From assembly GCA_903873915.1 (NCBI GenBank), contig CAIQQH010000008.1, forward strand, positions 24,844-88,843: a stretch of 64,000 nucleotides of DNA, read 5' to 3'. The translations under genes were made by a program, and so were the position numbers. The notes beneath the pieces were generated by a model. That model made no database searches. It had not been told where the DNA came from and saw nothing but the letters and a program-made list of their open reading frames with translations. This stretch comes from an uncultured Flavobacteriia bacterium (GTDB lineage Bacteria > Bacteroidota > Bacteroidia > Flavobacteriales_D > Crocinitomicaceae). Shown here in pieces: positions 1-64,000 of this stretch (positions within the stretch are counted from its first letter, which is position 1; each line of letters opens with the position of its first letter).

Positions 1-1234
1 GAAGTTCTGCTATTTTTTTGTGGTCCAAATAAATGTTTTGATTCTCTTCACACAAAACCAATGGAGCACCAAATTTTTCAGCACTCGCCTTTTTCAACAA
101 TTCAAGTGGCTCTTTGACGAACATGTAACCGCCAGGCAACTTTTTATCGACCAAATATTGAGGCACAGGAACCACCGCATGGTCAGCCGTTAAGAACAAT
201 ACAAATCCATCTTTGCCATATTGTTTTTCTAAGCTACAAATCAATCGTGCAATCTCAATGTCCAATCGCAAGTACATATCTTCCAATTCAACTGAGCGCA
301 AACCAAACGAATGTCCGGCAATGTCGGGGGTAGAATAGGAAATACAGAGCATGTCGGTTTGGTTATCCGCACCAAGATTCTCTGAAGACATGGCTTGTAA
401 GGCGAAATTTGTTAGGTAAGTATTGGCAAAAGGTGTTGCCGTAAAAAGGGAGAAGTTGTTTTTTCCAGCAGCGAGTGAAGAAGCATTCATTTGCCCTAAA
501 TCATAGGGAAATGTAGGGGTTGTCTTCCCTGAAAGAACTTGTTCGTAGGGAGAATCATCGGGCCCTGACGCCGTGTAACTTGAGATATCGTAGAGTGTAT
601 TCCACGACTGTTTCATGTACTTTTCCGCGTTGTCACTGGCATTAAAGTCCTGCACCCATTTGGGCAATTCACTTTTAAAAAACGTACTTGTGATGAATTT
701 CCCTGTCGCATAATCAAACCAATACGAGCCATCGCTCAAATGTCCACCTGGCAAAATGGCACTGCGGTCCTTGATGGAAATGGAAACCACTTTTGCACTT
801 GGATACGTCATTTTGAGTTGATCCGTTATGGTGTAAGTTTTTAAATTTTTTGGTGAACACATGCCGCCAGAAGCACTTGTTCCTACAGACTTCTCTGTTG
901 AGTCATAGACACAATTCAATACTTTTCCTGAGTTGCGGTCATACCATTCATTCCCAACAATCCCATGATTCGCTGGTGTAGTACCTGTGTAAATACTGGC
1001 ATGCCCAGGTCCAGTAAATGTTGGAACATAATTGTATAGCGTTGTGCGGCAGTTGGTGCCATTTTTCATAATTTTCCTGAACCCATTTTCTCCAAAGCGC
1101 TCTTGATAGCGATAGAGGTATTCGTAACACATTTGGTCCACTACGATTCCAACAACAAGTTTGGGTTGTTCTGATTTTTGATTGAAGGCAAAAAGTGGTA
1201 AACTAAGTGCTATATAAACGAGCAGATTTTTCAT
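1..1234 (-). CDS. Alkaline phosphatase family protein, PafA-like (3' end truncated by window edge)
   Basis: Own translation of the minus strand from ATG at 1234: MKNLLVYIALSLPLFAFNQKSEQPKLVVGIVVDQMCYEYLYRYQERFGENGF...VPTFTGPGHASIYTGTTPANHGIVGNEWYDR; signal peptide plus PTxTGPGHASIYTGTTPA nucleophile motif. Not in ORF track because it runs off the window. Confidence 0.85.
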   Translation of the reverse strand, partial: MKNLLVYIALSLPLFAFNQKSEQPKLVVGIVVDQMCYEYLYRYQERFGENGFRKIMKNGTNCRTTLYNYVPTFTGPGHASIYTGTTPANHGIVGNEWYDRNSGKVLNCVYDSTEKSVGTSASGGMCSPKNLKTYTITDQLKMTYPSAKVVSISIKDRSAILPGGHLSDGSYWFDYATGKFITSTFFKSELPKWVQDFNASDNAEKYMKQSWNTLYDISSYTASGPDDSPYEQVLSGKTTPTFPYDLGQMNASSLAAGKNNFSLFTATPFANTYLTNFALQAMSSENLGADNQTDMLCISYSTPDIAGHSFGLRSVELEDMYLRLDIEIARLICSLEKQYGKDGFVLFLTADHAVVPVPQYLVDKKLPGGYMFVKEPLELLKKASAEKFGAPLVLCEENQNIYLDHKKIAEL

Positions 1235-1313
1235 GCGATAAAATTTGATGTTTAAAATTAGTCAAAGCAATACATTCGCGTTCAATTCACCATTAACTTT
1301 GCAATAAAAAAAG

Positions 1314-1904
1314 ATGCTCGGATTGAAAATGGCAACTGATCCTCGATGGGTAAATCTCGTCGAAAAGAACATTCAAGAAATTCTCATTGACCATGCGTTT
1401 TGTGAGCAAAAGGCTGCAAGCAATGCTATTTCGATGATTGTGCAATACCCGCAATACCCAGATTTAGTAGATGCCATGACGGCCATTTGCCAAGAAGAGA
1501 TGGAGCATTTCCACATGGTACATCAAAAACTTCAAGAACGAGGATTCACCCTAGGGTTTGAGCGCAAAGACCCCTATGTACATGATTTATCTGATTATTT
1601 AAAAAAGTCCAAAAATACGGGGTCACGCGCCAGCCATTTTGTCAATCAGATGTTGTTTGCTGCAATGATTGAGGCGCGCAGCTGCGAGCGGTTTAAAATA
1701 CTCTCAGAAGAAATAAACGATGAGGACTTGCGAGCATTCTATCGATCACTGATGGAAAGTGAAGCAAGGCATTATACAACCTTCTTGGGGTTTGCACGAA
1801 AATATGGCGAAGGAATTCCTGTGGAAGAGCGTTGGAACGACTTCTTAGAATTTGAATCTTCTCTGATGGAGAAGTATGGTAAAAATGAAACGATGCACGG
1901 ATAA
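1314..1904 (+). CDS. miaE: tRNA-(ms2io6A)-hydroxylase-like diiron protein
   Basis: Ferritin-like helices with EExxH motifs (CEQKAAS, EEMEHFHMVHQKL, EARSCERF, ESEARHYTTF); MiaE family. Confidence 0.85.
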   Translation: MLGLKMATDPRWVNLVEKNIQEILIDHAFCEQKAASNAISMIVQYPQYPDLVDAMTAICQEEMEHFHMVHQKLQERGFTLGFERKDPYVHDLSDYLKKSKNTGSRASHFVNQMLFAAMIEARSCERFKILSEEINDEDLRAFYRSLMESEARHYTTFLGFARKYGEGIPVEERWNDFLEFESSLMEKYGKNETMHG

Positions 1905-1932
1905 AAAAAGGGCGAATGTATATCCGCCCTTC
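1904..1932 (-). terminator. Intrinsic terminator between miaE and M14 peptidase gene
   Basis: aagggcg-aatgtatat-c-cgccctt hairpin followed on the minus strand by a T-run. Confidence 0.6.
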
Positions 1933-1954
1933 CAATATTATTTGTTGTATTTCC

Positions 1955-4801
1955 TTAGAGCACTGCAAATTTGAGTTGTCCTACTTTTCCGTTTTTCACC
2001 GTTTGAAGGTAGAATACTCCGCTACTTACATGCTCGAGTTCAATCAAATGAGTGCTTGTCACAATATTCTGCGACAAAACAACCTTCCCATTCATATCGT
2101 ATACTTTTAATTCTTGTCCAATTTCTAAACCTGAAACAATAAACTGACCATTGTTCGGGTTAGGCATCATTTTCACTCCATTGTAAATCAAATTGTCGAT
2201 CGACGCACAATCTTGAACAGAAAGCACCAATGTAGATGTTCCGACACAACCGTTAGCATCAGTGAATGTCGCTGTTAATGTTTGATTGCCCAATCCCGAA
2301 ATTATTGGATCAAATGATGCACCTGAAACACCTACCCCAGTAACGATCGTGTTCGCAGGCGATACTGTCAATTGAATTGTTCCATCATTGATACAAACAA
2401 TGTTGTTTGCTGCAGAACTTACAATTGTCACAACAGGTAAGGCATTCACTGTGATGTAGTTCGTCAATGTTGACGTGTTTGATCCTGCAGCATTCGTTAC
2501 AGTCAATGTTACAGTATATGTACCTGGAGTGGCGTAAACATGCGAGGGTGACTGATTGGTAGCAGTAGTACCGTCACCAAAATCCCAAGCCCATGTTGTT
2601 GGTTGATTCGCTGAAAGGTCATTGAATAATACTGTGCTATTGATACAAACAGAAGCAGACGACGTATTGAACGATGCCGTTGGTGCTACGACTTGTCCCG
2701 CATCATTAAACATAATTTTGAAGTCGTCGAAATAGAAGCCATCCCCAGTTGTACCATTGTCAGACCCCAATTTGAATCGCACTTTAATCACCTGTCCGAT
2801 GTAATCGCTTAAGCTAATCTCCTCAAGCACCCAATTCGACTGCACACCTTCGTAGACAGGTTGATTGTTGGGTTGAACGCTTCCGTTTGCGTTTGTGCCA
2901 GGCACTGTATAGTTTCCACATTGACCAATCCATGTTGTTCCACCGTCTGTCGATACTTGAAATTGCACGTAATCGTAATCTGCTTCAATGTTCCATTTTG
3001 CGAAATACGAAATCCCTGCAGAAATGGCATTGGTCAAATCGATATTGGGAACATACGAATATGTTTTTGATGCGACGTTATTCGCATAGTTACCTGTTGG
3101 GCTGTCTGTGTAAGATGTTGAGGCAGAAACGAAGGTGGAAGTCGTTGTTCCCCATGTTCCCGTCCAGTTGGCATTCGAACCGTCTTCAATCACCTGAACA
3201 GTAAGTGCACCATAGGTTTTAACAATGGTATCTTTCTTTACCCACATTCCATTGTCGGTTTTCAAAATGTACTTGATTTGATCGCCATATTGTATTGCCG
3301 GATTCAACACGTAAGATATTGCACCTGAAGTATTCGTCATCAAAGGAACATTGTACACCATTGGCGCACCGACAGACTGGACGTTCAACAAGGGTTGAAT
3401 GGATACCGTAATTGCACCATTTTCACGCCCTAAGCGTTGTGCAGTGTGAGAAAAATTACCTGTTAATGTTGCCACCGTTGAAGGATCGGCATCTTTCACA
3501 ACCAAGTACTTTCGGCTGATGTGTGCAAGCACTAAATTCGGGAACATCATGTCTTTGCAGGTAGCATCGATTTCAGATGAAGGTTGCCAAAACGCAGTTC
3601 CCACCTCTGGGGTATGCACAAACATGGTGTCTTTTACACCGACACCAATGTCCAATTTGTACATGTAATCGTCTGAATCACCCGATGCTGGGTAGAGCGC
3701 TGAACTTTTCATTGCCGTATATCCGTTGTACTGCACCATGTGGTTTGTTTCCGCTTGGAAATAGTTGTGGTGTGGTGCAAATTCGGCAGTTGTTGTTCCG
3801 ATTGGGAACAAGATGTCTTTGGCATAAGTGTGAGCATTGAAGGCAGAAATAAAGTGGTTGTTTTGTACCAACCATCTGATTGCTTGTACTTCAGGCTCAG
3901 AATAAGCCGCAGTTCCGCAATAGGTATCATTGCTTGTGGTTGTGCTCGTCCCTGTTGTCCCCCAGCCATAGCCGTAATTACGATTTAAGTCAACTCCATA
4001 AACTCCACCACCATTGTTGCGGCGATTCTTTCGCCACATACCTCCTCCGTTCGCATTGGTTGATTCATTGTAGAGGTATCCATCCACGTTTATGCATGGC
4101 ACAAAGTACAACTGCATGTTGTCAACGATGTATTTCACCTCATCATTGGTGTTGTAGTTTTCGAGCATGTACCACATGAAGAAAACCGTTTCCATCAAAC
4201 TCATTGGTTCACGTGCATGGTGAATTGCCGTGTAAAGCACCTTGGTCTCTGTACTTTCGTCAGTGTTTGGATTGTCAGAAATTCGCACATAATAAATTGG
4301 GCGATTCTCACGGGAGAGAAACGTTGAGATAGGCGCTTTTGTGGTAATTAAATTTGGATAAAGCGTTGCCATTTGATCCAATTCGGCAAGCATCTCGTTG
4401 TATTTGAGATAGCCTCCCATTGTTCCTTGGTTGAAGTTTGTTGGGGTCGCAGGATTAAATCCAGTGCTTCCACCATTTCCTCCTGCACAAGTTGCATTTT
4501 TGGGTACATACCCACTTGGGTCTGACATGTGTTCAATGTAATAGGCTTGAACATCCTCAATCAACACTTCATAATCGAAGTTGTTTTCATTCATAATTGC
4601 TATTTCCAGATTGGAGAAATCGGAAATAAAGAATACACCTTCCTTGTAGGTGCCATGGTCTACTGTAACACCAAGATCACCCAAGCGCTTCAATTCTAGC
4701 GCATCGGCAAAAACTTTGATGCGTGAATAAGAAGATTGAGAAAAGCTGATTGTACTTAAAACAGTAAAAAGGAGAGTTATTAGTTTTTTCATTTCTGGCA
4801 A
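1955..4801 (-). CDS. Secreted M14 zinc carboxypeptidase with PKD domain and T9SS type A C-terminal sorting domain
   Basis: Signal peptide; HHAREPMS...E zinc site and VDLNRNYGYGWG; PKD (WDFGDGTTATNQSPSHVYATPGTYTVTLTVTNAAG); C-terminus MMPNPNNGQFIVSGL...VYDMNGKVVLSQN...GVFYLQTVKNG. Confidence 0.92.
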   Translation of the reverse strand: MPEMKKLITLLFTVLSTISFSQSSYSRIKVFADALELKRLGDLGVTVDHGTYKEGVFFISDFSNLEIAIMNENNFDYEVLIEDVQAYYIEHMSDPSGYVPKNATCAGGNGGSTGFNPATPTNFNQGTMGGYLKYNEMLAELDQMATLYPNLITTKAPISTFLSRENRPIYYVRISDNPNTDESTETKVLYTAIHHAREPMSLMETVFFMWYMLENYNTNDEVKYIVDNMQLYFVPCINVDGYLYNESTNANGGGMWRKNRRNNGGGVYGVDLNRNYGYGWGTTGTSTTTSNDTYCGTAAYSEPEVQAIRWLVQNNHFISAFNAHTYAKDILFPIGTTTAEFAPHHNYFQAETNHMVQYNGYTAMKSSALYPASGDSDDYMYKLDIGVGVKDTMFVHTPEVGTAFWQPSSEIDATCKDMMFPNLVLAHISRKYLVVKDADPSTVATLTGNFSHTAQRLGRENGAITVSIQPLLNVQSVGAPMVYNVPLMTNTSGAISYVLNPAIQYGDQIKYILKTDNGMWVKKDTIVKTYGALTVQVIEDGSNANWTGTWGTTTSTFVSASTSYTDSPTGNYANNVASKTYSYVPNIDLTNAISAGISYFAKWNIEADYDYVQFQVSTDGGTTWIGQCGNYTVPGTNANGSVQPNNQPVYEGVQSNWVLEEISLSDYIGQVIKVRFKLGSDNGTTGDGFYFDDFKIMFNDAGQVVAPTASFNTSSASVCINSTVLFNDLSANQPTTWAWDFGDGTTATNQSPSHVYATPGTYTVTLTVTNAAGSNTSTLTNYITVNALPVVTIVSSAANNIVCINDGTIQLTVSPANTIVTGVGVSGASFDPIISGLGNQTLTATFTDANGCVGTSTLVLSVQDCASIDNLIYNGVKMMPNPNNGQFIVSGLEIGQELKVYDMNGKVVLSQNIVTSTHLIELEHVSSGVFYLQTVKNGKVGQLKFAVL

Positions 4802-5029
4802 AGTTTGCAGCCAATTTACTGCTTTTTTTATCCATACAGCACTAGTTTTTTATTTACTTACCAAGCCATTTAAAAGCCTTTAAACTAAACACCTAATAAA
4901 CAGGAATTAAAACACTTAAATTGATGCCGACATGATCAATAAATTACTTTTCAATGATACATTTCACAATGACTGAGAAGACAAGATTATGTCAACATAA
5001 AAGTCTATTTTTGATAAAAATTCTAAGCT

Positions 5030-6826
5030 ATGACTGAAAATAAAATCACCTTCGGAAAAATCTTTTGGCCGAGTTTATTGGCCATATTCATCATGTCCAT
5101 CATTGGGTTGTTCATTTTTGTATTGATCATCGGCGGAATCATTGGGAGTTTTGGTGAATTCGGTCCAAAACCATTGTCCATTAAAAACAACACCGTATTG
5201 CACATGACCTTAAACGGTGAGATTGCAGAAAAGTCAAGTAGTACGTTTGATCCAACTTCATTTAACTTGAACCGTACGATTGGCTTGAGCGACCTGCTTT
5301 TTGGCATTGAAACAGCAAAAAACGACGAGAAGGTAAAGGGAATTTTCCTTGAAGTAGGTGATTTAAATTGCGGGTATTCCAGCACGCGCGAGATTCGTCA
5401 AGCACTCATTGATTTTAAATCATCTGGAAAATTTATCGTTGCCTATAATGCGGGGGAGGTCATTACGCAAAAAGAGTATTATTTAAGTTCTGTTGCCAAC
5501 GAAGTGTATGCGTTTCCATCCTCAGCAATGGAGTTTTTTGGACTCGGTGCTGAGCTCATGTATTTCAAAAACACCTTGGATAAATTGGATGTTGAAGTGG
5601 AAATTATCCGCGGAAGCAACAATGATTTTAAAAGTGCAGTGGAGCCGTTTTTTCGCACGGACATGAGTGATTCTAGTCGTGTTCAAATTGAGCGTTATCT
5701 GACATCTATGTGGGAAGATATTCGACAGGACATTTCAACGGAGCGACAAGTATCCATTCTAAAGTTGAACGATATTGCAGAAAATGCTAGCATAAGAAGA
5801 GCCAACGATGCTGTTAAACTCAAGCTCATTGATGGTGTAATGTACAGAGATGAGGTCATCGATTTGATATCGAAGAAAATTGGCTTAGACCAAGGTGAGG
5901 AACCAGAATTTCAAGCATTTGAAAAGTATGCGCGCAAAAAATTCTATTCGGAGCAAACATTGACCAAAAAAGATGACCCCAATATTGCTGTCATTTTAGC
6001 AGAAGGTGAAATCTCTACCGATGGTGATGGCTTAAGCTCCAAAGAAATCTGTAAGTTATTTCAAGCGGTACGTAAAAACAGTTCAATTAAAACCGTTGTT
6101 TTCCGTGTCAATAGTCCAGGTGGAAGCGCATTGGCAAGTGATGAAATTTGGCGGGAAGTGGTCTTGACAAATAAAACAAAGAAAGTCATTGTATCCATGG
6201 GTGATGTCGCTGCTTCTGGCGGGTATTACGTTTCGGCTCCAGGAACATTGATCTTTGCTGAACCGACGACAATCACGGGATCCATCGGTGTTTTTGGAAT
6301 GATTCCCTACGTTGGGAAAATGCTTGAAAACAAATTGGGCATCACCTTCGATCGAGCTGGAACAAACGCCCATTCGATCATGTCACTCATGAAGAAACTG
6401 ACACCTGAAGAGTTGAAAATGATTCAAAAAGAAGTTGACTACACCTATATGGAATTCCTAAATCGTGTTTCTGTCGGGCGAAATTTATCTGTTGAACAAG
6501 TGAACATGATTGCGCGAGGACGTGTGTGGACAGGCAGAGATGCACTTGAAATAGGCCTTGTCGACCGCTTAGGAGGTCTTTATGATGCGATTCAATTTGC
6601 CTCTAAAAAAGCGGGTATCAAAGACAAAAAAGTATTGTATTATCCCTTGAAAGAAGAAGACATGTGGCAAGAATTACTTGAGGACTATGAAGAAGACAAT
6701 GGAAATCTGGTGATGACACGAAGCAAGCTACCGGAGGTTCTTAGCTCTTCGTACGAATCATTGTTGCGTATGAGCAATCGATTTGGAATTCAAATGCGTT
6801 TACCTTACGAAATTACTATCCATTAA
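5030..6826 (+). CDS. sppA: Signal peptide peptidase SppA, 67K type
   Basis: N-terminal TM; VNSPGGSALASDEIWREV, GDVAASGGYYVSAPG, GSIGVFGMIP motifs. Confidence 0.95.
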   Translation: MTENKITFGKIFWPSLLAIFIMSIIGLFIFVLIIGGIIGSFGEFGPKPLSIKNNTVLHMTLNGEIAEKSSSTFDPTSFNLNRTIGLSDLLFGIETAKNDEKVKGIFLEVGDLNCGYSSTREIRQALIDFKSSGKFIVAYNAGEVITQKEYYLSSVANEVYAFPSSAMEFFGLGAELMYFKNTLDKLDVEVEIIRGSNNDFKSAVEPFFRTDMSDSSRVQIERYLTSMWEDIRQDISTERQVSILKLNDIAENASIRRANDAVKLKLIDGVMYRDEVIDLISKKIGLDQGEEPEFQAFEKYARKKFYSEQTLTKKDDPNIAVILAEGEISTDGDGLSSKEICKLFQAVRKNSSIKTVVFRVNSPGGSALASDEIWREVVLTNKTKKVIVSMGDVAASGGYYVSAPGTLIFAEPTTITGSIGVFGMIPYVGKMLENKLGITFDRAGTNAHSIMSLMKKLTPEELKMIQKEVDYTYMEFLNRVSVGRNLSVEQVNMIARGRVWTGRDALEIGLVDRLGGLYDAIQFASKKAGIKDKKVLYYPLKEEDMWQELLEDYEEDNGNLVMTRSKLPEVLSSSYESLLRMSNRFGIQMRLPYEITIH

Positions 6827-7566
6827 CCATTGTTTCTACGGCGATAATTCCGTTTTTTACTGGTCCAATTGTACTGACGTTTTTTGCTAAAATTACTCTT
6901 GTAAACGGGTTTTATTCGATAAACCAATCCTACCGTATGTTGTACATAATCCGTTTTGGATGTCCAAATGTTACTTACCAAACCAAGTTTCCCTGCTGTT
7001 TGAAAGCGCAAGCCCCAACTTTTGGAAAACCATAAATTTACACCCAAGCTTAGACTGACCATTGGTGTCAGTGGTGCTGACATTGTTTGTCGGTAGGTCA
7101 TTCCAGCTCCAAAAGCAAAATACAGATCCAACCATTGGGCATAATAAGCCATACGCGGCAAAAAACTGTATTTAAACGAAGCATCTGCAGCGGCAAAAAC
7201 TCCTTTTACCCCAGTTGAGTCATTGATCAACTTTGAAGTCGAGTAGCGGTTGTAGGAAAGAGCTCCATCAAAACTCCACCCTTTCTTTAAGTACTTATCC
7301 ATTGACAAGGTCGTTGGATAATAAAGATAATTCCACGAGTTTTTATAATCGAGCAGTTTAGAAAATGCCAGTCCATCATCATCGACGACGTTCCATCCAA
7401 GGCCAATCATCCATCGATATGGATCATTTTTTCGACGAAGATATTGCGATTGAGCATTTGCAGGAGCCATCCACCCACACAGACAAAGTGTGACAAGAAG
7501 GAAAGCAAATTTTCTTGTGTTCAATCTCGACATAAATTCTTGTTCTCGATGATTTAATGATTGCAA
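6823..7566 (-). CDS. Predicted outer-membrane beta-barrel-like protein
   Basis: Signal peptide; alternating aromatic/hydrophobic strands; Arg/Lys-rich C-terminus. Confidence 0.5.
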   Translation of the reverse strand: MQSLNHREQEFMSRLNTRKFAFLLVTLCLCGWMAPANAQSQYLRRKNDPYRWMIGLGWNVVDDDGLAFSKLLDYKNSWNYLYYPTTLSMDKYLKKGWSFDGALSYNRYSTSKLINDSTGVKGVFAAADASFKYSFLPRMAYYAQWLDLYFAFGAGMTYRQTMSAPLTPMVSLSLGVNLWFSKSWGLRFQTAGKLGLVSNIWTSKTDYVQHTVGLVYRIKPVYKSNFSKKRQYNWTSKKRNYRRRNNG

Positions 7567-7582
7567 AGGTAAGGAAGTCCAT

Positions 7583-7616
7583 GAAAAAAAGAAGCCCCCG
7601 AAAATTCGAGGGCTTG
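7583..7616 (-). terminator. Intrinsic terminator downstream of trigger factor
   Basis: Minus strand: aagccctcgaattttcgggggctt followed by cTTTTTTT. Confidence 0.7.
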
Positions 7617-7631
7617 CACTACATATTTTAA

Positions 7632-8984
7632 TTATTTCGAAGCGAGCTCAACGAAGTCATCGTAAGAAATTTCTTTCTCCGACAATTTCACGGTGCTTTT
7701 AAAATAATCTGTTAATTTTTGCTCTGCGAGCATGTCGTAAATTCGAGTTGCTTCCTCTTTGTTTCCAAGAACTTGAAGAGCTGATTGCGTCAATTCGTTA
7801 TCGTCAGGCGCAGGAATTCCGTACTGCGCATAATTGCTCACCAACAATCCTTTTGTGAACTGGATTACCTCTTGATTATCCAACTTGATTTCGTTGTTTT
7901 TGAAGATACTTGTTTGTATCAATTGCCATTTTAAGCTTTTCGCATAGCCCTCGTATTCTGCAGTCAATTGTTCGTCAGAAATTGGTTTATCATTGGACAA
8001 TTTAATCCAGCGCTTCAAGAATGCATCCGGCAATTGAATGGCCGTTTTCTCCAACAACTCATCATAAATCGTGCGTGTCAACAAGCGATCTGAATCATTT
8101 GCAAACATATTCCGAAGATCAGCAGCAATGCGTTCTTTCAATTCTTTTTCAGACGAAATAGCACCTTCACCAAACAAACGGTCAAAAAGTTCTTGATTGA
8201 GTTCAGCCGCTTCCATGTGTTTGATCTCATTGATGGTCATTTGGAATTGATCAGAGATAGTATCCAATGCAGATTCTTGGATACCAAGCATTGATGCCGT
8301 ATCGCTTCCACCGCGAGAAACATGCGCTGGATTTACACGAACTTTGTCTCCAATTGCTTTGCCCTCTAATCCTTTTTTCGTCTCAGCATCCTTCACAAAT
8401 TCCATGGAGATGGTTGAAGAATGAAGAATTCCTCCTTCTTTAATTTCTCCCTCTGCATTTAGTTCAACGAATTGTGCCAAGATCATGTCTTTTTCCCCAA
8501 CAGTATCTGATGAGATTAGCTTACCATAGCGACGCGAAAGATCTTCGATTTGTTTTGAAATGAGCGCATCATCAATTTTCACTTTCACATGGTCGAATTT
8601 GCTTTTCGAAGACAAGGGAAGTTCAAATTTCGGGCTCAAGCCAATTTCAAACTGAAAAGTGAAATTTTCTGGTTTTTCAAAATTACCATCCACATCAGCT
8701 CCAGCTTTTGGAATAGGATTACCAAGAATATCGATTTTGTTCTCTGCGATAAACTTGTATAGACCATCGTTGACAATTTTATTCAACTCATCTGCAAGGA
8801 CGCCTTTTCCGTATTGCTTTTGCACAATTCCGAAAGGCACATGACCCGGACGGAAACCAGGAATCTTTGCCGTTTTTCGGTGTTTTTCCAATGTTGATTT
8901 CACCTTGTCCTGATAATCTCCAGGCACGATTTCAACTTTCAACAATGCATTCAATGCATCGACATCTTGACGAGTTACATTCAT
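7632..8984 (-). CDS. tig: Trigger factor
   Basis: MNVTRQDVDALNALLKVEI...KVKSTLEKHRKTAKIPGFRPGHVPFGIVQKQYGKGVLADELN ribosome-binding signature. Confidence 0.93.
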   Translation of the reverse strand: MNVTRQDVDALNALLKVEIVPGDYQDKVKSTLEKHRKTAKIPGFRPGHVPFGIVQKQYGKGVLADELNKIVNDGLYKFIAENKIDILGNPIPKAGADVDGNFEKPENFTFQFEIGLSPKFELPLSSKSKFDHVKVKIDDALISKQIEDLSRRYGKLISSDTVGEKDMILAQFVELNAEGEIKEGGILHSSTISMEFVKDAETKKGLEGKAIGDKVRVNPAHVSRGGSDTASMLGIQESALDTISDQFQMTINEIKHMEAAELNQELFDRLFGEGAISSEKELKERIAADLRNMFANDSDRLLTRTIYDELLEKTAIQLPDAFLKRWIKLSNDKPISDEQLTAEYEGYAKSLKWQLIQTSIFKNNEIKLDNQEVIQFTKGLLVSNYAQYGIPAPDDNELTQSALQVLGNKEEATRIYDMLAEQKLTDYFKSTVKLSEKEISYDDFVELASK

Positions 8985-9010
8985 TTTAATCTCATTTATA
9001 GCTTAAACAA

Positions 9011-9040
9011 AAATGGTCTCGCTTTTCAACGAGACCATTT
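9011..9040 (-). terminator. Terminator of tRNA-Leu
   Basis: aaatggtctcg-cttttcaa-cgagaccattt hairpin, T-run on minus strand. Confidence 0.75.
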
Positions 9041-9044
9041 TCAG

Positions 9045-9127
9045 TGCGGATGGAGGGACTCGAACCCGCATACCTCTCGGCACCAGATCCTAAGTCTGGC
9101 GTGTCTACCAATTTCACCACATCCGCA
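9045..9127 (-). tRNA. tRNA-Leu (anticodon TAG)
   Basis: Minus strand TGCGGATGTGGTGAAATTGGTAGACACGCCAGACTTAGGATCTGGTGCCGAGAGGTATGCGGGTTCGAGTCCCTCCATCCGCA: class II cloverleaf, TTCGAGTC T-loop, CTTAGGA anticodon loop. Confidence 0.95.
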
Positions 9128-9335
9128 AATTTATTTCAAATTAGGAGGTCCGACTGACGCTACCTACCCTTTCGGGATTGCAAAGATAATGGTTTTATTT
9201 AGAGAATGAAAAATCAACGCTGGAAAAAATGAATTTTGCCGTGAACACTTCTTTGTTTTTTTGTGGAAAAGTCGTGATAACTGAATTCACAGCGCATCGG
9301 TGTTCGATGTAAATTTGTAGAATTCAATTTTATCA

Positions 9336-10232
9336 ATGATTACATTAGACCCTAAAACGCTTCCTGTACCCAAATTCCACCAGTATCTATTAGGTGCTAT
9401 TGGACCACGACCAATTGCGTTTGCCTCTACTGTAGATGCAGAAGGGAATCAGAACCTTGCGCCATTCAGCTTTTTCAATGTGTTTAGTGCCAATCCACCT
9501 ATACTGATTTTCTCTCCTGCACGGGCGGGACGAAGTAATACCACCAAAGACACCTACAACAATGTGAAAGTTGTTTCTGAAGTGGTCATCAATGTGGTAA
9601 ATTTTGACATGGTGCATCAGATGAGTTTGGCCAGTTCACCTTATCCATCCGGAACAAGTGAATTTACGAAGGCAGGATTTACAGCTTTAGCCTCCGAGAC
9701 GATTAAACCAATGCGCGTAGCAGAAGCACCTGTTCAATTTGAATGCAAGGTCAATCAAGTGATTGAGCTTGGTACAGAAGGTGGCGCTGGAAATTTGATT
9801 ATTTGCGAAGTAACGCGCATACACATTCGTGAAGAAGTGTTGGATGAAAACGGCATGATTGACCAGAAAAAAATAGATTTGGTGGCCCGCATGGGCGGCA
9901 ATTGGTATTGTCGCGCCGATGAACAATCCATGTTTGAAATCACAAAGCCGATAACAACATGTGGGATTGGATTCGACCATTTGCCTTCAGATCTTCTCGC
10001 AAGTAGTGTTTTAAGCCGAAATGACCTTGGTCAGCTTGCCGGCATCGAAGCACTTCCAGATGAGACCGATGTAAATGAATACAAATTGTTAGAACTAAGC
10101 GAATTGTTCGTATCTTTAGAAGACGACGCAACGGCCTTGGAAAACGCCCTTCATGAGCGTGCGAAAGGTTTGCTTAAGGAAAATAAATTGAATGAAGCGT
10201 GGATGACGCTTTTGGCTTTTAATAATGGATGA
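9336..10232 (+). CDS. Flavin reductase-like domain protein (FMN-binding)
   Basis: GAIGPRPIAFASTVDAEGNQNLAPFSFFNVFSANPPILIFSP signature. Confidence 0.88.
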   Translation: MITLDPKTLPVPKFHQYLLGAIGPRPIAFASTVDAEGNQNLAPFSFFNVFSANPPILIFSPARAGRSNTTKDTYNNVKVVSEVVINVVNFDMVHQMSLASSPYPSGTSEFTKAGFTALASETIKPMRVAEAPVQFECKVNQVIELGTEGGAGNLIICEVTRIHIREEVLDENGMIDQKKIDLVARMGGNWYCRADEQSMFEITKPITTCGIGFDHLPSDLLASSVLSRNDLGQLAGIEALPDETDVNEYKLLELSELFVSLEDDATALENALHERAKGLLKENKLNEAWMTLLAFNNG

Positions 10233-10258
10233 AACAATAACAATTAAAATAAATCAAC

Positions 10259-10675
10259 ATGTTTAAACTCACGGGATCCGTAAAAATGGTGGGCAATACC
10301 GTTCAAGTATCGGAAAAATTTTCAAAGCGCGAATTTGTGGTAACAGATGCTTCTGGCATGTATCCGCAGGACATTATGTTTCAAGCAACACAAGATAAAT
10401 GTGTTTTGCTAGAAGGGTTTCAAGCCGGCGATCAAGTAGATGTTTCGTTTAACTTGCGTGGACGCGAATGGACGAGCCCAACAGGTGAAGTGAAATATTT
10501 CAACACACTTGAGGCATGGCGAATTGAACGTTCCAACCAAGGAGCTACTGCTGGTCAAATGGGTGGACAAATGGGTGGAATGGCACCAGTAAATTTGAAT
10601 CCTATTGCCGCTCCAGCAGCATCAGCCCCTGCCGCAATTTCTGAAAGCGTTGCAGATGATGATCTTCCTTTCTAA
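10259..10675 (+). CDS. DUF3127 domain-containing protein
   Basis: MFKLTGSVKMVGNTVQVSEKFSKREFVVTD...EVKYFNTLEAWRIER; acidic C-terminal DDDLPF tail reminiscent of SSB. Confidence 0.85.
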   Translation: MFKLTGSVKMVGNTVQVSEKFSKREFVVTDASGMYPQDIMFQATQDKCVLLEGFQAGDQVDVSFNLRGREWTSPTGEVKYFNTLEAWRIERSNQGATAGQMGGQMGGMAPVNLNPIAAPAASAPAAISESVADDDLPF

Positions 10676-10696
10676 GGAATAGTAAATAGATAATTT

Positions 10697-10723
10697 AAAA
10701 GCCGGTGCTCCCGGCTTTTTTTT
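10697..10723 (+). terminator. Intrinsic terminator
   Basis: aaaagccgg-tgct-cccggctttttttt. Confidence 0.85.
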
Positions 10724-10752
10724 GTGCTTAAAAATGATTGTATTATACGGGC

Positions 10753-11112
10753 CTAAAGAATAGTGATATACCCTGTCACGTCGATGTATTCCTGTGAATT
10801 GTATTTGCGGTAGCGAATTTTGTACACATAAGTACCTTCACCAAACACCTGAACTTCCTGGTTTTTCTTTCCCGTTCGTGCATTCAAATCCAAATCAAAG
10901 GGTGTTATGAATGTTTTTGCTTCGTAGACCAACTGTCCCCAACGGGAGTAGATTTGAATTGAAAATTCAGCCAAATCACACGAACAAGCAATTACCAATT
11001 TGTCCGCATTCACTTTTGAAAGGGATGAGGGCAGTGTCATGCAAGTGTCCTTTTGCTGCGCAGAAGCAGAAAATCCAAGGAAGAACAAGCAAGCGAAAAG
11101 AAAAAGTCTCAT
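10753..11112 (-). CDS. Small secreted protein consisting almost only of a gliding-associated/T9SS type B (CHU_C-like) C-terminal domain
   Basis: Signal peptide then FSIQIYSRWGQLVYEAKTF...GEGTYVYKIRYR...YIDVTGYITIL; WGQxVYE and GTYVYKI are type B CTD hallmarks. Confidence 0.7.
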   Translation of the reverse strand: MRLFLFACLFFLGFSASAQQKDTCMTLPSSLSKVNADKLVIACSCDLAEFSIQIYSRWGQLVYEAKTFITPFDLDLNARTGKKNQEVQVFGEGTYVYKIRYRKYNSQEYIDVTGYITIL

Positions 11113-11190
11113 CTTTTTTTTCTCAAAAATAACTATAAACCAACTTCACACGCACCAAGGGACTATCTTTGCGCCCTTAAATAATAAGTT

Positions 11191-12822
11191 ATGGTTTCAG
11201 TTGATGGTCTTTCCGTAGAGTTCAGTGGAAAAATCCTGTTTAGTGATGTAAACTTTGTCATCAATGACAATGATAAGATTGCACTAATGGGAAAAAATGG
11301 TGCAGGAAAATCTACCCTACTGAAAATTCTTGCAGGTCAAAGCAAGCCAACAAAAGGAGGAGTTTCTTCACCAAAAGGTACCGTCATCGCATACTTACCG
11401 CAGCATTTGCTTACCGCAGACGATTGTACCGTATTCGAAGAAACCTCAAAGGCTTTTCAAGAAATTTTTGCCATGAAAGCAGAAATGGATGAAATTAATC
11501 ATCAGCTAACTGTTCGCACTGACTACGATTCTGATGATTACATGAAGTTGATAGAGCAGGTTTCAGAACTCAGCGAAAAATACTATTCAATAGAAGAAAT
11601 CAATTACGACGGTGAAGTCGAAAAAACACTCAAAGGCCTTGGATTTGAACGTGAAGATTTTGACCGCTCGACCTCAGAATTTAGTGGCGGATGGAGAATG
11701 CGTATAGAATTGGCGAAAATCCTACTGCGCCAACCCGACCTCATCCTGTTGGATGAGCCAACCAATCACCTAGATATTGAATCCATTCAGTGGTTGGAAA
11801 ACTTCCTCACCGAACAAGCCAAAGCAGTGGTTGTGATTTCCCACGACCGCGCCTTTGTGGACAACATTACGACCCGTACGATTGAAGTGACAATGGGGCG
11901 AATTTACGACTACAAAGCAAAATACTCCCATTACCTCGAATTGCGCAAAGAACGGCGCGAGCAACAACAAAAGCAATACGACGAGCAGCAAAAATTCATC
12001 GCTGAGACAACAGAATTTATTGAACGTTTCAAGGGTACCTATTCAAAAACATTGCAAGTGCAATCGCGCGTAAAAATGATTGAGAAACTCGACATCATTG
12101 AAGTCGACGAGGTCGATACATCTGCATTACGTCTTCGCTTTCCCCCTGCCCCACGTTCGGGGAATTATCCCGTAATTGTTGAAGATTTAGGTAAAAAATA
12201 CGGCAATCATGTGGTCTTCAACAATGCCTCAATGAGCATCGAACGTGGTCAGAAATTGGCGTTTGTTGGCAAGAACGGTGAAGGAAAATCGACCATGATC
12301 AAAGCCATCATGAACGAAATCGACTTCACGGGAACACTTCAACTTGGACACAACATTAAAATTGGATATTTCGCTCAAAACCAGGCCGCACTGCTTGATG
12401 AGGAACTGTCTATTTTTGAAACCATAGACTACATTGCCGTTGGCGATATTCGCACCAAAATCAAGGATATCTTGGGTGCATTTATGTTCGGTGGAGAAAC
12501 GAGCGCAAAGAAAGTAAAGGTTCTTTCTGGTGGAGAACGCACACGGTTGGCGATGATCAAACTCCTTTTAGAGCCAGTGAACCTGTTGATTCTCGATGAG
12601 CCCACCAATCACCTCGACATGAAAACCAAAGACATCATCAAAGATGCTTTGCGCAATTTCGATGGTACACTGATCATCGTTTCACACGACCGCGATTTCT
12701 TGGATGGTTTAGTCACGAAAGTGTTTGAATTTGGTCAAAAGCGCGTGAAAGAGCATTTCGAAGACATCAAAGGATTCTTGGAAAAGAAAAAGATGGAGTC
12801 GCTTCGAGAAATTGAAAAGTAA
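11191..12822 (+). CDS. ABC-F family ATP-binding protein
   Basis: Two Walker A (GKNGAGKST, GKNGEGKST), two signature motifs (FSGGWRMR, LSGGERTR), DEPTNHLD twice. Confidence 0.95.
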   Translation: MVSVDGLSVEFSGKILFSDVNFVINDNDKIALMGKNGAGKSTLLKILAGQSKPTKGGVSSPKGTVIAYLPQHLLTADDCTVFEETSKAFQEIFAMKAEMDEINHQLTVRTDYDSDDYMKLIEQVSELSEKYYSIEEINYDGEVEKTLKGLGFEREDFDRSTSEFSGGWRMRIELAKILLRQPDLILLDEPTNHLDIESIQWLENFLTEQAKAVVVISHDRAFVDNITTRTIEVTMGRIYDYKAKYSHYLELRKERREQQQKQYDEQQKFIAETTEFIERFKGTYSKTLQVQSRVKMIEKLDIIEVDEVDTSALRLRFPPAPRSGNYPVIVEDLGKKYGNHVVFNNASMSIERGQKLAFVGKNGEGKSTMIKAIMNEIDFTGTLQLGHNIKIGYFAQNQAALLDEELSIFETIDYIAVGDIRTKIKDILGAFMFGGETSAKKVKVLSGGERTRLAMIKLLLEPVNLLILDEPTNHLDMKTKDIIKDALRNFDGTLIIVSHDRDFLDGLVTKVFEFGQKRVKEHFEDIKGFLEKKKMESLREIEK

Positions 12823-12828
12823 GGCCTC

Positions 12829-13938
12829 TTAGAAATTTCGGTTCAATTTTCTACCCTTCCATTTCGGTTTAAACCAGTACATCATACTCAAAATAAGCAG
12901 GGTGTAAAACGGAAACAGAAACTCATAAATAGGAATAAAACACCAGGAAGTCAATCGTTTAATGCGATGGAAATAGGGATAGAAGAGGAGCATATCAATG
13001 GCCGTCTTGACTGCGAAAATTGAACAAAAAGATCGCCATTCTCTGGCCATTCCTTTTGAAACGAGGAGTGCCACAAATGCGAAAGTCAATACTGCTTGAA
13101 TGATGGCCAAGGAAGTGCTCAAATGATCTTTTACATCACCTGTCTTTGCCAACCATCTTAAGCGTTGATGAATGAATTCCGAAAATGACTGAGGCGTTTC
13201 AGTGTGAATGGCCAGCGCTGGATCCGTCATTAATCGCACGTCTGCCGCACCTTCCCGAAAGTCCCTTAACAGATAAATATCATCCCCACTTGGCATGTGC
13301 TTGTGACGTTCAATGCGATCAAGACGTACAAATGTCTCTCTGCTGTATAAGAGATTCGCACCACTCGCCATGATTGGACGTTTCCACCCTGCCAATCCAC
13401 AATTTGCGGCGTTGACCAAAATCAAATCCACTTCATACAGATGCTCGTACCAACGTTGGGCAACCATAACGGCTGGAAGAATGTACATATCTGTGTGTTC
13501 CAAGGTTGAAAGTGTCGAGAAATAGTCATTGGAAAAAGACACATCGGCATCCATCGACAAAATCCATTGGCCTTCACTTTCTTGAATGCCGCGACGGATG
13601 GCCACCTTCTTCCCTTGTTCATTCGCCTCCAATACAATTGCCTTCCAATTTGAGCCTGAAAGATTTTTTCGAAGAATAGCCATCGAATCGTCTTCGGAAT
13701 GATCATCCACAAAAACATAACTCTTCGCTTGGATTTTAGCTCCACGAATGGAATCTAACAATTGAAATAGGCGCTGCGCTTCATTTCGAAATGGAATAAT
13801 AACTGAGAGTTCTTCGCTCGAAACCAGTTGCTTTCCGCTCGTGTACGACCTTTCCTTTTTGCGCTGCTTGAAGTATCCTATTCCTACAATACCGGCCATG
13901 ATGGCGCCATAAACGATGAAAAATAGGCACTCCATCAT
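12829..13938 (-). CDS. Membrane glycosyltransferase family 2
   Basis: SVIIPFRNEAQRL...VFVDDHSEDDS...LSMDADVSF...RQRLRWLAKTGD; C-terminal TMs. Start MMECLFF chosen (ATGA overlap with upstream gene). Confidence 0.88.
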   Translation of the reverse strand: MMECLFFIVYGAIMAGIVGIGYFKQRKKERSYTSGKQLVSSEELSVIIPFRNEAQRLFQLLDSIRGAKIQAKSYVFVDDHSEDDSMAILRKNLSGSNWKAIVLEANEQGKKVAIRRGIQESEGQWILSMDADVSFSNDYFSTLSTLEHTDMYILPAVMVAQRWYEHLYEVDLILVNAANCGLAGWKRPIMASGANLLYSRETFVRLDRIERHKHMPSGDDIYLLRDFREGAADVRLMTDPALAIHTETPQSFSEFIHQRLRWLAKTGDVKDHLSTSLAIIQAVLTFAFVALLVSKGMAREWRSFCSIFAVKTAIDMLLFYPYFHRIKRLTSWCFIPIYEFLFPFYTLLILSMMYWFKPKWKGRKLNRNF

Positions 13939-14858
13939 GCTTTCGCCCGTTTTAAAATGAACAAAGAAACAAGTGTTGGAAGAAACAAATTCATCACCCA
14001 AATTGAAAATGCAGCGAGAACGACGCTGATTTCAGCCATTCCTGCAGCAGCAAAAACCCATACCGCAATAGATTCCCGAACGCCCAATTTCCCTAAAAAT
14101 AAAGATGGCGCCAAAGTAATCCAGAAGTAGAATTGCCAAATCCACAAGATGCTCGTTGCATTTATTTCACTGCCAAAAGCATAAAGTACACAGCCGAATT
14201 GAAGCGTAAACACGACATGCCTGAAAAAGGCCAAAGTCAACATCCGAAGTCGTATGAATTTATGGGCAATTAGAATTGCGAGCAAGCCATTCGCGAAAGT
14301 GCGTTTCTTAAGAAATTTGAGCAGCCATTCCAAACGAAAATAAAAGACCAAGGACAGCAAAGAGATCAAAGAGATCATGATGTAGGTAAGAAGCCCAAGA
14401 TCGTTCGCGAAAGGCATTTTTTGGAGTAGTGTAATTCCAATTGCACCTACAAGCATGGTAATAACAAACTGCGACATGCTTCCGACGAACGTCAATAAGG
14501 TGAGTTGGACTCGGTATCTCCGCTCGAAATAAAGCACTCTGCCGATAAAATTTCCGAGCATATTTGGTGTCAGCATACCAGTGACCATTCCAGCCAAAAA
14601 ACTATGAAAGGTGGTTGATTTTTCACTCTTAACATCTGCACAATGCAGAGACAAGGTCCATTTTCTCCATTCCGCCCACCAATTAAGCGGCATCAATAGT
14701 AAGCCAAGGAATAAAAATGCCGGATGCTTTAGATTCAAAATCTGATGATCCAAATCCTGATTTTTAAAGCGTTGAATCAAGAAAAAAAGGAGCGTGACAA
14801 GCGCAAGCAATTTGAGGAAATTGAAGATTGTCTGCCTATTTTTTATAGCTTTAGCCAA
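13935..14858 (-). CDS. Flippase-like membrane protein, lysylphosphatidylglycerol synthase TM domain-like
   Basis: Polytopic; LNWWAEWRKWTLSL..., AGMVTGMLTPNMLGNFIGRVLYFER.., LFLGKLGVRESIAVWVF. Confidence 0.7.
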   Translation of the reverse strand: MAKAIKNRQTIFNFLKLLALVTLLFFLIQRFKNQDLDHQILNLKHPAFLFLGLLLMPLNWWAEWRKWTLSLHCADVKSEKSTTFHSFLAGMVTGMLTPNMLGNFIGRVLYFERRYRVQLTLLTFVGSMSQFVITMLVGAIGITLLQKMPFANDLGLLTYIMISLISLLSLVFYFRLEWLLKFLKKRTFANGLLAILIAHKFIRLRMLTLAFFRHVVFTLQFGCVLYAFGSEINATSILWIWQFYFWITLAPSLFLGKLGVRESIAVWVFAAAGMAEISVVLAAFSIWVMNLFLPTLVSLFILKRAKA

Positions 14859-14872
14859 CGAAGAAATTTTGA

Positions 14873-15430
14873 ATGGTTGAAGATAAGATTATTCTCGGAA
14901 TTGACCCCGGAACCACGATTATGGGATATGGACTTGTTCATGTAAAAAAAAATGAATTGACCATGCTCAACTTCGGCATTGTGCGACTCAACAAGTTGCC
15001 CACGCACCCCGACAAGCTCAAACGGATCTTCGACCGAGTGTCGGAAATCATTCTAGAATATCATCCCGATGAATTGGCCATTGAAGCACCATTCTTTGGG
15101 AAAAATGTACAATCCATGTTAAAGCTTGGACGGGCTCAAGGAGTAGCAATCGCTGCAGGACTGAGTCACAACATTCCTTTCGAAGAGTATTCGCCAAAGC
15201 GCGTAAAGCAGGCCATTACAGGCAGCGGTAGCGCTTCAAAGGAACAAGTAGCGGCCATGTTGCAAAAGTTGCTCAAATTTGAAGAGATGCCCAAGTACCT
15301 CGATGCAACGGACGGATTGGCCGTAGCTGTATGTCACCATTTCTCGAAAGGCATTGGTGAACACAATAAGTCGAAGGGTGGTGGATGGGATTCATTCATT
15401 CGCCAAAATCCCGACCGTAAAAAGGAATAG
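14873..15430 (+). CDS. ruvC: Crossover junction endodeoxyribonuclease RuvC
   Basis: IILGIDPGTTIMGYGL, LAIEAPFFGKNVQSMLKLGRAQG, DATDGLAVAVCH. Confidence 0.96.
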   Translation: MVEDKIILGIDPGTTIMGYGLVHVKKNELTMLNFGIVRLNKLPTHPDKLKRIFDRVSEIILEYHPDELAIEAPFFGKNVQSMLKLGRAQGVAIAAGLSHNIPFEEYSPKRVKQAITGSGSASKEQVAAMLQKLLKFEEMPKYLDATDGLAVAVCHHFSKGIGEHNKSKGGGWDSFIRQNPDRKKE

Positions 15431-15431
15431 C

Positions 15432-16076
15432 ATGAGCGGGGAACAGCAATCCAAATTTATGCTTTGGTCCCTTTTCTCAATCGGAGGGATCTTTTTATTT
15501 GTGGTGTTCTTTCTATTGGCAGCATTTCATTATCCAGGTGGTTCAAATGCACACGTGCAAGAAGTTGGATTCAGTTGGGCTAACAATTATTGGTGCGAAT
15601 TATTGGGTGAAAACGCGAAAAATGGCCTTAAAAATCTTGCGCGTCCATACGCTATGGCCGGTATGATCATACTATCTCTTTCGGTTTCCATCTTTTGGTG
15701 GAACATTCCTGCAATGGTCTATGAAAAAAGCCAAAATATCCGCGGTATGACGCGTTATTGTGGCCTATTATCTATGCTTTTCTCTGCATTAATTTTTACA
15801 GATTGGCATGATGGAATCATCTACGTCGCAGTCATTACAGGCGCTGTTTCTTTCACACTTTTATTCTATGAACTATTCCGCAACAAGCGCGACTTCCTCT
15901 CCTACTTTGGTATTGTTTGCTTGGCCTTTATTTTCGCGAATTGCATCATCTATGTGAGTAATTTCGGCATTGACTACCTACCAATTCTTCAAAAAATCAC
16001 CTTCGGAATTACTTTAATTTGGATCGTCCTTGTCATTTTACAATTCAAAAAACACCCCTATTTGCAAAAGCCATGA
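15432..16076 (+). CDS. Polytopic membrane protein (DUF998-like)
   Basis: Six predicted TMs; start MSGEQQSKF just after ruvC stop; GGSNAHVQEVGFSWANNYWCELLG, DWHDGIIYVAV. Confidence 0.55.
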   Translation: MSGEQQSKFMLWSLFSIGGIFLFVVFFLLAAFHYPGGSNAHVQEVGFSWANNYWCELLGENAKNGLKNLARPYAMAGMIILSLSVSIFWWNIPAMVYEKSQNIRGMTRYCGLLSMLFSALIFTDWHDGIIYVAVITGAVSFTLLFYELFRNKRDFLSYFGIVCLAFIFANCIIYVSNFGIDYLPILQKITFGITLIWIVLVILQFKKHPYLQKP

Positions 16077-16438
16077 TAAAAAAGCGCAAACCCAACAAGA
16101 ATATTCTTTCTCCGAAAGACTTTACAATAAGACTGATCAAATTCTTTTTGATTTCCATGATTTTCATGGGTATTTCTTTATTCATTGGAGTTATTGGCTA
16201 CCGGCATTATGCCAATCTTTCATGGATTGACAGTTTCTACAATGCATCAATGATCCTTACGGGTATGGGGCCTGGGAATGTGCTAACGACGACAGGGGGC
16301 AAAGTGTTTTCATCCCTCTATGCCCTATTCAGTGGTATTGTTTTCTTAACGACGGCAGCTATTTTCATTTCGCCAATTGCGCATCGACTGCTGCATTTGA
16401 TGCACGTAGATGATGAAGATGCAACAGTAGAAAATTAG
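16073..16438 (+). CDS. Two-TM protein with potassium-channel-like pore region
   Basis: ATGA overlap with upstream gene; TM - SFYNASMILTGMGPGNVLTTTGGKVFSSLYALFSGIVFL resembles Ion_trans_2 P-loop plus TM2. Confidence 0.55.
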   Translation: MIKKRKPNKNILSPKDFTIRLIKFFLISMIFMGISLFIGVIGYRHYANLSWIDSFYNASMILTGMGPGNVLTTTGGKVFSSLYALFSGIVFLTTAAIFISPIAHRLLHLMHVDDEDATVEN

Positions 16439-16476
16439 AGGAAATGCATTTGATTTTTCAAGCCAAAACAACCTTT

Positions 16477-19400
16477 TTATTTAAAGGAAAAAGCTGATTT
16501 GACATTGTTTTTCACTTCCAACACTTCCTTTTCGATCCATTCAGGAAAGTCGAGAAGCACTTGATCATTTAAAGGTAGCCATTTCGATGCACTTATTGAA
16601 TAGTCGGGTGCATCACCATAAAGCACATCTGCGCGCATGCTAATCCACTGGTGCCAAGATGTCGGTTGAAAACGAACGAAACGCGTTAATTGAGGTGCGT
16701 CGAAAAGGAATTCTGACAAGCCATCTCGGTCAAAATTGGCAACTATATTTTCTCCGACACAATCCCAGTTTTTACCATCACTCGAAATCAAAAGACCGTA
16801 TGACTTCACCCATTGATCACTATTGTAACTGCCTTGCGTACAAACGCCCCAAATTGTTTTAACTTCACCTAAATCAATTTGAACCCATTGATTTTCATCA
16901 CATTTCTTACTTGACCAATTTGCGTACTTCGGCTCACTGTTCAAACGCGCTAATTTCGCGGAATGATTTTTATTGAACTCACTAGAAGCTGAAAAAGCAT
17001 CATCACTCAACACTCCTCTTCCCCATTGTGCATCAGCGAGCTCAGGTTTATTTCCGTTTTCAGTCAACTCCCAACCCTCGTACTCGGATACAAACCGTTG
17101 AAAATCGTTGGCCAATTCAGGTCCCTTTTTTACACTTACCATTTTCATGATTAAGCCTAGTGAAAGGGCAGTTGGTTCGGTTGCATTTACCCCCCAACCT
17201 ATCCAATGATATCCTTGTTTTTTATTCGAAGCGGCAACATAATCGAGGTAATAAAGTCCTTTTGCATTCTCCCGTTCTACTTTTATGGCGTTAGAAAACG
17301 TATTTTTCAATTCAGAATTTAACACGTTATCCATGACCTCATCCACCCTAGCCTGAATGTTATTGAAGTTATCCAAAACAGGCGATAAACCTAAATAATC
17401 GAGATAATTCCTTGAAGTGACTATTGAAAATTCAGCGATGAAAAGCTGAGCGATTTGCGCCAAATTTGTTTCTATTTCTTCCGAACTGACTGCTTTTCTA
17501 AACACCAGATGTCCTGGACGATGGTTTCGTTCAAAATCGGTATTGGAAAAATGAAATTGTTGGAGGACATCATCAATAGACGAGTGATAGTCATTCGTTC
17601 GTCCAGCACTGCTTAAAGTCAAGTGCAAATAGACCTCATTGGTGATGTAATCCGAAATAAAATCAAAAGAAAGCCGAACAATGTAACCATCCACAGTAGA
17701 AACTATCCTGTAACACATTTTTCCACCTTGAGGGGTACCTGCAATATCTTTCGTTACCTTACCGGATTGTTTAAAATAGCGCTCTACACCTGTTTCAATT
17801 TCCTTGAGACATGAACGAATTGCCTCCTCGTTGTTTGCAAGCGGATCAATGATGTCAATTAAGCTATTTTCATAATCCTGAATAATTTCAGGGATTAGCA
17901 CGTTGAATAAATTGAACGTAATATCGAAGGATTCAACGATTAATTCTGGATTATGAATGGTTTGTTGCACGTCAAAAATGAACTGAATTTGCTCAAATTC
18001 ATAGTCAAAATGAAAGGTCCATGGGTATTTTTCCATCACCTCACTTATTGTCCCGTAACTGGCGTTTCCATTGCTATTCCAAAGCACAAGATTTTTATAT
18101 TTTTTGAACTCTTTTTCATATTTCAACAAGAACTGAAATAGATTTCTTCGGGTGATCGCGAGCAATAAACCGAAGTGTTCAATCGATTTTTGGTCCTTCC
18201 AATCAGGTAAAAAGCCTACTGCCATCGATCCTGAGCCATACAAGGAAAGATGCAATGACAGCGCTGCTTTTGTAACTGCATTTTTCGGAAAAATACTGCA
18301 CCATGCATAGCTTGCCATGTTTCCAATTTGCCATTGATTTTGCTTTGTTCCCCACTCTAAGCCACCTTCTGTTTGAAGTGTTTGAAGTCGCAACTTTACA
18401 AATTGTTCCAAACTGGTAAAGGCGAATTTGTGCCAATATTCTTTCGACCCCGCATTCGATGAATCACCAACAATTTTGTAATTGCTCGTTCCTCCTCCAC
18501 TGTTCAAGCGCTCCATACTCATGATCCAAGTACGTGCAATCGTTAAAGAATGAAAGGCTGATAATTCTTCTTTCGAAAAGGAGACCGTTTCAGATTTTCT
18601 GGCTTCCATAGAATCCACTCCTAGAGCATAAGCCCTTGAATCCACTATTTTATCGAATTCATTTGGATGAACGCCGTATTGTTCTCCCATTAATTTTAGC
18701 ACCAACTCATTGAATGTCTTGTTTCGAATTGCACTATCGATTGCCTCAACAAACCGTGTATCTATCTCAGGAAAAGGATCTTCTATCCCTAGTTCATTAG
18801 CAGTTTCGAGAATAATTTCTTTCACCTGCGCTGAGTTCAATCCCAACTTTGTCCTAGAGACAGACTCCAAAAAACGAAATTCCTCCATACTGATCTGCTT
18901 ATCCTCCAAAGCAACAATGACATGCTCTTTAAATTCAGATAGTGACGTCATTTTTCTCAGTTCCTCTTGCTCCAACTTGATGCGTTCAACAGCCATTGGG
19001 TCGGGTTGAAGCAAGACCTTCCAATCAGCAGGCAATAAATGCTCGTTGGAATTCAATAAAACACGCACACCTTCGGGCAGTTCAAGATTTATATTGATCC
19101 GCTTTAATTGGTCACCATCTTCAATGTTGAGCACAATGACATTCATTTCGTTCTCAGAAACGATGTACTGATCGTAATCCCAGAGTGGATTTAATTGATC
19201 GAGAACGCCCTGTATAGCCAACTCTAATGGCTCCAAAATGAAACGGTAACAATCGTCAGTAAATGGCCAATTGATGGTTTTTCCTTTGACTTCATAAATG
19301 GGATGAGCAATTTTATTTCGAAGTTCCACGAACTTGCTAAAAAACTGATTTAAATTACACTTCTTTAAGCTTACGCCCTTCCTTGCCTGAATACATCTGT

Positions 19401-19788
19401 CATAAAGATTGTCTTTGTCATCAGACTCAACAACCTTCTTCAGGATATCCATGCAGGCGATGAAGTTGGCCAAGACCTCATTTTGTTGCTCTTTGCGAAT
19501 TAAATCATCCAGCAAAGAAGGCTTTTGACTATCCGCGAGGTATTGACTGGTATTTCTGACCCAACCCACATAGGTTCCGACGGAAAGCGACTTTTTGCTG
19601 TTGATGATCTCTTTTTCAAGCGACATAAGATGCGTACCTGTCTCTTTATATTCCGCCAAGACGAAGGAGCACACATGCATGATTAAACTCTCACCTAGAT
19701 GCAAAAGGTAACGCTGACGTGCTTCGTAAAACTTTGCTTTGGCAATGTCATCCAAGGATTTGATGAATGATTGAGGGAGTCTAGACAT
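16477..19788 (-). CDS. Large multidomain protein: N-terminal HEPN-like (RNKIAHP), TerB-like helical segment, central domain of unknown function, C-terminal F5/8 type C (discoidin)-like domain
   Basis: FVELRNKIAHPIYEV; FKEHVIVALEDKQISMEEFRFLESVSRTKLGL; C-term NQWVQIDLGEVKTIWGVCTQGSYNSDQWVKSYGLLISSDGKNWDCVG...TRFVRFQPTSW. No signal peptide if started at MSRLPQSF. ORF track start 19836. Confidence 0.65.
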   Translation of the reverse strand: MSRLPQSFIKSLDDIAKAKFYEARQRYLLHLGESLIMHVCSFVLAEYKETGTHLMSLEKEIINSKKSLSVGTYVGWVRNTSQYLADSQKPSLLDDLIRKEQQNEVLANFIACMDILKKVVESDDKDNLYDRCIQARKGVSLKKCNLNQFFSKFVELRNKIAHPIYEVKGKTINWPFTDDCYRFILEPLELAIQGVLDQLNPLWDYDQYIVSENEMNVIVLNIEDGDQLKRININLELPEGVRVLLNSNEHLLPADWKVLLQPDPMAVERIKLEQEELRKMTSLSEFKEHVIVALEDKQISMEEFRFLESVSRTKLGLNSAQVKEIILETANELGIEDPFPEIDTRFVEAIDSAIRNKTFNELVLKLMGEQYGVHPNEFDKIVDSRAYALGVDSMEARKSETVSFSKEELSAFHSLTIARTWIMSMERLNSGGGTSNYKIVGDSSNAGSKEYWHKFAFTSLEQFVKLRLQTLQTEGGLEWGTKQNQWQIGNMASYAWCSIFPKNAVTKAALSLHLSLYGSGSMAVGFLPDWKDQKSIEHFGLLLAITRRNLFQFLLKYEKEFKKYKNLVLWNSNGNASYGTISEVMEKYPWTFHFDYEFEQIQFIFDVQQTIHNPELIVESFDITFNLFNVLIPEIIQDYENSLIDIIDPLANNEEAIRSCLKEIETGVERYFKQSGKVTKDIAGTPQGGKMCYRIVSTVDGYIVRLSFDFISDYITNEVYLHLTLSSAGRTNDYHSSIDDVLQQFHFSNTDFERNHRPGHLVFRKAVSSEEIETNLAQIAQLFIAEFSIVTSRNYLDYLGLSPVLDNFNNIQARVDEVMDNVLNSELKNTFSNAIKVERENAKGLYYLDYVAASNKKQGYHWIGWGVNATEPTALSLGLIMKMVSVKKGPELANDFQRFVSEYEGWELTENGNKPELADAQWGRGVLSDDAFSASSEFNKNHSAKLARLNSEPKYANWSSKKCDENQWVQIDLGEVKTIWGVCTQGSYNSDQWVKSYGLLISSDGKNWDCVGENIVANFDRDGLSEFLFDAPQLTRFVRFQPTSWHQWISMRADVLYGDAPDYSISASKWLPLNDQVLLDFPEWIEKEVLEVKNNVKSAFSFK

Positions 19789-19842
19789 GTATTGTAAATT
19801 GAAAGGTATTTTGAAAATTCCTTTAAAAATAAGCACATTAAA

Positions 19843-20097
19843 TCAATCTAGCACTTCAGTCACGAACTGCGCACTCACTTCTGTTTTCAGCAAGGCCCAA
19901 ATGGCAAAGCGGCGTAAGAGCTTTTGTCTATCTACTGCTGAGCTGCGGTCATAGAAAGCATCTTCGTACAATCCAATTAAACCTTGAGGAAGTTCTGATA
20001 TATTTTCGGGCTGTTTGCTTCCCTTGAATAAGTCAATCGTAGATGTAACGCAGGTAGGTGAGATCGAGGTGGGGCATGGTTTATTTGTCAATTGCAC
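19843..20097 (-). pseudogene. 84-aa remnant resembling a STAND/NACHT NTPase segment
   Basis: SELPQGLIGLYEDAFYDRSSAVDRQKLLRRFAIWALLKTEVSAQFVTEVL resembles the LPxGLxxLYexlL...R..l..l..epls..eL winged-helix transition of NACHT proteins; no P-loop in the ORF. Confidence 0.35.
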
Positions 20098-20260
20098 ATT
20101 ACTTATTTCAATAATAACTTAGTGGATAGCTAAGTTTTTATCGACGGCAAAATAGCATTAAAACAGGAAGATCATCGACTAATCCACATACAAGATTTCG
20201 GCTCAACCTTTTAGATCATTGGGTAACCACAAAAATACAATCCAATTAAAAAGACAATGA

Positions 20261-20429
20261 CTTTCGTTAATTCCGTCATGAATGTTGGAAATTCCTCTAT
20301 GCCTTTCATTTGTCGTTCTATGCCAGTTCCCACTGAAAGGTGGTGCAAACAACGAAAAAACTTTTCTTCATGATTGCCAAGAATTAAGGTAACTATGTAT
20401 TCCTTTTTCAATTGCACGTAGTGCCTTAC
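20261..20429 (-). pseudogene. Truncated second copy of the metallophosphatase gene (24060-24815)
   Basis: 169-bp stretch matching 24503-24671 with about 8 mismatches by eye; encodes MQLKKEYIVTLILGNHEEKFFRCLHHLSVGTGIERQMKGIEEFPTFMTELTK versus YVQLTKEYIVTLILGNHEEKFFRYLHHVSAGTGIERQMKGIEEFPTFMTELTK; diverges on both sides. Confidence 0.85.
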
Positions 20430-20526
20430 TAATCTCTACATTCAAAATCAAGTAAAATCACAATTTGAATATTTCAGTTTAATCTTTTGTTAGCATTTTA
20501 ACAAAATGATAAATTGAATGTTGTCA

Positions 20527-21396
20527 CTACACATCCCTAGGGTCTTCATTCTTGTTCAATAATAATTTTGATGTTTTAGAAATCACTGTTTTTTTGTCAT
20601 TTCGAAGTGCAAATCCTTGTTTTATTTCATCGGCTGAAACCCATATTATTCGCTCATCATTTGTTGTTTTTAAAATTTGAATCGCTTCTAAATGGATTTT
20701 GTTTGACCAATTCATCTCATAAACATGAAAAACTTTTAATGATTCTTGACCATCTCTATATTGATCTTTATAAATACCCGTATTACAAATCCACTTTTTT
20801 GAATAGTCTATATAATAGAATTGATTTCCATCCAATATTCCTGAAGATACTAATTCTTCATGAAATTCTCTCCATGGATCAGACTCTCTATCTTCATCCA
20901 TATCAAACCAAGACAAAAACTTTCGTAACTTAAATCGATCATAAATAAAAAGTCTAAGGTCATACAAACCATTTTCTACTTTTGTATTTGTATCTCGCTC
21001 AATTGACCAAGTTGCAAACCGATCAGACATTTTTTGCTGGTCATACTTAAAAACACCACCCACTGGTTGATATTGGTTTCGCAGACTATTATAAATTAAT
21101 AAATAGTTTTCATCATGAATTTTAAGTAAATATGAAAATGACAGCCTCAATTTTTGACGTCTCTTATGAGGAAGGTAAGAAACAACAATCGTAATGAAAC
21201 GTTTTCGATTATCAATGAAGAAAATAACAAAATCTAACAACAAAAGTAAACCAGAGGTTATTCCGGTAAACTTCAATTCATTGTCCAAACCATCTAAAAA
21301 AGTCAAATCAAAATTCTTGAACCAAATAAGTCCGAAACATCCAGTTAATGTAACTAACTTTATATAAACACCTACAGATTGTTTAGAATTTTCCAT
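20527..21396 (-). CDS. 2TM protein with SMODS-associated NUDIX-like domain (CBASS Cap16-like effector)
   Basis: Two N-terminal TMs (VYIKLVTLTGCFGLIWF; GITSGLLLLLDFVIFFI), then NYLLIYNSLRNQYQPVGGVFKYD...LRLFIYDRFKLRKFLSWFDMDEDRESDPWREFHEELVSSGIL...IIWVSADEI. Start ATG 21396 preferred over TTG at 21402. Confidence 0.72.
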   Translation of the reverse strand: MENSKQSVGVYIKLVTLTGCFGLIWFKNFDLTFLDGLDNELKFTGITSGLLLLLDFVIFFIDNRKRFITIVVSYLPHKRRQKLRLSFSYLLKIHDENYLLIYNSLRNQYQPVGGVFKYDQQKMSDRFATWSIERDTNTKVENGLYDLRLFIYDRFKLRKFLSWFDMDEDRESDPWREFHEELVSSGILDGNQFYYIDYSKKWICNTGIYKDQYRDGQESLKVFHVYEMNWSNKIHLEAIQILKTTNDERIIWVSADEIKQGFALRNDKKTVISKTSKLLLNKNEDPRDV

Positions 21397-21416
21397 GTTC
21401 AAATTTAATTAATTCC

Positions 21417-21803
21417 ATGTATACAAAAAAAATATGTCGCACTTATGTTCTTTTAGACGAGCAATCAAAAAAAGCAGTTTATTCGCTCATAACAGAATTT
21501 GATTTGGAAGAATGGAAGTTCTATGGTGAACACATGACAGTTGTTTATGGTAGACAATATAATACGTTAAATCTTGATTACCAATTAGGAGATGAAGTAC
21601 AACTTACTGGGACACATTTAGGCAAAAGTGAAAATTGTGTGGCGCTCAAAGTAAATGGGTTTTATTCCTTTAATGAAATTCCCCATGTTACACTTCTCGT
21701 CAATCAAACGAACAATAGTACCCCTGTAATGTCGAATAAAATTAAAAATTGGGACGAGCTAAAAAACCAAATTATTTTAACGGGTAAATTGATTGAATTG
21801 TAG
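21417..21803 (+). CDS. Small putative 2H phosphoesterase-like protein
   Basis: 128 aa with two HxT-type motifs: EHMTVVYG and IPHVTLLVN, followed by STPVMSNKIKNW resembling the post-motif of tRNA-ligase CPDase-like 2H proteins. Confidence 0.55.
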   Translation: MYTKKICRTYVLLDEQSKKAVYSLITEFDLEEWKFYGEHMTVVYGRQYNTLNLDYQLGDEVQLTGTHLGKSENCVALKVNGFYSFNEIPHVTLLVNQTNNSTPVMSNKIKNWDELKNQIILTGKLIEL

Positions 21804-21919
21804 TTGTTTAATTCGTATTCATTATTACTTGAATCACTGTCATTTGTTAATTGAAATCATTGTTGTCCGACTACATCCACCTTCATGTTTTATCTAATCG
21901 CTACTAGTCTGGTTTATGT

Positions 21920-21937
21920 ACCCCATCGGGGTCAAAC
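21920..21937. repeat. Palindromic repeat copy 1 accccatcggggtcaaac
   Basis: 18-bp identical repeat with cccc-atc-gggg core. Confidence 0.8.
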
Positions 21938-21971
21938 CTCTGTAACCATAAGCCCTCCCGAAAGACCAATG

Positions 21972-21989
21972 ACCCCATCGGGGTCAAAC
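21972..21989. repeat. Palindromic repeat copy 2 accccatcggggtcaaac
   Basis: Identical to 21920-21937, 52 bp period; gacccc-atc-ggggtc palindrome. Confidence 0.8.
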
Positions 21990-22133
21990 AGTTTAAATAC
22001 TAAATGACTAAATCACATAAAATAAAAACCACCCCCTTACTTTAAAATCACTTCTTAAAACCAATGATTTCAATGGCTTCAAGAAGTGTAGTTAATTTTT
22101 ATCGGACAACAGTAAATTAAAGTTCTGACCTAA

Positions 22134-24047
22134 TCAAATATCTGTTTTTTTCTTAAGATAATTCAATATTTTCTGTAAAAGGCTCTTTTCATTAAACAAA
22201 GCATCTAGCGAAAGAATCAAAACGAGTGTCACTAAACTCAAGAACACGATTTTAAAGTCATCAACAATTGCAAAATATATCGCGATCACCTGAGCAAAAG
22301 TCAGGAGAATAACAGCATTATCAATTCTCTCGCTGCGCAGTTTTTCCCTGTCCTCTGACTCTAATTTTTCCTTTTTTTCTTTTTTCTCAGCCTCCAAGGA
22401 CGCCAATTTTTCCAAGCCATTGATGCTGTCCAAGTATTCTTCTTTCAATTCTTTGATATTGAATTTTGCTCTTAAATTTTGAAAGAAAGAATCGATTTCA
22501 TTGTAATTACTTATTAGTGTAAACACTTGATAAAATTCACCTTTGATCATCATTGCTTTCATTGATTTTAGCGATTCTGCTTCAAAATCTTCTCCGTTCA
22601 CCTTTAGATCTCCGATTTTTCCTTGAAAATGATGAAATAAGTATTTTTGATTTAGCGCGAACAATACCGCTGGATAATATTTATTAATTAACTCTTTACT
22701 TCGACTTTTTGGGTTTTCGTCGTTCTTGCCTTCTAAAATAAAAGCACCTTCGTTCAAAGTATACATAGAAACGTAAGCATCCGGGGTATCAGGTATAAAT
22801 TCCCAATTATTGATGACTTCATTTTTTAAGTCTGGAATGCGCAAAACATCAAAAATAAGTTGTTTATCCAACTTATTTTCTAATGAATTTTTCTGTTGAA
22901 TTGAAAGATGAAGAAAATGCGGTTTTACATATCCAGCATCATGAGAAAAATTCAAAAATGATTTCGGATCTTTTTGTTTAAAGAGTGTTCGCAAAAGCTC
23001 TTCGATGAGTGTATTAAACCTCAGTCCAAAAATTTCCTTTATAGATTTTGTGGAATTCGTCAAATCATCATGCCCTTCTAATCCCTTATCCGTCCGCAAC
23101 GGTTTGAAATCCAGCTTTAAATTTCCCATTGATTCAACCCTTAATAATTTATCACTTTCGGAAAGTTTAAAATACTTCTCTTCGTCACCGGGATAAAAAG
23201 GACTAGTTGTTAAAAGCTCTGAATTTAATTGAAGTTTGTTTTCGTTCGATCTGTAAAATTCAAATGTACTTCCTTTTAATTGATTCTTAATAGTGACATT
23301 TTTCTTAGAAATCGTGCAGTTGAATGACTCGCACTTATCCTCCATTTCAATGGGCGTATCGACCAAAGAGAAAGCGTATCGTTTCAAATGATCATTAAAC
23401 AAATCATTGGTGCTTAAGTAAAAATTAAAACTCGACTCTTTTTTGTTGGCAAAATATCTTAAATTATTTTTGACTTTTGATAAAGTCTTGAGCATGTCAT
23501 AGGCATTGTCCGCATCCCATTCTAAAACAATAGACGCGAAACCAAAGCCCACCTGAGGATTGAACGCTGAGCGATTGAAAAAAAGTTTAATTGAATCAAT
23601 TTTAAACATATCCGCGACAGCCTCATCGTCAGGTCTATCAAACGAAAACTTAATTTTTCTACTCAATAACCTGCCGGCAATAGACCCAACACTATCCGTC
23701 TTGTCGGGTTGGGTTTTCTGATCTTTCAGAACAAGACTATCCGTAAAATCAATAATATGGTCCAAATACTTTTGATCCCTAAAAGAGCTATCTTTAAAAA
23801 CAACCTTATGGTTATCGTTTATAAAATCAGGTGTTTGCGTAAGGTCAAGTGCATTCGGTTTTGCAATATTTTTTAAAAAAACACACACTAAAGCCCTAGC
23901 TATTTCCGTTGTATCAAATTCCCCATGATGAAGAAAAGCGCTGCTTTTGGACTTCTGGCTCTTCTCAAAATCAAAAAACTCATCTATTGCAAATTTCCCA
24001 TTTGTTTCCTCAAGATTAAAGGGAATCGTCAAAATCGTATAACTCAT
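22134..24047 (-). CDS. 637-aa protein: large cytosolic N-terminal domain, coiled coil and C-terminal two-TM CorA-like anchor
   Basis: C-term LASLEAEKKEKKEKLESEDREKLRSERIDNAVILLTFAQVIAIYFAIVDDFKIVFLSLVTLVLILSLDALF; no recognised N-terminal family; starts 12 bp after phosphatase stop. Confidence 0.6.
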   Translation of the reverse strand: MSYTILTIPFNLEETNGKFAIDEFFDFEKSQKSKSSAFLHHGEFDTTEIARALVCVFLKNIAKPNALDLTQTPDFINDNHKVVFKDSSFRDQKYLDHIIDFTDSLVLKDQKTQPDKTDSVGSIAGRLLSRKIKFSFDRPDDEAVADMFKIDSIKLFFNRSAFNPQVGFGFASIVLEWDADNAYDMLKTLSKVKNNLRYFANKKESSFNFYLSTNDLFNDHLKRYAFSLVDTPIEMEDKCESFNCTISKKNVTIKNQLKGSTFEFYRSNENKLQLNSELLTTSPFYPGDEEKYFKLSESDKLLRVESMGNLKLDFKPLRTDKGLEGHDDLTNSTKSIKEIFGLRFNTLIEELLRTLFKQKDPKSFLNFSHDAGYVKPHFLHLSIQQKNSLENKLDKQLIFDVLRIPDLKNEVINNWEFIPDTPDAYVSMYTLNEGAFILEGKNDENPKSRSKELINKYYPAVLFALNQKYLFHHFQGKIGDLKVNGEDFEAESLKSMKAMMIKGEFYQVFTLISNYNEIDSFFQNLRAKFNIKELKEEYLDSINGLEKLASLEAEKKEKKEKLESEDREKLRSERIDNAVILLTFAQVIAIYFAIVDDFKIVFLSLVTLVLILSLDALFNEKSLLQKILNYLKKKTDI

Positions 24048-24059
24048 AAATCTTTGTAT

Positions 24060-24815
24060 TTAATGCACAGAGGCATATGTTTTCAATGCTTTGATGCTGC
24101 AAAAAGAGTCTTTTCCATTTTCCAAAACGACTGCTGTTAACCATCCACCGAAAACACAGCCTGTATCGAGTCCTGTGGCAAATGGGAATCTTTTCGGCTC
24201 TGGCTGTATAAACGGTTGGTGACCAAAATACACATGTCCAAATTTTCCAGTGTAGCGCTCTGCCCAATAGGTGTCCTCGGGGCCCTCCTCTCCTAGCCCA
24301 ACAAATTTATCATTGGGGTTCAAAAACCTGATTTTGGTGATCAATTCCAATCCTTTAAATTGTTTGGCCGCTTTTTCATTGTACGGATAATTTTCTGGGA
24401 AAGGAAATTTAACCACATTTGAAATTCCACCATGCAAAAGTACAATCCCCAAATTTTCAACCTTGAACGTATAAAAGGCTTCCTTTAATTTATCAATTTC
24501 CTCTTTCGTTAATTCCGTCATGAATGTTGGAAATTCCTCTATGCCTTTCATTTGTCGTTCTATGCCAGTTCCCGCTGAAACGTGGTGCAGATAACGAAAA
24601 AACTTTTCTTCATGATTGCCAAGAATTAAGGTAACGATGTATTCCTTTGTCAATTGCACGTATCGCCTTACAACATCAACGGAATGAGGTCCCTTGTCAA
24701 TGAGATCTCCAATAAAACAAATGTGATCATCAGATCGAAGAATGAGCTTTTCGAGTAACAAATCGAGTTCCTCAATGCATCCATGCACATCACCAATAAT
24801 GATTACTCTCCCCAT
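24060..24815 (-). CDS. Calcineurin-like/PrpA-ApaH type metallophosphatase
   Basis: IIGDVHGCIEELDLLLEKL, CFIGDLIDKGPHSVDVVRR, LILGNHEEKF, VLLHGGIS motifs. Confidence 0.92.
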   Translation of the reverse strand: MGRVIIIGDVHGCIEELDLLLEKLILRSDDHICFIGDLIDKGPHSVDVVRRYVQLTKEYIVTLILGNHEEKFFRYLHHVSAGTGIERQMKGIEEFPTFMTELTKEEIDKLKEAFYTFKVENLGIVLLHGGISNVVKFPFPENYPYNEKAAKQFKGLELITKIRFLNPNDKFVGLGEEGPEDTYWAERYTGKFGHVYFGHQPFIQPEPKRFPFATGLDTGCVFGGWLTAVVLENGKDSFCSIKALKTYASVH

Positions 24816-24940
24816 GCTTCTTCAGAAATTTTAAGAGTCTTTAAGTACTTGAAATTAAAGCGTAAATAGTTGTAAATATAAATCTTCATGAGCATATATT
24901 TATTTCCTATGATTACATTTATCCAACTAAACTGAACAGT

Positions 24941-25990
24941 ATGATGTTTTTATGGAATGTTTTGGCGTGGTTGGGAATAATCTTTTTAATTGTCATCGCA
25001 CTGGCTACAATTGGAATTGTGCTAAACAAACAGTCGAAAAGTAAAAAAGCCAATTTAAATGGAATAGAATCAGATGATCAAGACAATCCAAATAATCAGC
25101 TAAATTTAGATACGAATCGCTTTAATCAAGAAATCCTAGACGAAGCCCTTTCAAAATTGAATGCTCTAGAAGGACTTGTTATTCTCAAAAATGAAGTGAA
25201 TGAATTGGTCAAATTGGTCAAATACGAAATGGAAGAAGGTGAATTTGACCATAAAACCAATGCATTTCACATGGTTTTTCTAGGAAACCCCGGTACTGGA
25301 AAAACCACTGTTGCTCGTTTACTAGCAGACATATTGAAAGGGCTTGGCCTACTAGGTAGTGGTCATCTTGTAGAAGTTGACCGCACTGCGCTCGTTGCGG
25401 GTTATATTGGACAAACCGCAGATAAAACAAAAAGTAAAGTGAATGAGGCAATGGGAGGCGTCCTATTTATTGATGAAGCGTATTCATTGGCAGGAAGAGG
25501 ATCTCAAGATTTTGGAAATGAAGCTATTGAAGCCTTACTCACCGAAATGGAAAATCAACGCGGAAAATTTATTGTCATCGTCGCGGGATATGAAAAACCA
25601 ATGCAACAATTTTTAAAATCCAATATTGGTTTAAAATCGCGCTTTGATAAGTTTTTCACCTTTGAAGATTACAACGCCAAAGAACTTTGGACTATTTTCA
25701 ACAATCTAATCGATCAAAACAAGAAAGAACTCGCGCCAAAAGCGAAAGACATCCTTGAATCTTATATTAAAAACATTTCTGAAAATAGATATGAAGGATT
25801 TGGTAATGCGCGTGAAATCCGAAAGGTCATCGCTGAAACCTTGAAAAATCAGAAACTGCGACTTGCTGATGTGGAAAAATCAGAACGTTCCGAAGACATG
25901 AAACGTCTCATTATTGAGAAAGATGTTGAGGAATTTAAAGACTTTGAAAAGAAATATAAGCCAATGTTGGGTTACGTTCAAGTTGATTGA
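24941..25990 (+). CDS. N-terminally membrane-anchored CbbX/SpoVK-like AAA+ ATPase
   Basis: N-terminal TM; LEGLVILKNEVNELV, FLGNPGTGKTTVARLLADIL, GGVLFIDEAYSL, SRFDKFFTFEDY, GFGNAREIRKV. Confidence 0.9.
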   Translation: MMFLWNVLAWLGIIFLIVIALATIGIVLNKQSKSKKANLNGIESDDQDNPNNQLNLDTNRFNQEILDEALSKLNALEGLVILKNEVNELVKLVKYEMEEGEFDHKTNAFHMVFLGNPGTGKTTVARLLADILKGLGLLGSGHLVEVDRTALVAGYIGQTADKTKSKVNEAMGGVLFIDEAYSLAGRGSQDFGNEAIEALLTEMENQRGKFIVIVAGYEKPMQQFLKSNIGLKSRFDKFFTFEDYNAKELWTIFNNLIDQNKKELAPKAKDILESYIKNISENRYEGFGNAREIRKVIAETLKNQKLRLADVEKSERSEDMKRLIIEKDVEEFKDFEKKYKPMLGYVQVD

Positions 25991-26101
25991 TCGAATTTGA
26001 CAAACATTAGCTTTGGTAGACTATTGAATCTAGGGAAATTATACTATTCTTCTCTGAGTCTTTGCAGTAAAAAGGGTTGAGCATTGCACCGTTTAAGTCA
26101 T

Positions 26102-26125
26102 TTAACCTCAGAGCCACAGAGGACA
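26102..26125 (+). repeat. 24-bp degenerate repeat copy (ttaacctcagagccacagaggaca)
   Basis: 20/24 identity to 26236-26259 by eye. Confidence 0.45.
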
Positions 26126-26235
26126 AAAAACTTATTCGTTCCTATTATTGTCGGGTAGAATATTGAATGAAGGGGGTTTATTCTTTACCATTCTGCTGCT
26201 CTGCTGCAAAAAAAGAGGGGTGCCAATTTCAACAA

Positions 26236-26259
26236 TTAACCACAGATCCACGAAGGACA
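26236..26259 (+). repeat. 24-bp degenerate repeat copy (ttaaccacagatccacgaaggaca)
   Basis: 20/24 identity to 26102-26125 by eye. Confidence 0.45.
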
Positions 26260-26264
26260 TGGTG

Positions 26265-26666
26265 TTACCTTACATTCAACACAACAGGCAGAGCTGTATC
26301 TTGTTGTACGACAGCTGCACTACCGTCGAGTTTGCCTGATTCCTGATTGAGTAGCTCGAGTACCTCCGCATAGATTTCTTGCATTTGCGTTTGATGAGAG
26401 GCATAGTAATCCATGCTCATTTCAAATTGCTTTGGCGTTACCTTGTACTTCTTGAAAATCGCCTTCCCAGACAGGATCATTGTTTCTTGAAAACGTGAAA
26501 CATGACCATACTTGAGCTGAACATGCGATTCGACCAAGCTCAACTCTTTGATGATGTTTACAAATTTGTCTTTTTCAATCAGATTATTCGGTACAGGTTT
26601 TGAACCGATTTGATCCGTGCAAGAAAATAGCACAACCCACAAAAATATCCCTAGGTACTTTTTCAT
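26265..26666 (-). CDS. DUF4296 domain lipoprotein
   Basis: Lipobox LFSCT; FVNIIKELSLVESHVQLKYG...KKYKVTPKQFEMSMDYYASH. Confidence 0.75.
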   Translation of the reverse strand: MKKYLGIFLWVVLFSCTDQIGSKPVPNNLIEKDKFVNIIKELSLVESHVQLKYGHVSRFQETMILSGKAIFKKYKVTPKQFEMSMDYYASHQTQMQEIYAEVLELLNQESGKLDGSAAVVQQDTALPVVLNVR

Positions 26667-28009
26667 CCTGGATACTCAAACATAAGTCGATCACCCAATG
26701 AGTGTTCAATGAGCTTTCCATTGCTGTAGACCAAGTTTCCATTGACAAAGGTTTTACTTATTCGATAAGGAAAAGTATGTCCTTCAAATGGTGACCAGCC
26801 ACATTGGTACAAAATATTTTCTTTGGTAACTGTGAAAGCACTGTTCTCGACAACCACTAAATCCGCGAAATATCCTTCACGAATATAGCCACGCTCTTTG
26901 ATTCGGAATAATTCGGCTGGCGAATGGGCCATTTTCTCTACTATTTTCTCGATCGAAATCTTTCCTTGCTCCATTTTATCGAGCATGGCCATCAGTGCAT
27001 GCTGAACCAAAGGCCCGCCGGATGGAGCATCAAGGTATTTACGCGATTTTTCTTCGAGCGTATGCGGTGCATGGTCTGTAGCAATGACGTCAATTCGGTT
27101 GTCCAATACCGCTTGAAAAATGGCCTCTCGGTCAATTGCTGTTTTTACCGCTGGATTCCACTTTATGGAGTTTCCTTTTTCAGCATAGTCTGCATCGGAA
27201 AACCACAAGTGGTGAATACATGCTTCCGCTGTAATTTTCTTTTGAGCAAGTGGGATCGTGTTATCAAAAAGCGACAATTCCTTCGCTGTAGAAATGTGTA
27301 GGACATGCAAGCGTGCACCGTGTTTTTTCGCCAAGCGCACCGCCAATTCCGACGAACGGTAACACGCCTCTTCACTGCGAATCAAGGGATGCATTTCTAT
27401 AGGAATATCTTCACCGTATTTTTCTTTAGAGGCTGCCAAATTTGCACGCACTGTCGCTTCGTCTTCGCAATGCGTTGCAATCAAAATGGGCGGAACGCGT
27501 TCGAACAAACCGCGCAAAGTGTCTTCATTGTCGACGAGCATGTTTCCAGTTGATGACCCCATAAACACCTTTACCCCGCATACTTTTGTTCCATCCGTTT
27601 TAAGTACTTCCTCCAGGTTGTCGTTGGACGCACCCATGAAGAACGAAAAATTCGCAATGGACGATCGTGCTGCAATTTGATATTTATCTTCAAGCAATCC
27701 CTGTGTCAAGGCATTCGGAACAGTATTCGGCATCTCCATAAAGGAAGTGATTCCGCCTGCAACTGCAGCGCGAGCTTCAGAAGCAATTGTTGCTTTGTGG
27801 GTTAAGCCAGGCTCACGGAAATGCACCTGATCATCGATACATCCTGGCAATAAGTAGTTTCCATTTAACTCAATATCGATAGCTCTGCCATCGTAAGAAA
27901 TTTGGGGAGAGATACGCTCTATCCGACCATTTTTGACCAATACATCAGCAATTGTATCTGTACCTTCGTTAATTATGCGTGCGTTTCGTAGAATGGTTGT
28001 AGTGCTCAT
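26663..28009 (-). CDS. pyrC: Dihydroorotase
   Basis: GCIDDQVHFREPGLTHKATI, SFMEMPNTVPNA, ATDHAPHTLEEK, GGPLVQHALMAML. Confidence 0.92.
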   Translation of the reverse strand: MSTTTILRNARIINEGTDTIADVLVKNGRIERISPQISYDGRAIDIELNGNYLLPGCIDDQVHFREPGLTHKATIASEARAAVAGGITSFMEMPNTVPNALTQGLLEDKYQIAARSSIANFSFFMGASNDNLEEVLKTDGTKVCGVKVFMGSSTGNMLVDNEDTLRGLFERVPPILIATHCEDEATVRANLAASKEKYGEDIPIEMHPLIRSEEACYRSSELAVRLAKKHGARLHVLHISTAKELSLFDNTIPLAQKKITAEACIHHLWFSDADYAEKGNSIKWNPAVKTAIDREAIFQAVLDNRIDVIATDHAPHTLEEKSRKYLDAPSGGPLVQHALMAMLDKMEQGKISIEKIVEKMAHSPAELFRIKERGYIREGYFADLVVVENSAFTVTKENILYQCGWSPFEGHTFPYRISKTFVNGNLVYSNGKLIEHSLGDRLMFEYPG

Positions 28010-28716
28010 ATTTTCATTTTGCGCATTTTCCAGACACCAAAAAATGCTTCTTTAAAGATCCCTGAACTCATTTTCGATTCACCGTATTGGCGATCGATAA
28101 AGGTAATTGGAACCTCTTTGACTTTGAATCCATGTTTTACCGCAGCGTATTTCATGCAAATTTGAAATGCATAACCTACAAATGGAATGGAGTCAAGGTG
28201 AATCGTTTCCAATACTTTTCTTCTGTAGCATTTAAATCCGGCAGTGGTATCACGAATACCAATCCACAAGATCAATCGGACGTAAACACTGGCGAAGTAA
28301 GACATCAAGATGCGCTTTAAAGGCCAATTCGACACTTTTCCACCCTTACAGTAACGCGATCCGATACTCACATCTGCACCATCCACACAGGCCTGATATA
28401 AGCGAATCAAATCTTCGGGGTTGTGCGAAAAATCACAATCCATCTCAAACAAGAAATCGTATCCCTTGGAGATGCCCCATTTGAATCCATGAATATACGC
28501 TGTCCCAAGACCTAGTTTTCCTTGACGTTCCTCGATGAACACACGACCTGGAAATTCTTCTTGGAGCGATTTAATTTTTTGAGCCGTACCATCCGGTGAA
28601 TTGTCATCTACGTATAAAATATGGAAGTCTTTTTCAAAAGCCATAACTACACGTGTCATTCGTTCGACATTATCGATTTCGTTGTATGTTGGAATTATAA
28701 CGAGTGCGTCAGACAT
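28006..28716 (-). CDS. Polyprenol monophosphomannose synthase-like glycosyltransferase
   Basis: VIIPTYNEIDNVERM, LYVDDNSPDGTA, FEMDCDFSHNPEDL, GSRYCKGGKVSNWP. Confidence 0.93.
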   Translation of the reverse strand: MSDALVIIPTYNEIDNVERMTRVVMAFEKDFHILYVDDNSPDGTAQKIKSLQEEFPGRVFIEERQGKLGLGTAYIHGFKWGISKGYDFLFEMDCDFSHNPEDLIRLYQACVDGADVSIGSRYCKGGKVSNWPLKRILMSYFASVYVRLILWIGIRDTTAGFKCYRRKVLETIHLDSIPFVGYAFQICMKYAAVKHGFKVKEVPITFIDRQYGESKMSSGIFKEAFFGVWKMRKMKI

Positions 28717-28818
28717 GGTAAATTAAATGCGCAACTAAAATACGGATTATTGACTGAATCAATGTTAATTTATGTCAAATGCCGTGAGATTTGTACTTTT
28801 ACAAGAACGGCAAACCAC

Positions 28819-30207
28819 ATGAAATCTATCCTGACGGTCCTACTTTCTTTTTATACCCTCGTTGCCATCACGCAGGAGCAAAAGAACATTGAATTACTGG
28901 ATCATTGGTTCACGGATACCCTGGTCACCTCATCCACTTCCGTTAGGTATAGTGGCTGTTGGGGGTTCACACGAAATGGGATCGAATATGCCATAATTGG
29001 TTCTACGGAAGGTACTCATTTCTTTCGATTAAGTTCCTCAAACACCTTGGTTCCTTGTGGTTTTATCGAAGGGAGATTTTCTTCGCCACAAGTTATCCAC
29101 CGCGAATTTAAAACCTATGGCAACTATGCCTATTCCGTTTGTGATGAAGGCAATAGCTCTCTGCAAATCATCGACTTGAATTATTTACCTGATTCTGTTG
29201 TGAAGGTTGCTGACCTGCAAGATGCTCGTTTTGGAAAAACACACAACCTCACTATGGATACCGCAAATGCGCTTCTTTATGCCTGTCTTGTTACGCCGAT
29301 CAGCAGCGGAATAAATTTATCACTGGTTCCCTTGCGCGTATTTTCTCTTCAAGACCCTTTGAATCCGGTTTTACTATGGGAAGGTCCTGGAGACATCCCA
29401 GAAGTGCACGACTGTTACGTGCGCAATAATATGGCCATATTGAATTGCGGAATGGATGGGCTTCGCGTATATGATTTTGCCAATCCTAGTGCACCCATCT
29501 ACAAAAGCAATCTCACCTTCTATCAAGACCAAGGTTACAATCACCAAGGGTGCTTAAGTCCTGATGGTTTAACGTATGTTTTTGCCGATGAAACCAATGG
29601 CAAACGCATAAAGAAATGTAGCGTATCTGCTAACTTTGACATAGAAGTCAATGGCTATTTCGGAACAAAATGGCAAGAAGGAAGCGTGCCTCACAACTTA
29701 ATGATTACAAATGAATTTGCCTTTGTTGCTCACTACAATGAAGGGCTTCGTATTTACGACATTCGCGCTACGTTTCCGCGTGAAATAGGTTCTTACGACA
29801 CCTATACGACGGAGTCAACATTCAAAATGAATGGCGCTTGGGGTGTTTACTCGGACTATCCATCTCAACGTATTGTGGTATCAGACCGTCAAAATGGATT
29901 GTTTCTATTTCAATTCAATCGTGCACTCTTTGAAGTACCCTCTGACACCACATTCATCCTCTACCCCAATCCAATTCGAACAGGAGAGAGTTTTACCGTG
30001 CGAACGCCGGGAGACCAACTGTCAGAATTTAGTGTTCAGGTATATGATCAATTGGGGCAGATTCTTGCGGAACAAGCGGTGAGCAAGGCCAGTTTTTTAG
30101 CCTTCGATGCTCCAGCTACAGCGGGGATTTATTGCATTAAAATTGCCTACACCAATTACCTAGGAGAAGCTGATTGTGCCGTTCGATGGCTTACCGTAAC
30201 GAATTAA
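28819..30207 (+). CDS. Secreted LVIVD-like beta-propeller (choice-of-anchor B-like) protein with T9SS type A sorting domain
   Basis: Signal peptide at MKSILTVLLSFYTLVAITQ (start 28819, ORF opens 28621); SLQIIDLNYLPDSVVKVADL, LRVYDFANPSAP; C-term FILYPNPIRTGESFTVR...VYDQLGQILAEQ...AGIYCIKI. Confidence 0.8.
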   Translation: MKSILTVLLSFYTLVAITQEQKNIELLDHWFTDTLVTSSTSVRYSGCWGFTRNGIEYAIIGSTEGTHFFRLSSSNTLVPCGFIEGRFSSPQVIHREFKTYGNYAYSVCDEGNSSLQIIDLNYLPDSVVKVADLQDARFGKTHNLTMDTANALLYACLVTPISSGINLSLVPLRVFSLQDPLNPVLLWEGPGDIPEVHDCYVRNNMAILNCGMDGLRVYDFANPSAPIYKSNLTFYQDQGYNHQGCLSPDGLTYVFADETNGKRIKKCSVSANFDIEVNGYFGTKWQEGSVPHNLMITNEFAFVAHYNEGLRIYDIRATFPREIGSYDTYTTESTFKMNGAWGVYSDYPSQRIVVSDRQNGLFLFQFNRALFEVPSDTTFILYPNPIRTGESFTVRTPGDQLSEFSVQVYDQLGQILAEQAVSKASFLAFDAPATAGIYCIKIAYTNYLGEADCAVRWLTVTN

Positions 30208-30712
30208 ATGCGGAGTTAACAGCATCCATGATTAAATCCTGCTCAAATCCACGTGAGCTCAAAAAGCGAATAATCTTTGCTTTGCGTTTCCACACATCGT
30301 TTTCACGTTCTGTTTCTCGAAATTTTCTCTCGGCCAAGGCAATGATGGTCTGTCCATAAACATCCAAATCAATCGATTGAATGGCATCTTTGATTAACTC
30401 ATCATTGATTCTTCGCAGACGCAGCTCCATTCGTATGCGGATGCGTCCCCACTGATTGAAACGAAATTTACCCGATACAAAGGAATGTGCGAAGCGAACA
30501 TCATCCAAGAATTGGCTGCTGCGCAACTCCTCAATAATTTCCGACGACTGAACATCCGTAAGTACATATTCACGGAGTTTGGCTTCGACCTCGGAGGTAC
30601 AACGATCTCTGTAGGCGCAATACACTTCCATTCGGACCTTGATTTCCGGGACAGTAAAAGTTGATTTATCCTTTGGTTCAGATCGAGATTTCCTCATTCT
30701 GCTTATCCACAA
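30191..30712 (-). CDS. recX: RecX family regulatory protein
   Basis: CTSEVEAKLREYVLTDVQSSEIIEELRSSQFLDDVRFAHSFVSGKFRFNQWGRIRIRMELRLRRI. Confidence 0.88.
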   Translation of the reverse strand: MWISRMRKSRSEPKDKSTFTVPEIKVRMEVYCAYRDRCTSEVEAKLREYVLTDVQSSEIIEELRSSQFLDDVRFAHSFVSGKFRFNQWGRIRIRMELRLRRINDELIKDAIQSIDLDVYGQTIIALAERKFRETERENDVWKRKAKIIRFLSSRGFEQDLIMDAVNSAFNSLR

Positions 30713-32225
30713 AAGTGTATTGGAGCAAGTGATTGTTGGTTACTCCGCGCACAGGAATCCACTTCTTGTAGGCAAAGAACCATTTCAATTGACGTGAGAA
30801 CAATCCCTTTTTGAAATATGCTTCCAAGTAGGGGTGCACATGAAGGGTCAAATGAGGTACTTTTCGGTCTGAAATCAAGTACTTCAAGTTCGACTCAATT
30901 TCTTCGGCGAACAAAATACTTGCTTGAACCTCACCCGTTCCGTTGCATGTTGGACATTTTTCAGACGTTTTGATGTCAGTTTCTGGACGAACACGTTGAC
31001 GCGTAATTTCAATCACCCCGAATTTTGATGGAGGAAGGATGTTGTGTTTCGCTCGATCAGAAAGCATCAATGACTTAAGTTTGTCAAACAAGGCCTTGTT
31101 GTTTTCACGGTCGTGCATATCGATAAAGTCGATGCAGATGATGCCGCCCATATCCCGCAATTGCAGTACGCGAGCGATTTCTTCCGCAGCTTCCAAATTC
31201 GTTAGTACGGCATTGTTTTCCTGACCTTCAGCACCTTTTCTGTTCCCACTATTGACATCGATTACATGCATTGCCTCCGTGTGCTCAATAATGAGGTAAC
31301 CTCCACTTGGAAGTGGCACCTTCTTGCCGAACAAGGCTTTGATTTGCTTGTTGATTCCGAAACGCTCAAAAATCTTTATTTTGCTGTCGTAAAAGCGAAT
31401 AATATTCTCCCTTCCCGGAGCAATTCCAGCCACATAATCCTTTAAGTCGGCAAACAGCTTCTCATCGTTGACATGAATGTTGGAGAAATCGGCATTCAAC
31501 AAGTCCCTAAGGATAGATGACGTTTTATTGATTTCGCCCAATACTCTGCGAGGAGGAGTCGCATCTTTTAGCGTTGCATGCATGGTTTTCCACTTCTCGA
31601 GCAAGTTTTTTAAATCTTGATCGAGTTGTTCAACCTTTTTATTCTCTGCCACCGTGCGAATAATCACCCCAAAGTTTTTTGGTTTGATCGATTCCATCAA
31701 ATCTTTTAAGCGATCTTTTTCATCTGCTTCTTTGATTTTCTGTGACACAGAAATTTTATCCGAAAATGGCACAAGTACAAGGTACCTTCCTGCAAGAGTT
31801 ATTTCCGCACAGAGGCGCGGGCCTTTGCTGGAGATAGGCTCCTTAGCGATTTGTACAAGAATAGGTTGTGAAGATGAAATAATTTGATCAATTTTTCCAT
31901 CTTTAGGAATGTCCTTTTCACCTTTAAAATAAAGGAGATCAGAGACATTCTGCTTGCCATGCAAGGTGTCTTTTGTAAATTTATTGAGCGAGCTGAATTG
32001 AGGACCTAAATCGAGGTAATGCAAGAATGCATCCTTTTCGTATCCGACATCAACAAACGCCGCGTTGAGACTGGGAACAACCTTTCTTACCTTACCTAGG
32101 TATATATCGCCAACGGCGAAATCGGTATTTCCCTGTTCTTCGTGTAATTCAATAAGCTTACCGTCCCGTAACAAAGCAAGCCAAATACCTCCAGGTCGGG
32201 CATCGACTACCAGTTCTAAACTCAC
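30678..32225 (-). CDS. rng: Ribonuclease E/G family protein
   Basis: VGDIYLGKVRKVVPSLNAAFVDVGYEKDAFLHYLDLG (S1), INVxSG-like VIDVNSGNRKG, GGIICIDFIDM, CPTCNGTGEV. Confidence 0.93.
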   Translation of the reverse strand: MSLELVVDARPGGIWLALLRDGKLIELHEEQGNTDFAVGDIYLGKVRKVVPSLNAAFVDVGYEKDAFLHYLDLGPQFSSLNKFTKDTLHGKQNVSDLLYFKGEKDIPKDGKIDQIISSSQPILVQIAKEPISSKGPRLCAEITLAGRYLVLVPFSDKISVSQKIKEADEKDRLKDLMESIKPKNFGVIIRTVAENKKVEQLDQDLKNLLEKWKTMHATLKDATPPRRVLGEINKTSSILRDLLNADFSNIHVNDEKLFADLKDYVAGIAPGRENIIRFYDSKIKIFERFGINKQIKALFGKKVPLPSGGYLIIEHTEAMHVIDVNSGNRKGAEGQENNAVLTNLEAAEEIARVLQLRDMGGIICIDFIDMHDRENNKALFDKLKSLMLSDRAKHNILPPSKFGVIEITRQRVRPETDIKTSEKCPTCNGTGEVQASILFAEEIESNLKYLISDRKVPHLTLHVHPYLEAYFKKGLFSRQLKWFFAYKKWIPVRGVTNNHLLQYTFVDKQNEEISI

Positions 32226-32255
32226 GAAAGCTGTTTTAAGTTAATGAAATAGGAA

Positions 32256-32282
32256 AAACTTAGCGGGCACCTCCCGCTAAGC
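32256..32282 (-). terminator. Intrinsic terminator downstream of the 29-aa gene
   Basis: Minus: ttagcggg-aggtg-cccgctaa-gTTTTT. Confidence 0.65.
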
Positions 32283-32313
32283 TCCTAAAAAAATATGAAT
32301 GTCGTAACAGGTG

Positions 32314-32403
32314 TTACTTCTTCTTGTGACGATTCTTCCGCAATCTTTTCTTGCGTTTGTGCGTCGCCATCTTATGTCTTTTTCTCTTTTTACCGCTTGG
32401 CAT
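32314..32403 (-). CDS. 29-aa AURKAIP1/COX24 domain small ribosomal-type protein (mS38/bS22-like)
   Basis: Own translation MPSGKKRKRHKMATHKRKKRLRKNRHKKK*; extremely basic, KRKRHKMxxHKRKKRLRKNRHKKK pattern. Below the ORF-track length cut-off. Confidence 0.85.
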   Translation of the reverse strand: MPSGKKRKRHKMATHKRKKRLRKNRHKKK

Positions 32404-32460
32404 AATCTTATATTTAAGTTATTATATTCGAATGTATTCGGTGCTTTTCACTTAAAAAAA

Positions 32461-32488
32461 ACACTCCCGCTAGTTAAAACGGGAGTGC
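32461..32488 (-). terminator. Intrinsic terminator downstream of HU gene
   Basis: cactcccg-ctagttaaaa-cgggagtg with T8 on minus strand. Confidence 0.8.
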
Positions 32489-32538
32489 AAAGATAAGGAT
32501 TTCATCCGAATTTCAAACAACTCGAACAAAGAACATTT

Positions 32539-32829
32539 TTATTTCACAACAACTTTACTTTTCACTTCCTCAACAAAAGTTTTTGCTGGCTTGAATGATG
32601 GGATGTTGTGTGCGGGAATAATGATGGTCGTGTTTTTCGAAATGTTACGGCCAGTTTTTTCAGCACGCTCTTTCACGATAAAACTACCGAAACCTCTCAA
32701 GTACACATTTTGACCATCTGCTAAAGATGATTTGATGGATGTCATAAACGCTTCCACAGCCTTTAAGGCCTCTGCTCTTTCAAGCCCAGTAGTGTCAGCA
32801 ATATCCGCTACGATGTCTGCTTTAGTCAT
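32539..32829 (-). CDS. HU/IHF family DNA-binding protein
   Basis: MTKADIVADIADTTGLERAEALKAVEAFMTSIKSSLADGQNVYLRGFGSFIVKERAEKTGRNISKNTTIIIPAHNIPSFKPAK. Confidence 0.97.
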   Translation of the reverse strand: MTKADIVADIADTTGLERAEALKAVEAFMTSIKSSLADGQNVYLRGFGSFIVKERAEKTGRNISKNTTIIIPAHNIPSFKPAKTFVEEVKSKVVVK

Positions 32830-32942
32830 GTTGTTTTAATTTTAGTTTTTATTTTTTTGTTTATTGCAGTTATGCTACAAATGTAACTTACTTAAAGATT
32901 ATACCTTTGTTATGACTCGTTTAAATTTAGATTTTTCCCCTA

Positions 32943-33965
32943 ATGACTGATTTTCATCTACTAATAGCCGATTGGTATAGACAAACAAAACGAGACTTGC
33001 CTTGGAGAGAGACAAATGACCCCTATTTCATCTGGTTATCGGAGGTTATTTTACAGCAAACACGTGTTGATCAAGGTATTTCCTATTACTACCGCTTCAT
33101 TGAACGCTTTCCCACCTTAAAAGATTTGGCAGATGCGGATTTACAAACCATTCTGAATCATTGGCAAGGCTTGGGCTATTACAGTAGAGCGCGAAACTTG
33201 CATCAAACGGCAAAATTTATTTCCTCCGAACTCAATGGTGTTTTCCCGGAATCTTACGCCGAACTCATCAAGCTTAAAGGAATAGGTCCGTATACAGCAG
33301 CAGCGGTTGCCTCATTTGCCTTTAATGAAAATGTGCCTGTTGTCGATGGCAATGTGTACCGCGTCCTTTCTAGACATTTTGACATTGAGGCAGCTATAAA
33401 TTCTACAACAGGCGTAAAACTGTTTAAATCATTGGCGGAAACCTTGATTGACCCAAAGCGGCCTGCACTGCACAACCAAGCCATTATGGAGTTTGGTGCA
33501 CTCCATTGCACCCCGAAAAAACCAAAATGCTCCACGTGCGTATTGCAAGGAAGCTGCCTCACCTTTGCCAACAAAACCATCAACGAACGTCCAGTGAAAA
33601 CAAAGAAACAAGCCGTAAGAAATCGCTTTTTTCACTACCTAATTTTCAACATAGAAGGAAATACATACCTTCAGCAACGCAAAGGACGCGATATCTGGGA
33701 GGAACTTTATCAATTTCCATTGGTTGAAACGGAAAGCGACGGCCCTTTAGACGTTTCGCACAGTGCGCACCTCGACCATATTGTTGAGATTTCATCCCCC
33801 CTCACCCACTTGCTCTCACACCAACGCATTACTGCCCGGTTTTACCACATCGTTCCTTCCGAAGTCAAACCCGAAACCGACTGGATATTGATTCAAAATT
33901 CTGCCATTCAAGATTTTCCAATTCCTCGTCTCATCGACAAATACCTCGAAGCACATCCGCTGTGA
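32943..33965 (+). CDS. mutY: A/G-specific adenine glycosylase
   Basis: RDLPWRETNDPYFIWLSEVILQQTRVDQG, LKGIGPYTAAAVASFAF, VPVVDGNVYRVLSR, FeS cluster CTPKKPKCSTCVLQGSC. Confidence 0.96.
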   Translation: MTDFHLLIADWYRQTKRDLPWRETNDPYFIWLSEVILQQTRVDQGISYYYRFIERFPTLKDLADADLQTILNHWQGLGYYSRARNLHQTAKFISSELNGVFPESYAELIKLKGIGPYTAAAVASFAFNENVPVVDGNVYRVLSRHFDIEAAINSTTGVKLFKSLAETLIDPKRPALHNQAIMEFGALHCTPKKPKCSTCVLQGSCLTFANKTINERPVKTKKQAVRNRFFHYLIFNIEGNTYLQQRKGRDIWEELYQFPLVETESDGPLDVSHSAHLDHIVEISSPLTHLLSHQRITARFYHIVPSEVKPETDWILIQNSAIQDFPIPRLIDKYLEAHPL

Positions 33966-34053
33966 TCACCAACAAATCTGTGTGTTGAATTATTCATGAT
34001 ACGCCAAAAAACTCTCAGTGATTAATGTATATTTGTGATTCAAAGCAAATCTT

Positions 34054-34509
34054 ATGGCAGGAAGTGTAAATAAAGTGATTTTAATTGGCAACGTTGGAAA
34101 GGATCCTGAGGTTCACCGCTTACAAAACGGAACCGTGAAGGCCACTTTTTCCATGGCCACATCTGAAACCTACACCGATAAAGAAACGGGCGAGAAAAAG
34201 GAAATCACTGATTGGCATGACATCGTATTGTGGCGTCGTCTGGCAGAAATCACAGAAAAATATGTAAAAAAGGGATATAAAATTTATGTTGAGGGCAAAT
34301 TAAAAAAGAGGACGTATCAGGACAAAGAAGGAAATACAAGGTATGCCTTAGATATTGTTGCCGATGAGATGACCATACTCTCAAAGCCGGACAATGTACA
34401 TACTCAAACAAGTCAAGCTCCATATTCAAATGAAGGAACACCTCCTGCACTCCCTCCAATGAGCGACAATTCGCAAAGTGAAGGTCCAGATGAGGTACTT
34501 CCTTTTTAA
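34054..34509 (+). CDS. ssb: Single-stranded DNA-binding protein
   Basis: VNKVILIGNVGKDPEVHRLQNGTVKATFSMATSE; C-terminal DEVLPF tip. Confidence 0.96.
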   Translation: MAGSVNKVILIGNVGKDPEVHRLQNGTVKATFSMATSETYTDKETGEKKEITDWHDIVLWRRLAEITEKYVKKGYKIYVEGKLKKRTYQDKEGNTRYALDIVADEMTILSKPDNVHTQTSQAPYSNEGTPPALPPMSDNSQSEGPDEVLPF

Positions 34510-34570
34510 TTCTTTTACTGCACACATTGAATACCACAACACATTGGCAACCTTTCATTTTTAACGTACA

Positions 34571-35839
34571 ATGATTTACTTAATTGTCATCATCATTGTA
34601 TTGCTTTGTATGTCGGCACTGGCATCCGGATCCGAAAGCGCATTCTTTTCGCTTAGTCCAACAGAGAAAGAGGCATTGAGGCAAGATGAAAGCAAATCTG
34701 CAAAAATTGCATTGGAACTGCTGGATGACCCAAAAGAGATTTTGGCGACTTTATTAATTGCCAACAACTTCGTCAATATTGGAATTGTCATCATCTCAAC
34801 AGCGCTGTTAAATGACTTCTTTCCGAACACCAGCACAAATCCTTCGATTCGTTTTCTGATCGAAGTGGTCGGGATCACCTTGACGATCTTGTTGTTTGGC
34901 GAAGTGGTGCCAAAAATTTACTCAACGAAGAACGCCTTGTTCATGGCGCGAACCATGGCGCAACCAATCAACTTTATTCGCAGATTACCCCCCATCTCAT
35001 GGTTGAAATGGCTTTTGGTGAATGGAACGAAAATCATTCAGAAACGTGCGCGCAAACATGGTATCAACATCTCATCCGATGAACTCGAACAGGCCATTGC
35101 CTTGACAAAAGAAGAGCATACAAGTGAGGAAGAACATAAGATCTTGGAAGGCATCATTCGTTTTGGAAGTACCGAATGTTGTCAGATCATGTGTCCGCGT
35201 CTCGATATCATTGCATTAAAGGAAACACAACCCTTCTCGGAAGTACTCAAGGTGATCCAAGAAAATGGGTATTCTAGGGTTCCAGTTTATAAAGATTCTG
35301 TGGACAATGTGATTGGAATCCTATATATAAAAGATCTGCTTCCACATTTAGATAAATCTGAAGAATTTGAATGGAATACGCTTTTGCGCAAACCTATGTT
35401 TGTTCCGGAAAATAAAAAAATTGACGACTTGCTAAAAGATTTTCAGGAAGTGAAAATGCACATGGCGGTGGTTGTCGATGAATATGGGGGTGCAAGTGGT
35501 ATTATTACCTTGGATGACATCTTAGAGGAAATTGTTGGAGACATCACCGACGAATACGATGTGGCAGATGTCGTTTACACAAAAATAGATGAACAAACTT
35601 ACCTGTTTGAAGGAAGGACCTCTTTGGTTGATTTCTATAAGGTAATGGACATCGACGGACGAGAATTCGATGCGCTGAAAGGCGAATCTGAAACCTTGGG
35701 AGGATTTATCGTTGAAAACGCTGAACGCATTTTGCGGAACAATGAATTCATTACGGTCGGACCAATTAAACTTATTGTTGACTCCTCCGACAAACGTCGC
35801 ATAAAACTGGTTAAAGCAATCGTTCCTAAAGAAGATTAA
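34571..35839 (+). CDS. gldE: Gliding motility-associated CorC/CNNM family protein GldE
   Basis: CNNM-type TM domain, CBS pair, C-terminal CorC domain; immediately upstream of gldD. Confidence 0.88.
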   Translation: MIYLIVIIIVLLCMSALASGSESAFFSLSPTEKEALRQDESKSAKIALELLDDPKEILATLLIANNFVNIGIVIISTALLNDFFPNTSTNPSIRFLIEVVGITLTILLFGEVVPKIYSTKNALFMARTMAQPINFIRRLPPISWLKWLLVNGTKIIQKRARKHGINISSDELEQAIALTKEEHTSEEEHKILEGIIRFGSTECCQIMCPRLDIIALKETQPFSEVLKVIQENGYSRVPVYKDSVDNVIGILYIKDLLPHLDKSEEFEWNTLLRKPMFVPENKKIDDLLKDFQEVKMHMAVVVDEYGGASGIITLDDILEEIVGDITDEYDVADVVYTKIDEQTYLFEGRTSLVDFYKVMDIDGREFDALKGESETLGGFIVENAERILRNNEFITVGPIKLIVDSSDKRRIKLVKAIVPKED

Positions 35840-35840
35840 C

Positions 35841-36419
35841 ATGAAAGTATTTGCATTAATGATGGTCATCTTGCTTTTTATTACCTCATGTGGAGACGAG
35901 TTGCTGATTCCAAAGCCCCCTACCTACTTAAGGTCAGAGCTACCTTCACATGAATATGTACATTATACGAGTGGCTGTGGATATCACTTTGACATTTCAA
36001 AACAATATGAAGTGAAAGATGTTGCAGCGCAGCCAGGCCAAACCAACTTCACGTGCCATAAAGACATTGATTTGGGTCCCTTAAATGGAATGATCCATTT
36101 TTCCTACATAAGCATGCAAGAACCACTTGCGAAGTATGTGAATTATGCCAATGACAAGGTAGAAGAACACAAACTCAAAGCAACGGCAATCAACGATTCG
36201 AATATCATCCGTTCAGATGCACGCGTCTTTGGGACCATTTTTGAGCTGCAGGGAGATGTCGCATCACCCTTTCAATTTTACCTGACAGACTCAACGACAA
36301 CCTTTGTGAGTGGTGTTGTCTATTTCAACACACCCCCAAACTACGATTCACTGCGGCCAAGTTTAAACTATTTAAAGACAGACTTGCTTCGCATGATCAA
36401 TACCTTTGAATGGAAATGA
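35841..36419 (+). CDS. gldD: Gliding motility lipoprotein GldD
   Basis: Lipobox ITSCG; PKPPTYLRSELPSHEY...CGYHFDISKQYEVK; synteny with gldE. Confidence 0.88.
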   Translation: MKVFALMMVILLFITSCGDELLIPKPPTYLRSELPSHEYVHYTSGCGYHFDISKQYEVKDVAAQPGQTNFTCHKDIDLGPLNGMIHFSYISMQEPLAKYVNYANDKVEEHKLKATAINDSNIIRSDARVFGTIFELQGDVASPFQFYLTDSTTTFVSGVVYFNTPPNYDSLRPSLNYLKTDLLRMINTFEWK

Positions 36420-36910
36420 ATAACGTAACCATTGCATTGGGTAGCAATCAAGGTAATCGCGAACATTTTATAAAAGAAGCAATTCAAGGCATTACTGAAA
36501 AAATTGGGCAGCTCCAATTGTGTTCGCCTTTCTACGAAAACAAAGCACAAGGATTTGAATCAAAAAACCTGTTTCTAAATGGGTGCATCGTTGTTCAAAC
36601 GACAATGGAACCAAAGGACATTTTGATTGCGCTTAAAGAGATTGAAAGTCATCTTGGTCGAGTAAAAAACCCAAGCCGTGCTTACGTCTCACGCCCAATA
36701 GATTTGGACATCATCCTATTTGAAAATAAAATTTTGCAGCATAGCGATTTGTGCATTCCGCATCCTCGATTTCGCGAGAGAATCTTCGTGTTAAGGCCGC
36801 TTTGCGACATTCAACCCAATGCAATTGACCCGGTTAGTTGTAAATCAGTCATGGAACTGACCTTAGAGTGCTCAGACAAAAGCGAATTAACTATTTATGA
36901 ATTAAAATAG
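36410..36910 (+). CDS. folK: 2-amino-4-hydroxy-6-hydroxymethyldihydropteridine diphosphokinase
   Basis: VTIALGSNQGNREHFIKEAI, FESKNLFLNGCIVVQT, RPIDLDIILFEN, CIPHPRFRERIFVLRPL. Confidence 0.95.
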   Translation: MEMNNVTIALGSNQGNREHFIKEAIQGITEKIGQLQLCSPFYENKAQGFESKNLFLNGCIVVQTTMEPKDILIALKEIESHLGRVKNPSRAYVSRPIDLDIILFENKILQHSDLCIPHPRFRERIFVLRPLCDIQPNAIDPVSCKSVMELTLECSDKSELTIYELK

Positions 36911-37001
36911 AACAATTAATAAATATGCTCTACAAATTATACAACATCAATTTTATTGCGTAATATTGTCCCGAAATTTAGTAAAGAACAAATAAAACAC
37001 T

Positions 37002-38702
37002 ATGAAAAATCAAAGCATTAAAGTCTTGGCTTTCGCGGTGGTTGCAGGTAGCCTTCTATCGAGCTGTGACCTTTTGAAAGACCTTCAATACAAAGTAACG
37101 CCAAGCCCACTTGAAATGCACGGAGATTCTGTCCGTGTGAGAGTTGAAGTAACTTTCCCGGAGAAAGGGATTAAGAAAAAAGCGAGTGCTGAAATCACTC
37201 CAATGTTAGGAAGTACAGCGTTAAAAACTGTTACTGTACTTGGAGAAAAAGCGACTGGTAACGGATCGGTTATTCAGTATAAGCCAGGAGGAAAAATGGT
37301 TTACGAAGATGTTACCGTTTACAAAGCAGACATGGAAAATGCTGATTTGAAAGTAACTGGAAAAGTATATAAAGGAGGTAAAGAAAAAGAAGGTGCATTT
37401 ACAGACACTAAAATTGCTGATGCAACGATTATCACTCCATACCTTGTAAACAAAGATTTCAAAGTGATTTTCGCTAAAGACGAATTCAAGCGAGTAACTC
37501 CAGAAATTTTTGTTTCTCAATTGAACTTTGACAAAGGGAAATCTTTGGTGAAAGCGACTGAGTTGAAAGAGAAAGACATCACTGATTACGCTGCTTGGTT
37601 GGTTGCTGCACAAGCGAATGCCCGTATTGCAATCAAAACAATTGACGTCGTGGGTTATGCTTCACCTGAAGGAGAAGAAGATAAAAACAATTCATTGTCT
37701 ACAGAGCGTGCTGAGGCAGGAAAGAAAGCAATGATTGATCTTGCGAAAAAAGCAAAGAACACAATTGCACAAGGTGAAGTATACGTATTGAATGGTAAAG
37801 GAGAAGACTTCATTGGTTTCAAAAAAGAGTTGAGTACTTCTACAATGAACGAAGACGAGAAGAACTTGGTGATCCGCGTTCTTGAAAAAGTGGCGGATCC
37901 AGCTCAACGTGAGATTGAAATGCGCAACATGGCGGTAACATTTACTTACCTAGACAAAAACATCTTCCCGAAATTGAGAAGAAGTGAAGTGATCGTAAAC
38001 TACGATCTTACTGGTTATACTGACGAAGAATTGAAAGCACTTGCTGCTTCAACTCCAGATTCATTGGATCTTGAAGAATTGTTGTTCACTGCTACATTGG
38101 TGAAAGACATGAACCAGAAGTTGGCGATCTACAACGTAGCTTGTAAAAACTATCCAAATGACAACCGCGCATACAACAATGCAGGAGCTGTATTGTACAT
38201 GCAAAACAAAATGGATGAAGCAAAAGCGAAGTTTGAGAAAGCAAACAGCATCAAAGACAATGCGATTTCTAAAAACAACTTGGCCGCAATCGCTGGAGTT
38301 AAAGGTGACCGAGCTAAAGCAAAACAATTGCTTGGACAAGCGAAAGGTGCTGGATCAGAAGTGAACTACAATATGGGGATTATTCACATCCAAAACGGAA
38401 GCTATGCTGATGCGGTTTCAAGCTTTGGTTCTGAAAAATCATTCAACTCATCACTTGCTCAACTCTTGAACGGGAACGCAGAAGGAGCAATGAAATCAAT
38501 CGATGCTTCATCTGACAAAGATTCAGCTCAAGGGTACTACTTGAAAGCTGTTGCTGCTGCACGTTCTAACAATGCAGACGCAGCTGCAAGCAACTTGAAA
38601 AATGCCATCGCGAAAGACGGTTCAATGAAAGGCAAAGCAGCAAACGATCGTGAATTCTTGAAATTCGCTGACAACGCAGCATTTATGGCAGTGGTGAAAT
38701 AA
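37002..38702 (+). CDS. Lipoprotein with OmpA-like region and TPR repeats
   Basis: Lipobox LLSSCD; LNFDKGKSLVKATELKEKDI...VVGYASPEGEEDKNNSLSTERAEAGKKAM; TPR-like C-terminal repeats. Confidence 0.65.
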   Translation: MKNQSIKVLAFAVVAGSLLSSCDLLKDLQYKVTPSPLEMHGDSVRVRVEVTFPEKGIKKKASAEITPMLGSTALKTVTVLGEKATGNGSVIQYKPGGKMVYEDVTVYKADMENADLKVTGKVYKGGKEKEGAFTDTKIADATIITPYLVNKDFKVIFAKDEFKRVTPEIFVSQLNFDKGKSLVKATELKEKDITDYAAWLVAAQANARIAIKTIDVVGYASPEGEEDKNNSLSTERAEAGKKAMIDLAKKAKNTIAQGEVYVLNGKGEDFIGFKKELSTSTMNEDEKNLVIRVLEKVADPAQREIEMRNMAVTFTYLDKNIFPKLRRSEVIVNYDLTGYTDEELKALAASTPDSLDLEELLFTATLVKDMNQKLAIYNVACKNYPNDNRAYNNAGAVLYMQNKMDEAKAKFEKANSIKDNAISKNNLAAIAGVKGDRAKAKQLLGQAKGAGSEVNYNMGIIHIQNGSYADAVSSFGSEKSFNSSLAQLLNGNAEGAMKSIDASSDKDSAQGYYLKAVAAARSNNADAAASNLKNAIAKDGSMKGKAANDREFLKFADNAAFMAVVK

Positions 38703-38723
38703 TCCACTCCTCACAATACAAAA

Positions 38724-38753
38724 GAATCCCGCTGGAATAGCGGGATTTTTTTT
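38724..38753 (+). terminator. Intrinsic terminator
   Basis: aatcccgct-ggaat-agcgggatttttttttt. Confidence 0.85.
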
Positions 38754-38769
38754 TGTGTTCATTTTTGAA

Positions 38770-39483
38770 TTAGCGACTCACAACGTGAAGGCAGGTTTGC
38801 CAGACCTCATAGGTTACCCAACATTTTTTCTCTTTTCGAAGTTCAAACAAGGAGTGCATGAGCATTTGTCCTAAATAATGTACTTCCCCTTCCGATAGTG
38901 GATGTTCGGCGAAAAATGTCTTATAGGACAGGTCAAATGTTGTTCCGTGAAGGTGCGGGCTATTGCGCACCGAGTTTCTATTTCTGCGTTGTAAACGACG
39001 AATGGATTCCTCTGTTCGCAGCACTGAAGTAACAGTAAAACGGGTGCATTCCAATCCCGTATTTTCCAATTTCCGCTGAAAGCGTTCCCCAATTTCTATC
39101 AACAGCTCATGAGCATCCTGAACCAAATAGGGGTATGAGTAATACATGGTATCAAGAACATAATAGTCGTTCTGTTTCAATTCCTTCAAGATTCCTTGAC
39201 TCACTAATCTATCAATGTCTCTTTTATTTTTTAGAATCAATGGAATGCCATGTTGCCTTGAATGTTCTACATAAGTCCAAAGCTGATCGCGCAATTCTCG
39301 CTCGTACTGAACATCTGGAATACACTTCTTAAAACCCCTGTTTTGAAGAAGTCTTTTGTTCCCATGAGTAAACTTTCGCCACCGTAAAAAACTATGACTG
39401 CCATTTAATGCTATCACAAGTCCACCTGCTAGCGCGAGAACTGCAATACCACCAAATAGAAACTTACGTGTAGAATGCTTCAC
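38770..39483 (-). CDS. DUF5715 family protein (peptidase M15-like)
   Basis: FTVTSVLRTEESIRRLQRRNRNSVRNSPHLHGTTFDLSYKTF; probable GTG start at VKHSTRKFLFGG (39483), avoiding overlap with upstream gene; ORF track opens at 39624. Confidence 0.75.
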   Translation of the reverse strand: MKHSTRKFLFGGIAVLALAGGLVIALNGSHSFLRWRKFTHGNKRLLQNRGFKKCIPDVQYERELRDQLWTYVEHSRQHGIPLILKNKRDIDRLVSQGILKELKQNDYYVLDTMYYSYPYLVQDAHELLIEIGERFQRKLENTGLECTRFTVTSVLRTEESIRRLQRRNRNSVRNSPHLHGTTFDLSYKTFFAEHPLSEGEVHYLGQMLMHSLFELRKEKKCWVTYEVWQTCLHVVSR

Positions 39484-39506
39484 AAAATTCGTTTCAGATT
39501 CGTGTG

Positions 39507-40460
39507 CTATAACTTGCTTGCCCAAAAGCGATACAAGTACTCTTGTTCGCGTTGACCGGGTGTTGGCGTTAGCGAAAATGGAATCTTGAGGATCGATAAA
39601 TCCATCAGTGTTGAATACCCGCAACGTGAAATCACCTTTTTCGCTTTTCCGATTTCAATATCACATCTCTTCCAATCCGACGAACTTAGTACTGGAATAG
39701 TCAATTCACCAAAGTTCTTTAAGACATCCGGAGCAGCGATGACGAGCATATTTACCGAATCTTGACTATTCTTCGTTTGTTCACGGATAAATTGTTCGGC
39801 ATACACCTGCGGACCACTTGCAATGATGACAGTATCAATTGTTTTGACGACCGAGATTGGATTCAGTTGAAAACGAGACAAGGCACCGATGTAGGAGCAG
39901 TTGAAGCCCTTTGTGTTCCGGCTCAAATCTCCCGCAAGTGAAGAATCTGTCGTATCAGGAATCCAGATTTCGTCAAAGTTCCTTAACAATTTTTCATGCA
40001 TTTTCTGAACCCATCCTTCATACCACCGAACAGGTAGATTGAGTTGATGAGTAAGAAAAATTGAGGACACCTGTTTCGAACGAAAACCATAACGTTGATC
40101 TGAAATCACAACATCAATGGCCAACTCCTTGACCAATTGCTCCGTTTGTTCATGTTCGTCTAACAAACGTTTTTTTAACCGTTTAAATTGTCTTGCCAAA
40201 TCAAGTGAAAAGTTTCCTTTTCCATGAAATACAAAGGGGTATCCTTCATGATTCACCAATTCAATCGATGGGAAATAAGCGCGTAAAATATCGCCTTGTT
40301 CCGCTGAAACTGCAGCGAAAACAGTATTTCCATTTTCCAGAAAAGTATTGATTAAAGGAATACACCGCGCGACATGTCCTAAGCCCCAATTGAGAGGAGA
40401 AATAAGAATTCTTTTTTGCTGAATCGCATTTGGAAGCATGCAACGAAGATACAAAAACAC
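39507..40460 (-). CDS. Glycosyltransferase (MurG-like fold)
   Basis: RILISPLNWGLGHVARCIPLINTFLENGNTVFAAVS...VISRCGYSTLMDLSILKIPFSLTPTPGQREQEYLYRF. Confidence 0.8.
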   Translation of the reverse strand: MFLYLRCMLPNAIQQKRILISPLNWGLGHVARCIPLINTFLENGNTVFAAVSAEQGDILRAYFPSIELVNHEGYPFVFHGKGNFSLDLARQFKRLKKRLLDEHEQTEQLVKELAIDVVISDQRYGFRSKQVSSIFLTHQLNLPVRWYEGWVQKMHEKLLRNFDEIWIPDTTDSSLAGDLSRNTKGFNCSYIGALSRFQLNPISVVKTIDTVIIASGPQVYAEQFIREQTKNSQDSVNMLVIAAPDVLKNFGELTIPVLSSSDWKRCDIEIGKAKKVISRCGYSTLMDLSILKIPFSLTPTPGQREQEYLYRFWASKL

Positions 40461-40554
40461 GCTGTTATCCGATGATTCGCTATGGAATAGAAGAAATTAT
40501 CCCCTACTTTTTCATTCTCATACTCAACTTTATGTATCTTTAACCTTCAAATAA

Positions 40555-41241
40555 TTGAAACCATCACAAACTATGTCAGATAACAACGAATTCAGCAAAT
40601 TTGCCACGAAGCACCTCGGATTAACGAGCATGCACGTCGGTCATTACATTGAGTCATCAATGACCCCATACATTATCGAGGAACGTCCGATGAATATGAC
40701 ACAAATGGATGTGTTCTCGCGTTTGATGATGGATAGAATCATCTTCCTTGGAACAGGAATCAATGACAACATCGCCAACATCATCAACGCACAGTTGTTG
40801 TTTTTGGAATCTGTTGATCCAAAAAAAGACATTCAAATTTACTTGAACTCACCAGGCGGATCTGTTTATGCAGGATTGGGTATTTATGATACGATACAAT
40901 ACATCAAGCCAGATGTTGCAACAATTTGCACAGGAATGGCAGCATCAATGGGTGCTGTGCTTATGTGCGCAGGAACTGAAGGTAAGCGTTCGATCTTGAA
41001 ACATGCACGGGTGATGATTCACCAGCCATTGGGAGGTGCACAAGGACAAGCATCTGACATTGAAATCACAGCGCGAGAAATTCAAAAGTTGAAAAAAGAA
41101 TTGTACGACATTATTGCGTTCCATTCACACCAAACATACGATAAAGTATGGGCAGATTCAGACCGTGACTACTGGATGACGGCTGAAGAAGCAAAGGCCT
41201 ACGGAATGGTTGACGAAGTTTTGACACGCAATCCTAAGTAA
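40555..41241 (+). CDS. clpP: ATP-dependent Clp protease proteolytic subunit
   Basis: IYLNSPGGSVYAGLGIYDT, GMAASMGAVL, RVMIHQPLGGAQGQASDIEI. Start may be MSDNNEF (40573). Confidence 0.97.
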   Translation: MKPSQTMSDNNEFSKFATKHLGLTSMHVGHYIESSMTPYIIEERPMNMTQMDVFSRLMMDRIIFLGTGINDNIANIINAQLLFLESVDPKKDIQIYLNSPGGSVYAGLGIYDTIQYIKPDVATICTGMAASMGAVLMCAGTEGKRSILKHARVMIHQPLGGAQGQASDIEITAREIQKLKKELYDIIAFHSHQTYDKVWADSDRDYWMTAEEAKAYGMVDEVLTRNPK

Positions 41242-41253
41242 TAACCGATTTAT

Positions 41254-41282
41254 AACACCTCCCGAAAAAGTGGTGTTTTTTC
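41254..41282 (+). terminator. Hairpin terminator/attenuator between clpP and clpX
   Basis: aacacc-tcccgaaaaagt-ggtgttttttt. Confidence 0.6.
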
Positions 41283-41295
41283 TGACTTATATTCT

Positions 41296-42525
41296 ATGTC
41301 AAAAAAAAATGAAACAAATTGTTCATTCTGTGGACGATCAAGAAGTGAAGTAGGTATTCTGATTGCAGGGGTTTCTGGGCATATATGCGATAGTTGCGTA
41401 AAGCAAGCGCACACCATCATTCGCGAGGAAGATGTGAACGAGAAAAGTATTCCCAGCGATTCGAAAGTAACCATCCTCAAGCCGATAGAAATCAAAGGAA
41501 AACTAGACGAGTATGTCATCGGACAGGATGATGCTAAAAAGGTACTTTCCGTTGCCGTATACAACCATTACAAGCGCTTGAATCAGGTCGTTGACAAAAA
41601 TGAAATTGAAATTGAAAAATCAAATGTCATCTTGGTCGGTCGCACAGGTACAGGAAAAACCCTATTGGCGAAGACCATTGCCAAGATGCTCAATGTTCCA
41701 TTTTGTATCGCTGATGCGACCGTGCTCACGGAAGCAGGATATGTAGGTGAAGATGTTGAAAGTATTCTGTCTCGATTGTTACAGTCGGCCGACTACAATG
41801 TCACTGCCGCGCAACAAGGGATTGTTTTCATTGACGAAATTGACAAGATTGCACGTAAAAGTGACAACCCATCAATCACGAGAGATGTTTCGGGTGAAGG
41901 GGTTCAACAAGCACTTTTGAAATTATTGGAGGGTGCAACAGTAAACGTACCGCCTCAAGGAGGTCGCAAGCACCCTGAGCAAAAGATGATTCAAATTGAC
42001 ACCAAGAATATACTCTTCATTTGTGGAGGTGCATTTGATGGGATTGAAAAGATCATCGCGAACCGCGTGAACCGCCAGACTATTGGGTTTTCGGCTGTTG
42101 AAGAAGAACTTGTAGAACAAGACAGTTTACTCAAATACCTCAATCCAACGGACGTGAAGACATTTGGATTGATTCCCGAATTAATTGGTCGTTTCCCCGT
42201 GTTGACCTACTTAGAGCCATTGGACATTGCCAGTTTGAAACGCATCTTGACTGAACCGAAAAATGCGCTCGTGAAGCAATATGTTTCTTTGTTCAAAATT
42301 GATAGTGTAAAACTGCAATTTGATGCAGATGTATTGGATTTCATTGTGACCAAAGCAATTGAGTTCAAACTTGGTGCACGTGGACTGCGATCGATTTGCG
42401 AAGCAATTCTCACTGATGCCATGTACGAATTGCCTTCTGGAAATGATACTGAATTCCGTGTCACCTTGGAATACGCAAAAGCCCAATTTTTGAAATCAAA
42501 ATTGGCAAAATTGCGGGTTGCTTAA
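41296..42525 (+). CDS. clpX: ATP-dependent Clp protease ATP-binding subunit ClpX
   Basis: N-terminal zinc domain [11 protein letters not shown]...[37 protein letters not shown]. Confidence 0.97.
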
Positions 42526-42541
42526 AGATGAAATCGTTTCT

Positions 42542-43210
42542 TTAAGAAAACTGAAATTTACAGTACTTGATCACACTCCCGCGAGCAGTAAACAACTGTT
42601 CATAGTGCGTTTTAATGTGAAAGATTTCACGCGTAACAGGATCGATTGTTTCAGGAAGACTTCCGTATAAATCCCAAGTCAATTCAAGGCATTTGTACCC
42701 CTGCTCCTTGATTTGCTCTTCTGTATATTCAAACAAGATATCAGAATCCGTTTTCATATGGACGATGCCTCCAGGCTTTAGAATTCGGCGATAACGTTCA
42801 ATGAAAATGGGTGATGAAAGTCTCTTTCGCGGTTTTTTTGGTTGAGGATCTGAAAAGGTCAACCAGATTTCATCCACTTCATTTTCAAGGAAATAATCGT
42901 GTATGAAATCAATCTTCATTCTCAAAAAGGCCACATTCGTTTTATTCTGGTCCAAGGCTTCCTTTGCTCCGATGTACATTCGAGCACCTTTAATATCGAC
43001 ACCGATGAAATTTTTATTCGGAAAATGATTCGCTAAACCGAGGCTATACTCCCCTTTACCACAACCCAACTCCAAGACAATTGGATTGTCATTTTTAAAC
43101 ACTTCTGAGCGCCATTTCCCTTTTAAATCCGACGCTACACCTACCTCAGGCTCGAAGACATTGGAAAATCCCTTCATCAATTCAAACCGACGTAACTTAT
43201 CCTTTCCCAT
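42542..43210 (-). CDS. trmB: tRNA (guanine(46)-N7)-methyltransferase
   Basis: VLELGCGKGEYSLGLA, FIGVDIKGARMYIGAKEA, LTFSDPQPKKPRKRLSSPIFIERY. Confidence 0.95.
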   Translation of the reverse strand: MGKDKLRRFELMKGFSNVFEPEVGVASDLKGKWRSEVFKNDNPIVLELGCGKGEYSLGLANHFPNKNFIGVDIKGARMYIGAKEALDQNKTNVAFLRMKIDFIHDYFLENEVDEIWLTFSDPQPKKPRKRLSSPIFIERYRRILKPGGIVHMKTDSDILFEYTEEQIKEQGYKCLELTWDLYGSLPETIDPVTREIFHIKTHYEQLFTARGSVIKYCKFQFS

Positions 43211-43219
43211 GGCACAAAG

Positions 43220-44017
43220 TTACACAGAGACCGTTAAATGAATCACGTATCCTGTATGTTTTCGCATGTTCATTACCGTTCCACCTTCAAAAATCAAGTA
43301 TTGTCCACGAATTCCTTTTAGTGCTAATGAAATCGATGGTGCCTTGTCAAATCCGATGCTTTTCACCTTTTCCGGATATTGGTCCACAGGGTAATTCAAC
43401 GAAATCAGGGTGTCATCTTCCGAAAAGTAGGTCGTTAAATCGGATGGTAACTCATCGTGCAAGCGCCATTTTTCGTCCAGCAAATCAATGGTCTCATCGG
43501 TTTCATTCTTTAGCATGCGTTGCCAATTTGTTTTGTCCGTGAAAAAATCCTTCAGCGCCACTTCCAGCATTCCTGCCTCATAGCGATTTGGTGTTTCGGC
43601 CAGAATAATTGCTTGTGCTGCACCTTGATCAATCCATCTTGTTGGCACTTGTGTGCCTCTTGTTACGCCCACCTTTACAGCATCTGTAGCGGCTAAATAG
43701 ACGATATGAGGCACATTGTGGTGTTTTTCTTCCCATTCAGGATCGCGGCCTTCCCCTAAGTGTGCGCGACACAATTCGGGGCGAATGATACACTCGGCAG
43801 CATCTGGTGAAGAGGTAAAACAGGGATAGCAAAAGCCATCACCAAAAGACTTATTCGTGTTTTTACCACAAGAAGAGCAAATGATTTGACCATTCCATTC
43901 GAAATGCAATGTCTTTCCGATCAGGGCATTCATGTCTACGTCCTCATTCAGCGACAAGGTATACTTCACCTTTTCACCCAAGGAGACGCGCATTTTTTTC
44001 AGCGTACCCGAATACAT
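43220..44017 (-). CDS. DUF2797 domain-containing protein
   Basis: CSSCGKNTNKSFGDGFCYPCF...CRAHLGEGRDPEWEEKHHNVPHIVYLAATDAVKVGVTRGTQVPTRWIDQGA. Confidence 0.88.
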   Translation of the reverse strand: MYSGTLKKMRVSLGEKVKYTLSLNEDVDMNALIGKTLHFEWNGQIICSSCGKNTNKSFGDGFCYPCFTSSPDAAECIIRPELCRAHLGEGRDPEWEEKHHNVPHIVYLAATDAVKVGVTRGTQVPTRWIDQGAAQAIILAETPNRYEAGMLEVALKDFFTDKTNWQRMLKNETDETIDLLDEKWRLHDELPSDLTTYFSEDDTLISLNYPVDQYPEKVKSIGFDKAPSISLALKGIRGQYLIFEGGTVMNMRKHTGYVIHLTVSV

Positions 44018-44364
44018 TACTTCTCTGGAAGGATTTGCATTTTGTCCGCGAAATGGTAGCAGTAATCCCGAAGATCTTCCGCGATCAAATGTTCTCCAGT
44101 CGCTTTTTCGAAGGTATCGGCCATCGTCAATAGGGTTTGATGGAAAAATTGCTTCATTTCATCAATGGTCAATTCCTTCGTCCAAAGGTCAATTTTCATT
44201 GTGTTGTTTTGCGCCGGATCCCAAATCGATAGCATGAACGCTTTCGCCGCAGCATCTTTTACTCCACCATCGCTGGCACTCCATTTCATTGCCACGGGCA
44301 AATTGTTCTCATTCAATCCAACCTTGATATCGATTTCCGAGGTTTTCACGATTTTGTCCTCCAT
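44017..44364 (-). CDS. gldC: Gliding motility protein GldC
   Basis: KTSEIDIKVGLNENNLPVAMKWSASDGG...AFMLSIWDPAQNNTMKIDLWTKELTIDEMKQFFHQTL; adjacent to gldB. Confidence 0.92.
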   Translation of the reverse strand: MEDKIVKTSEIDIKVGLNENNLPVAMKWSASDGGVKDAAAKAFMLSIWDPAQNNTMKIDLWTKELTIDEMKQFFHQTLLTMADTFEKATGEHLIAEDLRDYCYHFADKMQILPEK

Positions 44365-44368
44365 GATT

Positions 44369-45376
44369 TTAATCTATTTCGTATTCTACAATAATTTCCG
44401 TGTACGGAATATTCATCAACTCCTCCACAGTAATGTCTTTCACTTCCATGTACTTACGCACCATTCTCCACCCAAGAAACTGACCGAGACGATCCGGACC
44501 TTTTTCAGGTAAACCAGGCGTGAAAGGCCCTTCATTCAAGAGATTCGTTTTATTGAGTTCATCTATTTTGAAGAGCATTTTTTGATCCACCAAATACTTC
44601 CAAAGTGAATATTCATTTTCCAAGGCCCACGTGTAGTCTACTTCTGAATATCTAGGAATAATGGATTCTGGAGCATCAGGAAGAGCTGCTTCTGTGAGGT
44701 AAAGGATTTTACCCCAACGAATAATGTGTTCGGCAAGATTGCCATCCGTTTCCGCAATGTAATGTGTCATGATCCATGAAGAAAAAGCATCGCGTACAAG
44801 ATAACGGCGGTCCATTCCTTCTTTGATCCAAGCAAAGAACATATCATTTGGCAAATCCTTAATCACAGTAGACTTTTCACCAAGGTAGCGTTCCAAGCCA
44901 ATACCGATTTCATTTTGTGAACTGAAGGCACTTGACGTAAATACCGAATTCATAAAAACGATGTTTGATGGTGTTCTCGCCTTGTGCAAGTGGTATTTGA
45001 TGTGGCGAAATCCATCGATGATTTCTTCTTTGACGCCAGATAAATCCTTGAACTCACGTTGAATGGCCTTTTCAACACGAGTCATGAATGGATCATTGAC
45101 GAATTGAGTCAAACTGTTGACGAGTGCAGTATCGCTGATTCGCCCTACCCGCAAGCAATAGCCTAACTCATACTCATACATTTCAGGAATTCGAGAGCGA
45201 AAATCGGCATCTGCTTTCAAAAATTCTCGGCCTTGAGAAGATGCCCAGATAGAATCCATGTTGACAAAACCAATATTGACCTTCACATCAGACGCATCAA
45301 CATCCAAGGGATCATTCGAACAAGAGGATATCAGTAGGGCAATAGAACCTGCAAGAAAAAAGCTTTTGATACTCAT
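44369..45376 (-). CDS. gldB: Gliding motility lipoprotein GldB
   Basis: Lipobox LISSCS; overall GldB pattern, next to gldC. Confidence 0.9.
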   Translation of the reverse strand: MSIKSFFLAGSIALLISSCSNDPLDVDASDVKVNIGFVNMDSIWASSQGREFLKADADFRSRIPEMYEYELGYCLRVGRISDTALVNSLTQFVNDPFMTRVEKAIQREFKDLSGVKEEIIDGFRHIKYHLHKARTPSNIVFMNSVFTSSAFSSQNEIGIGLERYLGEKSTVIKDLPNDMFFAWIKEGMDRRYLVRDAFSSWIMTHYIAETDGNLAEHIIRWGKILYLTEAALPDAPESIIPRYSEVDYTWALENEYSLWKYLVDQKMLFKIDELNKTNLLNEGPFTPGLPEKGPDRLGQFLGWRMVRKYMEVKDITVEELMNIPYTEIIVEYEID

Positions 45377-45462
45377 TGATATTCCTTATTTTTGACCTCA
45401 AAAGTACGCAAAATCAAACGAGTTGAAGCGGACTGATGAACAAGAATTAAACGCAAAACGAT

Positions 45463-46272
45463 ATGAAAAAAATCTTACTCCTTATTGCAGGAATATCATT
45501 TGGAATGAATACGATGGCACAAGATGCCGAAGGGAAAGAAGTACAAGCAGGTTTGGTCTTCGGAACAAGCATCTTAATGCAAAACGTGACTTCTGATTAT
45601 TTTCAGAAAGATGGATTGAGTTCGGACCTGTCCATCGGGATGAATGTAAACTTCAGCTTAACGGAATCCTTGGCTTTCTGCACTGGAGTTGAGTTTGATT
45701 TTGAGACCTTGAAGTACAAGGCCACAAATAATAATCTCTACTACGTTTACGAAGGAAAGAATATCATTCCACAAAGTGATGTCAACCTGAGTGGTGGCCA
45801 ACAATCCGTTTATCAGCTCGATTCACGCGTTCAAAAAGCGACCTATTTGACCATTCCTACGATGTTGCAGTTCAGGACGAATTTTATCGGGTACTTCCGC
45901 TACTTTGGGAAATTTGGCTTAAGAAATAGCTTCTTGGTTAAAAGCGCCATTAATGACATGGGCGGTACACTTGACCCACTTTTAGGACAAGGTTCAGATT
46001 CACGCGAAGACATGAAAGCTAAAAATGATTTGTTCTTCATGAAATCAGCTGTAGGAATGTCGCTAGGTGCTGAATGGAATTTTGTGGGTACGACATGCCT
46101 TGTGGCTGAATTGGGCTACTATTACGGATTTACACCATTGCATACCCAGTGGAATACTGACAAACAAAAGAATTACTATTATGCAGCGCCTTCTTCTCAA
46201 TTGGGTCCCACTCAAATAAACAACTCCGCGCAGCAAGGTCAATTGCAGTTCAAATTGTCAATCCTCTTTTAA
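45463..46272 (+). CDS. porT: PorT-like outer membrane beta-barrel protein
   Basis: Signal peptide; GLVFGTSILMQNVTSDYF...LSIGMNVNFSLTESLAFCTGVEF...YLTIPTMLQFRTN. Confidence 0.6.
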   Translation: MKKILLLIAGISFGMNTMAQDAEGKEVQAGLVFGTSILMQNVTSDYFQKDGLSSDLSIGMNVNFSLTESLAFCTGVEFDFETLKYKATNNNLYYVYEGKNIIPQSDVNLSGGQQSVYQLDSRVQKATYLTIPTMLQFRTNFIGYFRYFGKFGLRNSFLVKSAINDMGGTLDPLLGQGSDSREDMKAKNDLFFMKSAVGMSLGAEWNFVGTTCLVAELGYYYGFTPLHTQWNTDKQKNYYYAAPSSQLGPTQINNSAQQGQLQFKLSILF

Positions 46273-47052
46273 GTGAATTGCGAAGCCATTGGATCACACA
46301 TTCAAGAGTGGCTTTCCGCGTATTGCGATGAGGCACGAATGGATGGATTTATCGTAGGAATTTCTGGTGGAATAGATTCCGCGTTGACATCTACACTATG
46401 TGCCATGACTGGCAAAGCTACCTTGATTGTGACCATGCCCATTCGTCAAACGTCGGCGGAATATGGTCGCGCGATTGAACACATCGACGATTTAAAGAAA
46501 CGTTTTCCCAATGTGCGTGGAATGGAAGTCAACTTGACCGCTATTTTCGAGCAAATGGAAAAAGATTATCCAGCGGATGTGGTAGCGAACCATCTCGCAA
46601 TGGCCAATACACGGGCTCGCTTGCGCATGTCGACCTTGTATGCTTTGGGTCAGGCACACAAACGCTTAGTCGCAGGTACAGGAAATCGCGTGGAGGACTT
46701 TGGCGTTGGATTCTATACAAAATATGGTGACGGAGGTGTCGATTTAAGTCCGATTGCCGATTTAACAAAAACCGAAGTTCGCGCAGTCGCAGCTCATTTG
46801 GGTATTGTTGATTCCATTATTGTTGCCAAGCCTACGGATGGCTTGTGGGCAGATGGCCGCAGTGACGAAGATCAGCTTGGCGCGAGTTATCCTGAGTTGG
46901 AATGGGCCATGGATTTTACGGGAGATGAACGTACACTTTCTGACCGCCAGAAGACCGTACTTGCTTTATACCGCCGTTTGCATGCCGTGAACAAACACAA
47001 AATGGAAGCTATTCCCGTGTGTTTGATTCCTGGAGAATGGAAAGTGAATTAA
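46273..47052 (+). CDS. nadE: NAD(+) synthase (GTG start)
   Basis: GFIVGISGGIDSALTSTLCAM, GTGNRVEDFGVGFYTKYGDGGVDLSPIADLTKTEV. Confidence 0.95.
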   Translation: MNCEAIGSHIQEWLSAYCDEARMDGFIVGISGGIDSALTSTLCAMTGKATLIVTMPIRQTSAEYGRAIEHIDDLKKRFPNVRGMEVNLTAIFEQMEKDYPADVVANHLAMANTRARLRMSTLYALGQAHKRLVAGTGNRVEDFGVGFYTKYGDGGVDLSPIADLTKTEVRAVAAHLGIVDSIIVAKPTDGLWADGRSDEDQLGASYPELEWAMDFTGDERTLSDRQKTVLALYRRLHAVNKHKMEAIPVCLIPGEWKVN

Positions 47053-47372
47053 TCTACCTCTGGCGCTAAACGCAACACAATCCCATCAATTTCACTTGCA
47101 ATGTGAATCTGGCAACCCAAGCGGCTGTTTGATTTCACATAGAATGCTTGATCGAGCATGTCCAATTCTGCATCACTTTGTTCTGGAAGTTCAGTGTCCG
47201 ACTCAAGGTAACATTGACATGTGGCACACATGGCCATACCACCGCACTCGCCTTTCACTGGAAGCTCATAGGATTTGCACAACTCCATGACATTCAAATT
47301 CATGTCGGTAGGGGCAATTAACTCATGTGCTGTTCCTTCGCGGTCGATGATGGTGACTGTAATCTCGTTCAT
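47049..47372 (-). CDS. 2Fe-2S ferredoxin
   Basis: GECGGMAMCATCQCYL ... SRLGCQI cysteine pattern. Confidence 0.93.
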   Translation of the reverse strand: MNEITVTIIDREGTAHELIAPTDMNLNVMELCKSYELPVKGECGGMAMCATCQCYLESDTELPEQSDAELDMLDQAFYVKSNSRLGCQIHIASEIDGIVLRLAPEVD

Positions 47373-47395
47373 TGGTGAAAATTGATGTGGCGAAA

Positions 47396-47824
47396 CTAAT
47401 TAAAAATCCTCAATTGATTTGTACCGTTATAGATGGTTTGGTACATCCGCAAGCCGAAATCGGAGCCTGTAATTGGTGATCCATCGTAAAGCGAGAAACG
47501 AGCAGTTGAGCAACTGTCGATCAAGGTCAAGAAATTATTCGGATCTGGATAAAGTGGTTGTCCGCAGGTTCCAGCAGGATCCATGGGCGAATGGCGGTCA
47601 AAAGCGATGAACTCATCAATGCTGCGACGATATACAATAATTCCGCGGGATCCGCCATTCACATAGGCATAGGTCCCAACGCTAATCAGCGCATTGTAAC
47701 TCGGTAAATTGATGTCGATAGTGATGTCAAAAGGGATACTTGGCACCGGGTTTTTCTTGTTTTTATTGCACGCTACAAACAGCAAAGAAAGTGAGAATAG
47801 TAAAATTAGCCGTAACTTCATCAT
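47396..47824 (-). CDS. Hypothetical lipoprotein
   Basis: Lipobox LFVACN; VGTYAYVNGGSRGIIVYRRSIDEFIAFDRHSP, Rieske-like CGQPLYPDP region. Confidence 0.65.
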   Translation of the reverse strand: MMKLRLILLFSLSLLFVACNKNKKNPVPSIPFDITIDINLPSYNALISVGTYAYVNGGSRGIIVYRRSIDEFIAFDRHSPMDPAGTCGQPLYPDPNNFLTLIDSCSTARFSLYDGSPITGSDFGLRMYQTIYNGTNQLRIFN

Positions 47825-47844
47825 CGATATTGTATTACAAAAGT

Positions 47845-48117
47845 ATGAATAGTAAAACGTTTTTTATCGTCTTCCTATTGTTGCTCGGAATATTTTCTTC
47901 TTGCGGTAGCACAAAACCAGGAAAAACAGCCGCTTCAGTTGAAGAAGCTGAATCCATTATCGCTAAAGAACGGAAGAAAAAGGGTCGTATTGCCAAAAAG
48001 CAAAAGCGTGCCGCTGAGAAGCATTATTGGTCCTTGCAAAGTAAAGAGGCGAAGAAATCAATTAAACGCAACAAAAGGCGTCATAAACGCGAAAAAAGGG
48101 GTGCTATTCATCTTTAA
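47845..48117 (+). CDS. Small lipoprotein with very basic C-terminal half
   Basis: MNSKTFFIVFLLLLGIFSSCGSTKPGK then KERKKKGRIAKKQKRAAEKHYWSLQSKEAKKSIKRNKRRHKREKRG; start corrected from 47740. Confidence 0.7.
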   Translation: MNSKTFFIVFLLLLGIFSSCGSTKPGKTAASVEEAESIIAKERKKKGRIAKKQKRAAEKHYWSLQSKEAKKSIKRNKRRHKREKRGAIHL

Positions 48118-50048
48118 TCCTCCAAAGAATCCATTTCAAGGGTCAAATTTTCCCATTCTTCCATAAATTGATCGAGCGATTCTTTCTTTTCGGCAAAAAC
48201 GGCGAGTGCCTTGTTGGCTGCAACTTCATCTGAATAATCAAGCTCACTGATTTGGGCATTCAATTTTTCGATGGATTGTTCGTGCTCTTTGATCAAATCT
48301 TCCACCTTTTGAATGCGATTGCTCAATTGGTTTTTCCGACGCTTTAACTCCTTCGTCTCCTCGTGACTGCGTTCAGATTTCACCTCTTGAATCACTTGAT
48401 TTTTTTGTTTGGTTTTTTCATTGTCAGGCTGAAACTGAATTTTGAGGTATTCTTTCACATCGAAATGATGAACACGCAAGAGCTTCGCTTGAATTTCCCA
48501 GATGCGATTTGTAAGTCCATCTAAAAATTCACGGTCGTGGGATACAACGATAAATGTTCCCTCATAATTTTTCAGTGCTTCCTTCAAGACCTCCTTGCTT
48601 TGAATGTCAAGATGGTTTGTTGGCTCATCGAGAATTAAAAAATTTGACGGACTCAACAACAGTTGACACAAAGCCAAACGCGTTCGTTCTCCACCCGACA
48701 AAACACCAACTTTCTTATCTACATCTTCACCAGAAAATAAGAAAGCCCCAAGAATACTTCTCAAATCACGACGGATTCCTCCTGTGGCTGCATATTCCAC
48801 CGTCTCTAGTACAGTTTTATTAGGATCAATTTTTTCCGCTTGATCTTGTGCAAAATACGTGATGTTTACATTGTGTCCAAGATGAACCTTTCCGTCTCCA
48901 TCCAACTTATCCAAAATCCGTTTCAGCAAGGTTGATTTCCCTACACCATTTGGTCCTAGCAGTGCAATCTTTTCACCTCGTCCTACCGTAAGATTCGTGC
49001 TATGAAACAATAAATTATCACCGAAAGATTTTCCAAGGTTTTCCATTTCCAATACCCACTTCCCTGGCTGAACAGAAAGCGGAAAAGCAATTTTCATTTT
49101 GGCAATCCCATCACTCTCCACTTCAATTCGCTCTGTTTTATCCAGTTTCTTAATGAGGGACTGAGCAAACGCTGCCTTGTTCTTCTTTGCTCGGAATTTA
49201 TCGATGAGCTCTTCCGCGTGTTTGATGTCCTTGTCCTGTTGTTTCTTCGCAGATTCCAAACGTTCTTTTTCTTCGGCGCGGACCACTTTATATTTCGAGT
49301 AGGCAAAGGGGAAATCATAGATTTTACCAAGGCTAATCTCCAAGGTACGTTTTGTGACATTGTCCAGAAACAATCTATCGTGAGAGATGAGGATAACTGC
49401 ACCTTCAAAACGTTGTAAATAGGTTTCCAACCAACTAATGGAAATGATGTCCAAGTGATTGGTTGGTTCATCCAGCAATAGGACATCCGGACGATTAACA
49501 AGGATTCGAGCCAACTCAGCGCGCATTTGCCATCCTCCTGAGAAGGTACTCAACTCCCGTTCAATCTCATCCGCAGAAAAGCCAAGTCCTGTAAGTGTAG
49601 TCATGATTTTCTCCTCCCATTGAAATCCTTCATTCAAGTTGAACGAATGATTCAACTCATTCACTTGATCGAGCAACGACGCATACTCATCCGATTCATA
49701 ATCGACGCGAACGGTCAATTGATGGTTGACATCATCTATTAGTATTCTAAGTGCATTTAATGTGTCATTCGAAAAAAACAGAAAGTTGAAGACTGTTTGT
49801 GAGGTGTCAATGCGAATGTCTTGAGAGAGGTAACCGACAGTACACTCTTTTGGTTTATGAATATTTCCTTCAGATGGTTTTTGAGTGCCCGCAATTAATT
49901 TAAGAAGAGTAGATTTTCCAGCGCCATTCTTTCCCACCAAACCTACTTTGTCACCTCTATTGATTTGTAGGCTTACATCTTTAAAAAGATATCCTTGCGG
50001 AAGGAACACCCCTAACTTTTCTAAATTAATCATGGTGCAAAGATACAA
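48114..50048 (-). CDS. ABC-F family ATP-binding protein
   Basis: GKNGAGKSTLLK and GPNGVGKSTLLK, FSGGWQMR, LSGGERTR, coiled-coil C-terminus. Confidence 0.95.
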   Translation of the reverse strand: MYLCTMINLEKLGVFLPQGYLFKDVSLQINRGDKVGLVGKNGAGKSTLLKLIAGTQKPSEGNIHKPKECTVGYLSQDIRIDTSQTVFNFLFFSNDTLNALRILIDDVNHQLTVRVDYESDEYASLLDQVNELNHSFNLNEGFQWEEKIMTTLTGLGFSADEIERELSTFSGGWQMRAELARILVNRPDVLLLDEPTNHLDIISISWLETYLQRFEGAVILISHDRLFLDNVTKRTLEISLGKIYDFPFAYSKYKVVRAEEKERLESAKKQQDKDIKHAEELIDKFRAKKNKAAFAQSLIKKLDKTERIEVESDGIAKMKIAFPLSVQPGKWVLEMENLGKSFGDNLLFHSTNLTVGRGEKIALLGPNGVGKSTLLKRILDKLDGDGKVHLGHNVNITYFAQDQAEKIDPNKTVLETVEYAATGGIRRDLRSILGAFLFSGEDVDKKVGVLSGGERTRLALCQLLLSPSNFLILDEPTNHLDIQSKEVLKEALKNYEGTFIVVSHDREFLDGLTNRIWEIQAKLLRVHHFDVKEYLKIQFQPDNEKTKQKNQVIQEVKSERSHEETKELKRRKNQLSNRIQKVEDLIKEHEQSIEKLNAQISELDYSDEVAANKALAVFAEKKESLDQFMEEWENLTLEMDSLED

Positions 50049-50103
50049 TTGCTATCAAGCATAGCAAGATTTGAACGAAGACATCTTGCGAAAATAACGA
50101 CAC

Positions 50104-50134
50104 AAAAAAAGCCCCGTCGGATGGACGGGGCTTT
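50104..50134 (-). terminator. Terminator of gldKLMN operon
   Basis: aaagccccgtc-ggatg-gacggggcttt, T-run on minus strand. Confidence 0.85.
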
Positions 50135-50146
50135 AGTGATTTCAGA

Positions 50147-51154
50147 TTAGAAACTCCAAACATCATGTTCGATGGTTCGAATTTCCTCTTTGATTTTTTC
50201 TGCTTCCATGAGTGCATCCGCACCCATACGATAGGATTCAATGTTACGATCGAAAGTATTGCTCTCTTTGTAAATTGTACTGCTAAATCTACGTTTCCAG
50301 AACAAGTCATCAAAACTCATCCATTGCGCATCATTTTGATCGTTGTAGACAAAATAGTTGTTCAATACAAAACGGCACTGTGGGAAGTACAACCAGAACT
50401 TTTCCTCTAGTTTCTGAATTGTTCCATCATCATCCTTCTGGAAAACCACTGGAGCAATAGCTATAATTCTCACATCAAGCACAGAACGCTCCTTATCGAA
50501 GAACCAATCCTCTTTTAAACGAAACTGAACAATATCTTTTGATGTGAACCAACTGGTATCGCGCGCTGGATATACATATTCAATAGTACCATCAGCTAAG
50601 GTTCTTGTACTATCTTCACCAAAGCTATTTGCCAAAGCTGTTGTAGACTGAGCACCCAATTTTCCAAAATAGCTAAACAATACATTTCTGTAAATACTAT
50701 CAGTATAAAAATTCAAACCAGGTTGAGTTGGATCAACAGGATATTTCAGTTGATCACCATCCAAGATATTGAAATCATTGGGATTATATGGAGAAAACAA
50801 TCGAATATCACCTGCCAAAATATGATGCTTTAGTACGGTCCACAAACTCCATCTACTGGAATTCTTTACCCAATTACCCGCTGCATCGTACTCATCCATA
50901 GGAAAATATAAGGGCAAATTAATTTTCTCACGAACATCAATGTATTCCCAAGCACGCTTGCTCCAAACCACATCTGCTTCACGCACATATTCGTAAGGAA
51001 TCAATCGTTTCGTAGGAATATGCTGTTGGATAAATACTCCATCAACGATTCCATCTACAGGAACATTTATTGGTCCTCCATTTATTCCTTCAGGCTGAGC
51101 CTGAGAAAAGAATGCAGCCACCAAAGCGCTTGAAACAATAACTAGCCTTTTCAT
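50147..51154 (-). CDS. gldN: Gliding motility/T9SS protein GldN (PorN)
   Basis: IREADVVWSKRAWEYIDVREKINLPLYFP-like sequence; last gene of gldKLMN. Confidence 0.95.
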   Translation of the reverse strand: MKRLVIVSSALVAAFFSQAQPEGINGGPINVPVDGIVDGVFIQQHIPTKRLIPYEYVREADVVWSKRAWEYIDVREKINLPLYFPMDEYDAAGNWVKNSSRWSLWTVLKHHILAGDIRLFSPYNPNDFNILDGDQLKYPVDPTQPGLNFYTDSIYRNVLFSYFGKLGAQSTTALANSFGEDSTRTLADGTIEYVYPARDTSWFTSKDIVQFRLKEDWFFDKERSVLDVRIIAIAPVVFQKDDDGTIQKLEEKFWLYFPQCRFVLNNYFVYNDQNDAQWMSFDDLFWKRRFSSTIYKESNTFDRNIESYRMGADALMEAEKIKEEIRTIEHDVWSF

Positions 51155-51173
51155 ATTGCCTTAATTTAATTAT

Positions 51174-52940
51174 TTACTGAACTGTAATGATAGTTGCCAT
51201 GTTTCCTGAATACCCCATCCCTTTGTATTTGGCAGAGATACTCACTTTAGCTCCTGGACGTGTTTGCTTTAACAATGAAATTGCATCTGCAGTCAATGTT
51301 GGACCTGAACCCATAATTGATCTTGGCGCTCCCGAGACAGTAATCTCCCAAGATGCGACCTCAAAAGTTGCACTTAGAGGAATTTCCGGTGGGTATCTCG
51401 CAAACAATCGAGTCATTGAAGCAACAGCTGTTTTACTTACAGTTGAACCAGTTCCCAGCGTTCCAAGATATACTTGCGGCGGCGGCAGGTTAGAAACTCT
51501 AAATTTATAGGTACCTACCTTAGCATTTTTATTGCCTTTAGATGATTTTCCATAAATATCAATAGACGCTTCTCTACCCGTGGTCGTTACTGTTCCGATA
51601 TACTGACCAGATTTCTTGCCTGGTTTCAAGGTTACCCCTGTACCACGAAGGTCAGTTTTCTCGTATCCAGCGGCTACACCCTCAACTAGGTTGTTATATC
51701 CTCTGTAGAGAACGTTCATCTCCGGTAGAGATACAGTTCCCTGAGGTTTAACGATCACAATTTTCTTTTCCCAATTTTCTGTTTTCGTGCTTCCGAATTT
51801 ATTCGTAATTGAAACCGTACCTTTCAATACCATTTCGTTACCTCCTGAAGCTCTAGTACGGATAATACCCATACCATTCTTAGTTTCAGAAACAGATGCA
51901 CCTTGGGTTACATTAACCACTGGTTGTCTGTCAGAATCAAAAGCTGCCATCATTACTGATACTTCGATGTCTCCTCCTTCAGTTGCGACTTCGTCACCTA
52001 AGGCAATGGCCATGATTTTGTTAAACGAGTATTCACTGCCACCTACACGCTCTTGAATTAAAGCGATTGCCTCAGCACGTGCAGCGAGTATTTCATTTTG
52101 CATTGAAGACAAAGATGCAATCGCAGCTACAGATGGTGAGTGGTCGAAAGTTTTTCCAATCCAATGTACACCAGGAATTTCATGCACTGTGCTTTTTTCT
52201 TGCTTCGTCAATTTGGCATAGATCTTTTTAATTACATCTTTATCCGCATTGTTCACATTCGAAGCTTTAATCGCTTTGTCAATTTGCGCATTCAAATCTT
52301 CAAAATCTTTGAATGCGTTGATTTTAGGTGCCTTGAAAGAATACTTCTTTCCTCCATCCGGCATCCATGAATTCGCAATTTTCTCAGTCAATTCAGTGCG
52401 GTAGTCGTTGTAACTGTTCCACAACTTCATGCCTGCTCCACTGGCTTTCGGGTTTTTAATGTCCTCGCCAATCATGATTTCCATTGCCTCATCGTACTTG
52501 TCCTTACCAGCTACATGCTCTAGGTGCATACGTGTAGGTAAAAGCGGATCATTTGCTGAGTACTTTTTGAAGATAATACTTTCCTTACCACCTTTTGTAG
52601 TTACATCTTCACCACATTTTTTTAGAATCTCAATTTTGATGTCATCAATCATCTTGATTCTCTCTGCAGTCATTTTATCAATATCTTCGATAACCGCCAG
52701 GTAATATTTCGCTTTCTTTTGTTTTGCCGGTATAGTTTTATCCGCCGCCACTGATGAAATTTCACCTTTCTTTTCAGCTCCACGAGCATACTCACTAAGG
52801 TTTGCTACTTGGATGTTTTCCTCGATTGCAACGAATGCATCGAGTATTGATTTTGATACGTTAAGGGCTAGAAGTGCGGTAAGTACTAAGTACATCATAC
52901 CGATCATCTTCTGCCTAGGGGTTTCTTTTCCTCCTGCCAT
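51174..52940 (-). CDS. gldM: Gliding motility/T9SS motor protein GldM (PorM)
   Basis: MAGGKETPRQKMIGMMYLVLTALLALNVSKSILDAFVAIEENI; DUF/Ig-like repeats. Confidence 0.97.
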   Translation of the reverse strand: MAGGKETPRQKMIGMMYLVLTALLALNVSKSILDAFVAIEENIQVANLSEYARGAEKKGEISSVAADKTIPAKQKKAKYYLAVIEDIDKMTAERIKMIDDIKIEILKKCGEDVTTKGGKESIIFKKYSANDPLLPTRMHLEHVAGKDKYDEAMEIMIGEDIKNPKASGAGMKLWNSYNDYRTELTEKIANSWMPDGGKKYSFKAPKINAFKDFEDLNAQIDKAIKASNVNNADKDVIKKIYAKLTKQEKSTVHEIPGVHWIGKTFDHSPSVAAIASLSSMQNEILAARAEAIALIQERVGGSEYSFNKIMAIALGDEVATEGGDIEVSVMMAAFDSDRQPVVNVTQGASVSETKNGMGIIRTRASGGNEMVLKGTVSITNKFGSTKTENWEKKIVIVKPQGTVSLPEMNVLYRGYNNLVEGVAAGYEKTDLRGTGVTLKPGKKSGQYIGTVTTTGREASIDIYGKSSKGNKNAKVGTYKFRVSNLPPPQVYLGTLGTGSTVSKTAVASMTRLFARYPPEIPLSATFEVASWEITVSGAPRSIMGSGPTLTADAISLLKQTRPGAKVSISAKYKGMGYSGNMATIITVQ

Positions 52941-53003
52941 GATAAATTAATTTTTATTGGTTTGCAATAAACTTAATGTTCAATAAATTAAAAGTAACAG
53001 ATG

Positions 53004-53819
53004 TTAACCTTTAGTTATCGTCATAGCTTTCAGCATATTTCCATACACGTTATTCAGATCCGTAAGGTTCCTAGACAACATTGCCATGTTTTCTTTGTAT
53101 ATACGTGTATCTTCCGCAGAGTCAGATAGATTTTTCATCATATTCACAACTTGTGCTTGGAATTTCTCAGTTGCCTCAAGATGTGAAGAAGAACCTTTCA
53201 ATTGAAGTTCGTACACATTGTTAAGTGCAGCAAGATTTTTAGATACTTTTTGCATTTGCTCACCAAATGACTCGCCTTCAGCAGTTGAAGAAGTCAATCC
53301 AGCAATCGATACAGACGCACGCTCATACGCTTCGGAGAGAGACGCTACTTTTACAGAAGCCGCCTGAAGGCTTGATACGTAATCGTCTGTTGCAGCTACA
53401 GCAGTAGTAATCCCTTTCAATTGAGATGCATTGTCTGCTAAAGTGCGCATTCCATCTCCTAAACGCTCTAGTAAAGCTCCATCGATTTTTGCCTCTGCAA
53501 GCATTTTGTCCAATTGGTCAGTGATCCCAGAACCACCGCGACCTCCACGTCCTCCGGCAGGAAGATTTTCGTGATCCAATTCATCTGAGTGACCTAGCGC
53601 CAATTCAGGATACACAAGTTCCCAATTTGGATCTTCATGAATCGGCTCAAATGCCGAGAATGCGAAGATTAATGCTTCTGTTCCTAAACCGATGATCAAC
53701 ATCAGTGATGCAAACGGCCAATGTTGAATCTTAAACAACGCCCCTACGATTACGACTGCTGCACCAAATCCATACAGCTTTGCCATAAACTTTTTCCATC
53801 CTTTACTTCCTGGTTTCAT
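53004..53819 (-). CDS. gldL: Gliding motility/T9SS motor protein GldL (PorL)
   Basis: Two TMs: KLYGFGAAVVIVGALFKIQHWPFASLMLIIGLGTEALIFAFSAFEP. Confidence 0.97.
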   Translation of the reverse strand: MKPGSKGWKKFMAKLYGFGAAVVIVGALFKIQHWPFASLMLIIGLGTEALIFAFSAFEPIHEDPNWELVYPELALGHSDELDHENLPAGGRGGRGGSGITDQLDKMLAEAKIDGALLERLGDGMRTLADNASQLKGITTAVAATDDYVSSLQAASVKVASLSEAYERASVSIAGLTSSTAEGESFGEQMQKVSKNLAALNNVYELQLKGSSSHLEATEKFQAQVVNMMKNLSDSAEDTRIYKENMAMLSRNLTDLNNVYGNMLKAMTITKG

Positions 53820-53868
53820 AGTTTTCCTTTTTTTTGGTTTTAATTAATTTACTACTTTTTGTTTATTC

Positions 53869-55434
53869 TTAGCGAAGTTGGATGTCGCTTTGAATTTCTT
53901 CGCCTCCCTCACGAGTAAAATCTTTTCCTCCTCGTCCTAGGTGAGTCATTACGTTTCGGTAACCGATGTATGACTTGGCAGTGTCTTGGTATTCATACGT
54001 TCGTGATGCATTCTGGAGATAGAATCCGATGTCTTTCCAAGATCCTCCACGAAGCACTTTACGCTTCGCTGATGGCGGATCCCAATCCATCGCATCATAG
54101 CGATAATCTGTATTCATGTCGTGAGAGAATTCATACATTGACTCATCAAATGCAGTTTCACACCACTCGGAAACGTTTCCAGCCATACAATATAGACCCC
54201 ATCCGTTTGGATTGTATGTAAATACTTTCACCGTATGGAAACCTCCATCCTCGAAGTATCTTCCACGCATCGGCTTGAAGTTGCCTAAGAAACAACCATT
54301 TCCATTTCTAATATATGGTCCACCCCATGGGAATTGAGACATATTTAAATCTCCTCGTGAAGCGCGTTCCCACTCTGCCTCAGTTGGCAAACGGAAATCA
54401 TTCACAAACAAATCACCCATTGCAACCAACCAGTTGTTCAACAGCTGTGTTCTCCAAACAGAAAATGCTTTTGCTTGGAACCAAGTCACACCAACTACAG
54501 GGTAGTTGTCATACGCAGGATGCCAAAAATACATGTTCGTCATTGGGTCATGGAACGAGTAAGTAAAATCACGTACCCAACATAATGTATCCGGGTACAC
54601 ATTAATTACTTCGTCGATGATGAATCTATTTCTGTCAGTATGACCCCGTAAAGCATTGTTTTGTCCTTTCTTATTAAAGTACCCCATATCTAAATCCTGA
54701 CCTTGAGGCTCACCCGTAAATGGATGTTCAGGAGTATTTAGGTTACGGTGATCTTGAGACTGTTTTGAACCTGGATCTTGAACGGTTCCAGACGGTGCAA
54801 ATCCACCATTTTCAATTTCGATACGTCCACGTTTTGCGGCTTCGCGGTAATCAATCCAATAATAACGGAACATCAATTTACGTGTATCGATTTCTCTTCT
54901 TTTGTAGAAGCGTTCTGGTTGAGGATAATACATATCGGCCAAAATAGGAACGATGTCTGGATCGGCGTAATCAAAATTACGGTCCCAATTCAATGAGAAA
55001 ATTTGACGATTCATGTCACGCTCGGCCGGATCGTATTCCACATATTCCAAAGACCCTTCATCAAAATACATGTCGGAGTAGTTGATGTACTTTCCAGCAT
55101 CATCATCTTCAGTCAATTCTGACATGTAGATTTTATCGCGAGCAATTGAGTCACGCACCCATTCTACGAATTGGCGGTACTCGTTGTTCGAGATTTCCGT
55201 TTGGTCCATGTAAAAAGCCTGAATGGATACCGTCTTCGCCCTAGTTTGGTGAAGGAATGGTACATCTTGGTCATTTTCACCCATGGTATATGACCCCGCA
55301 GGAATATACACCATACCCAATGGAATTTCGGGTTGGTACACTGGTCTACCCATTGCACCGGTCAGATGGCCTGTTCTTGTACTACAAGAAACAAGCAGCG
55401 CACCTGCCATACCAATTAACAAAAGTTTTTTCAT
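53869..55434 (-). CDS. gldK: T9SS ring lipoprotein GldK (PorK)
   Basis: Lipobox LVSCST; FGE-sulfatase fold: MVYIPAGSYTMGENDQD...FYMDQTEISNNEYRQFV...FRLPTEAEWERASRG...VLRGGSWKD. Confidence 0.96.
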   Translation of the reverse strand: MKKLLLIGMAGALLVSCSTRTGHLTGAMGRPVYQPEIPLGMVYIPAGSYTMGENDQDVPFLHQTRAKTVSIQAFYMDQTEISNNEYRQFVEWVRDSIARDKIYMSELTEDDDAGKYINYSDMYFDEGSLEYVEYDPAERDMNRQIFSLNWDRNFDYADPDIVPILADMYYPQPERFYKRREIDTRKLMFRYYWIDYREAAKRGRIEIENGGFAPSGTVQDPGSKQSQDHRNLNTPEHPFTGEPQGQDLDMGYFNKKGQNNALRGHTDRNRFIIDEVINVYPDTLCWVRDFTYSFHDPMTNMYFWHPAYDNYPVVGVTWFQAKAFSVWRTQLLNNWLVAMGDLFVNDFRLPTEAEWERASRGDLNMSQFPWGGPYIRNGNGCFLGNFKPMRGRYFEDGGFHTVKVFTYNPNGWGLYCMAGNVSEWCETAFDESMYEFSHDMNTDYRYDAMDWDPPSAKRKVLRGGSWKDIGFYLQNASRTYEYQDTAKSYIGYRNVMTHLGRGGKDFTREGGEEIQSDIQLR

Positions 55435-55551
55435 TCTACCTCTTTTTTATCAACTTCCGGACACCAATTTCAACTATCTACAGGATCAATCAGTATGGTT
55501 GTAACGGAACTTACCTAATTGGGGTTACAAATATTGTTATTTTTTTTTATT

Positions 55552-56481
55552 CTACAACCATCTTGGATGCGCAGCCTTTGTTACAGGCGGCGGTGGAAGG
55601 AAGTAGCAATACTTCACCATGATCTCGTGTGAACCGCGAGAAACACTGGCTAATTTGTTCGTTGTAATATCGTATGAGTAGCCAACAGTCATGTTTTTAA
55701 TCGGCATAAATCCAAGCATTAGTCCGATGGCATCCACCGTTCTATAAGTTAAGCCACCATAAGCCATGCCTCTCCATAAATAGCGAACATTTAAGTCAGC
55801 ACTAAATTTAACCAAATCAGTTCTTAACAAAACTTGAGCATCGATGTCGCCTCCAAGCACGTTTGTAAACTTTTTACCTCCCATGATGAAGTAGTGACGC
55901 GCTGTTTGATACGATTGTGTCGCCGACCCACCTTGAAGTAAAGATTCGGAAACATGTGTAGAAGAGATTCCTGCATAATAGTTTTGAGTTCCTTTCCAGT
56001 ACAAACCGAAATTCAAATCTAAACTCGTGGCCGCAAAACCAACGGGCAGTGTATTGTCAAGAGTGGTCGTTGGTGGCACCCAAACTGGCGACATCCCAAA
56101 ATTTATTATTCCGACGCCTACCCCAATACCTAAGGTACCCGCGGAACCAATCTGCAATGGATATGAATAATTCAACAACAAGTTGTTTTGACGTGAAAAA
56201 CCAATGGCATCATGGAAGAAAGAAATACCCACTCCACCTGGAAAAAATCGATTTAAGTTTGCCTCCACATTCAACATTGCAGAATTTGGCGCTCCGTTCA
56301 CTTTATCCCATTGATTGCGGTACAAAGTTGTCGCACAGATACCTTCATCGATACCCGTTTCCCCTGGATTGAAAGTCATTTTATTGTATATAAAATGAGT
56401 CACAAGAGGGTCTTGTTGCGCATAAATCGATCCGTAAATCGATGAAACACAAGTAAATAACACAAGTAATATCTTCTTCAT
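55552..56481 (-). CDS. PorP/SprF family type IX secretion membrane protein
   Basis: QQDPLVTHFIYNKMTFNPGETGID...YRNQWDKVNGAPNSAMLNVE...YSYDITTNKLASVSRGSHEIMVKYCY. Confidence 0.93.
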   Translation of the reverse strand: MKKILLVLFTCVSSIYGSIYAQQDPLVTHFIYNKMTFNPGETGIDEGICATTLYRNQWDKVNGAPNSAMLNVEANLNRFFPGGVGISFFHDAIGFSRQNNLLLNYSYPLQIGSAGTLGIGVGVGIINFGMSPVWVPPTTTLDNTLPVGFAATSLDLNFGLYWKGTQNYYAGISSTHVSESLLQGGSATQSYQTARHYFIMGGKKFTNVLGGDIDAQVLLRTDLVKFSADLNVRYLWRGMAYGGLTYRTVDAIGLMLGFMPIKNMTVGYSYDITTNKLASVSRGSHEIMVKYCYFLPPPPVTKAAHPRWL

Positions 56482-56624
56482 AACAAGATTATTCTCATAA
56501 ATAGTTTGTATGGAAAATCACCCTACGGCAATCCCAATAGGCGACTAAAATAGTAATTTTTATTTAATTGTGAAATTTTTTTCCGCAAATGGACTTCGTT
56601 TGTTTTTCACAAAACGATTTTAAA

Positions 56625-57797
56625 TCAAGATAATTTCTGGTAAGTCTTCCACCACAAATCAGGAATTTCATTTTTCATTGCCAACTCATAATCCATTGCA
56701 TCGCAAGGAACTAAGTGATGTCTCTCATAAGAACTACCTTTTTGCGGAGGGTAAGGAATTTCCATCCACCAGCGTTCAGATCGGTTGCTTTTGTAGAAGA
56801 TCAACTCTTCCTTAAAATCATTTATGTGCACAATGAATTTTAGATAATCGCGCTTGCTGCCAATTGGAAAATCCCCCTTACGCTGAGAAACACCGTCTAA
56901 AAAATACCAAAGAATCTGGGCCAAGAGCGCAGAAGCACTTCCTGCTTCAAACTCAGGATAATAATTAAATACTCCCATTGAGGTCAGCTTGTCGCTAAGA
57001 CCTGCATATTTGGCGATTTGACAGATCTGATCTGCGTAAAAACCATTTGGTGACGTATACCATGGTTCGCGAAGTTCAGATCCACGGATGCTTGAGAAAT
57101 CGATGGAAAGAAGATCTGAATTTCGCAGATGTGGTTCAGCTTTTCTAAAATTCGCATTGTAATCACCAAGACGACAGATGTCAAAATACAACTTATCGAA
57201 CAAGTCGAATTCTTCTCTCGACACAAACGGCGACTGTGCACCGATGTTGGCATGGTTAAACAAATAGCACGGCCGCTGCATGAGTAATTGACTCAAGTAA
57301 CCTTCGGCATGCGATTCCGCTTCCGGACTACCGAGATCAAGTGAATAGTCGACAGAACAGATGTTAACGACTTGTTCAAGTGCCGCATAGCCTTTATACA
57401 TGGCGATAGTCAAATCCTGACTACCTCCAACCAACAAAGGGATCACGCCTAGCTTAACGCACTCTTGAATGATTTGTGAAACGGCAAAATAGGTATCATC
57501 CATAGTTGACCCTGGAAGCACATCACCCAAATCGTACAAGGGCATTTCCCAACCAACGCCGAGGTATAATGAGTTTAACAAATGTCTAAATTGCTCAGGA
57601 TTGTGGGGGCATGCTTTTTTATCTCCCCGGTACTCGGGAACATGAAAAATGGCAACACCACCTTTCTTTAATTCAGGGAATCCTGATGCTGTGTTAAACG
57701 ATTGAATAGCACTTCCGATCTGATTCGCGCGGTACTTTTCTTCACCACCGAGTGGCAACAAATAGATCGAAATGTCTTTCATTGATTTTTTTTTCAA
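56625..57797 (-). CDS. Formimidoylglutamase/arginase (ureohydrolase) family protein
   Basis: LLVGGSQDLTIAMYKGY, SVDYSLDLG, LSIDFSSIRGSE; degenerate metal-ligand positions. Confidence 0.75.
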   Translation of the reverse strand: MKKKSMKDISIYLLPLGGEEKYRANQIGSAIQSFNTASGFPELKKGGVAIFHVPEYRGDKKACPHNPEQFRHLLNSLYLGVGWEMPLYDLGDVLPGSTMDDTYFAVSQIIQECVKLGVIPLLVGGSQDLTIAMYKGYAALEQVVNICSVDYSLDLGSPEAESHAEGYLSQLLMQRPCYLFNHANIGAQSPFVSREEFDLFDKLYFDICRLGDYNANFRKAEPHLRNSDLLSIDFSSIRGSELREPWYTSPNGFYADQICQIAKYAGLSDKLTSMGVFNYYPEFEAGSASALLAQILWYFLDGVSQRKGDFPIGSKRDYLKFIVHINDFKEELIFYKSNRSERWWMEIPYPPQKGSSYERHHLVPCDAMDYELAMKNEIPDLWWKTYQKLS

Positions 57798-57884
57798 ATC
57801 TACTTGAAAGCATTCATCACTCGAAAGATGACTTAAAAAGTATTAAAGAACAAAAAGTGAATAACTGAAAACTGTGGTGCTCTT

Positions 57885-60203
57885 CTATTTCTTTTTCGCA
57901 CCTTTTTTTGGAGCTGTTTTTTGGTTTGCAGCAATATCCAAACACTCTTCAATCGTCAAGGTTTCAGGAACCGTTCCTTTTGGCAACTTAAAATTATCTT
58001 TCCCAATTTTAAGGTATGCACCATAGCGGCCATTAAGCAGTTGAACATCCGCGCGTCCATCAAATGTTTTGATCATTTTATTGGCCTCTTCCTCCTGCTT
58101 CACGGCGATAATCTCTAGAGCTCTCTCTAAGGTTATAGACATGGGGTCTTCTCCTTTCGGGATCGAAACAAAAAGTTTCCCGTACTGAACATATGGTCCA
58201 AAACGGCCTGCATTTGCACGAATTTCTTGGCCTTCTGATTCGCCTAAAACACGAGGTAATTTGAATAATTCCAAGGCATCTGCTAAAGTTACCGTAGAAA
58301 TAGATTGTTCCTTGCGCAAAGAAGCAAAGGTCGGTTTTTCGCCATCGACTTGCTCATCACCAATTTGTATCATTGGGCCGAAGCGGCCGATTCGGGCAAT
58401 TACATTTTTACCAGACACGGGGTGTTGACCGAGTTGTCTTTCTCCAGTTACACGGCTTGAATTTTCAAGTGTATCTTCTACATTTTTATGAAATGGGGTG
58501 TAAAAATCATGAAGCATCTGCGTCCAACCAATCAACCCATGCGCTATTTCATCGAATTCTTGTTCAACCTTCGCGGTGAATTGGTAATCCATGATTTGAC
58601 CAAAATGCTCTGATAAAAAATCTGTCACAAGTGAACCGATGTCTGTTGGAGACAATTTATTTTTTTCTTTTCCTGTCACTTCCTTTCGGACCTCAGTATG
58701 AATGGATCCGTTTTTCAAGGACAAATAGGCATACTTGCGTTCCTCACCCTCGCGCTCCATCTTTTCCACATACCCGCGCTTTTGAATTGCCGAAATCGTT
58801 GACGCATAGGTTGATGGGCGACCAATACCAAGCTCTTCCATTTTCTTCACAAGAGAGGCTTCCACATATCGGGCTGGAGGACGAGTAAATCGTTCGATAG
58901 ATGTAATTTCTGACACCTTCAACTCTTCTCCCACCGTTACCGCGGGCAAAAGCCCTTCAGTTTGTTCCTCGTCGTTGTCCAAGTCCTCAACATTCGACTC
59001 CATGTAAACGCGCAAGAAACCGTCAAAACGAATGACCTCTCCTTTTGCTTCAAACTTCCCAGATATAGGCGGGGATGTGATGGCAACAGTTGTTCTTTCC
59101 AATTTAGCCAAGGCCATTTGAGAGGCAATAGCTCGCTTCCAAACCAATTCATACAAGCGTTCTTCATCGCGCTCTCCTGTAATGCTGTGCGTGCCAAAAT
59201 CCGTCGGGCGTATGGCCTCGTGGGCTTCTTGTGCACTGGCGCTCTTTGTGGTGTATTTGGTTGGGCGCGAATAGTCTTCACCATAAGCACGAATAATTTC
59301 AGCTTTCGCCCCTTGAACAGCGGTTTCGGATAAATTCACCGAGTCCGTTCTCATGTATGTGATTTTCCCTGACTCATACAATTTCTGCGCAACCGTCATT
59401 GTGCGGGATACTGAAAAGCCAAGTTTTAAGCTCGCTTCTTGTTGCAAAGTTGAGGTAGTAAATGGTGCTGCAGGGGTTCGCGTTGCTGGCTTTGTTTGAA
59501 CATCTGCAACGGTAAATGTTGCGCCATTGCAGCTTTCCAAGAAACTTATTGACTCCTCTTCCGATTTTAATTGCGACGAATATTCTGTTTTCAACATTCC
59601 CTTTTGAGCACCAAAGATTCCGTTCACACGGAAAAAGTTATTCGATTTGTGGACCTCAATTTCTCGTTCTCGTTCAACAATCAAACGCACTGAAACAGAC
59701 TGTACACGTCCTGCGGACAAACTTGGTCGTACTTTCTTCCACAACACTGGGGACAATTCAAAACCCACCAAACGATCTAGCATTCTTCGCGCTTGCTGGG
59801 CATCAACGAGTTGTTTGTTTATTTCACGTGGATTTTCAATGGCTTTAAGAATCGCTGTCTTCGTGATTTCGTTAAATGTAATGCGTTTGGTGTCTTTTTT
59901 TGCAAGTCCCAAAGTCTCGTACAAGTGCCAAGAAATTGCTTCACCCTCCCGGTCCTCATCCGTTGCTAGCCATACCGTCTCGGCCTCCTTTGCTAATTTT
60001 TTCAATTCAGCAACCAATTGTTTTTTATCCGGTGATATTTCGTAATTGGGCTCAAAATTATTCTCCACGTCGATGGCCATTCCTTTTTTAGCAAGGTCAC
60101 GAACATGCCCGAAACTGGATTTTACGATAAAATCCTTTCCAAGATATCCTTCAATGGTTTTGGCTTTTGCTGGTGACTCGACTATTACAAGATTTTTTGC
60201 CAT
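57885..60203 (-). CDS. topA: DNA topoisomerase I
   Basis: LVIVESPAKAKTIEGYLG, LATDEDREGEAISWHL, SAGRVQSVSVRLI, ITYMRTDSVNLS. Confidence 0.97.
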   Translation of the reverse strand: MAKNLVIVESPAKAKTIEGYLGKDFIVKSSFGHVRDLAKKGMAIDVENNFEPNYEISPDKKQLVAELKKLAKEAETVWLATDEDREGEAISWHLYETLGLAKKDTKRITFNEITKTAILKAIENPREINKQLVDAQQARRMLDRLVGFELSPVLWKKVRPSLSAGRVQSVSVRLIVEREREIEVHKSNNFFRVNGIFGAQKGMLKTEYSSQLKSEEESISFLESCNGATFTVADVQTKPATRTPAAPFTTSTLQQEASLKLGFSVSRTMTVAQKLYESGKITYMRTDSVNLSETAVQGAKAEIIRAYGEDYSRPTKYTTKSASAQEAHEAIRPTDFGTHSITGERDEERLYELVWKRAIASQMALAKLERTTVAITSPPISGKFEAKGEVIRFDGFLRVYMESNVEDLDNDEEQTEGLLPAVTVGEELKVSEITSIERFTRPPARYVEASLVKKMEELGIGRPSTYASTISAIQKRGYVEKMEREGEERKYAYLSLKNGSIHTEVRKEVTGKEKNKLSPTDIGSLVTDFLSEHFGQIMDYQFTAKVEQEFDEIAHGLIGWTQMLHDFYTPFHKNVEDTLENSSRVTGERQLGQHPVSGKNVIARIGRFGPMIQIGDEQVDGEKPTFASLRKEQSISTVTLADALELFKLPRVLGESEGQEIRANAGRFGPYVQYGKLFVSIPKGEDPMSITLERALEIIAVKQEEEANKMIKTFDGRADVQLLNGRYGAYLKIGKDNFKLPKGTVPETLTIEECLDIAANQKTAPKKGAKKK

Positions 60204-60401
60204 CGGTGAGTGTGTTGTTTTTATTTAAATTTAAAATCAGGACCGCAAAGTAAATTCAAATGTTCTCAATTTCCAATGACTTTTTTTGGAGTTTTTATCT
60301 TATATTCTATTTAACCATAGGTTAAAGAAAATTTTAAATAATTCAGCAACTTTTTAAAATTTAATTTTCAGGAGACTGTTCTCTTCATTTTTAACTGACA
60401 T

Positions 60402-60432
60402 TTTGACATACATGTCTTTTTCCGTATTTTTG
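60402..60432 (+). promoter_or_regulatory. Bacteroidota-type sigma-ABfr promoter upstream of miaB
   Basis: -33 TTTG (60402-60405), 19-bp spacer, -7 TATTTTTG (60425-60432), matching TTTG/TAnnTTTG consensus. Confidence 0.6.
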
Positions 60433-60457
60433 CAGCCATTCGAATTTATAAGATCAA

Positions 60458-61909
60458 ATGAAACCATCAACCCAAGAAGATAAAGTCATCGATGAAGGTC
60501 GCCAAGGTGAAGCTATTGAAAGCACAGCACCGGTGCAATCTAATGGAAAGAAACTCTATGTTGAGAGTTATGGCTGTCAGATGAATTTCTCAGACAGTGA
60601 GGTTGTTGCCTCAATCATGGCGTCTAAAGGATACGAAACGACCCGAAATGCGGATGACGCGGATGTGGTCTTCATCAATACATGCTCCATTCGTGAAAAT
60701 GCAGAAACAAGAGTTCGCAAGCGATTGGGGGACTTCAAGAAACGCAAAGAGGGCAATCCTGATCTTGTCGTCGGAATTTTGGGGTGCATGGCCGAGCGTT
60801 TGAAAAAGAGTTTGCTTGAAGAAGAAAAATTGGTCGATCTTGTCGCAGGACCCGATGCCTACCGTGATTTACCAAATCTTGTCGACGAGGTTGGAACGGG
60901 ACAAAAGGCAGTAAATGTTTTGCTGTCGAGGGATGAAACCTATGCTGATATTTCTCCTGTTCGCTTGGACCAAGGCGGCGTAAGTGCTTTTGTGACGATC
61001 ATGCGTGGTTGCGACAACATGTGTTCGTTTTGCGTTGTGCCTTTTACCCGAGGTCGCGAGCGCTCAAGAGACCCACACACCATTGTGGATGAATGCAAAG
61101 AATTGTTTGCCGCTGGCTACCGCGAAGTAACCTTGTTGGGCCAAAATGTTGACAGTTACAGTTGGAATTTAAGTTCAAAAGGAGAAATCAAAGATGCTAC
61201 CCAAGCCACAACCAATTTTGCACAATTGATGGAAATGGTCGCCTGGGTATCCCCAGATCTTCGGGTTCGCTTTTCTACCTCCCATCCAAAAGACATGACA
61301 GACGATGTGCTTGAGGTTATGGCGAAGTACGAAAACATCTGCGAATACATCCACCTTCCTGTTCAATCGGGTCATACGGATGTATTGCACCGCATGAACC
61401 GTGGCTATTCTCGTGAGTGGTACTTCGACCGTATCGCAGCCATCCGAAGAATTGTGGACAACTGTGCCATTTCAACGGACATAATCTCTGGATTTTGCGG
61501 CGAAACTGAAGAAGAGCACAAGGCAACATTAAGTCTAATGGATCAAGTACGCTACGAATATGCGTATATGTTCAAGTATTCTGAACGACCAAAAACCTTG
61601 GCTGAACGAAGATTTGAAGACGATGTTCCCGAAGAAGTGAAAAGTCGTCGTTTAATCGAAATCATTGACAAACAAAACAGCCATTCTTTGGAAACCAATA
61701 AAAAAGACATTGGCAAAGTTTATAAAGTTTTGGTAGAAGGTCCTTCAAGACGTTCTGCTGAGCAATACTGCGGAAGAAATGGCCGCAACAGCATGGTTAT
61801 TTTTGACCGAAATGGTGTGGAAAAAGGACAATATGTGATGGTGAAAATCACAGAGTGCACGTCTGCAACGCTTCTTGGCGAGTACATCGAAACATGTCTA
61901 CCAGCTTAA
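60458..61909 (+). CDS. miaB: tRNA-2-methylthio-N6-dimethylallyladenosine synthase
   Basis: [20 protein letters not shown], radical [28 protein letters not shown] domain. Confidence 0.97.
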
Positions 61910-61919
61910 TTTCAGAGCG

Positions 61920-63164
61920 ATGAATTTACAACAAGTAAAGCAACGATTTGGAATCATCGGAAATGCACCGCTGCTGAACCGAGCCCTTGAAGTGGCGATT
62001 CAGGTCGCACCGACAGATATTTCTGTACTTGTAACTGGTGAAAGTGGCACGGGAAAAGAAATTATCCCGCAGGTCATTCATCATTTAAGCTCGAGAAAAC
62101 ATGGTGAATACATCGCTGTGAACTGCGGTGCTATTCCAGAAGGAACGATTGACTCCGAATTGTTTGGGCATGAAAAAGGAAGTTTTACAGGAGCGCACGG
62201 AAGTCGTCAAGGCTATTTCGAAGTAGCGAATGGTGGAACAATCTTTCTAGATGAAGTGGCGGAACTTCCGATGCAAACACAAGTTCGTTTGTTGCGTGTT
62301 TTGGAAACAGGAGAATTCATCCGCGTGGGATCGTCCAAAGTCATTAAAACCAATGTTCGTGTGGTTGCTGCCACGAACGAAAACATGCAGCGCGCCATCG
62401 CCTCAGGAAAATTTAGGGAAGATTTATTCTATCGCTTAAGTACCGTTCCCATTGGCTTGCCCCCACTTCGCCAGCGCAAAGAAGACATCCATTTATTGTT
62501 CAGAAAATTTGCCAACGATTTTGCGGACAAATACAGAATGCCAGCGCTACGTTTGGATGACGATGCTGTGACCCTGTTGAACAATTACAGTTGGCCAGGA
62601 AATATTCGTCAGCTAAAGAATTTGGTTGAGCAAATCTCAGTGATTGAAACGGCGAGAGAAATCAATGCATCGACATTCATACATTACCTACCTGCAGAAA
62701 ACGAAAAACTTCCCACAGTTTTGGGAGAAACTGGAGGCGACAAATTTTCCGAGCGAGAATTGATGTACAAGTTCCTCTTCGACATGAAGAAAGATTTGAA
62801 CGATTTAAAAAAACTCGTTATCGAATTGATTGGTCAAGGGGGAAACATGACCTTAAATAACGATCAAGCGGCAATGCTTAATCGACTCTACCAGGATGTG
62901 ACGCCGGGCTTTACTCAACCTCGCCTTCCTAGTCCAGCAAACGAATCAGGCACCATTGCTTTTCATCATGACGATGACCAAACTGAAGACATCCAAAGTC
63001 ATATTGAAGTAGAAGAATCACTTTCACTAGAGGGCCGTGAAAAGGAACTGATTCAGAAAGCCTTGGAAAAACACCGCGGAAAACGAAAATATGCAGCAGC
63101 AGAACTGGGGATTTCAGAACGCACGCTTTACCGAAAAATTAAAGAATACAATTTACCCGATTAA
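61920..63164 (+). CDS. Sigma-54-interacting AAA+ response/activator protein with Fis HTH
   Basis: GESGTGKEIIPQVIHHLS, GSFTGAHGSRQGYFEVANGGTIFLDEV, C-term YAAAELGISERTLYRKIKEYNLPD. Start at MNLQQVKQRFG. Confidence 0.95.
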   Translation: MNLQQVKQRFGIIGNAPLLNRALEVAIQVAPTDISVLVTGESGTGKEIIPQVIHHLSSRKHGEYIAVNCGAIPEGTIDSELFGHEKGSFTGAHGSRQGYFEVANGGTIFLDEVAELPMQTQVRLLRVLETGEFIRVGSSKVIKTNVRVVAATNENMQRAIASGKFREDLFYRLSTVPIGLPPLRQRKEDIHLLFRKFANDFADKYRMPALRLDDDAVTLLNNYSWPGNIRQLKNLVEQISVIETAREINASTFIHYLPAENEKLPTVLGETGGDKFSERELMYKFLFDMKKDLNDLKKLVIELIGQGGNMTLNNDQAAMLNRLYQDVTPGFTQPRLPSPANESGTIAFHHDDDQTEDIQSHIEVEESLSLEGREKELIQKALEKHRGKRKYAAAELGISERTLYRKIKEYNLPD

Positions 63165-63673
63165 TGAAGATTCTTTCCGTCATAGCGATTCTTGTTCTGC
63201 TCACTGGTTGTTATCCATCAAGCATTTCCTTTATTGACAGCGGTTCAATGAATGAAGCGTGGAAAACATTTACAGTCAAAACATTAGAAAATAGAGCGCC
63301 CAATGCGCCGATTAGTTATACCGTTACCTTGTCTGAAAAGATCAAAGATGGCGTTCAGAACAACACACGTCTTTCATTGAATCCAAACCTCGGAAAAGGA
63401 GAAGTCAATATCGAAGGAACGATTTTAAGCTATTCAGTGATGCCAATTGCCCTGCAAGAAGGAGACAATGCGGCGAAGAACAGATTAACAGTTACCGTAA
63501 ATTTTACGATATTCGTCACCAAACCTGAAGAGGAGGAGATGACTTTAACAAGCACGCGCTTCGTGGATTACGATTCAAAAACAGATCTAGCATCCGTTGA
63601 ATCTACCTTATTGGAAGAAGTGACGACACAAGTGGTGCAAGATGTCATCAATAAATTGCTTTCCAACTGGTAA
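63164..63673 (+). CDS. lptE: LPS assembly lipoprotein LptE
   Basis: Lipobox LTGCY; Bacteroidota LptE pattern; synteny miaB - sigma54 activator - lptE. Confidence 0.85.
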   Translation: MKILSVIAILVLLTGCYPSSISFIDSGSMNEAWKTFTVKTLENRAPNAPISYTVTLSEKIKDGVQNNTRLSLNPNLGKGEVNIEGTILSYSVMPIALQEGDNAAKNRLTVTVNFTIFVTKPEEEEMTLTSTRFVDYDSKTDLASVESTLLEEVTTQVVQDVINKLLSNW

Positions 63674-64000
63674 TGTTAAACTTGACGGACATAGCACAGC
63701 GTATTGCACATCCTGAAAAATGTGAAATATCCGATTTTGATGATTTAAAGTCTTTTGCAACACAATACCCCTATTGTCAACTCTTTCCTATTCTAAGTTT
63801 AAAGGCGCTAGCCAATAACAATGATCTTCGTTTTGATGTCGAATTGACACAATTTGCCTACCGCATCTCAGACCGGAGTCAGCTTTATGCATTGATACAT
63901 CAGAATGTAGCGGTGAAGTCTAGAGAAATTTCCACCCAAGAAATAGAGGAAATTGTTGAAAGCCCTGCCCCATTGCGAATCGTTAGAGCTGATGAAGCGA
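63673..64000 (+). CDS. Hypothetical protein, N-terminal part (runs off window)
   Basis: Own translation MLNLTDIAQRIAHPEKCEISDFDDLKSFATQYPYCQLFPILSLKALANNNDLRFDVELTQFAYRISDRSQLYALIHQN...; TAATG overlap with lptE. Confidence 0.75.
   Translation, partial: MLNLTDIAQRIAHPEKCEISDFDDLKSFATQYPYCQLFPILSLKALANNNDLRFDVELTQFAYRISDRSQLYALIHQNVAVKSREISTQEIEEIVESPAPLRIVRADEA

Follow-up and report, generated by a model that had tools for sequence, protein, structure and literature searches.

The 64,000-nucleotide stretch of flavobacterial DNA analyzed here (the window) carries a minus-strand gene whose product joins an N-terminal HEPN-like domain, a TerB-like segment, and a C-terminal discoidin domain in a single chain, an architecture that defines an apparently undescribed protein family. 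We read the gene product as a cytosolic sensor-effector, in which a diversifying, discoidin-ended part would sense a ligand and control a HEPN RNase, probably in defense against phages or in a similar conflict, a reading to which we give about an even chance of being right. The gene and its parts are arranged as follows.

16477–19788, minus strand: HEPN/TerB-like/discoidin protein gene, an intact open reading frame of 1,103 amino acids with an ATG start conserved in relatives
19174–19788, minus strand: N-terminal HEPN-like helical domain (residues 1–205), from a sub-threshold PF18735 match, the RNxxAHP motif, and a model
19300–19320, minus strand: RNKIAHP (residues 157–163), predicted RNase active site (Rx4H), with invariant positions
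18754–18993, minus strand: TerB-like helical segment (residues 266–345), where the family profile matches a TerB protein
17854–18468, minus strand: conserved unassigned α/β domain (residues 441–645), with NxWQxG ... LPDWKD motifs
17014–17853, minus strand: fast-evolving α/β region (residues 646–925), 18–33% identical to the relative G215
16627–16995, minus strand: F5/8 type C (discoidin) domain (residues 932–1054), PF00754 at 1.4e-25

Open reading frame analysis of the window places an ATG at position 19788 and a stop codon ending at 16477. The mechanical reading frame begins at a GTG at 19836, 16 residues upstream; relatives begin at the same ATG, which we therefore take as the start, and the protein of about 1,100 residues that an earlier, sequence-only reading had placed at 16477–19788 is exact in its coordinates. 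The domain order given there (HEPN-like, TerB-like, unassigned middle, discoidin) is supported as well and is common to the whole family. A Pfam scan of the complete protein returned one strong domain, PF00754, and a sub-threshold HEPN_RiboL-PSP match, and PADLOC gave no convincing model match for it, only RTasHEPN at E = 0.015. A full-length structure model computed from five sequences had a mean pLDDT of 51; its Foldseek output was noise, apart from which the middle region gave a weak match to DR_1245. Structure prediction thus yielded two models of low to moderate confidence, this one and that of the N-terminus, and Foldseek found no significant fold match for them, which leaves both the HEPN and the discoidin fold without structural confirmation here. 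PDB searches with the N-terminal and middle-domain profiles likewise gave no convincing known-structure match outside the discoidin domain.

Sequence and modeling together give good grounds for predicting that the N-terminal domain is a HEPN domain. Other HEPN RNases have an Rx4H motif and act independently of metal. In 13 aligned N-termini, 22–97% identical, the motif RN[KRI]xAHP is present in every sequence, conforming to Rx4-6H with a polar residue after the arginine. Arg157, Asn158, Ala161, His162, and Pro163 are invariant down to 22% identity with the window protein, as are Glu33, Glu46, Tyr47, Glu58, and Arg78, and RNxxAHP arises only 3 times in 20,000 residue shuffles of the 1,103-residue protein. 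In the N-terminal model (mean pLDDT 67, with 74–93 over residues 91–200), the motif ends a helix that is followed by a short hairpin and then a long helix; in HEPN proteins, the motif closes helix 3 and precedes helix 4 (PMC3710099). PF18735 matches six of the 13 N-termini when these are scanned alone, with a best E-value of 0.0017 and a best score of 18.7 bits against a curated cut-off of 28.4, and it is the sole family matched by several members (HEPN_Swt1 reached 0.12 in one). Foldseek with the N-terminal model retrieved nothing at E ≤ 0.001, a PDB search with the N-terminal profile gave no match, and comparing profiles with four HEPN-type proteins from related genomes told us nothing, since each is a single sequence. 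Of the HEPN assignment proposed earlier, the conservation of R and H in RNKIAHP stood up fully, whereas the profile match stayed below threshold and the model found no significant structural match.

Residues ~271–340 are TerB-like, a prediction from sequence comparison that is moderately supported. The family profile matches short proteins in two genomes (G266 and G280, E = 3.8e-4) at positions ~267–340, and the short protein of G280 is itself a Pfam TerB protein (2.7e-7). Pfam TerB (PF05099) did not match the window protein or its segment alone and matched directly in only one of nine members (E = 0.013), so the TerB-like segment of the earlier reading is borne out through the family profile but not by a curated-level Pfam match. 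The conserved middle domain, residues 441–645, is 96% identical to G008 and 33–61% identical to other relatives and looks α/β in the low-confidence full-length model. It has no Pfam match, and a PDB search with its profile gave a marginal hit only (SLX4, E = 0.66). Profile comparison revealed no internal repeats in the middle region.

These features could also belong to an inactive or non-defense protein, with a structural HEPN-like domain, a TerB-type role in stress or the envelope, and a discoidin domain directed at polysaccharide or lipid of the cell itself. Such a protein would suit the weak HEPN profile scores, the TerB-like segment, and the ordinary chromosomal context of several relatives. 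Against it, the R, N, and H of the motif are the same in every sequence aligned, whereas the motif has been lost in some HEPN families (PMC3710099), and the distribution of the family is patchy and island-borne. We consider this explanation unlikely.

The C-terminal discoidin domain is strongly supported by sequence. The F5/8 type C fold named in the earlier reading is matched by PF00754 at E = 1.4e-25, with 90.3 bits against a curated cut-off of 28.2, and the PDB match of the C-terminal domain to neuropilin-1 reaches 2.9e-24, with factor V/VIII weaker. The domain is found in every one of the 13 family sequences whose C-terminus is intact, the window protein among them. Discoidin domains usually work outside cells, which would fit a secreted or injected toxin that uses the domain for targeting, and a related genome does encode an unrelated discoidin protein of exported type that carries Ig_7 together with a T9SS sorting tail (L038). 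The 1,103-residue protein, in contrast, has no evident signal peptide or transmembrane segment (highest 19-residue Kyte–Doolittle mean 1.46, in agreement with the earlier call that a signal peptide is absent) and no T9SS sorting tail. Its enzyme-like domain is N-terminal, and no recurrent small immunity-like gene adjoins the HEPN-discoidin gene. With export features wholly absent, we rejected a secreted toxin as highly improbable.

The two halves of the protein evolve differently. Identity to G215 is 42–61% in every segment of residues 1–645 and is 18% for residues 646–800, 33% for 801–925, and 47% for the discoidin domain. Nonsynonymous divergence (dN) between the window and G008 is 0.035 for residues 1–645 versus 0.201 for 646–1058; the corresponding values are 0.131 versus 0.382 for the window and G1132, which is incomplete, and 0.167 versus 0.501 for G268 and G186. 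The C-terminal part thus diverges ~3–6 times faster than residues 1–645 in three of four pairs, the exception being G268–G288, because there the N-terminal part is the divergent one. Fourfold-degenerate sites of the window and G008 differ at 13 of 80 positions in codons 1–250 and at 61 of 85 past codon 720, in a locus whose flanking genes have a dS of 0.33–1.07; G268 and G288 show the reverse pattern (30 of 72 and 22 of 141, respectively). For both pairs, the observed clustering of sites was reached by none of 5,000 site-order permutations. Synonymous divergence is therefore patchy along the gene, which makes the alleles mosaics. The dN/dS ratio is below 0.3 where computable, except in a short tail (0.39–0.44), pointing to recombination and weaker constraint, with no sign of positive selection. 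That the discoidin half evolves faster and as a mosaic would suit a sensor, such as the phage-ligand sensor suggested in the earlier reading, although it does not name the ligand.

Relatives of the same length and domain order occur in ten genomes (G008, G215, G245, G268, G288, G186, G195, G344, G1135, and G1085), with overall identity to the window protein of 84% for G008 and 46% for G215. Partial copies are present in G011, G1132, and G1126, and G1085 has a second, partial copy. Two further relatives are shorter, with the shared N-terminus and no discoidin match: an 830-residue protein in G138 (L037), adjoining NACHT- and TPR-type genes, and a protein in G996 (L065), from another family of the class, adjoining a TerB-like gene. 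Of 240 genomes from its taxonomic family, 12 showed a member of the HEPN-discoidin family, a count that leaves aside two further weak matches, which are TerB proteins. A class-wide sample of 395 genomes added one other genome with a distant relative, G996; the phylum sample gave discoidin-only matches and no full relative, and plasmid, phage, and viral collections contained no relatives. Those in public records are from Bacteroidota.

In the window, the gene lies at a patchily occupied island site, next to a gene for a defense-type effector.

16439–26264, no strand: variable insert of 9.8 kb carrying the gene, between the ruvC/K+-channel-like genes and a DUF4296-like lipoprotein gene
20527–21402, minus strand: Sa_NUDIX 2TM protein (CBASS/DRT-type effector), PF18167 at 9.9e-43 and PADLOC 2TM effector at 3.5e-45

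In all nine genomes of the same genus that were examined, the ruvC (or K+-channel-like) gene and the DUF4296-like gene are immediate neighbors or are separated by no more than one or two small genes. At the same site, G008 (L001) carries a different insert of ~10 kb that shares only the HEPN-discoidin gene with that of the window. The window insert also contains a phosphatase gene, a gene for a 637-residue protein, and an AAA ATPase gene, and no CD-NTase was found among its larger genes scanned. Part of the phosphatase gene is duplicated (positions 20261–20429 and 24503–24671; 169 bp, 95% identical), a sign of island rearrangement. A plus-strand open reading frame of 128 residues (21417–21803) has two H-x-T-like motifs (HMTVVY and HVTLLV) and resembles 2H phosphoesterases, with no Pfam match; 2H phosphoesterases act on 2′,3′-cyclic phosphate ends, the type left by HEPN RNases. 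The 637-residue protein (22134–24047, minus strand) has a charged helical stretch and apparent C-terminal transmembrane helices and matched nothing in Pfam, NCBIfam, or PADLOC.

Elsewhere, the neighbors of the gene differ between loci; some are candidate partners, none of them universal. In G245, the HEPN-discoidin gene ends a tight run (L031:7507–10144) of a SIR2 gene (PF13289 1.6e-24; PADLOC ThsA 7.7e-33), a gene for a 445-residue CorA-like protein (PADLOC 4.3e-9), and a gene for a 159-residue protein; homologues of the latter two recur in G1135 (L062). In G1135 and G1126, the relatives have a HEC-05 (DUF262-type) defense candidate nearby (L062:13307–15088 and L067:3384–5042). The earlier placement of the gene next to defense-like genes thus holds in part: Sa_NUDIX in the window, the SIR2/CorA-like run, and HEC-05 are defense-type settings, whereas some relatives have ordinary chromosomal genes around them (L036 and L064). 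Five loci encode a DUF481-type outer-membrane protein close to the gene (L031:2942–3748, L032:2728–3555, L034:2803–3633, L062:6956–7756, and L012:1–351), and in G215 a DNA/RNA non-specific endonuclease gene (L012:390–1238; PF01223 2.4e-60) lies 21 bp downstream on the same strand.

The HEPN-discoidin gene is adjoined, in divergent orientation, by a gene for a large, probably membrane-spanning protein in four genomes belonging to a single genus; in another genus (G1085), such a gene lies 35 bp upstream of it on the same strand. These proteins of 1,335–1,421 residues (L032:3521–7786, L034:3602–7726, L035:4186–8352, and L063:10465–14472) are possibly circularly permuted DHH enzymes: their DHH and PDxDA motifs, of DHH-phosphoesterase type, are swapped, with IIDHHQP before THFxPDLDA, and Pfam DHH reaches only E = 0.05. 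The hydrophobic C-terminus probably spans the membrane. The permuted-DHH-like protein occurs in seven of the 240 genomes, six of which carry the HEPN-discoidin gene (hypergeometric 2.5e-8, kinship ignored). The family could therefore be part of a multi-gene conflict system, in which the HEPN protein serves as RNase effector, sensing or signaling falls to a partner (the permuted-DHH-like protein or the SIR2/CorA-like set), and the discoidin domain only docks the protein to the membrane or a partner. This co-occurrence, with adjacency in two genera, speaks for such a system, as do the SIR2/CorA-like/159-residue run of G245 and its partial recurrence in G1135; factor V/VIII discoidin C domains, moreover, bind membranes. 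On the other hand, the gene has neither a permuted-DHH-like nor a SIR2/CorA-like partner close by in the window and in G008, partners vary by locus, no permuted-DHH gene was found in G000, G008, or G011, and counted by genus the co-occurrence is confined to two genera (p about 0.01). A multi-gene system is, in our judgment, a rather doubtful alternative, with roughly one chance in a few of being correct.

For the preferred sensor-effector, we infer RNase activity, ligand binding, relay, and an anti-phage role. The C-terminal part, comprising the two α/β segments and the discoidin domain, would bind a ligand that arises or becomes accessible in the course of an attack, most likely one of phage origin or a component of the envelope or glycans that has been damaged. 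The TerB-like and conserved middle domains would pass the binding signal on to the HEPN domain at the N-terminus; this domain would then cut RNA through its metal-independent Rx4H site and halt growth of the infected cell. We favor this reading because the discoidin domain is present in all intact members, the HEPN motif is invariant, and export features are lacking; because the family is patchy, occupies a variable insert, and has Sa_NUDIX, SIR2/CorA-like, and HEC-05 neighbors; and because a conserved N-terminal part is joined to a diverging, mosaic C-terminal part, in line with the lectin-fold sensor proposal of PMC8195603. Against it weigh the sub-threshold HEPN score, the lack of a fold match or PADLOC model, the ordinary-gene settings of several relatives, and the absence of any sign of positive selection, or of relatives in the phage, plasmid, and viral collections searched. 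A more specific version is tentative and, we think, rather less probable than its general form: an undescribed single-protein Bacteroidota immune receptor, with a recombination-shuffled, discoidin-ended sensor and a HEPN RNase but no NTPase switch, that would recognize phage structural components or glycans directly and shut the cell down by RNA cleavage.

Several known systems share parts of this architecture. Like HEPN superfamily RNases, the family has Rx4H, a polar Asn after the Arg, and, in the N-terminal model, a motif placed at a helix end with a long helix after it (PMC3710099); the nearest Pfam model is HEPN_RiboL-PSP (PF18735), whose curated cut-off the family score does not reach. 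The terms TerB, discoidin, lectin, and carbohydrate are absent from the text of that HEPN survey (PMC3710099), and searches of the open-access literature, which mostly leaves out subscription papers, turned up no description of a discoidin domain combined with HEPN or an anti-phage role. Residues ~271–340 match TerB proteins (PF05099) through the family profile, although here TerB is a short segment inside a long protein, with a direct Pfam match in one of nine members. The C-terminal domain is clearly homologous in sequence to those of neuropilin, factor V/VIII, and T9SS-secreted Bacteroidota proteins; the family differs from these extracellular proteins in having an RNase-like N-terminus and no export signal. 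The closest parallel is with conflict systems in which NPCBM, a discoidin-like fold, and FGS domains were proposed as intracellular invader sensors (PMC8195603). Both join an intracellular discoidin-like or lectin-fold domain to a conflict effector. The NPCBM domain (PF08305) occurs there with TIR, kinase, bDLD3, and STAND/AP-ATPase partners, whereas here PF00754 shares a chain, free of a STAND NTPase, with HEPN-like and TerB-like parts. No NPCBM/FGS, EAD, or STAND domain was found in the chain or the neighboring genes scanned; given its PF00754 domain and HEPN-like effector, we place the family outside the NPCBM/FGS systems. If the sensor-effector reading is true, the family would offer a simple, testable case in which a ligand is recognized directly, with no STAND or ternary switch involved. 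Earlier lectin-fold sensor proposals rest on NPCBM and FGS; this family fuses a classical discoidin domain and an RNase-like effector in one chain.
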